From positions 1 to 45,679 of the forward strand of contig JAGLLT010000028.1 of NCBI GenBank assembly GCA_023140385.1: a stretch of DNA of 45,679 nt. The letters run 5' to 3'. The notes under the pieces are model-generated. The model did not search any database, was not told the DNA's origin, and saw only the letters and a list, made by a program, of their open reading frames with translations. The first letter of the stretch is position 1; the number at the start of each line of letters is the position of its first letter. Positions 1 through 45,679 of this stretch are shown in pieces. Made by a program: the position numbers and the translations under genes. Origin of the DNA: Candidatus Omnitrophota bacterium. GTDB lineage: Bacteria > Omnitrophota > Gorgyraeia > JAGLLT01.

Positions 1-2
1 TA

Positions 3-380
3 ACTATCTCCGGTCTAATTGGTAATGCCGAGGTAAAATCGGCTAAAGAAGAAAAAATAGTTCCCGCTAAAGTTGGCATGCTGCTCTATGAAGGTGATAC
101 TATAATCACAAAAGCAAGTTCAACCGCCGTTTTGGAACTGGATGGAAAAGAAGGAACAGCAACCATAGAAGTCAGTGAAAACAGCCAGCTTTTAATGGCA
201 GAGCTTGCAGTAAGCGGTCAACAGAATAAGCAAACTTTGTTAGAGTTAGAGGTGGGCAAGATTTTGATTAAGGCTCAGAAGCTATATGACCCCAACTCAA
301 GATTTGAAGTCAAAACTCCTACATCTATTGTAGGTGTAAGAGGAACTATATTTAGCGTAGAGGTTGAACCTGTAGAGTAA
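3..380 (+). CDS. FecR-domain protein, 5' end outside window, apparently truncated at C-terminus
   Basis: Frame open from the window edge; translation ...TISGLIGNAEVKSAKEEKIVPAKVGMLLYEGDTIITKASSTAVLEL...FEVKTPTSIVGVRGTIFSVEVEPVE* has the FecR signature (GD.I.T...S.A.L.L / F.V.TP..I.GVRGT.F.V). Stops just after the GVRGTIFSV motif. Confidence 0.75.
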   Translation, partial: TISGLIGNAEVKSAKEEKIVPAKVGMLLYEGDTIITKASSTAVLELDGKEGTATIEVSENSQLLMAELAVSGQQNKQTLLELEVGKILIKAQKLYDPNSRFEVKTPTSIVGVRGTIFSVEVEPVE

Positions 381-410
381 ATTACTAGTGTTGAGACCTG
401 ACCCCTTGCT

Positions 411-3400
411 TTACAGTCGCGTGTCAAATTTAATGTCATCGATAAATATGGTTCCTTCCATATCATCCCACTCAAAAACCATTTTAAACATCGTAAGCCG
501 GCTGATATCTGTTCCCTGCTTTATGAAATCTATTAAGGGTATATTAACCTTTTGCCAGGAAGTCTTAACATTTACATATTTTTCCAGGTCTACGTAGGTA
601 TCCACATACCCTGTGCTTGTACCGTCATCTAAATATATGTTAGGTTTTTCATTGCCAACTTTGCCTTTAATCAAAAAAGATAGGTTGTTATAAATAGAAG
701 CGTTCAGGGGCTTATCAAATACCGCTATATAACCGCAGTATGACTCAGGAGTACCGTCTCTTTTTTTCTTTTTCACTCCATTATATGATATCCGGTAACA
801 GCAGCCGCTTTCCCCATCTTTATCGTCTCTATAATAACCTACCTGTATCTCAGCAATCCTATCACAAAAAAAGTAATTGTATCCACCTATAAAGTTCGGC
901 TCTTTGCCATCATCGAAATTATCTATGATAAGAGGCATTACCTGTTTAGTTAAATAGATATTGTCTATATATATTGTCCCTCTCTTCATACCCATCCAGT
1001 TTTCAAAGGAAAAAGAGAGCCTTTCCATCTTTGACCAATTTGATATTCCAGCAAAACTCGACAAAGGAATTACTACTTTTTGCCACCCATCAGCACGTTC
1101 GGCTGTTAGATAATCTCCCAATTTTACTTTTGGTTCGGCTCCTTTTGAATCTCTAAACCCTATTCGCGCAAGTTCATTGTTTTTTACTTCTCTCACCCAT
1201 AAGTTTAGAGAATTGTAGCCTCGTAAGTCTATCCCCTCTAAAGACGTCCAATAACTTGTATAATCCTCCGGCTCCGGCACTTCATAACGTAAAGCTAATG
1301 AATATCCTTTTTTCTCTTTATGGTAAACAGCCGCACATTCTCCGCCCGCGTCTGGATTTGTTAAGTAATAAAATCCCCCGCCGAGTTTATTTGGGATGTC
1401 TCCGGTATCAAAATCATCTACGAGAAGTATAGATTTATCTTTGGTATTGTTTATGGGCATTTTAGAGTGCGCTGTCTTTGACCAATTACCCGCTTTATCC
1501 TGACAGCAGATATGAAAATACCATGTCCCCGGCTCTAAGTTTTTATAGATTTTTGAGTTCTTACGGCTATTTATAATCTTATCCGGCTGTGTTTGCGGAC
1601 AGCGGTCTATAAGAAAAGAGTGCCCTTTTATCCACAGCGGCTTATTTTCTTCCCAAAAAAGAGATACCAAACTTTTATCCCCCGAATAAGAAATAAGAGG
1701 ATGTATCTTTGGCGGGGAAGGTTCTATTGTGTTTTTCGAGTAATCCATAACAAAACTAAAAACAGCCGGGCCTTTTAACAAATTGCCGCAAAAATCACTT
1801 GCTTCCACCAGCTCTATGTTAACCTTTTTCTTGTTCTTGAAAAGAATACCGGCGGCGGCAGGGGAAAAGGTCAATGTTTCCGCGGCCCTGTCGTAATTTA
1901 AAGCCGAATCGGCCGCGTCATATTCTACACCATTTATCTTCAATTTGATAGCATCAGAATCAATCCCGGAACCCTTATTATCCGTTAGGTAAAAGACTAT
2001 CTTATCTCCAAAGGAGCGGCTGTCATTAACGGGCGCGATTAAATCCACAACCGGGCTTTTTGTATCTATTATTATCCGGTAATGGTTTGGCATGCCCCAG
2101 TTGCCGGCTTTGTCTTTGGCGCGAACGTGGAAATACCACTTGCCATCAGGCCTATCTTGATAAGTAAAAGAGTTTTTCGCGCCTTCACTAAGTATATCAG
2201 GTATGGTGTCGGGATTATGATCAAAGCAAAAACTATATTCTAATTCCTTGCTTATATCATCCTCGGCGCTAAACGAAAATTCAACATCAGAATTAGCAAA
2301 ACTTAAACCGCTTATTCTAAAGTTATCTATAAAGTAACTTGAGCCCTTTTTGTTTCTTCCGTGCTCTAATTTCATATACCCCGCTTCATCCCAATTAGCC
2401 ATAATGAACTCTTCTACAATAGGCGCATCTATTTTCTCCCTCAGCATTTGATAAAGGTTAAACTGAGCCGTATGCCAATTGCCATCAGCAATGACATTGT
2501 CAATTTTACCAATTTTTTCAATATTAAGCCTGTCACGTTTTTTGGGATCGTCGGTAAATTCCACTTCATACCATATGCCTTTAACTTTTGCCAGAAAATT
2601 TATTTTTACGTTCGGCAAAATACTGTAATCAAAAATTACCAATGAGTATTTTTTGGCATCGAATGGAGTTGAAATAACCGTTGAAGAAAAGTTGCTTCTA
2701 TAGCTCCGGGCTGTCAGTTTCAAACAATAGCCATTTTTAGTATTACCAAATTCATCAATTGACAAAACCGCTCCTTTATTTCTATCGCGGCTTGACCATG
2801 AAGAAAAACCGTCTTCAAAAGTACTTTGCAATAAAGAAGGGTGTGTTTTTGACGTAATTGTTGGAGATAGCGGAGGTACAGTATCAAGAAACATAATTTT
2901 ATCCTGTTTGAGTGCATCTATCTCTGATAGCATATAAATAGTTTCACCGCTTTGCCCCACTCCAATTTTTTTCTCTCTCGCCAAGCTTTCCCGCGAAATT
3001 GTAACAATATTTCTATAAATACCGCTGTTATAATCTGTTTCTAATAATCGAACATCTATTCCTTTGGAATGGGAAATACCGCTTATAAGTTTTATGTCAA
3101 CAGCATCAATTGTATTCGGGCTCGCGTCTTCTCCCTTTAGCTCCAGATAGAGTTTATCCCCCATACAAACGCGCGAACCGGCCTGTGGTTTTAAAAAGCC
3201 CTTTTTCATAAAACGCAGGTATTTTATTTTTATGGGAGAACGCGTTACTACCTCACACATAATAGAATCAGAGGGCGGGCCTATCTGCCCAAATTGATCA
3301 ACCGCCCGGGCAAAAATAATATTTTCTCCGTTATTTAAAAGAACCCTGCCGCACTCAAAAATACCCGTGGCCTTATCCGCTTTTACTTTATCCTGACATA

Positions 3401-4388
3401 TTCCGTTTACAAATATTTCAACTTTCGTGTCCGGTTCAGCTTCACCTTTTATTGTTACCAGTTTCAACGGCGTAGGCGAATAAGACTTATAGATAAGCGG
3501 CGCTGAGGGAGGCCTATCTTTAGCCAATATACAATAATAACCAATGCCCGGACTAATACCTGAAATTGAAGTTTTTAAAGCGCCTTTTTCAATATTATTA
3601 ACAGTGGGTAGATAATCCCACCTGCCGGAATTTGGATTATACGTGTATATAGCTATTTTCTTTTCTTCTGAAGAATTTATCCCGCTTTCCAAATAGCTCA
3701 TTTCCAGAGCGGCATCTTTAATAAACCGCTCACCTTGCGGCCTAATTATATATATTTTGCCTATTAGTCTATAGCCTGCTGGAATAGAAATATTTTCATC
3801 AACAATTGCCTTTATTCCAAATACTTTAAAGGAGCTGCTAATCCCCTGCTCGGGAACCCTTAGAACAACCCTCCCGTCTTTGCTCTCAATCTTCCCGCCA
3901 TAAATAATAGGTATAACCCTCCCCACCTCCACCGTAACTCTATCCTCTTTTATTTCTCCGTTCTTGCCGAAAACAACAAGCCTTACTGTATATATGCCGT
4001 TTAAATCTGCAAGGGGTTCGCCATAAATGTAATTAGAAAAGCCTGTGCTCCAGGTAGCTAAATTACCATGGATAGTATGGTCGCCGGCGGCAATTTCATT
4101 TACTTTGATACATTGGACTTGAGGAGTTTCGGAGGTAATAATTTCAATCCAGCTCCGCGGGTCAGGACCTTCTCCATACTCTACTTTGTATTCCTTGAAA
4201 TTCTCGCCATAGGCAAGCCCAAATATCGGAACATGCGCTCTCACCAGGGCGTTTTCGGCTGGAATGCTTATTTTCGCGATAAGCCCTGAAGGGTTAGCAT
4301 CCGCTTCAGAGAGGCTTTGAGAAAAAAGCGAACAAGATATGGCAAGATAAAAGGCGGTAAAAAAGGTAACGACTATTTTAGAATTCAT
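411..4388 (-). CDS. Large secreted multi-domain protein; Ig-like segments and C-terminal CBM11/CIA30-like jelly-roll domains
   Basis: 1325 aa; N-terminal signal peptide (MNSKIVVTFFTAFYLAISCSLFSQS); tandem C-terminal modules LLVDDFDTGDIPNKLGGGFYYL...IDNIYLT and LIIDNFDDGKEPNFIGGYNYFF...IDDIKFD; Ig-like GEAEPDTKVEIFVNG. Confidence 0.7.
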   Translation of the reverse strand: MNSKIVVTFFTAFYLAISCSLFSQSLSEADANPSGLIAKISIPAENALVRAHVPIFGLAYGENFKEYKVEYGEGPDPRSWIEIITSETPQVQCIKVNEIAAGDHTIHGNLATWSTGFSNYIYGEPLADLNGIYTVRLVVFGKNGEIKEDRVTVEVGRVIPIIYGGKIESKDGRVVLRVPEQGISSSFKVFGIKAIVDENISIPAGYRLIGKIYIIRPQGERFIKDAALEMSYLESGINSSEEKKIAIYTYNPNSGRWDYLPTVNNIEKGALKTSISGISPGIGYYCILAKDRPPSAPLIYKSYSPTPLKLVTIKGEAEPDTKVEIFVNGICQDKVKADKATGIFECGRVLLNNGENIIFARAVDQFGQIGPPSDSIMCEVVTRSPIKIKYLRFMKKGFLKPQAGSRVCMGDKLYLELKGEDASPNTIDAVDIKLISGISHSKGIDVRLLETDYNSGIYRNIVTISRESLAREKKIGVGQSGETIYMLSEIDALKQDKIMFLDTVPPLSPTITSKTHPSLLQSTFEDGFSSWSSRDRNKGAVLSIDEFGNTKNGYCLKLTARSYRSNFSSTVISTPFDAKKYSLVIFDYSILPNVKINFLAKVKGIWYEVEFTDDPKKRDRLNIEKIGKIDNVIADGNWHTAQFNLYQMLREKIDAPIVEEFIMANWDEAGYMKLEHGRNKKGSSYFIDNFRISGLSFANSDVEFSFSAEDDISKELEYSFCFDHNPDTIPDILSEGAKNSFTYQDRPDGKWYFHVRAKDKAGNWGMPNHYRIIIDTKSPVVDLIAPVNDSRSFGDKIVFYLTDNKGSGIDSDAIKLKINGVEYDAADSALNYDRAAETLTFSPAAAGILFKNKKKVNIELVEASDFCGNLLKGPAVFSFVMDYSKNTIEPSPPKIHPLISYSGDKSLVSLFWEENKPLWIKGHSFLIDRCPQTQPDKIINSRKNSKIYKNLEPGTWYFHICCQDKAGNWSKTAHSKMPINNTKDKSILLVDDFDTGDIPNKLGGGFYYLTNPDAGGECAAVYHKEKKGYSLALRYEVPEPEDYTSYWTSLEGIDLRGYNSLNLWVREVKNNELARIGFRDSKGAEPKVKLGDYLTAERADGWQKVVIPLSSFAGISNWSKMERLSFSFENWMGMKRGTIYIDNIYLTKQVMPLIIDNFDDGKEPNFIGGYNYFFCDRIAEIQVGYYRDDKDGESGCCYRISYNGVKKKKRDGTPESYCGYIAVFDKPLNASIYNNLSFLIKGKVGNEKPNIYLDDGTSTGYVDTYVDLEKYVNVKTSWQKVNIPLIDFIKQGTDISRLTMFKMVFEWDDMEGTIFIDDIKFDTRL

Positions 4389-6837
4389 CGGCGATAACAG
4401 CCAGGATACTCGGTTTTTGTTTCTCGCGGAGAGGCCTATTCTCTAATTTGGCAATGGTTCTTTCTGAGCCGTTTATCTCTTTTAGGCGTGAGGCTAACTC
4501 ATAGTTGGCGCTCTCGAAGGCCTTTCTTTGGGCCAGGCGCTTTTTATTCAGCTTTAATTTTAAGTTATCCCGCGCCTTTTTTGAGAAGAAGTCGTATTTT
4601 ACTTCTCTTGAATGCTGAATGAAAGTGGGGTCTGCGCAAATCAGATCCCATTTCTGCGTATCCCAGTTTGTCGCGGGGAGAAGCTGTTTAAGTACCGGAG
4701 GGTCATTGTGAGGATAGATATAAGGGTCATCACTTAGAGGTTGGACGAATATCTGGAGTGCGTACCAATACCACCTCTCGCTAATATCACAATACCCAGC
4801 AACATTATTTCCATTGTCATCTTTTCCGTTCCAAACAGTATTAAGGATATCGTTATCAACAAATTCTTTTGAATAACCGTCTTCACTTTCATCTAAGGTA
4901 ACTGTCTCATTATCAATTAGTGTTCTTAAGGGATTTTTATACGGGATAAAATCAATAGGCGGCTTCGGCCAATAAAGGTTGCTGCCTCCAAAAACCCGGA
5001 TACTTACCTTCATATCCTGAAATAACTTATCTTCTATGGTAAAGGTTTCCAGCGTGCCGTCATTTTTACGCCAGTCTGGTGCTTCTTCATGCTTATCTTC
5101 ATCATATATAGGAACATCTATAGACCAGTCTAAGTAAGGGTCATGTCTTATCTCATCCCCTGAGCCGTTTGCGAAGAAGAGGTCTTTAATTACCGGCCTT
5201 GAGAAATGGACTGTTACTTCATCGGTAAAACTGCCATCACCGGCAAACTCTTCGGCTGGATTTTTAATTTTTAGTTTTAGTTCATAGGTGTAGCCGGCCG
5301 CCATAGTCGCCTTCACGTAAAACTCGCCGGGAAGAAGCTCAAGGCATTTAGGATTGCCTTCAATATCGGTAACTGGAGCGTTCGGGTCAGGACGTTCTTT
5401 GAGGAACTCTTTTTTAAATTTAAAATAGGGCTTATAAGTTTTATCGTCAGGATTATAAAACTCCTTACAATCTACAGGTGCACCACTTAAGGTCATCTCT
5501 GCTATCTCTATGTCTGCCAGAAGATAATCTTTCACCTTAACAACAATATAATACTTCATATCCTCTTTTCTTTCGGATTCATCTACGGCAATGGCGTAAA
5601 TACGTTCGATTATGGGCTTATCTTCTATGGCTTTGAGGATGGTTTTATAATCAGAAGTTTCCTTGGAGTGCCATTTGGTGGTAGTATATATTTCTCCCTC
5701 TAAGGCAGTCTGGCTGACTAAAGGCACTACACCATCTCCACTTGCCAGATCATCTAAAGAATTATCTGTTGGGAAACCAGAAAAATTATTGCCGCAGAGC
5801 GTCATAATAAATTTACTTAAGTTGCCTATTGGTCCACTCATCCCACCTGTTCCTTTAATAGTATTAAAGTTTGCCGGTGTAGACAAATTATCAGAAGAAA
5901 GAAATGTCTGGTTTTCAGTATAGTTTGATTGCGCAATTTCCGGACCGATTATCGTCATTCCTAAAAGTGGGTCTATCCCCATGAAGCTTCTTGTATTAAA
6001 AATATTTGCCGGAACAACCAGCTGAGTAACAGCTACTTTTTGGTTTTCTTCATGATTATGGGGTAGATATTCTTTATAATTTCCAATTACAGCTTTCACG
6101 TTTAGCAATCTAAATCCTCCAACTCCTCCGCCTTCAAACTCTACAAATTGCTTATGCAGAAACAATATCGCTCCAACTTTATCATGAAAATCTCTGGCGG
6201 CCCTGCTTTTTGAGGAAAAAGACGAGAAAAGAATATCCATAGCAGACATACGGTATCGCTTTTCTAATATTTCTAATTCAGGGATTAATCTTTTGATAAG
6301 CACAATACTGCTGGCTGTAGGACTGCCTAAATGGGGTGTGCCTAAAAAGACAACCTTTTCAATTTTGCCTTCATTTTCATAGAAAGGAAACTGTTTTAAG
6401 AAAGAACGTACAACTAATCCGCCCATACTATGAGCAACAATAATCACCTTCCTTTGATCATCCGGCTGTTTAGATAAGGCCTCCTCAATTGTATTTAATA
6501 ATTGATCCTTAGCAACATAAGGTATAAGATCTTCGCTACTTAGTTTGGCATAATTACTTATGCTTGTATAGTCACAAAGTAAAACATGATCTTCTAAGCT
6601 CTCTCCAAAATATGTATCTTCAAGTTCTTGATTTGTAAAATAAGCCCTAAGACAAGCAACCGGCCATGACCAAATATCCAAAGGATCTTTGCCTTCTGTA
6701 TTAAAACCATGAACAAAGACTATAGGATAAGGATAATACTTTTCTTCCGCGCAAAGATTTGAATATACGCTTGTAAAAATTAGAGAAAATATCAAGATTG
6801 CAATTGTTTTCTTATTTACCAACCTGAATCTATTCAT
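4378..6837 (-). CDS. Secreted alpha/beta-hydrolase (lipase/esterase-like) with C-terminal extension
   Basis: 819 aa; signal peptide; PYPIVFVHGFNTEGKD oxyanion-type motif and nucleophile elbow VIIVAHSMGGLVVRSFL; FlgD-like WNGKDDNGNNVAGY segment. Overlaps the next gene by 11 bp. Confidence 0.75.
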   Translation of the reverse strand: MNRFRLVNKKTIAILIFSLIFTSVYSNLCAEEKYYPYPIVFVHGFNTEGKDPLDIWSWPVACLRAYFTNQELEDTYFGESLEDHVLLCDYTSISNYAKLSSEDLIPYVAKDQLLNTIEEALSKQPDDQRKVIIVAHSMGGLVVRSFLKQFPFYENEGKIEKVVFLGTPHLGSPTASSIVLIKRLIPELEILEKRYRMSAMDILFSSFSSKSRAARDFHDKVGAILFLHKQFVEFEGGGVGGFRLLNVKAVIGNYKEYLPHNHEENQKVAVTQLVVPANIFNTRSFMGIDPLLGMTIIGPEIAQSNYTENQTFLSSDNLSTPANFNTIKGTGGMSGPIGNLSKFIMTLCGNNFSGFPTDNSLDDLASGDGVVPLVSQTALEGEIYTTTKWHSKETSDYKTILKAIEDKPIIERIYAIAVDESERKEDMKYYIVVKVKDYLLADIEIAEMTLSGAPVDCKEFYNPDDKTYKPYFKFKKEFLKERPDPNAPVTDIEGNPKCLELLPGEFYVKATMAAGYTYELKLKIKNPAEEFAGDGSFTDEVTVHFSRPVIKDLFFANGSGDEIRHDPYLDWSIDVPIYDEDKHEEAPDWRKNDGTLETFTIEDKLFQDMKVSIRVFGGSNLYWPKPPIDFIPYKNPLRTLIDNETVTLDESEDGYSKEFVDNDILNTVWNGKDDNGNNVAGYCDISERWYWYALQIFVQPLSDDPYIYPHNDPPVLKQLLPATNWDTQKWDLICADPTFIQHSREVKYDFFSKKARDNLKLKLNKKRLAQRKAFESANYELASRLKEINGSERTIAKLENRPLREKQKPSILAVIADEF

Positions 6838-6856
6838 TTTAAGCTATTCCTATTGC

Positions 6857-7852
6857 CTATTCCAGTTCAACTATTTTTAATTTTCCAGCTTTATCTACTC
6901 CGGCTATTCTTTTGCCGTCCGGAGAAAAAGAAAGAAATTCCAAATCATACGGGAAACCTTTTATCTTTTGCCACTTACTATCTATCTCTGCAAAAACACC
7001 TTCCCCGCTAAGAGCAAAATATTTGCTGTCCGGCGAGAAAGTACAGGCAAAGGGAGAAGGTAATTTATCTAATTTATATTTGGCAAAATAGACTTGTTTA
7101 AGTTCTTTAGTTTTGATGTCTGTTAAAAATAATGTGTAACTATGTACTTGAATATTTTCTGGATCGTTTAAATCAACTCTGGCGTTGATAAATATGTCGT
7201 TATTTGTTATGTATTTAGCTCGAACATCTCCCATTCCCAAAGGCTCAAGTAATAGATCTTTTTTTCTTAACTTAATATTTTTTATGTAAAAATAATAATG
7301 TTCGCTTAATAGATTCTCCCCATTCGGAGAAATATCGATTATATTCCAGCCTATTGTGCCAAAAAATCTATCATCAAACTTATATCTTTTCAGAGTTCTT
7401 CCTTTTATGTTAAAAAGATAAGCAAAATAATCACTGCTTTTTTCCGCAAAGAAAAATATATTCCCATCTTCAAGTAATCTTAAGCCCAAGGATTTGGCTA
7501 ATCGCCTGATTTTAATATCTATCGCCTTAAAACTTACTCTTTTTGAAAATTTTTTGATTAATTTTTTTTTGTCTAAATTATTAACATTTACTTTATAAAT
7601 AAAGAAATCCGCGTTGCTGGATTTTATTATGAAGGGATCGCCAGGTAAATACATGCCCCAGCCGGCGGGGCTTTGATCAGAATAACTTACTAATTTTAGA
7701 TAAACTAACTCTTGATTATTAATCCACTGGGGGTAGAGGTCTGTTTTTATAACATCCTGATAGCCGACAAGCCTTAAAAGCCAGACAGGAGTAAAGAACA
7801 TAAAATATCCAACTAAAATAAGTATCCAGATAATTCGTTTCTTTCTTTTCAT
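6857..7852 (-). CDS. Membrane-anchored PD40/WD40-like beta-propeller protein
   Basis: 331 aa; N-terminal TM segment; repeated F(S/T)(P)(D)(S/G)K motifs (CTFSPDSKYFALSG, FLSFSPDGKRIAGVD, DISPNGENLL). Confidence 0.5.
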   Translation of the reverse strand: MKRKKRIIWILILVGYFMFFTPVWLLRLVGYQDVIKTDLYPQWINNQELVYLKLVSYSDQSPAGWGMYLPGDPFIIKSSNADFFIYKVNVNNLDKKKLIKKFSKRVSFKAIDIKIRRLAKSLGLRLLEDGNIFFFAEKSSDYFAYLFNIKGRTLKRYKFDDRFFGTIGWNIIDISPNGENLLSEHYYFYIKNIKLRKKDLLLEPLGMGDVRAKYITNNDIFINARVDLNDPENIQVHSYTLFLTDIKTKELKQVYFAKYKLDKLPSPFACTFSPDSKYFALSGEGVFAEIDSKWQKIKGFPYDLEFLSFSPDGKRIAGVDKAGKLKIVELE

Positions 7853-7866
7853 TTCTCTTTCTCTTA

Positions 7867-10353
7867 TTAAAACTCCGAATCAGGAATACCTGTGTTTACC
7901 TGCCGGTTATAAATAGAATACGCAGTGGTATATTGTAAGCTTGAACCTTCATACATCTTTTCAGTCTTAGTATTATATAGCCAGGCATTATCTGCTTCCG
8001 GAATTTGAACTAAATCTGACATCTCAGTTATAACCAGTATACCTAAATTACCTGTTTTGGAATAAGATTCCTCTTTAAAAATTATGCCTCTAGAATAATC
8101 AATATAAGTTAAAATATAAGGCCTTTCTTCTATCTGATCTGCGCGCTTATACTTAATTACATAAATTTGGGTTGTTGGGTCATAGGAAATAATCTGTTTA
8201 TCTATTTGAACCGTCTCCCCGGTACCAAGGTCAGGCCTGATATAAATTCCTGGCTCCGGTGATAACTCTTCTACCTTCTGCTTATTACCCTTTTGCCATA
8301 TCTTAAGCTGTGTCTCGGGGGATAAAAAGTTAGCATCACTAATTACCGTAATATCAGCTTTGGCATCCTGTATCTTTTCATCGTTGGCGTTTACTTTTGC
8401 AATAATATTGTCAATAGTTACTACCAGTAGCGCTGAAGTCGTTATATTAAAATTTACACTCACAGAAGGCTCTATAGCAGATGAGGCTGTAACCTGAGTT
8501 AAGGTTTCGGGGGTTGGGGGGCAGGTTAAGTTAACCTGGGCTTCTCCATAGTAGGTGGTAGCGGCAGTTGGTGAAGAAAGAGTGCCTGTACCCTGTGTTA
8601 TCTGGAAGTTTATGGTTTCTTCTGCGATTGGATTATTATGTTGGTCTGTCAGTTTAACTATAAGGGGTATAGCGGCTCCGGGGACTGGTGTTATTGACTC
8701 ATCGGTTATCTTGATTAAGCTGGCGGGTGGGCCTTGGGTTGTGTCTACGAAAAAGGTGGTTTTGACCTCCGGGCAGTTTGATATTTTGGCTTCTACTTTG
8801 TTGGTTATAGCGGCGTCTGTGTCTGTGGTCAGAGTGATTGTAAGCTCTCCTTCCGCGTCACTCAGGCTGTATTGGGATGAGAGGCTGCCGGTACCTTCAG
8901 TAACAGTAAACTCTACTGTTTCACTGACGGCCGGCTGGTTGTTAGAATAGACCTTTAGCTTTAACTCCCAGTCGGAGCCTGCCGGAGACAGGTTTTCTTC
9001 GCCTTCCTGTATGTCTCCTGATATCTTGGTTAACTCGTAGTGCTGTACTTCCGGAGTATATAGTATGATAGTGTCCTGATGTTTAACATCTAATTCATCA
9101 CGGCCGGTAGCGGTAACTACCGATTTAACAGGTTGTAATCTGACACCATCAGCAACAAAGCTGTTTTCTTCAATAAAGGCCGTTGATAGTGAAAAACTGT
9201 CCACTGAAAGATAAGTAATGTCAGGAGTAACAGTACCTGTAACGGTTATGGGTGAGGTGTCAATGGTGCTGTTATGAAGAGGAGTAGCGATAACTACCTT
9301 ATCGTTGTTCGGAGTGTAAGTAAAGGTGTGTGTAATCTGAGCTGTATTGCCCAGCTCATCCCGGGCTTCAATGGTAATGGTGTTTTCGCCTTCTGCTAAA
9401 ACCGGTTCGGCGATAAAGTAAGTGTCTATTAGCTCAGCCGGAGTTGAGTTGACGCTGACAAGGGATGTATCTTCTGAGACACGGCCATAGATGACACTGC
9501 TTCTGGTCACGGCATTTTCATCCGGGGTCAGGACGGTTATGGCCGGAGGAGCTGTATCCAGATAGACGTTTATCCTATCAGAGGCAGCCTCCGCGCCTGA
9601 TTGAGCCCTGGCAATAATAGGGGTGATGCTGGCCGTTATCACAACAGAGGCGCTGAATGTGTTGTCTGTTACAACCACGGAGATATTATTAACGGTTACC
9701 GCGGCGCTGTTATCTGAGACTGTTCCTTCTACTGTTACAGGTGAGGCGCTAAATGAGGCGTTGTCTGGAGGAGAGGTTATGGTAATTGAGAGAGCCTCCG
9801 GGTCAATGGCTGTAATGCCATCACTATAACCTATATCACTCCAAAGGCCGACGTTATTTTTAGCTTTGACATTAAAGTAGTAAGTCTGGTTATGAATAAG
9901 GGTGAGGCCTATATGGGTTACTTCTGTATTGGCGCCGGTTGAAATCCAGTTGACTATGTCTGTGCCTCCCTGAGTAGTACCGATGGAGTACTGATACTCA
10001 GAGATGCCTGTCTCCGGGTCTTCGGATGACCAGGAAGCATAGAGTTGGGTTAGAGAAGCAGTCTGATCGCCCTCGTCAATGACTATGGGGGTAAGAGGAG
10101 GCGTGCTATCGTCATACCTTCTATTAAGCGGGTAGGCTTCTAAGGTATAGTTGGGGCTTTCGGCTTTACCTGAAGTGAGGCTGCCTACTTCGACGTTAGT
10201 GAGGGAGTAGTTAGTAGAAGCGGCCTTACCGCCGGACAGGACTATTCTTGGATTAGTAAGGGTGTAGTTGGTACTGGTGTGGGTTTGGGCAAAGGCTGAG
10301 GAAGTGGATATGAGTAAGCTAACGGCTATAATAAAGGTTCTTCTTAGGCGCAT
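7867..10353 (-). CDS. Secreted protein with N-terminal NYTLTN-type repeats, FN3/Ig-like and Big_1-like domains
   Basis: 828 aa; signal peptide ending SSAFAQ; three STNYTL/STNYSL/SPNYTL repeats; Ig-like ITVLTPDENAVTRSSVIYGRV; Big_1-like repeats (GSDWELKLKVYSNNQPAVSETVEFTVTEGTGSLSS; ASLIKITDESITPVPGAAIPLIVKLTDQHNNPIAEETINFQITQGTGTLSS). Confidence 0.65.
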   Translation of the reverse strand: MRLRRTFIIAVSLLISTSSAFAQTHTSTNYTLTNPRIVLSGGKAASTNYSLTNVEVGSLTSGKAESPNYTLEAYPLNRRYDDSTPPLTPIVIDEGDQTASLTQLYASWSSEDPETGISEYQYSIGTTQGGTDIVNWISTGANTEVTHIGLTLIHNQTYYFNVKAKNNVGLWSDIGYSDGITAIDPEALSITITSPPDNASFSASPVTVEGTVSDNSAAVTVNNISVVVTDNTFSASVVITASITPIIARAQSGAEAASDRINVYLDTAPPAITVLTPDENAVTRSSVIYGRVSEDTSLVSVNSTPAELIDTYFIAEPVLAEGENTITIEARDELGNTAQITHTFTYTPNNDKVVIATPLHNSTIDTSPITVTGTVTPDITYLSVDSFSLSTAFIEENSFVADGVRLQPVKSVVTATGRDELDVKHQDTIILYTPEVQHYELTKISGDIQEGEENLSPAGSDWELKLKVYSNNQPAVSETVEFTVTEGTGSLSSQYSLSDAEGELTITLTTDTDAAITNKVEAKISNCPEVKTTFFVDTTQGPPASLIKITDESITPVPGAAIPLIVKLTDQHNNPIAEETINFQITQGTGTLSSPTAATTYYGEAQVNLTCPPTPETLTQVTASSAIEPSVSVNFNITTSALLVVTIDNIIAKVNANDEKIQDAKADITVISDANFLSPETQLKIWQKGNKQKVEELSPEPGIYIRPDLGTGETVQIDKQIISYDPTTQIYVIKYKRADQIEERPYILTYIDYSRGIIFKEESYSKTGNLGILVITEMSDLVQIPEADNAWLYNTKTEKMYEGSSLQYTTAYSIYNRQVNTGIPDSEF

Positions 10354-10371
10354 CGGCAGTCTTCTTTCAGC

Positions 10372-11154
10372 TTATTCTTCAGACATAAAGGCATATGGGG
10401 CGCCGGTTAACTTAAAGCGGGGTGTCATGGCGGTATCTCCCTCAACCTGAACCTCAAGCCAGTACTGTTTATCAAATGACAGGTAGTCAAAAGAGGTGAT
10501 GCTTCCGAGCTCTACGTCTAAGAGGCCGGCTTCTATGACTATGTTCTCCTGGGCTTCCTGCCAGAGTGAAGTACCTCCTGTCTCCTGGTCATAGAAGCTG
10601 AAGGTTAGTCCAAATGTGCCTTCAAGAGGCAGGCCTTCACTATCTCCCAGGGCTCCCTGGAAGCGCAGAAGATGAGGTACGGTTGTCTTATAGGTGGTGA
10701 ACTCTCTTATAGCAACAAAAGAACTTCTGCTCGCGTTTATATATAACCTTATATACCTTGCTTCCCTGTCAATCTTCCTTATCTCTCCATCCGGGCTGTC
10801 AATCCCTTCTATACCTGTAAAGACATCTTCCCAGTTATGGTTATCAGGTGATATCTGTATATCATAGTCCGCGGGGCTGCAAGTTAATGAGTACCACTTA
10901 ATCTGTATATTGCCTATCCGGTTCATTGCTCCCGTGTCAAAGGTTATCCACCAGGGCGACGCGTTGCACTTTCCGCCCCAAAAGCTGGCATCATAACCAT
11001 CGATTGCTTTCTCAGGAGCAAAGTGGGGCGTTACATATGATGAGGACGCGCTTGAGTGAAGAATGGGTATGGCTTTTTCTTTGGCTATAGCTGAGGAAGG
11101 GATAGAGGTTACAGCAAAAAGGCTTATTAGGAGTATGAGGGTTGTTTGTTTCAT
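10372..11154 (-). CDS. Secreted protein: F5/8 type C (discoidin) domain plus tail-fibre-like VPHLLRFQG...APYAF module
   Basis: 260 aa; signal peptide; SSSYVTPHFAPEKAIDGYDASFWGGKC...ARYIRLYINASRSSFVAIREF is discoidin-like; VPHLLRFQGALGDSEGLPLEGTFGLTFSFYDQETGGTSLWQEAQ...FDKQYWLEVQVEGD..MTPRFKLTGAPYAF resembles modules found before tail-fibre-like regions. Confidence 0.6.
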   Translation of the reverse strand: MKQTTLILLISLFAVTSIPSSAIAKEKAIPILHSSASSSYVTPHFAPEKAIDGYDASFWGGKCNASPWWITFDTGAMNRIGNIQIKWYSLTCSPADYDIQISPDNHNWEDVFTGIEGIDSPDGEIRKIDREARYIRLYINASRSSFVAIREFTTYKTTVPHLLRFQGALGDSEGLPLEGTFGLTFSFYDQETGGTSLWQEAQENIVIEAGLLDVELGSITSFDYLSFDKQYWLEVQVEGDTAMTPRFKLTGAPYAFMSEE

Positions 11155-11279
11155 TTTAGCCTCCGTTTGGTGGTTGCTAAAAATAAATCCGTCCTCCTTT
11201 ACGCGGATATCTTTAACTAAATGTACGCGTGTTAATTAAGTATAGTATAACTATTAGTAATGCTGGTGTCAAGGAAAAT

Positions 11280-11323
11280 AAATAAAAACCGCCTTTAGCC
11301 AACCTCCAAAGTTAGCTGGAGGA
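11280..11323 (-). terminator. Possible hairpin/terminator-like element directly 3' of gspD
   Basis: Minus strand CCTCCAGCTAACTTTGGAGGTTGGCTAAAGGCGGTTTTTATT just after the gspD stop: 6-bp stem CCTCCA/TGGAGG, or alternative 7-bp stem AGCTAAC/GTTGGCT, followed within about 10 nt by a T-run. Not folded computationally. Confidence 0.35.
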
Positions 11324-13339
11324 TTATTCCTCTCTATCCATAGGGGGTTCTTGTTCAAACTCGAGGGGGAGGCGGATTGATTTGCTCGCGTTAATTTCCC
11401 TTTGGGTCATCTCTTTGGCATCTTCGGGGTTGATGATGACGTGGGGGGTAATAAAAACTAATAACTCCGTCTTTTTTACCGTATCGTGGTGTTTTCTGAA
11501 AAGAAGGCCTAAGATGGGTATATCTCCTAAAATGGGTATCTTGCTGACAGACTTAGTCTTGTCATCTCTCATTAAACCGCCGATAACGATAGTCTGCCCG
11601 TCTTTAATAACTACCGTCGTCTCCGCCTCTCTGGTAATAAGTATAGGGGCGTTTAGCTCCGGGTCATAGGCGGATATCTTGTTTATCAATTGGTGAACTT
11701 TTAAACAAACGTCTCTATTTTTGTTGACGGTAGAAGTAACGGTTAGTTCTATGGCAACGTCTTTATAATCATAGCTTTTAACCGTCCCGCTGGCTTCGGT
11801 ATAGCTGACGTCCTTTAAGATGGGGACGGACTCGCCCACCTTAAACCTTGCCTCCTGATTGTCAGAAGCCAGTATGCAGGGTGCCGAAAGAATGTTAAAC
11901 TCAGACTCCTTGGCCAACGCCTGGATTAGGCCGCTCAGATTTTCATCATCTCTCAGAACAGAGTACTTAAAGCCCTCCGAGATAAAGTCGCTTAAGCCCC
12001 ACACGCCGCTGGCCGTCCCCGCGACTTTATGCCCGCCTCCCGACCAGGGCTCCGCGTACTCCCATTCTATGCCGAATTTCGTCTCATTGGAAAGGGTAAC
12101 TTCAGCTATTAGAGCCTTGATCAATACCTGCGGGCTGCGTACGTCAAGTTGATCTATCAGTCTCTTTATAGTGGAAAAGTTTTGAGGAAAGGTGGTAATA
12201 ATCAGTGCGTTGGTCCTTTTATCCGCCACCACCTTAACCGCTCCTTCTAAAGTGCCAAAGCCTTCCTTAGGTAATGTTTCTCCGGTCTCTGAGGCAGGCC
12301 GGATGGGCTCACCCGGCTTTGGCACCCTCCTGGCTTTAACCCCCTTCTGGCCGCTCGCTATACCGGCAAAGAGCTCATTTAAAACCGCCGCCACCTCTTC
12401 CGCTTTACCGTTTTGCAAAGGAAAGACGCGAATATTGTCAGCTGAGGCGGGACTCTCCCTGTCAAGCTGTCCTATAAATCCTTTTATTACTTTAAAGTTA
12501 GACTTGGCTGTAATTATAATCAGAGAGTGCAGTCTTTCATCCGGAATAATGGCCACTTCACCCACTATTCCTCCCAGAAAATCTTTAGATATGCCGGCTA
12601 TTCTTTTTTTCCCTGAAGGTGATAGTTTTTTTTTAGTGCCTGAAGAATAAACCTGCGTCAGGATGCTTGACAGCTCAACTTCATCGGCATATTCAAGAGG
12701 AATAATTTCTATCCGGATATTTTCCTCTCCAATTTCAACGTCCAGCTGATCAATAATCTTAACCAGCCTTTTAATATTTGAAGCTACATCAGTTATAACC
12801 AGGGTGTTAGTTCTTTCGCTGGCAATTATGTTTCCACCGGAAAAAATCAGCCCCCCTAGAACGCCTTTCATATCAGAGGCCGCTATATATTTTAATGGGA
12901 TTATCTGCGTAACAACCTTATCTTCAGACGTACCGCTCTCAGGCCCCCGGCCAATACGCGTCTCCACACTCTTCTTGATCGCCTCTGCCTGGCTGACAAC
13001 CTTCATCACCTTGCCGGAGCGTACCATCGTGAAACCCTTAACTTCAAGTATAGCCTGAAGTACGTCAAGCGCTTCGTCAACCGGCAGTTTAGCGGCGCCT
13101 ATAACCGTTACCTTACCCCTTACCTTATCACCTTTAATAATAGTCAGTCCGGTAATCTCGCTGAAAAATTGCAAAACTGACTCAATATCCGTCTCCTTAA
13201 AGTTAAACGAGATAAGGGTATCTTTATCTTTTGTCTCAGCCGACAGGCCGCCGGCAAAACAAGAAACAATCAGCGCGGCAGATAAAACCAAACCAACTAT
13301 CACCTTCATCCGCTTGAAATAACCTTTTAACATTAACAC
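11324..13339 (-). CDS. gspD: Type II secretion system secretin GspD
   Basis: 671 aa; signal peptide; N-domain repeats (VVTQIIPLKYIAASDMKGVLGGL, NTLVITDVASNIKRLVKIIDQLD); secretin core (VGESVPILKDVSY..., TTVVIKDGQTIVIGGLMRDDKTKSVSKIPILGDIPILGLLFRKH). Confidence 0.95.
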   Translation of the reverse strand: MLMLKGYFKRMKVIVGLVLSAALIVSCFAGGLSAETKDKDTLISFNFKETDIESVLQFFSEITGLTIIKGDKVRGKVTVIGAAKLPVDEALDVLQAILEVKGFTMVRSGKVMKVVSQAEAIKKSVETRIGRGPESGTSEDKVVTQIIPLKYIAASDMKGVLGGLIFSGGNIIASERTNTLVITDVASNIKRLVKIIDQLDVEIGEENIRIEIIPLEYADEVELSSILTQVYSSGTKKKLSPSGKKRIAGISKDFLGGIVGEVAIIPDERLHSLIIITAKSNFKVIKGFIGQLDRESPASADNIRVFPLQNGKAEEVAAVLNELFAGIASGQKGVKARRVPKPGEPIRPASETGETLPKEGFGTLEGAVKVVADKRTNALIITTFPQNFSTIKRLIDQLDVRSPQVLIKALIAEVTLSNETKFGIEWEYAEPWSGGGHKVAGTASGVWGLSDFISEGFKYSVLRDDENLSGLIQALAKESEFNILSAPCILASDNQEARFKVGESVPILKDVSYTEASGTVKSYDYKDVAIELTVTSTVNKNRDVCLKVHQLINKISAYDPELNAPILITREAETTVVIKDGQTIVIGGLMRDDKTKSVSKIPILGDIPILGLLFRKHHDTVKKTELLVFITPHVIINPEDAKEMTQREINASKSIRLPLEFEQEPPMDREE

Positions 13340-13459
13340 AAAACTCCCTTATATAAAGGCTTGCCAATAAAACTTTCCACAACTTATTCTTTATCTATAA
13401 TAACATATTATAACTGTTTATGCGAATGTAAAAATGAAGTTAAAGTCTCTTTGCCGTAA

Positions 13460-14038
13460 TTAGTTTCCCCTCATAGACTTTAACATAATCTGAGACTTGG
13501 AAGAAGGCATAAGGTTCTTTTGAGAACCGGACGGCGGCAAAGATTTTTTACTTTCTCTTACCTTTTTAGCCGCGGGCGTCAGATTTAAGGTTAAATTTTC
13601 TCCCTTAAAGTCTAAAACTACCTCCAACTTATCCCCATCTATGCTCACTACCCGGGCCCCCTGAATAATGTCTCCTTCTTTATAAAAAAGTTTATTGCCG
13701 CTTTTTCGCCGGCTTTCTATAATGGCCTGATAACACCTGCCGTTAAAAACTATTCCGCTTAATTTTAAATCAGTCTTAAGCCGTTTTAGTCCGGCACTTA
13801 TTTCTTTCTTTTCCTTATTAGTCTGTATTTTTATTGCCGGGGCAAAGACGGCTTTGCCCCAAAGAGGCTTAAAAAGATTTCTTTTGGTAATTGGCCGGTA
13901 ATAAGAAAAAGATTTAGGCTTCGCGCTGTTTTCTTCTATCGGCCCGGCAAGAGCGGGCTTTTCTACGCCTAAGCGGAAAAGGATAAATATCAAGAAGCTT
14001 AAAAACACAGTTACGCGGCTAAAAGCTCTGGGGCTCAT
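13460..14038 (-). CDS. GspC/PilP-like T2SS inner-membrane component
   Basis: 192 aa; N-terminal TM; ..RNLFKPLWG.. then LKLSGIVFNGRCYQAIIESRRKSGNKLFYKEGDIIQGARVVSIDGDKLEVVLDFKGENLTLNL, a typical GspC homology-region pattern; sits next to gspD. Confidence 0.7.
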   Translation of the reverse strand: MSPRAFSRVTVFLSFLIFILFRLGVEKPALAGPIEENSAKPKSFSYYRPITKRNLFKPLWGKAVFAPAIKIQTNKEKKEISAGLKRLKTDLKLSGIVFNGRCYQAIIESRRKSGNKLFYKEGDIIQGARVVSIDGDKLEVVLDFKGENLTLNLTPAAKKVRESKKSLPPSGSQKNLMPSSKSQIMLKSMRGN

Positions 14039-14580
14039 AAGCTTCCCTCCCGGCCCTCATCAACTAAAAAAATGGCTGAGATTAACATCTCTACCTTTAG
14101 GGAAGAGGCGTTAGCATCAAGGGGAAATATTTGCAATCTTTCAATATTTACCATCTGGCCCGATTCCCGCAGTCGATATAAAAAATCGGTTAAATTATCC
14201 ATAGAACATTTTAAGTTTACGTAAGCCTGAGATTTTTTATAGAAACCGTGCTCTTTGAGCGCTTGAGGTTCAAGGCTGGTAATCTGTATTTTTGTCTTTC
14301 TGGCTACTCTTTCTATCTCTCTAAGCCACGTAACCGGCTGCCAACTGCCGGAAACAGCCCCAACTTCCTTTTTAAGCAGCCCCAATTCTTCTTTTAGCCG
14401 ATCCTTTTGACGAACAGCCTGCCGATCTCTTTTTAACTCAATCTCTTTAGTCTGAACTTCTATTTTCAGATTCTGCCAAACCTTCAACCTGGGTTCAATA
14501 AAAGATACATAAGCAATGGCTCCTATGGCTGTAATAAGGCAAAAGTATAATATTTTCTTTTCTCTCGGCAATAAAGTCAT
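14035..14580 (-). CDS. GspM/PilO-like T2SS assembly protein
   Basis: 181 aa; short N-terminus, one TM, coiled coil, then ferredoxin-like segment (AYVNLKCSMDNLTDFLYRLRESGQMVNIERLQIFP); 4-bp overlap with the GspC-like gene. Confidence 0.7.
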   Translation of the reverse strand: MTLLPREKKILYFCLITAIGAIAYVSFIEPRLKVWQNLKIEVQTKEIELKRDRQAVRQKDRLKEELGLLKKEVGAVSGSWQPVTWLREIERVARKTKIQITSLEPQALKEHGFYKKSQAYVNLKCSMDNLTDFLYRLRESGQMVNIERLQIFPLDANASSLKVEMLISAIFLVDEGREGSL

Positions 14581-14596
14581 TATGTATTATCCCTCA

Positions 14597-16141
14597 TCAC
14601 TTTTTAACAGCCAACGGGCAGTTAAGTTCAAATTCCACCAGCGTTTTATCGTCTACCTTTTTCGCTCTTGAATATTTACGCTCAACATTTTGAAAATATT
14701 CAGATTTGTTTAAATTAGTAACCATCTGAGAAACAACCGAATGAGAAACCGTTAGGCCCCTGATTATTACCACACCATCCTTCTCAAATACAAAACCTGT
14801 CAGATAAACATCTTTGGGAACAATCTCTACCAGACTCAATTCCCTTAAAATTTCCAAACACAAACCTTTATTTTTTTTATAGGAACCGATAAGCTCTACC
14901 TGCTCCCGCATCATTTTGGCCTCTGTTGCCAACGGTTTTACTTCGCTTATCCTTCTCTCAAGCTCCTTCAGCCTTGCTTCCTTCAGATAAAACTGCCCGA
15001 AGCTAAAAACAGCAATTAAAAAACCGCTCAACCCAATAAAAAGTATGAAGTTTTTGAAAAATCTTTCGCGTTTTTTCTTTTCTCTTTCTTTAACCATTTT
15101 AGCCGGCAGGAGATTAACCTCCATCCTGTTTTTAACGGCCTCTCGCAAGGCCAGGCCGACAGCAACAGGCATAGAAGAAGCGACTGCCTGCGGGACGGCT
15201 CCGGGTATATTGAACGACAGATTTCTAAAGGCATTCGCCTTCTCAACCCTCAAACCAAGGCGTTCACTTAAAACAACTTCTAATTCATTGTCGCAAACTA
15301 CCTCTATATCACCGCTTAGGATAATTAACTCCGGCCTGCTATTGTTATTATCTTCTCTTATATATGCCTCAAGCGAACGCTTGATTTCATCTACTAAGCG
15401 CTCATACCGGGACACCTCTTCCCGCTCCCATCCATTAATTATAACACCTCTTGTAAAACAAAGACTGCCGGCCCGGACTATACTTATATCAATCGCCTCT
15501 CCGGATACATTCAACAAACAGGTAACCGCCCCACCCGTTTCACTCCGGCCGTAATAAAAAGAGTTAAAAGCGGCAAAGGGAATTAAATCAATAACCTCCG
15601 GCATAAGGCCGGCCTTTTTTAGAAGGGAAAGATGCTCATTTAACGTTTCTTTTTTGAGGGCTACCAGAAGAAGCTCCGACTCCTCTGCCGACTTTCTGAT
15701 AATCTGGTAACTTATCTCAACCTTGTCTATGGCAAATGGAATGTGCCTTTCCGCCTCATATCTAACCATCTCTTCAATCTCTTTTTCATCCGTAGAAGGA
15801 AGGCTGATATATCTGGCTACCGCCAAATGCCTGGGCAGGCCGACGGCTAAACTCGAAATTTTTACTTTGTTATTCGCTAAAAGTCTTTTTATGGCTTCAA
15901 GCAAAAGGCCTTCTCTCTCTTCCGCTTTCATCTTTTGCTTAAGGTTAACTTTTTCTGAAAAACACCTAATGACCTCAAGCCCCGACGGAGTAACTTTAAG
16001 TTGGGCCAATCTTATAATTCTATCATTTATCTCTAAACCGGTGAATACTTTTGGTCGAAGATTATTTAAAAATAGCTCTACCTTCTTTATACTTAAACTT
16101 ACTTTATTTATCAGCCTCTTCAGGCCCGCGCTTGCTTTCAT
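14597..16141 (-). CDS. GspL-like protein with PilM-type actin-like domain fused to PilN-type domain
   Basis: 514 aa; PilM motifs (TGLEINDRIIRLAQLKVTPSGLEVI, IEEMVRYEAERHIPFAIDKVEISYQII), TM FILFIGLSGFLIAVFSFGQFYL, PilN-like C-terminus (LRELSLVEIVPKDVYLTGFVFEKDGVVIIRGLTVSHSVVSQMVTNLNKSEYFQNVE). Confidence 0.8.
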   Translation of the reverse strand: MKASAGLKRLINKVSLSIKKVELFLNNLRPKVFTGLEINDRIIRLAQLKVTPSGLEVIRCFSEKVNLKQKMKAEEREGLLLEAIKRLLANNKVKISSLAVGLPRHLAVARYISLPSTDEKEIEEMVRYEAERHIPFAIDKVEISYQIIRKSAEESELLLVALKKETLNEHLSLLKKAGLMPEVIDLIPFAAFNSFYYGRSETGGAVTCLLNVSGEAIDISIVRAGSLCFTRGVIINGWEREEVSRYERLVDEIKRSLEAYIREDNNNSRPELIILSGDIEVVCDNELEVVLSERLGLRVEKANAFRNLSFNIPGAVPQAVASSMPVAVGLALREAVKNRMEVNLLPAKMVKEREKKKRERFFKNFILFIGLSGFLIAVFSFGQFYLKEARLKELERRISEVKPLATEAKMMREQVELIGSYKKNKGLCLEILRELSLVEIVPKDVYLTGFVFEKDGVVIIRGLTVSHSVVSQMVTNLNKSEYFQNVERKYSRAKKVDDKTLVEFELNCPLAVKK

Positions 16142-16142
16142 C

Positions 16143-17195
16143 TTAATCTTCCCGGTAATAAATTATCCTTAAAGGATAACTACTTCTATCAATGACCGCT
16201 TCTATCTTTTTTGTAACCTTTGAATTATCCGGCCTGCCTATTGAGACAATCTTAAAAATATCAGAGTTTACTCTGGCAAATTTAGAAAATTGCTTATAAA
16301 TTAATTCTCCTATAACAGGCTTCAGCTCGTCAACGGAGAAAAACGGCGTATCGTCTCCGGTACCGTCTGTTCTGTCCGGGCCCGCCCGGTAATCAATAAT
16401 ACTTTGGGCCAGTTCTTTGTTAGCCATACCAAGTAAAAGAGATAAGGCTTCAAAGCCGGCGGTGTTGACGTTAACCTTGCCATCGGTATAAACGGTGATT
16501 ACCCCCTCTAACCCTACATCCGCTTGAGCCTCTTCGCCCTCGTTCTGAAAAAACTTTTCCCCCGTCCTTTTATCAGCCGAGAAACCGTCATCGTTTGCTT
16601 CGTAGAGCCAGGACTTATCAAAGCCTTTTATCAAAAGCAGTTCCTCCAGGGCATCCAGGGGCCCGTTTTTACACTTATAAGGACTTTTTAGAGACCGGTA
16701 ATAAGCGCTCTCGGCGCCGTTAAGCCGGCGGTTATCGTCGGCGTCAATCCAGTCAGCGATGCTGTCGCAAATCTCAGCCCTATGCTCAGCATCCCTGATT
16801 ACAGGCAGAGCTCTCAGTAAACCTTCCGAAGCCGTATTTATATTTATCTTGCCCGTCTCATCAGCAACCTCCACCGCATAACTTCCATTAAAAAGCCGGA
16901 CATCTTCATAGGCAGGAGGATTAAACGCCCACTTCTCACCAAGAAAGTCAACCTCCGGGCCGCTTCTCTTATCCGCTTCCAACTGGGCTATCGCTCTTTC
17001 CAGGCCTGCCTTTGCCAGATAGCAGGCGGCCACCCTCTCCGTCTGATACCCGGCCATTTTCATTTCTAATTTAACCGTATAGGCAAAACTCAGAGCTATA
17101 ACCGTCAGCACAGCCAGTACCCACAAAACAGTAATTAAAATAATGCCCTTAGCGTTTTTCACGGACACCTCTTTCGCCAGCTGAAATAATTTCAA
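16143..17195 (-). CDS. gspK: Type II secretion minor pseudopilin GspK
   Basis: 350 aa; prepilin-like KG|IILITVLWVLAVLTVIALSF; SAM-like ADETGKININTAS...DSIADWIDADDNRRLNGAESAYYRSL, characteristic of GspK. Annotated ATG overlaps gspJ by 47 bp; an internal GTG may be the real start. Confidence 0.9.
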   Translation of the reverse strand: MKLFQLAKEVSVKNAKGIILITVLWVLAVLTVIALSFAYTVKLEMKMAGYQTERVAACYLAKAGLERAIAQLEADKRSGPEVDFLGEKWAFNPPAYEDVRLFNGSYAVEVADETGKININTASEGLLRALPVIRDAEHRAEICDSIADWIDADDNRRLNGAESAYYRSLKSPYKCKNGPLDALEELLLIKGFDKSWLYEANDDGFSADKRTGEKFFQNEGEEAQADVGLEGVITVYTDGKVNVNTAGFEALSLLLGMANKELAQSIIDYRAGPDRTDGTGDDTPFFSVDELKPVIGELIYKQFSKFARVNSDIFKIVSIGRPDNSKVTKKIEAVIDRSSYPLRIIYYRED

Positions 17196-17889
17196 CAGGA
17201 ATAGAAATCACCGTCGAAAAAACCAGAGGCCCTTTCCGCGATAGAGGATTTTGAGCAAAAAGGGTTACTTTTACCGCCCTGGGCAAACCTTTAGCCCGGG
17301 CCCGCCTCTCTAAATCTGAATCTTTACTGTCAAAAGCCGCCCAGGACTCTTCCCATCTCTCACCGCTATAATACTTTATATCTAAACCGGTAATAAACAT
17401 AGCCAGCACTTCCGCCTCTTCGCCCGCACTAACATCACTTCCAAGGACAGCGTTATACCTTCTTTTCAACTCTGAAAAAGAAGCGTCTGAGCTGCTGTTA
17501 ATAAAGTAAGTTATTTCACTTAACCCTCTCTGTCCGGACGAAGTTGTAGTAAAGGTAAGGGTGTCAGCGCTTTCTCCTTTAAAGCTGCCGTCGCGCCCGA
17601 TAAAATTGTAACAAGGAGTTTCCCGGCTGATAATGGCCCCCCTTAACTCTCTGGACATTTGACTTAAGGCTATGCGGACGTTTTGAGAAAAGTCAGAAAC
17701 AGCCTTTGCTTTTCTCCATCCATCCAATCCCGCTTTAAAAGAAGCATAAACAGCCGTAATCATTATAACCGCTATAAACACAGCTATTATCAATTCTATT
17801 AACGTAAATCCCGCCAAAGACCCTCGCTTTCTAATTACCACCTTCTGTCTCCCCCCGCAAGCTGCTTCTTGGCGCCAGATAGGAGACAA
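17149..17889 (-). CDS. gspJ: Type II secretion pseudopilin GspJ
   Basis: 246 aa; SLAG|FTLIELIIAVFIAVIMITAVYASFKAG; position between gspI and gspK. The listed start overlaps gspI by 59 bp; GTG (VVIRKRGSLAGFTL) is a plausible real start. Confidence 0.85.
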   Translation of the reverse strand: MSPIWRQEAACGGRQKVVIRKRGSLAGFTLIELIIAVFIAVIMITAVYASFKAGLDGWRKAKAVSDFSQNVRIALSQMSRELRGAIISRETPCYNFIGRDGSFKGESADTLTFTTTSSGQRGLSEITYFINSSSDASFSELKRRYNAVLGSDVSAGEEAEVLAMFITGLDIKYYSGERWEESWAAFDSKDSDLERRARAKGLPRAVKVTLFAQNPLSRKGPLVFSTVISIPVEIISAGERGVREKR

Positions 17890-18403
17890 ACTTTAAATCT
17901 CTTTCTTTTCCTCTTTCCCGCCAAAAGATAGTTACCGTCACCTGATATAAAAGGGTTTCTTCCTTTAACCTGGATAGAGACATAAGTCCGGGAACCGCTT
18001 TGTTCTCATCCGCCCTCTGCCAAATCTTATCCGTCTCTATCTCCTGCCGAAGGCTCTCTACCTTCCAGTTAAAACCTGAAGCTCCTCCTTCAAACTCATC
18101 CCGGCTGGCCGGCTTTTCATATAAACCCATAATTTCAATCTCATCAAGTTTGCTTTGGGCAAGGATAGCCGCCTTACTTAAATTAGAAGAACTTTCGACG
18201 GCTCGCAGACAAGTAGAAAACACCTGAATGACTAAAACTAAACCCAAAGACAGAATAGCTACAGCCACCATAACTTCTATAAGGGTAAATGCCCGTATTG
18301 TATTGTTAACGGCGCCTTCCGCCTTATAAACGCGCCGCCTTATTCGCCTCCGCCAAAATACTCCGTGGTTTGCCGCGGGGAGATTCATTAATTTTAGATT
18401 CAT
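17831..18403 (-). CDS. gspI: Type II secretion pseudopilin GspI
   Basis: 190 aa; NTIRA|FTLIEVMVAVAILSLGLVLVIQVFSTCLRAVE; AAILAQSKLDEIE motif typical of GspI; 4-bp overlap with gspH. Confidence 0.88.
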   Translation of the reverse strand: MNLKLMNLPAANHGVFWRRRIRRRVYKAEGAVNNTIRAFTLIEVMVAVAILSLGLVLVIQVFSTCLRAVESSSNLSKAAILAQSKLDEIEIMGLYEKPASRDEFEGGASGFNWKVESLRQEIETDKIWQRADENKAVPGLMSLSRLKEETLLYQVTVTIFWRERGKERDLKFVSYLAPRSSLRGETEGGN

Positions 18404-18948
18404 AGTTCATATTTATAATTAAAGGTTTTAATCTGGCCCGTTGAACTCATAGTCATAATAGTATAAACGTTTCCCCTGTTGTCTTCGAAATAAAGCAGAC
18501 ATCTGTCAGCGGTTCCATCCGGCCTAAATGTTATAAAATTCCGGGAGGAGCTTGTTTTTTCAGCGCCAAAAGTAATTATCCCCGTTAAAGCAATATCCTC
18601 ACCTAACCTTCTGGCCGGCGCCTGTCCGGAAACTTGATTTTCTAAAGAGAGCCAGTAGCGCCGGCCTTCAATGTCAAAATTTACCCGGCAGACTACCTCC
18701 TCGAAAACGGCACGATGATGAGCATAAATCAGAGTTTGACTGATATCTCTAATAGAGGCGTCAAGCGCGCTTTTTTTAAAAAGCCTGTTAAAAGAAGGAA
18801 GAACCGCGACCGCTATTACGCTGATAATAACCATCACCACTATGAGCTCTATTAAAGTAAAGGCTTGATCGCTATCTTCCGCCTGTAAATGCTTAATCAA
18901 AAGCCTCAAAATCTTCCTCCTTCTGAAAACTCTTTTAACGCCTGCCAA
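18400..18948 (-). CDS. gspH: Type II secretion pseudopilin GspH
   Basis: 182 aa; SDQA|FTLIELIVVMVIISVIAVAVLPSFNRLF and GspH-like C-terminal domain (FRPDGTADRCLLYFEDNRGNVYTIMTMSSTGQIK). Confidence 0.85.
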   Translation of the reverse strand: MAGVKRVFRRRKILRLLIKHLQAEDSDQAFTLIELIVVMVIISVIAVAVLPSFNRLFKKSALDASIRDISQTLIYAHHRAVFEEVVCRVNFDIEGRRYWLSLENQVSGQAPARRLGEDIALTGIITFGAEKTSSSRNFITFRPDGTADRCLLYFEDNRGNVYTIMTMSSTGQIKTFNYKYEL

Positions 18949-18950
18949 AA

Positions 18951-19397
18951 CTAATCGGCCAATGACCAGCTTTCAATATCATCTCCGCCTTCTTCACTGC
19001 CATCCGAGCCGTAAGATTTTATATCATAATCACCATGTAAACCCGGATACAAATAAATATAGGGGTTCTTCCATGGATCCGCGGGAACCTTCTCTTTTAA
19101 ATACGGCCCTCTCCAGTCTCTGGTGTTACCCGGATTAGCTCTCAGAGCCTGAAGTCCTTCTTCAGTCGTCGGAAAACGGCCGTTATCCATTTCAAAGGTT
19201 TCCAGCGCCAGAGAGATATTTTTAATCTGCAATTTAGCGGCGGCCCGGCAGGCCTGTTCGGTGCGCCCGACAAATCTCGGAAAAACAACCGAGGCTAAAA
19301 TACCAATAATTATTACAACCAACATTAACTCTATTAATGTAAAACCTTTCTCTGTTTTTCCTCCTCCAGCCCGGTTCTTTTTTAAATCTCTCATCAC
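18951..19397 (-). CDS. gspG: Major pseudopilin GspG
   Basis: 148 aa; EKG|FTLIELMLVVIIIGILASVVFPRF; NGRFPTTEEGLQAL...GPYLKEKVPADPWKNPYIYLYPGLHGDYDIKSYGSDGSEEGGDDIESW, classic GspG including the Ca-binding C-terminus. Confidence 0.96.
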   Translation of the reverse strand: MMRDLKKNRAGGGKTEKGFTLIELMLVVIIIGILASVVFPRFVGRTEQACRAAAKLQIKNISLALETFEMDNGRFPTTEEGLQALRANPGNTRDWRGPYLKEKVPADPWKNPYIYLYPGLHGDYDIKSYGSDGSEEGGDDIESWSLAD

Positions 19398-19413
19398 TTT
19401 ATCCGCTCCTTCT

Positions 19414-20634
19414 TTAGTTAATAACGGCTGTTAACTCAAAAACCGGAAGCAGCATAGCCAAAACCACAAAACCAACCACCGCCCCCATTATTAAAATTAC
19501 CGCCGGCTCCAGCAGGGAGGTTAATCTATTAAGAGCGTTTTCTACTTCCTGCTCATAAAAAACAGCAACCCTCATCAAAGAATCTTCAAGCCGGCCTGTC
19601 TCCTCCCCGACAGCCACCAGATCGCTCACCATAGAAGGAAACTCCTTATTGGCCGAGAGCGCTCCGGCCAAGCTCTTCCCTTTTTTTACTTCATCGTAGA
19701 CCCTGGCCGTCTCTATAGAAAAAACTCTGCTGCCGGTTGTTTCTTTAGTCATACTTAAAGCGTTAAGAATAGGAACGCCATTTTTTATCAAGGTACTGAG
19801 GGTTCGTAAAAATCCGGCGACGGCCATCTTTCTGGATACCTTCCCCCAATAGGGTATTTTCAATTTCAGGCGTTCAAAAATTTCTTTCCCCTTCTCTTTA
19901 GCTGTTATCTGCCTGAAAATAAGAACAACCGCGAAAAAAACGGGCAGATAAAACCACCAGTAATCTTTTAAAAAGTTACTGCCGGCAAGTAAAACCCGCG
20001 TAGGCAGGGGTAAGGCCTGGCCAATATCTTCAAACATCAAAACAAACCTGGGCATAACAAAGAGCAAAAGAAAAACAACCACTGCCATGGCCACCGCTGC
20101 CATAGCTGCCGGGTAAATAAAAACTGTTTTGAGCTTCTCTTTCAATGCCTCCTCTTTTTCAGCAAAGTCGGCCAATCTTGCTAAAACCGCTTCCAGTGTC
20201 CCGCTTAACTCGCCCGCCTTTATCATATTTACGTAGAGGTTAGAAAATACCAGCGGATGCCCAGACATAGCTTCAGAAAGCGCCTTACCGTCCGCCACGC
20301 CGCTCTTTAAACATTTGACTACCTCCTTCAGCCTTTTACTTTCAGTCTGCTTAATTAAAACCGAGAGGCATCTCGCGAGAGGAATGTCCGCTTCTGTCAG
20401 ATTTGATAGCTGCCTCATAAAAACGGCTAAATCTTTAGCGCGTATCCTTCTAAAAATTAGCCGCGAACTTTCCTTTAAAGACGAAGAAGACGATTTTTCT
20501 CGAACATCAACCGAAACAACAAAGTACCCCCTTGCCTGAAGCGCGGCGACCACCGAATCCGTACTGCCGCCCTCAATTATGCCGCTTATGAACCGGCCGC
20601 TTTTGTTTTTTGCTTTGTAAATAAATAGTCCCAT
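19414..20634 (-). CDS. gspF: T2SS inner-membrane platform protein GspF
   Basis: 406 aa; duplicated T2SF domains (FMRQLSNLTEADIPLARCLSVL; FLRTLSTLIKNGVPILNALSMTKET) and C-terminal LTSLLEPAVILIMGAVVGFVVLAMLLPVFEL. Confidence 0.96.
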   Translation of the reverse strand: MGLFIYKAKNKSGRFISGIIEGGSTDSVVAALQARGYFVVSVDVREKSSSSSLKESSRLIFRRIRAKDLAVFMRQLSNLTEADIPLARCLSVLIKQTESKRLKEVVKCLKSGVADGKALSEAMSGHPLVFSNLYVNMIKAGELSGTLEAVLARLADFAEKEEALKEKLKTVFIYPAAMAAVAMAVVVFLLLFVMPRFVLMFEDIGQALPLPTRVLLAGSNFLKDYWWFYLPVFFAVVLIFRQITAKEKGKEIFERLKLKIPYWGKVSRKMAVAGFLRTLSTLIKNGVPILNALSMTKETTGSRVFSIETARVYDEVKKGKSLAGALSANKEFPSMVSDLVAVGEETGRLEDSLMRVAVFYEQEVENALNRLTSLLEPAVILIMGAVVGFVVLAMLLPVFELTAVIN

Positions 20635-20648
20635 TTATTATCAATTAT

Positions 20649-22376
20649 TTAGTTTATATAATTTAACTCTGCTTCGGTTACGCGCAGTACCTCATCAATG
20701 GTGGTTACGCCCTCTATAACCTTATCCCAGCCATCTTCTCTCAAGGTTTTCATACCGAGCTTGACCGCTTCTTCTTTAATGACCTCGGTGGAGGTTCGCT
20801 GAAGAATCAACCTCTTTATCCGGTCATAAACTAAAAGCAGTTCGTATATTCCCGTTCTACCTTTATAACCTGTATGCATACACTTTTCACAACCTTTTCC
20901 TTTATAAAAAGTGCTGTTCTTAAGCCCTCTTTTTTTAAGCGCCGACTTAAAACCAATCTCATCCAGAAAAACTTCCTCCGGACGATAGCTCTCTTTGCAT
21001 TTTGAACAAATAACCCTCACCAGCCTTTGAGCCAAAACCGCGCTTATAGATGAAGATACTAAAAAGGGTTCTATGCCCATATCAATTAAGCGGGTAATCG
21101 CCCCGGCGGCGTCATTGGTGTGCAGGGTGCTAAAAACCAGATGCCCGGTTAAGGCGGAACGTATGGCAATTTCAGCCGTTTCAGAATCTCTTATCTCTCC
21201 CACCATAATAATATCGGGATCCATTCTTAAGATAGAACGCAATCCCCTGGCAAAAGTTAAATTTATTTTCGGCTTGATTTGTATCTGATTGATGCCCCTC
21301 AGCTGATATTCAATAGGGTCTTCCACGGTTATTATTTTTTTGTCGTCAGAGTTAATCCTGCTTAAAGAAGCGTAAAGGGTGGTAGTCTTACCGGAGCCGG
21401 TCGGCCCCGTAACCAAAATAATACCGTGCGGCCTGCTTATTAAGGAAACGATCTGCTTCAGATAAAAGTCCGCCATACCCAGCTGGCTAAGGCCAAACAT
21501 AATTTTACCCTTAGGCAGTATTCTTATATCAATATTTTCTCCAAAGACGGTAGGGATAGTAGCTACCCGTAAATCAATTTCTCCTTCCGGTAGATTCATC
21601 TTTATCCGTCCATCCTGGGGCAAGCGTTTTTCAGCAATATTTAAATCCGCCATAATCTTTATTCTTGAAATAATGGCTGATTGAAAGTGCCTGATGCTTT
21701 GAGGAGTTGTAATTTTATGGAGAACGCCGTCAATGCGGTACCTTATTCTCAACTCATCCTCAAAGGGCTCAAAGTGAATATCCGTCGCCCTGTCGTTGTA
21801 GGCCTCGGCAATAATCTGATTTACGAATTTAATAACCGAAGCGTCTTCTGCCAGCTCTTCTTTGTTCTCAACCTTATCGGCCTTTAAGGCCTCTTGCTCA
21901 AGCTCATCCGCGGTCGCCTCAACCATCTTCTCCATCGTATCCGCGCCTACGCCATAATGCTTCCTGATGGCCTTTACAATCTCATCTTCACTGCTTACAG
22001 CCACCTTTACTTCACAGGCCAGTAGAAGCTTAAGGTCATCCAGCGTATGAATGTCCAGGGGGTCGGCCATAGCTATGCTTAAAAGGTTGTCATCCAAGCT
22101 GAGGGGAATAAGTTTATTGAGAGAGGCAAATTTTACAGGTATTTTAGTTATTACAGACCGGTCTATCTCTATGCCGGAAAGTTTAAGATAGGGTATGCCC
22201 AATTGAAAGGCGAGCATTTTTAGAACATCCTCTTCAGTAGCAAAACCAAGCTCTACTAAAATCCGGCCTATACGTTGATTAGCCTCTTTTAGCTTGCTTA
22301 CAGCCAACTGCAGCTGGCTATCTTCTATAATACCTTCCTTGAGCAGGAGTTCTCCTAATAACTTGTTTTGCCTCAT
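20649..22376 (-). CDS. gspE: T2SS assembly ATPase GspE
   Basis: 575 aa; N-terminal MshEN-type domain, Walker A GPTGSGKTTTLYASL, GEIRDSETAEIAIRSALTGHLVFSTLHTNDA, tetracysteine CSKC...CEKC motif. Confidence 0.97.
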   Translation of the reverse strand: MRQNKLLGELLLKEGIIEDSQLQLAVSKLKEANQRIGRILVELGFATEEDVLKMLAFQLGIPYLKLSGIEIDRSVITKIPVKFASLNKLIPLSLDDNLLSIAMADPLDIHTLDDLKLLLACEVKVAVSSEDEIVKAIRKHYGVGADTMEKMVEATADELEQEALKADKVENKEELAEDASVIKFVNQIIAEAYNDRATDIHFEPFEDELRIRYRIDGVLHKITTPQSIRHFQSAIISRIKIMADLNIAEKRLPQDGRIKMNLPEGEIDLRVATIPTVFGENIDIRILPKGKIMFGLSQLGMADFYLKQIVSLISRPHGIILVTGPTGSGKTTTLYASLSRINSDDKKIITVEDPIEYQLRGINQIQIKPKINLTFARGLRSILRMDPDIIMVGEIRDSETAEIAIRSALTGHLVFSTLHTNDAAGAITRLIDMGIEPFLVSSSISAVLAQRLVRVICSKCKESYRPEEVFLDEIGFKSALKKRGLKNSTFYKGKGCEKCMHTGYKGRTGIYELLLVYDRIKRLILQRTSTEVIKEEAVKLGMKTLREDGWDKVIEGVTTIDEVLRVTEAELNYIN

Positions 22377-22468
22377 AGTATTTATTATACACCTCGATTA
22401 GATAACATTCAAGCGGCAAAAAAAGAGGAAAACTGCATTGGCAGGCGGCTACGAGGGACAACTAAATT

Positions 22469-22548
22469 ACAAAAAGACCGCCTTAGATGAGGAAATCCAA
22501 CTTACAATATTAAAGGAGGTGTAAGTTGTTTTATAACGGCCTTTCTGT
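22469..22548 (-). promoter_or_regulatory. Structured 3'-UTR element, copy A (nested stem-loops)
   Basis: Minus-strand RNA: outer 12-bp stem ACAGAAAGGCCG/CGGUCUUUUUGU (all paired counting G-U), inner 8-bp stem CAACUUAC/GUAAGUUG with 15-nt loop ACCUCCUUUAAUAUU; 79/80 identical to copy B. Confidence 0.65.
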
Positions 22549-22569
22549 ATTTTTTGAATCAAAAGAGAA

Positions 22570-23184
22570 TTAGCTTCTCTTTTTTCTACCTATTCCGAAC
22601 AAACCAAGTAAGCCACTACCTAACAGTAACATACTGGCCGGCTCCGGAACCGCATCAAGGCTAGCATCATCCCACTTGCCGCACTGGTCTGCATCCTGCC
22701 CAAACAAAACCTGAACTTTGTTTGCATTACCAGGAGACGTACCGGTAAGGGTATGTTTAACCCAGCTATCCGTAAGACTAATGTTCTGGGAATTGTCAGC
22801 GATGTAGATGCCATCTTGATACCATGCAAGTGTCATGTAATAATCACCAACTACCTCGCCGCCATCCCTCTTTGCCCAAATAGTAAAGTTGTATGGTGTG
22901 CTTCCTGTTATACCACTAGTAACGTCCTGGTATGCTTCACCGTTTTTATTGCCACCCCAGTCCATTACTCCGATACCCCATGAGCCGGTTGGGCGTTCAG
23001 CAAAATCCGGCCAGCCTTCGCGCCTTGCGTCATCTGACTCCACCCAGATATCAGCATCTTGATCGCCACCAATACCCGCAGTTTCAAAATCAGGATTACC
23101 GAGAAGATTAGCATCAGCAATTGATGGTAGGGCAACAAAGCCTAATACAGCGATAATCAATGTTGCTAAATACAATTTTTTCAT
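22570..23184 (-). CDS. PEP-CTERM sorting-domain protein (small secreted jelly-roll-like)
   Basis: 204 aa; signal peptide; C-terminus VPEPASMLLLGSGLLGLFGIGRKKRS; SD AAAAGGAGGTG upstream. Confidence 0.9.
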   Translation of the reverse strand: MKKLYLATLIIAVLGFVALPSIADANLLGNPDFETAGIGGDQDADIWVESDDARREGWPDFAERPTGSWGIGVMDWGGNKNGEAYQDVTSGITGSTPYNFTIWAKRDGGEVVGDYYMTLAWYQDGIYIADNSQNISLTDSWVKHTLTGTSPGNANKVQVLFGQDADQCGKWDDASLDAVPEPASMLLLGSGLLGLFGIGRKKRS

Positions 23185-23288
23185 TTAATTCACCTCCTTT
23201 TTTATTACGCTATGTTACAAAAAATAGATTTTCTTCTAAAGATTACTCACAAAAATTACGCACATGGGTAACGTGCTGGATAAAAAAT

Positions 23289-23368
23289 ACAGAAAGACCG
23301 CCTTAGATGAGGAAATCCAACTTACAATATTAAAGGAGGTGTAAGTTGTTTTATAACGGCCTTTCTGT
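23289..23368 (-). promoter_or_regulatory. Structured 3'-UTR element, copy B
   Basis: Minus-strand RNA: outer stem ACAGAAAGGCCG/CGGUCUUUCUGU, inner stem CAACUUAC/GUAAGUUG; followed on the minus strand by AUUUUUUAU. Same position relative to its PEP-CTERM gene as copy A. Confidence 0.65.
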
Positions 23369-23391
23369 AATTTTTTTAAATCAAAAGAGAA

Positions 23392-23979
23392 TTAGCTTCT
23401 CTTTTTTCTACCTATTCCGAACAAACCAAGTAAGCCACTACCTAACAGTATCATACTGGCCGGCTCAGGAATCGCGTCAAATTCAACGTCGTCAAATTTA
23501 CCGCAAGTTACACCTGTACCAACTGTACCAAAGCTGACCAAAACGCTGTCAGCACCACCAGGTACTATGCCTGCCATCGTGAACTGCTCATGAGCGGAGT
23601 CACCCATATTGATAACCTGGCTATCTGAATCAAATTCACTTCCGCTAGCATACCAGGCAAGATTCATAGTATAATCAGTGTTGGGATCGTCGCCATAGCT
23701 CCAAAGAGAGTAAGTGTAAGCAAGGCCTCCGCTAATGTCGGAAACCATCTGAGAACAATCACCTGCTTGTATGTCCCACGGGTCTGATATGGACACGAGA
23801 TTGTTTCCTGTCTTAGCATCAGCTCCACCCCAGGCTTGTACTTTGGTGCTACCGGTTAATGTCCAGGCTGCGCCTCCGTCTTCAAAGCTCCAGTCGTCAA
23901 GCATATTTGCCTGAGCAGACGGTACTATGAGAAACAGACCTAACGCGATAATCAATGTTGCTAAATACAATTTTTTCAT
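23392..23979 (-). CDS. PEP-CTERM sorting-domain protein, paralogue of 22570..23184
   Basis: 195 aa; signal peptide nearly identical to paralogue (MKKLYLATLIIA); C-terminus IPEPASMILLGSGLLGLFGIGRKKRS. Confidence 0.9.
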   Translation of the reverse strand: MKKLYLATLIIALGLFLIVPSAQANMLDDWSFEDGGAAWTLTGSTKVQAWGGADAKTGNNLVSISDPWDIQAGDCSQMVSDISGGLAYTYSLWSYGDDPNTDYTMNLAWYASGSEFDSDSQVINMGDSAHEQFTMAGIVPGGADSVLVSFGTVGTGVTCGKFDDVEFDAIPEPASMILLGSGLLGLFGIGRKKRS

Positions 23980-24386
23980 TTAATTCACCTCCTTTTTAAT
24001 TACGTTATGTTACAAAACTTTGTTTTATTACCAGTTCTGAAGTTACGCATATGTGTGATGAACTGAATAAAAAATATTTGGTTGAGTTAAAAAGATTGTC
24101 TTGATAAGAAATTGGATTTCGAAGTATTACCTTGGCTGGTTCTGCTAATTTATTGCTTGCTTTGATTGGCAATTTAATAACTCCTGTTTTACGCTACTAC
24201 TTTGGAGATTTTAATTTTGTTAAGCAAACGTGCATGTGTTTCCATAATACCCGCTATTCACCACTTTGTCAAGAATAATCTTTTGCTTTTTTTAAGGAAT
24301 ATATTGCGTGACAAACCGCATCGAAATGTACACTGTATATAGTGTATCTTAATATTGGAAGTCTGTAGAGTGTGGAGATTTAATCC

Positions 24387-25499
24387 CTATTTCTTTCTAT
24401 CCAGGAGGACGGCGCCGATGATGATAGCGCCTTTAACTATCTCCTGATAAAAAGAATCGATATTCAATAACTGCATACCGTTATTTAAGGTGCCTATGAT
24501 GAAGGCGCCTATGATGGAGCCGCCTATGCTTCCATGGCCTCCTGAGAGGCTGGTGCCGCCAATAACTACGGAGGCGATAGCATCCAGCTCAAACATCACG
24601 CCGGAGGTTGGCACGCCGGAGTTAAGCCTGGCAGTCAGAACTATTCCGGCAACGGCCGCTAAAACACCCATAATGGTAAAAACCAAAAACTTAATCAACT
24701 TAACATTTATACCGGAGAGCCGGGCCGCCTCTTCATTACCGCCAACGGCGTATACATAACGCCCGAATCGCATCCGCCGTAACACGTAAATTCCTATCAT
24801 CGCGATAACAAAGAATATTGCCGCTCCCATGGGCAAACCGCGGAATATAACCAGCCAGCTTATCAAAGTTAAAGCGGCCAGCATAAAGAAAGCGTTGATG
24901 GCGCTGATAGGGCTAATCTTAAAACCTTCCTTAAACTGTCCATTTTTCATCTTCCTTAAAAAACAGATAGCCGCGATAAGGGTTAAAAAAGCCAAGACAC
25001 TGAAAAAGACAGTGGGAGAGATATAACTTTCGCTGATCAATATAAATTTTTCGTTAAGTCCTGATATAGCCTGGCCGCCTGAAAAAACCAAAGCTAACCC
25101 ACGGGCAATAGTCATCATACCCAGAGTGATGATAAAGGGCGGTATTTTAAACTTAGTGACAAAAAAACCGTTCCAGCCTCCAATAACAGCGCCGATTAAA
25201 ACTGTCAGGACAATGGCCGGTACTGTCCCTAGCGGCTGAAACAAAGCCGCGAAGATGCCGGTCAGGGCCACAACCGAGCCGACTGAAAGGTCAATGCCGC
25301 CTATAAGAATTACCAGAGTCATACCCACGGCTAATATTCCATTAACCGATGTCTGGCGTAAGACGTTTATCAAATTCCTCGGAGTTATAAAAGTTCCCTT
25401 TGTCAGAAAGGCCGTTAAAATAATGAGGGTTATCAGGCCTATCAGGTTGCCGTATTTTTTAATTAGCTCAGACTGAAAAATCTTTTTCCCCGAACTCAT
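24387..25499 (-). CDS. Sugar ABC transporter permease (RbsC/XylH family)
   Basis: 370 aa; NVLRQTSVNGILAVGMTLVILIGGIDLSVGSVVALTG, VGGNEEAARLSGINV, AIASVVIGGTSLSGGHGSIGGSIIGAFIIGTLNNGMQLL. Confidence 0.93.
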   Translation of the reverse strand: MSSGKKIFQSELIKKYGNLIGLITLIILTAFLTKGTFITPRNLINVLRQTSVNGILAVGMTLVILIGGIDLSVGSVVALTGIFAALFQPLGTVPAIVLTVLIGAVIGGWNGFFVTKFKIPPFIITLGMMTIARGLALVFSGGQAISGLNEKFILISESYISPTVFFSVLAFLTLIAAICFLRKMKNGQFKEGFKISPISAINAFFMLAALTLISWLVIFRGLPMGAAIFFVIAMIGIYVLRRMRFGRYVYAVGGNEEAARLSGINVKLIKFLVFTIMGVLAAVAGIVLTARLNSGVPTSGVMFELDAIASVVIGGTSLSGGHGSIGGSIIGAFIIGTLNNGMQLLNIDSFYQEIVKGAIIIGAVLLDRKK

Positions 25500-27025
25500 T
25501 CCTTGCCTCCGGTCGCGTAAAACATTACCTTTTCCTGAGTAGCCTCTTCCTTGTCCAACTCCTTAATTGCCTGCCCTTCGTGCATTATCAGCAGTCTGTC
25601 GCTCATACTCAAAACCTCAGGCAAATCTGAAGAGACCATTACTATGGCCACTCCTTCTTTGGCCAGTTTATTCATCAACTGGTAAATCTCTACCTTAGCG
25701 GCTACGTCTACTCCCCTGGTTGGCTCATCCAGCAAAAGTACCCTGGGATTAGTAGCCAACCATTTGGCGATAACTACCTTCTGCTGATTGCCTCCGCTTA
25801 AATTATTAACTATAGCTTTAGAGCCCGCGGTTTTTATCTTCAGGCTCCGGGTGTAACGCTCTATAAGTTCGTCTTCTTTTTGTTTATTTATCACCTGGTA
25901 CCAGCTGATGTCTTCCAGGCACGACAAACTGATGTTTTCTCCTACCTCCATACCTAAAACCAGCCCAAACAACTTTCTGTCCTCTGTCACCAGGCCTATA
26001 CCTTCTTCTATCGCCTGATGAGGGCTGTTAATTCTTACGTGTTTTCCTTCAAGGTAAACCTCTCCGCTGGAGTCAGCGGAGAAGGAGCCGAAGATAGCAT
26101 TTAACAACTCTGACCTGCCCGAACCCATCAGGCCGTAGATACCCAAAACTTCTCCGCTTCTTACCTGAAAATTAACGTTCCTGACTACCTTTTCGCCGGT
26201 TAAAAAGGGATGGTCAACGAAAAAATCTTTTACCTCCAGGGCCGTCTTGCCGATAGAAACCTTTTCCTTGGGATACATATCTTCTATATTCCTGCCCACC
26301 ATTAAGGCTACCAGCTCCTGGCGGCTCATCCGGGAGGTCTCTTTTCCGCCAACGGTTCTGCCGTCTCTAAGCACACTGACTCTATTTGTAATCTCAAAAA
26401 TTTCATCCAGTTTGTGCGAGATATAAATCATACTCACGCCGCGCGCGCCCAGAGACTTTATCATCTTAAAGAGGCTTCTGATTTCCTGTTCTGTCAGCGC
26501 GCTTGTGGGTTCATCCAATATTAAAATTTTGGCCCGACAGGAAACCGCCTTGGCTATTTCCACCATCTGCTGTTTGCCTATGCTTAGGTTCTCAATCATC
26601 TCATCCGCCGAGACGGAAATATCCAGCGTATCCAGTAAATCCTGCGTTTGCCTGAAAAGTTCTTCTTCTTTAATTAGGCCGGTTTTGCCTATAACAGGTT
26701 CGCGCCCCAAAAATATATTTTCGGCCGCGCTCATCTTAGGAATTAAATTTAACTCCTGATATATAATGGCAATGCCCGCGGACTGCGAATCCTTCGGGGA
26801 CTTAAAGGCGCACCTATTACCCTTTAAATAAATTTCTCCCTGGTAGCTTCCCGCCGGATATGCCCCGCTAAATATCTTCATCAGCGTTGACTTACCGGCC
26901 CCGTTCTCGCCCACCAATCCCAGAACCTCGCCTTCATTCAGGCAAAAACTAACCTTATCCAGAGCGCGTACCCCGGGAAAGTCCTTAATGATGTTTCTTG
27001 TCTCTAAAAGAACATTGCTCTCCAT
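25496..27025 (-). CDS. Sugar ABC transporter ATPase, two NBDs (XylG/RbsA/MglA type)
   Basis: 509 aa; two NBDs; VGENGAGKSTLMKIFSGAYPAGSYQGEI (XylG-like), LSIGKQQMVEIAKAV, LSGGNQQKVVIAKWLATNPRVLLLDEPTRGVDV; 4-bp overlap with permease gene. Confidence 0.95.
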   Translation of the reverse strand: MESNVLLETRNIIKDFPGVRALDKVSFCLNEGEVLGLVGENGAGKSTLMKIFSGAYPAGSYQGEIYLKGNRCAFKSPKDSQSAGIAIIYQELNLIPKMSAAENIFLGREPVIGKTGLIKEEELFRQTQDLLDTLDISVSADEMIENLSIGKQQMVEIAKAVSCRAKILILDEPTSALTEQEIRSLFKMIKSLGARGVSMIYISHKLDEIFEITNRVSVLRDGRTVGGKETSRMSRQELVALMVGRNIEDMYPKEKVSIGKTALEVKDFFVDHPFLTGEKVVRNVNFQVRSGEVLGIYGLMGSGRSELLNAIFGSFSADSSGEVYLEGKHVRINSPHQAIEEGIGLVTEDRKLFGLVLGMEVGENISLSCLEDISWYQVINKQKEDELIERYTRSLKIKTAGSKAIVNNLSGGNQQKVVIAKWLATNPRVLLLDEPTRGVDVAAKVEIYQLMNKLAKEGVAIVMVSSDLPEVLSMSDRLLIMHEGQAIKELDKEEATQEKVMFYATGGKE

Positions 27026-27051
27026 ATTATAGATAAAAATTTACCCTCGGA

Positions 27052-28053
27052 TTAAAACTTCAATTTTGGCCAGCGTTCTTTCATCTTTTCAATGTTTCTC
27101 CTGGTAATCAGCCTGACCGGCGTCAGCTTAACCGGTACCCGAAAAGAGCCATTTTCAATGGTTTTCTCTGCCCCAATATCTTCACCCTTAGCAATCTTTA
27201 CTGCTACCTTAAAGGCCTCCAGTCCCAACTGATAAGGCATCTTATCTACGTCAGCATTATTGGTGCCGTTGATTATCGCCTGGCAACTGTCTTTATCCGC
27301 GTCAGAGCCGACTGTTACAATCTTTTCCGTTAATCCTTCAGCTACCAGAGCCTGGACGGCCCCCATAATCATTCCGCTATTGTTAGCCAGTATTCCCTGA
27401 ATATCATTATTGTGATTTGTCAGGGCATTCTCCGTCGTTGCCATTGCCAGGTCCCTTGACCACGATCTGTGCGCCTGGTCAACAATTATTTTGATGTTGG
27501 GGTACTTTTTTAAGACGTCCTTATTGCCGGCGGTAATTTCCCGCGCAACATCGTTGCCCGCCTCACCCTCTAAGATAATTACATTTCCTTTCCCGCTGAG
27601 CTTCTCGGCCAGATATTCAGCCTGAACCTGGCCCACCAAAAAACTGTTGGCGGTTACATGGCAGGCTACCCCGACGTTGTCCGGGAGCCTGTCCATAGAA
27701 ACTACGGGAACGTTTTCTCTTTCCGCTTTTTTAACCAAAGCGGTGGCGGCAACAGTATTAACCGGATGCAGAATTAAAACATCAATCCCCCGCGCCAAAA
27801 GATCTTCTACGTTTCCCACCTGATTCATCTCATTATTGTTGGAAGATGCCCATAAAATCTCAACGCCGCACTCATCCTTATTGTCCATCATCGCCTGCTT
27901 CATAAAGGAATAAACGGCCTCTTTCATTGTCGCTACACTCACGCCAATCTTAATCTTGTCCTCAACCTTCGTCTCCTCTTTCTCTGAACAGGAAGAGGTA
28001 AAAACAGCGACAACCAAAAGTAAAGGCACAACTAAATATTTAAACCTTTTCAT
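27052..28053 (-). CDS. Periplasmic sugar-binding lipoprotein (XylF/RbsB-like)
   Basis: 333 aa; signal with lipobox-like VFTSSC; Peripla_BP_4-type sequence KIGVSVATMKEAVYSFMKQAM...VEDLLARGIDVLILHPVN...GSDADKDSCQAI. Confidence 0.9.
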   Translation of the reverse strand: MKRFKYLVVPLLLVVAVFTSSCSEKEETKVEDKIKIGVSVATMKEAVYSFMKQAMMDNKDECGVEILWASSNNNEMNQVGNVEDLLARGIDVLILHPVNTVAATALVKKAERENVPVVSMDRLPDNVGVACHVTANSFLVGQVQAEYLAEKLSGKGNVIILEGEAGNDVAREITAGNKDVLKKYPNIKIIVDQAHRSWSRDLAMATTENALTNHNNDIQGILANNSGMIMGAVQALVAEGLTEKIVTVGSDADKDSCQAIINGTNNADVDKMPYQLGLEAFKVAVKIAKGEDIGAEKTIENGSFRVPVKLTPVRLITRRNIEKMKERWPKLKF

Positions 28054-28206
28054 ACACCCTCCTTTTTAAATAATTTATATATAGTTAACTTTTTTCTTAC
28101 AGCTTAATTTTTACACAAACAATAGTTTAACACTTAAAAACACACGGAACAAGGATAAAAAATATAAATATATTATTGCGGATTGACGGGTTAACAAGTG
28201 AGTCAG

Positions 28207-28242
28207 TTAGCGGGTTAACCGGTAACCCAATTAACCCGCTAA
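28207..28242. repeat. Perfect 12-bp inverted repeat
   Basis: TTAGCGGGTTAA-CCGGTAACCCAA-TTAACCCGCTAA, perfect arms, 12-nt spacer, in the intergenic region between the sugar-binding protein and the F5/8C gene. Confidence 0.85.
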
Positions 28243-28261
28243 TCTAAATACATTAAGCCTT

Positions 28262-28738
28262 TTAGTTACCGTATGCCGCTATCTCAAGGATGGAGTAGCC
28301 ATATTCTGAAGTGCGCTCAAGGCAGTAAACGCGAATATATCTGGCCGTAACACCCGAAAGGGCCACAACCTCAATACCTGCCTCTCCGTCATAAATCTCT
28401 ACCGCGTCATTCCAGTTTGAGCCATCCGAAGACGTCTGAACCTTATAGGCAAGAGCGGCGGCCAATTCCCAGGCAATAACTACAGTATTAATCTCCCGGC
28501 TGCTGCTAAGGTCAATCATCAGCCACTGGGCCCCTTCGCCATATTCCGATGCCCAGCGACTGCCAAGGTCACCGTCAATAGCTTTTCCCGCCGCAAGATC
28601 TTCATTTTCGGCCGAAGAAGCCTTCACCTCAACAATTGCCAGGGAATTCAACTTACCGCTGGCCGCTTCAGATAAGCCCAAAGCGGAAAAAGCCAAAAAC
28701 AGGCATATTGCTACCGCCAAAATCTTTGCTTTTTTCAT
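28262..28738 (-). CDS. Stand-alone secreted F5/8 type C (discoidin/CBM32-like) protein
   Basis: 158 aa; signal peptide; ENEDLAAGKAIDGDLGSRWASEYGEGAQWLMIDLSSSREINTVVIAWELAAALAYKVQTSSDGSNWN...ARYIRVYCLERTSEYGYSILEIAAYG. Confidence 0.85.
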   Translation of the reverse strand: MKKAKILAVAICLFLAFSALGLSEAASGKLNSLAIVEVKASSAENEDLAAGKAIDGDLGSRWASEYGEGAQWLMIDLSSSREINTVVIAWELAAALAYKVQTSSDGSNWNDAVEIYDGEAGIEVVALSGVTARYIRVYCLERTSEYGYSILEIAAYGN

Positions 28739-28779
28739 TTTAACCTCCTTTTTTTGGGTAGTGGTTTAACTACTTTATA

Positions 28780-31005
28780 TCAACAATATATCAACACTTT
28801 TTTAGCCGCCGCCGGCAAGGTTAACTCCTTTTCTTTAAAATCATTCCACTCCCTGCCGTCTACGGTAACTTTTGTGATTGACTCTTTAAGGGGGAGCTTC
28901 AAAAAATATCCTTTCAGGCGCGTATTCTCTGAAGCTAATTCCAGCTCCAGAAAGCCTTTTTTCAAACAACTCTTCAAACAAAAACTTATCTCTCCAAAAT
29001 AGGTAGGAGCGTTTTTAACCTCAATAATTTTGCCATCCTCAAGCCAGTTTTGAGGAATAGAGGACAGAAGAACCAGCCTCTCGTTTTCCTCCCGCAGAAG
29101 CATATTCCTTAAGGTAAGGACATAATGAGAAGCTGACCAGCAGTGAGGGATATCGCAAACCACCCCTTCACTTATTTCTCTTAAGCCTTCCTTGTTGAGC
29201 CGGGTATACATCGCCTCCATCCAGCCCCCGGGGCAGGATTGATGTTTAAGGCTCCACTGAACATTCTTTAAGGTAACCTCCTCCATTCCCAAAAACAGAG
29301 GCGCGTGAGCCAACATCACGTTATAGCCCCAGAAGTACTCTTCATACTCTACATACCAGCCGCCGTCATACCCGGAAAACCCGCCGCTCTTCTGCCAGTA
29401 ATGCTGATATGACCGCTTGAACAAGTCCAGAGGAACCGGTATGCCTAAGCTCAAACCCGGAAAGAGGGCGGGGCGATGAGCCCAGGCCATCTGTGCTTCG
29501 CCTAACACTCTGTGATCTTTGTCCACCGTTCTCTCTTCCGGCGGCCAGTAATCGGCAAAGGCCGGCACATAGTCAACACCTTCCCGTTCCATAACTTTTT
29601 TAAAACTCTCCATAAGACAGTTAAAAAAGTCCTCATACTCTTTTTTAAGCCAGCTCAAATCATCTTCTTTTTTTAGAGCTTTGGCCGCCTCAAGAGCCGC
29701 CTTCACCCCTATAAGCCCCCACCAATTATCTACATATAGATGTGTCTTCCTTGTAAAGTTATCCTGGCTCACACTATCCGGAAGTAGGCCGTAAATAGGC
29801 CCTTCCTTTAGTTCAGGGGTCAACTGTTTTGCCCGCAGAGACTTAAGTCTTTTGGCATCAGTTATCATCCGCGAATAAACTTTTTCCAGCCAACTTCTAT
29901 CCCGCGTAATCCGGTAGTGCTCGTATAAGCCGAAGATACACCCCCCAAGCCCGTCTAAATAGGGATCCTCGTCTTTAAAAACGAGGCGGCCGGCGGCCGC
30001 TTCCGCGGTACGAAACAGGCCGGCCTTATCCAGAGCGCCGCCCATCTCTATGGCATCATGAAGCGTATAAAAGTCATAAAAATAAGGCCCCGGCCAAAGT
30101 TCATTTCCGGTCATTGATATCAAAATGTAATAAATAGAAGAATAAAAACAATTAACGTACTCTTTGTCGGGAAGATTTAGCTCCAGGGGAACTCTCTGTT
30201 TCCAGTATTCCTTGACCTCTTTAAGGCTGTCGGAAAAATCAAGGGTATCAATTAAAGATAAAAGACTGTCATTCTCTTCAAAGCCGGCAGGCACCAGAAA
30301 GTCATACTTCTCTTTCCTCCCGCCTTTTAATCCTACCTTATAAACACAGGCGCCGCTGGCATACCCCATTTCATCCACCACTTCAGCCTTAGGCGGAATG
30401 AGGCCGTCTTTGGCAAACTCCCAGATATCACCTTCTTTTACAGCGCTAAAACCAAAAGCGTCAGGTGTTTTTTTCATATACAGCGCCGTTCTTTTATTAA
30501 CCTTTACCGCCCGGCCGTCGTCATAAAATATCTCTTTAACCCCATCATCTCTTCTTCTGGTAAGTCCTGAATGGCGGATAACCACGTAAAGAGACAGCTC
30601 CTTTTCCTCCTGCTCCTTATTCTCGAGAGAGGTTCTGGCAAAGGTCATTAATCCCTTAGCCGGATCAATCTCTCTGGCAAAGATAGTCGTGGTTACCTCA
30701 AGGCCGTCCTTTTCCCACTTTACTATTGAGACAGGAAGACAGCCTTCTTCCAATGTCCAATTCGTTTTAAGCGTCTCCGGGGTATAAAGCTCCTTTTTTT
30801 TATGATCATAAATCCAGAAGGTAACCAGGTGAGGGTGAGGATCGGGGGCAAATGAACCATCTTCACCCACAATTGTTTTACGGTTATTCCCCTCCGCCCC
30901 GACAAGGCCGCGAATTTTCTCGTAGGTGCTCCATATCGGGCAGGCCTTTTTTTCCCTAAGATATTTTGGGATGTCCTCTTTTTTTATTGAACTTAACTCA
31001 GGCAT
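28780..31005 (-). CDS. Six-hairpin-glycosidase-like protein without signal peptide (probably cytoplasmic), paralogous to 31072..34293
   Basis: 741 aa; no N-terminal hydrophobic segment; shared motifs with neighbours (GEDG; LPVSIVKW; LTPELKEGPIYGLLPDSVSQ; APTYFGEISFCL). Confidence 0.65.
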   Translation of the reverse strand: MPELSSIKKEDIPKYLREKKACPIWSTYEKIRGLVGAEGNNRKTIVGEDGSFAPDPHPHLVTFWIYDHKKKELYTPETLKTNWTLEEGCLPVSIVKWEKDGLEVTTTIFAREIDPAKGLMTFARTSLENKEQEEKELSLYVVIRHSGLTRRRDDGVKEIFYDDGRAVKVNKRTALYMKKTPDAFGFSAVKEGDIWEFAKDGLIPPKAEVVDEMGYASGACVYKVGLKGGRKEKYDFLVPAGFEENDSLLSLIDTLDFSDSLKEVKEYWKQRVPLELNLPDKEYVNCFYSSIYYILISMTGNELWPGPYFYDFYTLHDAIEMGGALDKAGLFRTAEAAAGRLVFKDEDPYLDGLGGCIFGLYEHYRITRDRSWLEKVYSRMITDAKRLKSLRAKQLTPELKEGPIYGLLPDSVSQDNFTRKTHLYVDNWWGLIGVKAALEAAKALKKEDDLSWLKKEYEDFFNCLMESFKKVMEREGVDYVPAFADYWPPEERTVDKDHRVLGEAQMAWAHRPALFPGLSLGIPVPLDLFKRSYQHYWQKSGGFSGYDGGWYVEYEEYFWGYNVMLAHAPLFLGMEEVTLKNVQWSLKHQSCPGGWMEAMYTRLNKEGLREISEGVVCDIPHCWSASHYVLTLRNMLLREENERLVLLSSIPQNWLEDGKIIEVKNAPTYFGEISFCLKSCLKKGFLELELASENTRLKGYFLKLPLKESITKVTVDGREWNDFKEKELTLPAAAKKVLIYC

Positions 31006-31071
31006 AGCTTTTAAAGTTCCTCTCTATAATGCGTGTATAGTTTGTAAAAATTACCAATACCATTCGGTCTA

Positions 31072-34000
31072 TTAGTAGCTGGCGATTATCTCAGCCGGTA
31101 CTCTGTAAAAAACAACTTCACCCGGCGGAGACATCTCTATCTTTTCTCCGTTGAGACTAACCTCTTTAATTTTCTTCGGCCGGGGAAGCATAAAAACAAA
31201 ACCACCCGGCGGAGAAACAGCTTCACCGCCGACTTTAATTTTTAAAATGTTGTTTTCTTTATTAAGAGCGTAGCTTATCTTCCCGTAATAAGTCGGCATA
31301 CCTTCTACAGATACCCCCTCTTTTGAAGACAGCCACTTTTCATCAATTCCTCCGCCTAAAATCAACTTATCTCCCGCTTCATAAACAAACAAAGAGCGTA
31401 CCGCGTTTATGTACTCAGCGCCGATCCAGGTATGGGGCATATCCCCTAGATAAAACGGATACCGATAACCGGTATCAATTACCTCGGCCCACTGATTCCA
31501 GGCTATGGGCTGACGATGTTTCAGCAGATACTTTAATGTATCAAGCGCCCGGACTCTCTGTCCCATATAAGCAAAGGCTGCAGCATTTCTTATTTCATAA
31601 GGCCCGAAAATAAATCTTGAGGTCGCGCTGGCAAACATTCTTTTTTTCAACTCAAGATAATATTTATTAAAGGTATTATTTGTTTGCGGCTTAGGGAGGT
31701 TTAGCAATTCGTCACAATATATAATCGCGCAAGCCGTAGCCGCGGGATCATAATCAGCTTTTTCGGCACAACCGGGCACATAGTCTATATTTTTTGTTTT
31801 TATGACCATGTCTATTGACTTATAAACTGCTTTTTTAAGTTTGTCATATTCTTCTTGAGCCCATTGAGCCAATTCATCATCCTCCATGGCCTGGGCAATT
31901 TTTACACCGGAACGCCAGCCTTCCAGGGCCCAGAAATTATCCCAATATGAATGAACCGGGGGGACATATCCTTCGTGGCTGATAGAATCCGGGAGTATTC
32001 CGTAAAAGATTCCGCCTTCAATTTCTTCTTTATACTCGGGAGTAAGTCTCATTTCGCGCAGAAAAATCAGGTACTCAAGGGCTTTAATAACATTAGGCAG
32101 TTTAACCTTCAGCCACTCCGTATCTTTAGTAAAAAGGTAATACTGGTAAACGGTAAAGACAAACTCACCCTGGCTGTCATATTCATCGACCATCTCCGGC
32201 CCTTCCTCCATACGTATAATAGGCGGGATTTCACCGGTCTCATATTGGTATTCGGTATACCAGTCAATAAATTCTCTGGCTTCCTCCACCAACCCCAGTT
32301 TCAGGAAAACAGAGCTGACAATGCCGCCATCGCGTATCCAGGCCTTATCATAATTTCTCGAGCCCGGCTGTAGGCTGGGGCCGTCTTTGGTTATCAGGTT
32401 ATAGGCAATATTAGACTTAAATGTATCTGTCATGGCCTTGTCTGGAATATTTATTTCAACAATATTTACCTTTGATTCCCAAAAATCAATTCTTTCCTGA
32501 AACATTTTTTTAATCTCAGCGCTGATTTTATTTTCTTTCATGTCTATCTTCAAGCGCGGGGCCTTGTTGTGAAACGGTATGGCTATAAAATAATCCTTTG
32601 ACTCTCCCGGTTTGAGTTTATAGCTATACTCTAAGGCTCCGGAAGCATCCCAGTCAACAGGATCCCAATCAGCACATTGGGTTAAATCTTTGTCAGGAGG
32701 CAAAACTCCTCTTTGTATAACATTGACAATATCTCCCTCAGGCAGATTATCAACCTGGATTAGCCCCGGCTGAACACCGAAATCAACCGGTTTTATTAAG
32801 GGATAAATTTTATGTTTTCGGTTGACTTCAACAGTATAATTTTCATACTGGATATTATGAACAGTTGTAAAACCGCCTCTATCCTGACATGGCCACCAGG
32901 GCGGGTATATCTGAAAGGGACGTATAGTCAAAAATAACTTGCCGGACACCGTTTTTTCGCGGTTATTTGTGATATTATACCACGCATAAGCGCTGGATTC
33001 ACCGGGTTTGCCATGGGCAAATAATTTTATTTGCATGATGATATCTTTATAATCCCATTTTACTAACGGTAAAGGCAGGTATTCGTTTTCCAGAGACTGG
33101 GTTACTATCGCGTCTTCCCGGGTAATAAGTTTATTATCCAGGTATAAGAACGGCATAATAGAAAAACCCTGTTTATGCGGTTCTATGGCCCCGTCTTCAC
33201 CGAAAAGCGCTTCTTTGTGATCATCCGCTACCCCGACTATGGTCCAGTAACCCTGCTCCTTAGATAACCACCTGGGATAATACCCCAAAGGAGATTTCTC
33301 AGCGGCTGTCTCATAGGCCTTTTTTCGCAAAATCTTCTCACCCAGCGGCATAACCTCAACTTCCTTTATGCCAAAGCCTTTTCCCAAAACAGATTGCTTT
33401 AGAATAATTCTTAACAGCCTTGTTTGGGTTTCTTCAAAGTATATCCTGTCCCTGCCGCCGTTTCCCTGAGTTAGATTACAAATAGTAAACCAATCCTTGC
33501 CGTCGTCTGAAGCCGCGATATCATAATGCTTGGCGTAATCCTTGTCCCAGTAAATAAATAGTCCGCCAATCTCCTTCTGTCCGCCAAAGTCAATCTCCAG
33601 CCATTGTTTGTCTTTAGTCTTACTGTGCCATGCCGTGGCCTTCTTGCCGTCAATCGCCCTTGAAGCCCGCTGCCCAAACTTCGCGGATGACGCTCTGGCT
33701 GTTTTTTTGAGATTTGACTCCGCTCCCTGAAACTCAACAAAGGCTAATTCATCAATATCCACATATCCCTTGCCACCCTTACCGCAAGAGATAACAAATT
33801 CAATTTTTCTGACTTCCTTTAATCCTTTTCCGCCTCCCGGCCCCCAGCCGTAAGTTATATTTCTCTTGCTTAAAACTATTTTTCTCCATTTGCCGGAAAA
33901 GCTAAAGTTCTCCCACTTTTTCCAATAGATGTCACCTTTTTCATCAATAAGTTTAAACTCAAGATTATTGTCCGGCAAGTTGCCTTTAATGTAAAAAATA

Positions 34001-34293
34001 AATTTATAGTTCTCGGGAAGCGAAAAAGAGACTTCTTTGCTTAAACCGACGTATCCTTTGCGTCCGGTAAAATCACAACCTATGCGCAGAGACCTATCTC
34101 TAAAGCCTTTCTCAAGCGACACATCCAGCTTCGTGCCCTCTGATTCAATGGCTTCCCACCGCCCTATTTCATCAAAACTATCCATAACCTTTTGAGAATT
34201 ATCTTGAGTTGACGCGGTACAACAGAAAAACAAAAGAAAACACAAAGGAATTAAAATAATTATAATCGCATTATTTAACTTATTCATATACAC
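31072..34293 (-). CDS. Secreted F5/8C-domain six-hairpin-type glycosidase-like protein
   Basis: 1073 aa; N-terminal hydrophobic signal; one F5/8C domain (ARASSAKFGQRASRAIDGKKATAWHSKTKDKQWLEIDFGG...); helical catalytic-like domain with YDKAWIRDGG and EYDSQGEFVFTV. Confidence 0.7.
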   Translation of the reverse strand: MYMNKLNNAIIIILIPLCFLLFFCCTASTQDNSQKVMDSFDEIGRWEAIESEGTKLDVSLEKGFRDRSLRIGCDFTGRKGYVGLSKEVSFSLPENYKFIFYIKGNLPDNNLEFKLIDEKGDIYWKKWENFSFSGKWRKIVLSKRNITYGWGPGGGKGLKEVRKIEFVISCGKGGKGYVDIDELAFVEFQGAESNLKKTARASSAKFGQRASRAIDGKKATAWHSKTKDKQWLEIDFGGQKEIGGLFIYWDKDYAKHYDIAASDDGKDWFTICNLTQGNGGRDRIYFEETQTRLLRIILKQSVLGKGFGIKEVEVMPLGEKILRKKAYETAAEKSPLGYYPRWLSKEQGYWTIVGVADDHKEALFGEDGAIEPHKQGFSIMPFLYLDNKLITREDAIVTQSLENEYLPLPLVKWDYKDIIMQIKLFAHGKPGESSAYAWYNITNNREKTVSGKLFLTIRPFQIYPPWWPCQDRGGFTTVHNIQYENYTVEVNRKHKIYPLIKPVDFGVQPGLIQVDNLPEGDIVNVIQRGVLPPDKDLTQCADWDPVDWDASGALEYSYKLKPGESKDYFIAIPFHNKAPRLKIDMKENKISAEIKKMFQERIDFWESKVNIVEINIPDKAMTDTFKSNIAYNLITKDGPSLQPGSRNYDKAWIRDGGIVSSVFLKLGLVEEAREFIDWYTEYQYETGEIPPIIRMEEGPEMVDEYDSQGEFVFTVYQYYLFTKDTEWLKVKLPNVIKALEYLIFLREMRLTPEYKEEIEGGIFYGILPDSISHEGYVPPVHSYWDNFWALEGWRSGVKIAQAMEDDELAQWAQEEYDKLKKAVYKSIDMVIKTKNIDYVPGCAEKADYDPAATACAIIYCDELLNLPKPQTNNTFNKYYLELKKRMFASATSRFIFGPYEIRNAAAFAYMGQRVRALDTLKYLLKHRQPIAWNQWAEVIDTGYRYPFYLGDMPHTWIGAEYINAVRSLFVYEAGDKLILGGGIDEKWLSSKEGVSVEGMPTYYGKISYALNKENNILKIKVGGEAVSPPGGFVFMLPRPKKIKEVSLNGEKIEMSPPGEVVFYRVPAEIIASY

Positions 34294-34323
34294 CCTTTCC
34301 GGTTAATGAACCCGTATTGTCAA

Positions 34324-34490
34324 AAATATTCGAATTTAAATAACCAATAACCAAGAAGCAAGATACAAACAAATTCCAATCTTCAATAACCAATCACCAA
34401 ACCGCCATTCTTGTTTTATTTCTGTTTGGTTATTTGAATTTGGTCATTGGTTATTATTTGGTTATTGTTTCTTGTATCTTGGTTATTTTA
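34324..34490. repeat. AT-rich intergenic repeat with ATAACCAA / TTGGTTAT words in inverted arms
   Basis: Left arm contains aataaccaataaccaagaagcaagatacaaac...aataaccaatcaccaaac; right arm gtttggttatttgaatttggtcattggttatt...cttgtatcttggttatt, approximately reverse-complementary. A 33-nt piece recurs at 42116-42148. Confidence 0.65.
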
Positions 34491-34495
34491 TTCTT

Positions 34496-37400
34496 TCAAT
34501 GAACCCCAATCTCCCAAAGTGAATATCCCCAGTCCTCATTGCACCTTTTTTTTCCGAAAATTCTTAGATATCTCGCTTTTTGCGAGCCTACATCAATAAT
34601 GTCTTTGCCCCCGTTTCCTCTTAACTCTGCATAAATGGTTTTCCAGTTTTGGGCATCATCTGAAATTTGAACCTCATACTCGACAGCATAGGCACTTTCC
34701 CAGTTCAGAACGACCTTTTCAAAACCCTTGCATTCTTCAAAGTCGAGCATAATCCACTGTGGATCTTCACGCGACTGACTGCTCCACCTGGTGCCCGTAT
34801 TACCATCCACCGCTTTATCGGCAGAAACCTCCATATCATTGTCTTGTATCGAGGAAGCTGTAACATTCTTTATATAGGTGGGAAGGACTTTTTCTATTCG
34901 TTCAAGGCATTCATTAACATCAGAATATGTCGAAAGCAAATTTAATAAATACTGCCTGGCTACCGGATCCACTCTCCGGGAATAGAGGCCGTTTTCTTTA
35001 ACAGACTCATTGGTCAACCTGCCTCTTATTTGTATCCTTGAAACCACGATAACACCATTGCCCCACACGGTTTCAAAAACATTGGAATATTTTAAATTTA
35101 AACCGCTCTTAGCCAGTACCAGCTTGGGGCACATAGGCTCAACGTCACACTGAGAAATCATTTCTCCTCCCCAGCCGCCGTTAAACATTTTCAGGTGCTC
35201 CTGATCAATTCTATCCCACAACGAAAAACTCATATCCTCCCCAAAGCAGTACGAATCATAGCCTCCATTATCCGCGTCTTTTCGCGTATTCATAGCTATC
35301 GTTAACCCGGGCAAAAAAGAGTACTTCTTTTTCGTGTAACCTGTGATTCCATAACTGGGTTCAATAACTATCAAGCCGCCTCCTTTTTTTACAAAGCTGT
35401 CTATTTCCTCCATCCGGCCCGCGTAAGCCTCATCCAACAAAGCGCCTTCTCCGAGAATCAATACGTCCTGGCGGGACAACTTGGAACCTTTATACTCTTT
35501 AACCTTTAGGCCTACCGATTTTAGATAGTCAAAGATTTCACCATCAGGATCATAAACCATTATTTTGCGGCGTGTCAGATTTTCAGGCATAACCGGTTCA
35601 TAAATATGCGCTATCTTTTTACTGAGAGCTGATAGCTTTGACTTTTCCCTGAGCTCTGCCTTAAGATAACAGGTTCCAATCTTTTTAGGCATTACCCACT
35701 CTATCTTTTCAACCTGCCTGCCATGCGCCGGAACGGTTACCTCTAAGCTCTTTTCAAAAAAGACATCTAAACCATCCTCGCCGGTTATTTTACAATCCAG
35801 CGTTCCAGATTTAGGCTGATGGGTATCGTTAAAAAGGTAAACGTTTATATTTCTTTTCTCCGACGGCAAAAAGTGCCTGTCCCAAAGTTCAATGCTTACG
35901 CCAAACGGACTAAAGACATCCTTTAGAGCGGCCATAATGGGTTTCACTCCCGGGTCAGCGATGTCTCCGGTAAACCAGTTGGCGGTACAGCCATCCCCAT
36001 TGCTTAAATAAACAAAGGGCGCGATTCCGTCTACGTCCATCCTCCTGAAGAGTTCGCACAGGTCAGAAGCAAGCCGGGCCTGATACTCAAGGCGTTCTTT
36101 TTTAGTGCTGTTCATACCAAGCCAGCGGGGAAGAACATCGCCCATCAAGCTGGACGGATTTCCATTCTTGTCCAGCCAAAACCAGACAAACTCATTTAAA
36201 ATAGTAGGCTCGCTGCTGCTTTCTACTTCATCTAAAGAACGGGCATAGCCAAAATCATCCTTGTTTAAGACGGGGCCCATTGAATATATATACGGATGGT
36301 CTTCGGAGAAATCTACAGGATGCCAGGAGTCAAAGTCAATGTTGTGATTTAATCCGCACTCCCAGGGGCGGGTTGGATCAATTTTCTTCATCGCCGGTAT
36401 AATCTTGTCCCTTATCACCTTTCTGCTTATCTCGCCGGCATCATGCGGTTCATTCATAGCGTCCCAGATAACAATGCTGGGGTGATTGCAGTTGTCATAA
36501 ATCCACTGGGTAAACTCTTTTTTTATCTGCCTCCCGGTGCCGGTAATAACCCAAAAGGCCCATTCATCCTGAAGCATAATTCCATACTCATCCGCGATGT
36601 CGTACCACTTGTTATAAGCATGTCCAATATGAAAGCGGAAAAAATTAAAATTGTGAGCCTTGGGTATATCTATCAGTATCTTCTTAATCCAGGCTTCATT
36701 CCATGGCAGGCCTTTCCTGTCCGGGTCTGATAAAAAGCGGTGAAAGGCAATATTGCTGCCTCTTAAAAACACGCGCCTTCCATTTAAATAAAAGTCAGAG
36801 CCGACTATCTTAAATTCTCTCATTCCAAAAGTAGTAACCAGCCTGTCGGCTTCTTTGTCTTTTGCCTTAACGCTCACGATCTGCTGATAGAGAAAGGGGT
36901 ATCCGGATGACCATAATTGCATATTAGAAATTGGCAAATTTACAATAACGGTTTTTTCTTCTTTGGCGGACAGGATACAGGTGGTATTAATTTCATCAGA
37001 GGCAGATTTCCCCGACTTTTTTTCAATGACCTTTGAAGAAAGCACAATCTTCCGCTCTATATCTTCTAAGTTCTTAAGGGTTATTCTCGCCTCAGCCACA
37101 CCGATATCAATATGGGGAATCATCTGCACTCTTTTGATAAATGGATTGTCCATAAGAATTAGTGACACATCTCCCCAGATACCTGGAACAAAAAACTTCT
37201 TTTCATATCCATAGCCTACAGCGCCGATTTTGGGCAGGGTTTCTCTGGTTCCCACTCTGATGATAAGCGTATTTTCACCGTTATAATTTATGGCCCTGGC
37301 GGCCTTGTAATTATGCGAAGTATAACAGCCAAGGTAGCTGCCTATATGTGTTCCGTTAAGCCATGCCTCTGTGCCATATTTTGACTGTTCAACCCTAACA

Positions 37401-37684
37401 AAGGCGCAGGCCCGAGCCTGGTCTGGCGTTAAAGTAAAAGTTTTTCTATACCAGAAGCTCTTTTGAGACTTCCATTTCAGGTATGGCTTGGCCATATCCA
37501 CCAGGCCGGGCACAGCAATCGTATGATGCCAGCTCTCGGGTTTTTTCCTTGAAGCCTCAAGCTCCCACTCTCCATTAAGACTAATTGTCAGGCGAGAGGC
37601 TTCCGCTCCACTCACCCCCGTGAAACAGCTTAACAAAAACAGGAGAATTACAAAACGGTTAAACTTAACTTTACAAATCATCAT
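34496..37684 (-). CDS. Glycoside hydrolase family 2 protein with C-terminal F5/8C domain, secreted
   Basis: 1062 aa; signal peptide; GH2 sugar-binding domain; FFRFHIGHAYNKWYDIADEYGIMLQDEWAFW; HPSIVIWDAMNEPHDAG; PTILNEFVWFWL; C-terminal discoidin NVTASSIQDNDMEVSADKAVDGNTGTRWSS...YSLWEIGVH. Confidence 0.85.
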   Translation of the reverse strand: MMICKVKFNRFVILLFLLSCFTGVSGAEASRLTISLNGEWELEASRKKPESWHHTIAVPGLVDMAKPYLKWKSQKSFWYRKTFTLTPDQARACAFVRVEQSKYGTEAWLNGTHIGSYLGCYTSHNYKAARAINYNGENTLIIRVGTRETLPKIGAVGYGYEKKFFVPGIWGDVSLILMDNPFIKRVQMIPHIDIGVAEARITLKNLEDIERKIVLSSKVIEKKSGKSASDEINTTCILSAKEEKTVIVNLPISNMQLWSSGYPFLYQQIVSVKAKDKEADRLVTTFGMREFKIVGSDFYLNGRRVFLRGSNIAFHRFLSDPDRKGLPWNEAWIKKILIDIPKAHNFNFFRFHIGHAYNKWYDIADEYGIMLQDEWAFWVITGTGRQIKKEFTQWIYDNCNHPSIVIWDAMNEPHDAGEISRKVIRDKIIPAMKKIDPTRPWECGLNHNIDFDSWHPVDFSEDHPYIYSMGPVLNKDDFGYARSLDEVESSSEPTILNEFVWFWLDKNGNPSSLMGDVLPRWLGMNSTKKERLEYQARLASDLCELFRRMDVDGIAPFVYLSNGDGCTANWFTGDIADPGVKPIMAALKDVFSPFGVSIELWDRHFLPSEKRNINVYLFNDTHQPKSGTLDCKITGEDGLDVFFEKSLEVTVPAHGRQVEKIEWVMPKKIGTCYLKAELREKSKLSALSKKIAHIYEPVMPENLTRRKIMVYDPDGEIFDYLKSVGLKVKEYKGSKLSRQDVLILGEGALLDEAYAGRMEEIDSFVKKGGGLIVIEPSYGITGYTKKKYSFLPGLTIAMNTRKDADNGGYDSYCFGEDMSFSLWDRIDQEHLKMFNGGWGGEMISQCDVEPMCPKLVLAKSGLNLKYSNVFETVWGNGVIVVSRIQIRGRLTNESVKENGLYSRRVDPVARQYLLNLLSTYSDVNECLERIEKVLPTYIKNVTASSIQDNDMEVSADKAVDGNTGTRWSSQSREDPQWIMLDFEECKGFEKVVLNWESAYAVEYEVQISDDAQNWKTIYAELRGNGGKDIIDVGSQKARYLRIFGKKRCNEDWGYSLWEIGVH

Positions 37685-37705
37685 GTAACAACCTTTCCGT
37701 TCTTA

Positions 37706-40700
37706 TTAATATTCAACTGATATTTCCGCCGGGAGACTATAAAAAACCACCTCATCTTTGCCGGCGGCCCGGTATTCATTTCCGTTAAGATTTATCTTTT
37801 TTATTTTCCCGGGACGTGAAAGCTTAAAGATAAAACCACCGGGAGGCGATACCGCCTCACCCCAAACCTTTATCCTCAGAAAATTGTCTTCCTTCCTAAG
37901 ACTGTAATCTATCTTACCGTAATAGGTCGGCATACCGCTAACTGACACACCCCGCTTCCTCTCAAGCCACTTGTCATCAATCCCCTGGCCCAAAATCAAC
38001 TTATCTTCCTTTTCATAAATAAACAAACTTCTAAGCCCATTAATATACTCAGCGCCAACCCAGGTATGGGGCATATCGCCAAGATAGGTTGGAAAGCGGT
38101 AGTCGCTGTGAACAACCTCTGCCAGATGGTTCCAGGCAAGCGGCCTGCGGCAGTCAAGCATAAAACGCAGAAGATTAAGCGCTTCTTCTTTTTTTCCCAT
38201 ATAAAGAAATGCCGGCGCTGTCCTCAACTCATAAGGAGTAAAGCAGTAGTGAGCTCCTGGCTTAAAGCGGCCGGATAAATCACAGTAATACCTGTCAAAG
38301 GTATTCTCCAGTTCCGGGTGGGGTAAGTTTTGCAGTTCATCACAGTACATAATGGCTACCGAGGTAGAGGTGGGATCACAATCTCCCAAAGAGGCGCTGC
38401 CGGGGATGTAGTCTATGTCAAAAAAGTCCATAGTCAACCGCACTGAATCATAAAAACATTTTTTAAAATCGGCATACTCTTCATCAGCCCACACGGCCAA
38501 ATCATCTCTGCCTAATATGGAAAAAATAGTCCGGCCGTCCTTCCAGCCTTTAAGCCCCCAGAAATCATCCCAGTAAGAGTATTCACGCCAGTAACCTTCG
38601 TGGCTCTGGGAGGGCGGCAGTATACCGTAATACTTTCTTTTTTCGGGCGGCCCTTCCTTAAACTCCGGCGTCAGCGTCTGGTTTCTCAGATATACAAGAT
38701 ACTCTAAGGCTTTTATTACGTTATCTAATTTACCTTTTAAGAACTCCTTATCCTTTGTAAAATAATAATACTGCAGAATAGTATAAACAAACTCGCCCTG
38801 GCTATCATACTCTATCAACCCTTTTTCCTTTTCCTCCCACAATGGATCCTCCGCCTTGGTGTCTATAATGGGCGGTACCTTGCCGTCCTCATACTGGTAG
38901 CCGGCATACCAGTCAATAAACTCCCTTACCTCAGAGGTTAAGCCCATCTTTAATAGCGCGGTAGCGGCCATACCTCCGTCTCTTATCCAGGGTTTGTCAT
39001 AACAGCGCGAACCGGGTTGAAAGCCCGCTCCATCTTGAGTTATAAGACTATAAGCGATATTCGACTTTAAAGTGTTTACCATCGCGGGTTCAGGAATATC
39101 AATTATTATCCGATTAACCCTTGACTCCCAAAAATTAAGCCTTTCTCTAAACATCCTTTCATACTCTAACCTTATCTTCTCTTCCGGCATTCGCGCGCTT
39201 AAAGAGGGCTCCCGGCTATGAAGGGGCAAAGCAATAAAATAGTCTACAGACTCACCCGGCCTTAGATTAAAAGAGTATTCAAGGGCGGCAGAGAGATCGC
39301 CGTTATCATCCTTGGTTTTTTTCTTTCGCGGCAGACAGCCATCCTTTATATAACTAACAATGTCTCCCCCGGGGGTACCGTGGGGAATCGCAAAACTTCC
39401 TTCCAGAGCGGCAAACTTATCCGGCTTTGTCAAAGGATAGATTTTACTTCCCTTATTAACGTCGATCACGTAATTCCTATATCCAATGCTATAAATTGGT
39501 GACAGGCCGCCATCACGAAAGCCCTGCCAGGGTGTATATACCTGAAAAGGCCTGATGGCCAAAAAGAGTTTGCCGGAAATAAACTCCCTGCCGCTATTGG
39601 TTAGCGTATAACGGGCGTAAGCAACTGACTCACCCGCTCTGCCGTAGGTAAAGAGTTTTACTTTAAGACTTACACCTTCATAGTCCCATTTAACTGAGGG
39701 AATGGGCAGGTAATTCTTTTCCAGAAACTGAGTTATTTTAACATCTTCTCTGGTAATAAGCTTGCCCCGTACCTCACCAGTGGTGGTGATGGTACGCGGG
39801 TTATCTAAATATAAAAAGGGTTCGAGGGTAAATCCTCTCTTGTGAGGCTCTATAATGCCGTCTTCGGATAAGAGGGCTTCATTTTCATCGCCCTCCACGC
39901 CCACATATGTCCAGTAGGTCTGCTGTTTGCTGAACCACCTGGGATAATAGCCGGCCGGCGCTTCTTCCGCGGCTATCTCATAATATCTCCCTAAAGCCGC
40001 CGCCTTTTCCGGTGCCTTAAATTCAATCTCTTTTATGCCAAAACCGCTTTTTGTACCGCTTTTTTCGCATAAAATCCTGATAAACCGGGTACTTGTCTGC
40101 TTAAGATATATCTTTTCCCTGCCGCCCTTTGCTGCCGCCTGAGAATAAATTGTTCTCCATTTTTTGCCGTCATTTGATGCTGTTATCTTGTAAGCTTTGG
40201 CATAATCTTTGTCCCACTCTAAAAACAAGCCTCCAAATCTTTTGGCCTGGCGAAAATCAACTTCAAGCCATTCTTTATTTCTCGGCTGGCTATGCCATTT
40301 AGTCTCAATTGAACCATCTAAAACATTACAAGCATTATTCCGGCCCCGCAACGATGACGCCCTCAGGGCAGGTTCTTCGTCCGCTCCTTTTACCGCCACT
40401 TCAGAGAGAGAGTAACCTTCTTCATTATTTTCTTTTTTGCCTGATATTTTAAAAAATCTTGCTTTTGTTTTTTTGAAATAAATATCATCAACTCCGCTAA
40501 CAGCCCCTCTGCCGCTGTAAACCTTAGTCCACTCTTTAGCGTCTTTTGAAAGCAGGATATCATAATCGCCGCCATTTACCCAATGGAGCACCGCTCCCGT
40601 TAATTCCTTCACTCCCCCCAAGTCAAGCGCGAGCCACTGGGAAGAAGAAGATTTACCCGCCCAACGCGTCTTTAAATTTCTATCAACCGCGTTAGACGCT

Positions 40701-41320
40701 TCATACTGACCATCGGCAATTGAGGAAGCTACAGCAGTTATTTTAGAATCCGCGCCATCATCAAAAAATCCAAGAAAGTTCAACTCATCAATAAAAACTT
40801 TTCCCTTACCGCCTTTCCGGCACGAGACAGCTATTTCAATCTTTTTAATTTCTCCCAGTTCTCTCCCCGGGCCCCAGGCATAGGTAATATCCCTTTCTCT
40901 GATTACTACTTCCTGCCACTCTTCGGATAGTGGAAAATTGCCCCACCTCTTCCAGAAGGTATTGCCGTTTTTGTCTATCAGTTTAAACTCGAGATCGCTT
41001 TCGGCGGCCACGCCTTTAACATAAAAACTAAACTTGTATCTCGGCGGTAAAGACAACGAGAACTCTTTGAGGGCAACAACATAGGAGCCCGATGAGCCTA
41101 AATCATAGCTTAAACACAGACAGTTGCCCTTAATGCCCTTTTTAACAGACAAGTCAAGCTTTGCTCCGGGCCCTTCCGCAGCCTCCCATTTTATCAACTC
41201 CTCAAAATTGTCAAGGGTATTTTCAGAAATTTCTTGCGCCCGCGCATTAACAGGCAAAGACAAAAAGAAAATTACCGCCAGTACCCGGGCAAACCTTAAA
41301 GCGACTCTAAAAAGCTCCAT
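37706..41320 (-). CDS. Secreted glycosidase-like protein with two F5/8C domains, paralogue of 31072..34293
   Basis: 1204 aa; signal peptide (ending ARAQE); two discoidin domains (SSIADGQYEASNAVDRNLKTRWAGKSS...; SSLRGRNNACNVLDGSIETKWHSQPRN...); catalytic-like domain with YDKPWIRDGG and EYDSQGEFVYTI. Confidence 0.72.
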   Translation of the reverse strand: MELFRVALRFARVLAVIFFLSLPVNARAQEISENTLDNFEELIKWEAAEGPGAKLDLSVKKGIKGNCLCLSYDLGSSGSYVVALKEFSLSLPPRYKFSFYVKGVAAESDLEFKLIDKNGNTFWKRWGNFPLSEEWQEVVIRERDITYAWGPGRELGEIKKIEIAVSCRKGGKGKVFIDELNFLGFFDDGADSKITAVASSIADGQYEASNAVDRNLKTRWAGKSSSSQWLALDLGGVKELTGAVLHWVNGGDYDILLSKDAKEWTKVYSGRGAVSGVDDIYFKKTKARFFKISGKKENNEEGYSLSEVAVKGADEEPALRASSLRGRNNACNVLDGSIETKWHSQPRNKEWLEVDFRQAKRFGGLFLEWDKDYAKAYKITASNDGKKWRTIYSQAAAKGGREKIYLKQTSTRFIRILCEKSGTKSGFGIKEIEFKAPEKAAALGRYYEIAAEEAPAGYYPRWFSKQQTYWTYVGVEGDENEALLSEDGIIEPHKRGFTLEPFLYLDNPRTITTTGEVRGKLITREDVKITQFLEKNYLPIPSVKWDYEGVSLKVKLFTYGRAGESVAYARYTLTNSGREFISGKLFLAIRPFQVYTPWQGFRDGGLSPIYSIGYRNYVIDVNKGSKIYPLTKPDKFAALEGSFAIPHGTPGGDIVSYIKDGCLPRKKKTKDDNGDLSAALEYSFNLRPGESVDYFIALPLHSREPSLSARMPEEKIRLEYERMFRERLNFWESRVNRIIIDIPEPAMVNTLKSNIAYSLITQDGAGFQPGSRCYDKPWIRDGGMAATALLKMGLTSEVREFIDWYAGYQYEDGKVPPIIDTKAEDPLWEEKEKGLIEYDSQGEFVYTILQYYYFTKDKEFLKGKLDNVIKALEYLVYLRNQTLTPEFKEGPPEKRKYYGILPPSQSHEGYWREYSYWDDFWGLKGWKDGRTIFSILGRDDLAVWADEEYADFKKCFYDSVRLTMDFFDIDYIPGSASLGDCDPTSTSVAIMYCDELQNLPHPELENTFDRYYCDLSGRFKPGAHYCFTPYELRTAPAFLYMGKKEEALNLLRFMLDCRRPLAWNHLAEVVHSDYRFPTYLGDMPHTWVGAEYINGLRSLFIYEKEDKLILGQGIDDKWLERKRGVSVSGMPTYYGKIDYSLRKEDNFLRIKVWGEAVSPPGGFIFKLSRPGKIKKINLNGNEYRAAGKDEVVFYSLPAEISVEY

Positions 41321-41416
41321 TTAATACCCAGACCTGACGCAAATACAAAAACGACAAAACGCTCCCGCCTTTCTTTTTTATAAGGAAGCTCTATAAATAC
41401 ATCCTTTTATTGGAAA

Positions 41417-42046
41417 TTACCAAACAGGGCCGGTCGTAAGGCTAGCCTCATCAAACCACGCAAACGAACCTCCCGCCGGGCCTATGGGCATATCTTCACT
41501 TACACCGCTGACAACAACACAAACCGTACCTTCAGGCGCGGTACCGCTAACCGTTTCACAAAGCCATTCAAACTGGCCGGTATAAACCTTGCTCTGAAAA
41601 GATGCTAAAGGGTCATCCGCCAGCCCAAACCTTCTATCATAACCAAAGAACTCTAACTTTAAACTAGCCTTGCCGGCGTAGTTATCCTCTCCCTTAATCC
41701 ACATTTTAAAGATAAAGGTTTCTCCGGGCGCGGCCATATAAAAGCTATCGGGATCATCCGGGTCACAAACAACCTGAAAACAGCCGCCGAAAGCGCCTGC
41801 TTCCGCGTGCTCCAAGTCATTACCTACTCCAAATGACCAGCTTCCCCGGTACGGATGCCAATCCGCGATCCAGATAAATGTGGCGTTGCCGTCATTTACC
41901 CAATAGTCAATGTGTTCTCCATCGTCAAAACTGGCATTAAGCAATAGGTTCTCATCCTCTGCCATCACCGCTTGCCCGCCAAAAAAAGAAAACACGGCTA
42001 ACGTCAATGTTGCAACTACCAAAGCGCTTAAAAATTTCTTTTTCAT
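41417..42046 (-). CDS. Small secreted jelly-roll/carbohydrate-binding-like protein (paralogue 1)
   Basis: 209 aa; signal peptide; ENLLLNASFDDG...WSFGVGND...GGCFQVVCDP...LKLEFFGYDRR; aligns with 42160..42783. Confidence 0.65.
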   Translation of the reverse strand: MKKKFLSALVVATLTLAVFSFFGGQAVMAEDENLLLNASFDDGEHIDYWVNDGNATFIWIADWHPYRGSWSFGVGNDLEHAEAGAFGGCFQVVCDPDDPDSFYMAAPGETFIFKMWIKGEDNYAGKASLKLEFFGYDRRFGLADDPLASFQSKVYTGQFEWLCETVSGTAPEGTVCVVVSGVSEDMPIGPAGGSFAWFDEASLTTGPVW

Positions 42047-42077
42047 CTATTCCGCCTCCTTTGTCTCTTGGTTCTAC

Positions 42078-42148
42078 GGACAGAGGCAAGCCCTGTCCCT
42101 ACTTACACCTGTCTTGGTTTGGTTATTCGAATTTGGTTATTGGTTATT
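42078..42148. repeat. Composite intergenic repeat: near-palindrome plus dispersed TTGGTTATT repeat
   Basis: GGACAGAGGC-AA-GCCCTGTCC (42078-42098) near-perfect inverted repeat, then ggtttggttattcgaatttggttattggttatt (42116-42148) matching 34423-34455 at 30/33. Confidence 0.7.
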
Positions 42149-42159
42149 TATTCCCTTTT

Positions 42160-42783
42160 TTAACGGTTGACGACAACTTCGCCGTCGTCAAAATTGACAA
42201 GTGAGCCGCCTGAGCCTGTTTCATTATCCTCACTCAAACACACCACCGCCACGCTAACCGTCTCCCCCGGCGCCTCAGCTGTAACCGTCTCTTTAAAATA
42301 ACTGAGCTTTCCTTTGTGAACCGCGCTGCTAAAACTTTTCAATGGGGGCCCCGAATCTCCATCGCGCCTGTCATAGCCATAAAACTCAATTTTTACGGCC
42401 GCGCTGCCCGTATGATTTTCCTCCCCCGCCATCCACATACTAAAAGTAAAAACATCTCCCTGGCTAACAGGATACAGCTTGGTAGAATTGCCGGGATCGC
42501 GAAGAACCTGCAGGCAGCATCCGGAGGCGTTGCCGGGCCCATGATCGTTGCCTACACTAAAAGACCATTCTTGGCTATGACTATTCACAGTGGTCACTCC
42601 AACCCAGGAGACGTTGCCGCCTTTCTCCCAGTAAGCGGCATCACTCCACCACTCGCCTCCATTGTCCTCAAAGTCAGGATTTAACAGCAGGTTTTCACCG
42701 CCAGCCGCCTGAACAGACAAAGAAAACAGGAGTACAAAAACCACCACGATAAATATCCGGCCTGTTAAAAAAAATCTTCTCAT
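42160..42783 (-). CDS. Small secreted jelly-roll/carbohydrate-binding-like protein (paralogue 2)
   Basis: 207 aa; signal peptide; ENLLLNPDFEDNG...WSFSVGNDHG...GCCLQVLRDPG...VKIEFYGYDRRDG. Confidence 0.65.
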   Translation of the reverse strand: MRRFFLTGRIFIVVVFVLLFSLSVQAAGGENLLLNPDFEDNGGEWWSDAAYWEKGGNVSWVGVTTVNSHSQEWSFSVGNDHGPGNASGCCLQVLRDPGNSTKLYPVSQGDVFTFSMWMAGEENHTGSAAVKIEFYGYDRRDGDSGPPLKSFSSAVHKGKLSYFKETVTAEAPGETVSVAVVCLSEDNETGSGGSLVNFDDGEVVVNR

Positions 42784-42903
42784 CTAAACCATCTCCTTAG
42801 TTACCAAGAATACAATAAATAAACATCCTCTCTTATGAATTATATACTACTTTGTCTTAAATTTGGTAAAAAAATTTAATAAAAACTTTTTACTTAAAAG
42901 AAG

Positions 42904-43536
42904 CTAATCTTCATCGGTAACAATTACCGCCTTTAGTTCATCAAAATAAACATCACCGCTGCTTCCCGGAACACTAATCGCCTTGGGTACAAATCTTACA
43001 GACGTAGTTCCCTGAGGAGCGATTCCTGAAACAGAGTACATTTCCCAGCTTCCTCCGGTGGTACTATTCAGGCAGGGGCTTTTTACGCTCTCAAGCGGCT
43101 TAGTTCCTCTCCACTCAATTTCAAGAAAGGCGATTACTCCGCCCGCCAGAGGGCTCTGGCCTATTCCCGCTGTATCAGGACTCATAAGATAAGCGCTAAA
43201 AAGGACGCGAGTCCCGGGAGATACGGAAATAAACTGGCTCTCGCCGCTACCATCGTCATCGCCCTGCCATGCCCCGCGGTCATTGCTATCGTCTGAACCC
43301 CAGCAATTTAAAGCCCACTGGCCGTTATAACTGTACAGGTTTGAACGCTTACTATCCCACTCATTCCAAAATCTCGCGTCATCCTGGTTTTGCGTAAGGC
43401 CTACATCCTCAAATCCCGGATTTAAAATCAAATTTTCTTCAACGGCTGCCAAAGGAGGCACCGGATTTTCTTCGGCAACTGCCAAAGGAGGCATAAGAAA
43501 AGTCATTGCTGTAAATATTACAGCTATAAACTTCAT
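42904..43536 (-). CDS. Small secreted jelly-roll/carbohydrate-binding-like protein (paralogue 3)
   Basis: 210 aa; signal peptide; ENLILNPGFEDVGLTQNQDDARFWNEW...; VYFDELKAVIV; SD lies within the end of the upstream PEP-CTERM gene. Confidence 0.6.
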   Translation of the reverse strand: MKFIAVIFTAMTFLMPPLAVAEENPVPPLAAVEENLILNPGFEDVGLTQNQDDARFWNEWDSKRSNLYSYNGQWALNCWGSDDSNDRGAWQGDDDGSGESQFISVSPGTRVLFSAYLMSPDTAGIGQSPLAGGVIAFLEIEWRGTKPLESVKSPCLNSTTGGSWEMYSVSGIAPQGTTSVRFVPKAISVPGSSGDVYFDELKAVIVTDED

Positions 43537-43540
43537 TTTA

Positions 43541-44188
43541 TTATCTCCTTTTTCTTCTTACAACACCCTTTACGCCTGCCAGGCCAATGCCCAACAATAA
43601 TAAGCTTGTTGGTTCGGGAATAACATTAACACTGCCGCCTATGGCAGAGTCCATAATGTTTTCTCCTGTCTCTTTACTCAGGACAAATGTATCCGGAGAT
43701 TTCCCTGTATGTTCACCATCAAACCAGAGATTAGCGGTTCCAAGCGGGCCTTTGGCCTGAAATTTAACAGTAGCAAAAACTCCGGCGGGTTTCTGGCGCT
43801 CTCCCCATTGGCCATCACTTTCAGCCACACACCACCATATCTCTCCGGCAGTATTAGCATCATTTATGTTGGGCGCGTAGCTTTCCCCTGGAAAGTTAAA
43901 GGGGTCGTGATAAAGACCGTCTAAGATGTTAGTGCCTTCGGTTATCCAGTTACCAGTATCATAATCTACAACACTTAGAAGATCCGCGTTATACTTAAGC
44001 CATACCCCCATGCCGTAAATAGAGTCTTCATCCGGATTGGCCAGGGTTATATCTACATCAAACGTCTCACCCGGAGTAATAGTGGTCTCCTGCGGGTTTA
44101 TGTAGATACTGACAGTAGCTTGAGCTTTTGGGCTAGCTGTTAAAAGCAGGGTTATAATTATTAGCATCAGCAATTTTGGTTTCTTCAT
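43541..44188 (-). CDS. Cohesin-domain-like protein with PEP-CTERM tail
   Basis: Track ORF is 43541..44215; ATG at 44188 (MKKPKLLM...) has SD AAAAGGAG and a clean signal peptide. Cohesin-like VSIYINPQETTITPGETFDVDITLANPDEDSIYGMGVWLKYNADLLSVVDYDTGNW...AGVFATVKFQAKGPLGTANL...GSVNV; tail IPEPTSLLLLGIGLAGVKGVVRRKRR. Confidence 0.8.
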   Translation of the reverse strand: MKKPKLLMLIIITLLLTASPKAQATVSIYINPQETTITPGETFDVDITLANPDEDSIYGMGVWLKYNADLLSVVDYDTGNWITEGTNILDGLYHDPFNFPGESYAPNINDANTAGEIWWCVAESDGQWGERQKPAGVFATVKFQAKGPLGTANLWFDGEHTGKSPDTFVLSKETGENIMDSAIGGSVNVIPEPTSLLLLGIGLAGVKGVVRRKRR

Positions 44189-44211
44189 TTCTAATCGTCT
44201 CCTTTTGTAAT

Positions 44212-45679
44212 TCATTCTACCCCTGAGGTGTTCCAGTTGCTTCTAAAGATAAATCTATCACTTAGGCCGATTGAGTTGTCATTATTAAAGTCCGCTCTTT
44301 CATCCCAGTCGACATCCCCTATGTTAGTGTTCCAGGACTTCATTAGGATAAATCTATCGCTTAAGCCAACAGAGTTGTCATCATTGGCGTCTCCTCCTAA
44401 GAGAGCGAAGTCTATGTCAATAGTAGTCTCATCGTCTACTACAATAATGTTTTCGTTTTTTGCCCTTAGAGTGTTAGAGGACTTGGCGGTGAGGTCGTAG
44501 GTGCCTGCAGGAACAGTGATTAATGTATAACTGCCGTCACTTGATGTTAAAACCTGATAAGTCTCTAAGGCAGTGGCTTCTCCGGGATTACGCAGTTCAA
44601 AGGTGATTAACTCTGAGTGATCGGTTCGGTTTTGGATGGTTACTTTGCCTGTGATTACTCCTCCGGATTGGGAATACTTTATTGTGGCATAGTCAAAGCC
44701 TGTGTTAATTCCATCACTCTGTCCTGTTACATAGATATTACCTGAAGCGTCTAAGGCTATGGCGTAGGCTCGATCATCACTATTTCCTGGGCCGTTATAC
44801 CTTGCCGTCCAGAGCTGATTTCCGTTTGTATCATATTTTATCATGGCGTAGTCATCGTCTGTGCCAATTCCAGAACTATATCCTGTTACATAGACATTAC
44901 CTTGGACATCTAAGGCTATGGCGTAGGCGGAGTCACTATCATTTCCTGGACCGTTATACCTTGCCGCCCAGAGCTGATTTCCGTTTGTATCATATTTTAC
45001 TGTGGCGTAATCAGAGTCTGTGCCAATTCCATAACTCCATCCCGTTACATAGATATTGCCCTGGACGTCTAAGACTATGGCGTTGGCATCATCATGATAA
45101 TTTCCTAGTCCATCATACCTTGCTGCCCAGAGCTGATTTCCATTTGTATCATATTTTATTGTGGCGTAATCAGAGTCTGTGCCAACTCTATAATTATATC
45201 CTGAATCTCCTGTTACATAGACATTACCTTGGACATCTAAGGCTATGGCGGCGACACCATCACTTCTTGCTGAACTGTCATACCTTGCTAGCCAAAGCTG
45301 ACTGCCGTTTGTATCATACTTTATCGTGGCATAGTCATAGTCGTGGCTAGGCCCATAACTCCATCCTGAATATCCTGTTACATAGACATTACCTTGGGCA
45401 TCTAAGGCTATGGAGGTGGCTTTATCAACATAATAATTTCCTGAACCATTATACCTTGCCACCCAGAGCTGATTGCCGTTTGTATCATACTTTATTGTGG
45501 CGTAGTCAGAGTCTGTGCCACTGCCAGAACTTCCTCCTGTTACATAGACATTACCTGAAGAATCTAAGGCTATGGAGGTGGCGGAGTCACTATCATTTCC
45601 TGGACCGTTATACCTTGCCGCCCAGAGCTGATTTCCGTTTGTATCATATTTTACTGTGGCGTAGTCACTACCGCTATTT
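44212..45679 (-). CDS. SBBP-type beta-propeller protein with CarbopepD_reg-like domain and C-terminal dockerin; N-terminus outside window
   Basis: Frame stays open to the window edge (I translated NSGSDYATVKYDTNGNQLWAARYNGPGNDSDSATSIALDSSGNVYVTGG upstream of the listed start). Repeats DYATIKYDTNGNQLWAARYNGPGN...AIALDVQGNVYVTG; C-terminus GGDANDDNSVGLSDRFILMKSWNT...RADFNNDNSIGLSDRFIFRSNWNT (two dockerin loops). Confidence 0.88.
   Translation of the reverse strand, partial: NSGSDYATVKYDTNGNQLWAARYNGPGNDSDSATSIALDSSGNVYVTGGSSGSGTDSDYATIKYDTNGNQLWVARYNGSGNYYVDKATSIALDAQGNVYVTGYSGWSYGPSHDYDYATIKYDTNGSQLWLARYDSSARSDGVAAIALDVQGNVYVTGDSGYNYRVGTDSDYATIKYDTNGNQLWAARYDGLGNYHDDANAIVLDVQGNIYVTGWSYGIGTDSDYATVKYDTNGNQLWAARYNGPGNDSDSAYAIALDVQGNVYVTGYSSGIGTDDDYAMIKYDTNGNQLWTARYNGPGNSDDRAYAIALDASGNIYVTGQSDGINTGFDYATIKYSQSGGVITGKVTIQNRTDHSELITFELRNPGEATALETYQVLTSSDGSYTLITVPAGTYDLTAKSSNTLRAKNENIIVVDDETTIDIDFALLGGDANDDNSVGLSDRFILMKSWNTNIGDVDWDERADFNNDNSIGLSDRFIFRSNWNTSGVE
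44690..45679. repeat. Tandem coding repeats of about 160-170 bp (SBBP repeats)
   Basis: Phrase tttgtatcatattttactgtggcgtagtca / gttacatagacattaccttgga(c/g)(a/g)tctaaggctatgg recurs six or more times at roughly 160-170 bp spacing. Confidence 0.9.

Follow-up and report, generated by a model that had tools for sequence, protein, structure and literature searches.

The window, by which we mean the whole 45,679-nt stretch of DNA analysed, comes from an uncultured Omnitrophota bacterium and holds two tandem genes for PEP-CTERM surface proteins, each followed by a hairpin whose loop is complementary to the Shine-Dalgarno (SD) sequences in front of both genes. This raises the question of whether the 3' untranslated region (3'UTR) of a PEP-CTERM mRNA could reach back to the ribosome-binding site of its own mRNA, or to that of the neighbouring paralogue, and limit its translation.

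A nested hairpin with an anti-SD loop follows both PEP-CTERM genes

Both genes end, about 20-30 nt past the stop codon, in a copy of the same repeat unit (Table 1). The predicted fold of the minus (sense) strand consists of a 15-bp outer stem, a 9-bp inner stem and asymmetric internal loops, capped in both copies by a 13-nt apical loop, CCUCCUUUAAUAU. Folding z-scores were -4.6 and -7.2 for the sense strand and weaker, -2.0 and -3.9, for the plus strand. The sequence CACCUCCUUU is the exact complement, over 10 nt, of AAAGGAGGUG, the SD of gene 1 and of gene 2. It is made up of 8 loop nucleotides, CCUCCUUU, and the last two bases of the stem (C-G and A-U), and 8 of its 10 nt should thus be accessible inside the predicted 13-nt loop. 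A first-pass annotation of the window had drawn attention to this match; its coordinates, its sequence and its complementarity to both SDs were all reproduced, except that two stem bases are used instead of the one closing base described there.

Table 1. Features of the PEP-CTERM locus, with positions counted from the first nucleotide of the window
Feature	Position	Strand	Description
gspE/pilB-type ATPase, downstream gene	20649..22376	-	start region matches the loop over 6 nt only (GAGGUG)
Copy A of the 3'UTR element, 3' of PEP-CTERM gene 2	22464..22555	-	92-nt repeat unit
Copy A outer stem	22535-22549 with 22468-22482	-	
Copy A inner stem	22520-22528 with 22498-22506	-	
Copy A apical loop	22507-22519	-	
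Anti-SD CACCUCCUUU of copy A	22512..22521	-	8 loop nt + 2 stem nt
PEP-CTERM gene 2	22570..23184	-	204 aa, signal peptide, C-terminal VPEPASMLLLGSGLLGLFGIGRKKRS; PF07589 E 9e-7
SD AAAGGAGGUG of PEP-CTERM gene 2	23191..23200	-	
Copy B of the 3'UTR element, 3' of PEP-CTERM gene 1 and 5' of gene 2	23284..23375	-	97% identity to copy A
Anti-SD CACCUCCUUU of copy B	23332..23341	-	
PEP-CTERM gene 1	23392..23979	-	195 aa, tandem paralogue; PF07589 E 6e-6
SD AAAGGAGGUG of PEP-CTERM gene 1	23986..23995	-	

At this locus the gene was duplicated in tandem together with its UTRs, and the repeat extends over the hairpin and the leader as well as the coding-sequence ends. Since copies A and B both belong to this one duplication and are 97% identical, they were counted as a single event. 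No further copies were found elsewhere in G000, the genome that holds the window, and as it contains only the tandem pair, a mobile or dispersed repeat was ruled out. An attC site or integron cassette was set aside on inspection by eye. A search of Rfam release 15 with the window region and 12 related loci gave nothing at threshold, the top weak match being SR6_antitoxin with 25 bits against a gathering score of 55.

The internal loop of the elements in G000 and in its congener G001 holds another conserved motif that is left unpaired, AUUUCCUCAU (window positions 22483-22497 and 23303-23317, minus strand; L025 positions 2154-2163). In G003 the motif recurs next to an ACACCUC loop, 3' of a further PEP-CTERM gene (C64; 3'UTR of L149). 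Its reading as an anti-start-codon, directed at AUGAGGAAAU, was rejected because the motif is missing from the G003 homologue of the element, and a search among the G000 genes for a combined SD plus AUGAGGAAA target gave no convincing case.

The loop is kept more strictly than the stems

Homologous elements were located just 3' of PEP-CTERM stop codons in G001, from the same genus, and in G003 (Candidatus Kappaea frigidicola, phylum Omnitrophota), from the same family. A first covariance model, built from the two window copies and the G001 homologue, retrieved the fourth copy, in G003, with an E value of 4e-7, and the refined model returned no accepted copy outside the window's family among 386 genomes of the class. 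Weak model matches in two genomes (G060 and G133) fell within long ORFs or bordered on them and were discarded, and BLASTN matches to the element in 197 relatives were coincidental only, two of them being ordinary SDs read backwards.

Conservation was assessed on these four copies from three species, two copies being a recent duplicate and the MAGs being incomplete. Of the cells in the four-copy alignment, 97.7% pair, compared to 35-52% in slid controls, and four pairs are altered on both sides. One-sided changes in the inner stem all turn A-U or U-A into G-U or U-G, which are paired on the sense RNA only, and the sense fold was better than the antisense fold in every copy. The longest invariant run, present in 4 of 4 copies, is CACCUCCU, while the remaining loop and the stems vary. 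The earlier reading had been staked on the loop, to be given up if homologues kept the stems and lost it, and the opposite pattern was found, with CACCUCCU invariant and the stems covarying. We are highly confident that the element is real and conserved, as a sense-strand RNA in the 3'UTR that carries an anti-SD loop.

Complementarity to the own SD is unusual, and the 10-nt match alone is not

The 10-mer CACCUCCUUU has four sites in the window, where 0.12 were expected, and eight across the 1.5-Mb assembly, half of these at the PEP-CTERM locus. The remaining four include the apparent SDs of two unrelated genes, and none of them looks like a 16S 3' end. Taken alone, the 10-nt match is weak evidence. 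When any 3'UTR was compared with any PEP-CTERM start region, a match of this length was reached in 43 of 60 shuffled sets, in agreement with the caveat of the first-pass annotation that some match is expected by chance. The match of the loop to its own gene is, by contrast, unusual, as just 477 of 200,000 shuffled loops reached it in G000. The same shuffle gave 622 of 200,000 in G001 and 651 of 200,000 in G003, although the three tests are not independent since the loops are homologous.

In the same mRNA, the SD is perfectly complementary to the 3'UTR motif over 10 nt in the window, 9 nt in G001 and 8 nt in G003. Every element-bearing gene carries AGGAGGTG in its own start region, although this sequence is rare, with only 45 sites in G000, 28 in G001 and 22 in G003. 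Across the 22 PEP-CTERM genes of the window's family, CACCUCC loops accompanied 4 of 5 genes with a GGAGGTG SD and 0 of 17 without one (p = 0.0007, or 0.003 with the tandem pair counted once). Loop and SD, whose covariation had been proposed as a check, co-occur within the family but do not covary base by base: beyond CACCUCCU, the loops do not track their own SDs. SDs of the form GG[AG]GGT(G) were commoner in PEP-CTERM genes than in neighbouring genes in families f1, f4 and f35, with GG[AG]GGT found in 22 of 33 PEP-CTERM genes versus 2 of 65 neighbours in f35; such strong SDs may simply reflect high expression.

The duplex between loop and SD in the window has an energy of -16.8 kcal/mol for the own gene and for the sister alike, opening costs excluded. 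Some 7-10 kcal/mol is spent on opening the loop and the SD, which leaves net pairing scores of -9.7 for gene 1 and -7.0 for gene 2; several unrelated genes equal or beat these scores.

Loops in a second family fit a sister gene best

A comparison with G006, a genome of the same class but another family, was made after the idea had arisen, as was the search for C-rich loops described below. Four PEP-CTERM 3'UTR hairpins of G006 have CUCUUCACCCC in common, in one case (L131) on an unrelated stem. This 11-mer has six exact sites in G006, of which four are in the hairpin 3'UTRs, one is in the start region of the PEP-CTERM gene C84 (L128) and one is in an unassigned hairpin. Three of the four loops showed 15-16 nt of perfect complementarity to the SD/start region of C84, and all four loops fitted C84 better than any other of the 92 start regions tested (-23 to -35 kcal/mol). 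Among the shuffled sets, none reached a match of 16 nt and one reached 15; the longest match between a 3'UTR and a start region thus exceeded every shuffle in G006, whereas in G000 it did not. The genes that carry the loops have GGAGGUG as their SD, a poorer fit to these loops than C84. As the G006 loops fit a sister far better than their own gene, the cross-regulatory branch is favoured by this genome.

The four hairpins (L129, L121, L118 and L131) lie about 50-180 nt past the PEP-CTERM stop codons. A lone hairpin with a CUCUUCACCCC strand was also seen near position 1500 of L155 (G006:C72:17718), on the strand opposite to the flanking ORFs and with no recognised PEP-CTERM neighbour.

A putative riboregulator that masks PEP-CTERM SDs

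In the mechanism that we propose, the long outer and short inner stems would display the invariant CACCUCCU loop in the PEP-CTERM 3'UTR of one Omnitrophota family, and the loop would pair with the extended SD (AGGAGGUG; AAAGGAGGUG in the window) of the same mRNA and of the tandem sister, either in cis or from one molecule to another. Binding of the 30S subunit to the paired SD would be blocked, and the duplex might be open to an RNase, such that more PEP-CTERM mRNA would damp translation of its own or the sister message. Pairing in the cell, repression, the direction of the effect and any signal behind it are inferred, and we consider the chances about even that the 3'UTR is a riboregulator repressing translation by masking the SDs of its own and sister PEP-CTERM mRNAs. 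Because, before opening costs, the loop fits its own SD and that of the sister equally well in G000, feedback and cross-regulation (cis versus trans) are inseparable there.

A related but different possibility is that the 3'UTR gives rise to a trans regulator, either the element alone or the mRNA 3' end, which acts mainly on other PEP-CTERM genes or other genes and only to a minor degree on its own. G006 fits this well: its loops pair best with the sister C84 (15-16 nt in three of four, duplexes of -31 to -35 kcal/mol), more PEP-CTERM start regions are among the next-best targets, the own SD is not favoured, and C84 itself ends in a plain hairpin. The window agrees to the extent that own and sister SDs are identical as targets. 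We nevertheless find such a regulator unlikely, given that a matching SD occurs within the same gene in all three species of the window's family and that a scan limited to the sigma-70 consensus saw no promoter-like site beside the element from which it could be transcribed independently. Taken together, masking of own and sister SDs and a mainly trans action make PEP-CTERM SDs the most likely target of the element. We give a similarly low probability to the hairpin being a transcription end or mRNA stabiliser, with the CCUCC loop as a bystander or as the site of a protein that favours C-rich loops. The stems are strong, copy B is followed by UUUUUU, and many other Omnitrophota PEP-CTERM 3'UTRs likewise end in strong hairpins, but the U-tract is missing after the other three of the four copies (copy A, G001 and G003), a scan for intrinsic terminators called none there, and conservation is higher in the loop than in the stems, the reverse of what a plain terminator would show. 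A protein-binding loop keeps a share of this low probability.

Control of the next gene by a leader-type element, i.e., of gene 2 by copy B and of gspE by copy A, appears very improbable. Copy B does precede the SD of gene 2 on the strand that they share, gspE has the GAGGUG, and AUGAGG fits the CCUCAU of the internal loop. The downstream gene, however, varies by species (PEP-CTERM, gspE, lipoprotein-like or an unrelated secreted protein), whereas a PEP-CTERM gene precedes the element in every case; CCUCAU, moreover, is missing in G003, and no G000 gene offers a convincing combined target. There remains the plus strand, on which AAAGGAGGTG could be the true SD of a small ORF and the anti-SD its shadow. 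In the window, AAAGGAGGTGTAAGTTG is indeed followed by a TTG-started frame of 15-63 aa, but the start codon is lost in G001 and G003, and in all copies both the wobble pairs and the folding energies point to the minus strand. The probability of this reading is negligible, and the small ORF was ruled out by its non-conservation.

The riboregulator could also be one part of a wider network, in which Omnitrophota PEP-CTERM mRNAs would silence themselves and each other through their 3'UTR tails, freely changing stems presenting C-rich loops that fit the GGAGGUG or GGGGGUG SDs that mark PEP-CTERM genes. We regard this extension as tentative and rather doubtful.

Relation to known SD-masking RNAs

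Native bacterial control of an SD by a 3'UTR is known from few worked cases, of which icaR is the standard. In the Staphylococcus aureus icaR mRNA, a UCCCCUG motif in the 3'UTR pairs with UAGGGGG at its own SD, and experiments showed that this pairing affects translation and RNase III cleavage, with action in cis or in trans proposed (PMC3868564). This precedent for pairing between a 3'-UTR and an SD in the 5'-UTR had been quoted correctly in the first-pass annotation. The PEP-CTERM genes resemble icaR in having a 3'UTR motif complementary to their own SD (CACCUCCUUU with AAAGGAGGUG). They differ in that the motif forms the apical loop of a nested hairpin, itself conserved and duplicated together with its gene, and in that the element is kept across species, in another phylum and on surface-protein genes, where its repressive role is putative. 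The principle would then be icaR-like: masking of an SD by a 3'UTR is known, and a conserved hairpin-loop version on PEP-CTERM genes would be new.

RsaE and FsrA are sRNAs with UCCC loops. The Listeria LhrC sRNAs act through C-rich loops on the SD of lapB, a surface adhesin mRNA (PMC4132741). With LhrC, RsaE and FsrA, the PEP-CTERM elements share C-rich loops aimed at SDs and the presence of several copies with related loops. With LhrC and RsaE, they also share complementarity to the SDs of other mRNAs, here the sister in the window and the 15-16 nt matches of the G006 loops to C84. Unlike LhrC, a free sRNA with its own genes, the PEP-CTERM element starts about 20-30 nt past the stop codon of a coding gene.

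A literature search for PEP-CTERM or exosortase together with post-transcriptional control gave nothing on point among the papers searched. If the proposed mechanism is true, it would be a first indication that the PEP-CTERM/exosortase system is controlled post-transcriptionally, and structured, conserved 3'UTR-SD control in a paralogous surface-protein family would represent a mechanism that has been selected for and spread by gene duplication.

Other hairpins in PEP-CTERM 3'UTRs

C-rich loops were modestly enriched in PEP-CTERM 3'UTRs of the families that had prompted the idea, with patterns picked post hoc, and no enrichment was detected outside families f1, f4 and f35. The claim of C-rich loops across the class is therefore not established.

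Several further structures were noted in these 3'UTRs. In family f35, PEP-CTERM 3'UTR hairpins at six loci (L203, L207, L212, L217, L200 and L193) share UCUCAUCCCCCA as an invariant loop, carried by either of two outer stems. In five genomes, the complement GGGGGAUGAG is also found across the start of one conserved gene (MSEKRKFMRFD...), an observation of doubtful significance; as a pairing of the loop UCUCAUCCCCC with complementary start regions, this conserved gene start was set aside, chance being judged likely. Six other loci of the family (L196, L204, L208, L210, L039 and L192) have a second conserved PEP-CTERM 3'UTR structure, AAAGGGGGU...CACCCCCUUU around GCUCCCUCACCCGAAAAUAG, for which Rfam gave no match in the one copy scanned (L204). 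In G000 itself, a repeated hairpin, GUCCCACCUCGUAGGUGGGAC, lies between PEP-CTERM genes of L136 (G000:C26), near gene ends at ~14.9 and ~15.8 kb. Finally, two more structures are kept between genomes after PEP-CTERM clusters, one in L178/L184 (G013 and G047) and one in L179/L188 (G053 and G040), with repeated GGCGCC or CCCCC/GGGGG arms that may form alternative hairpins.
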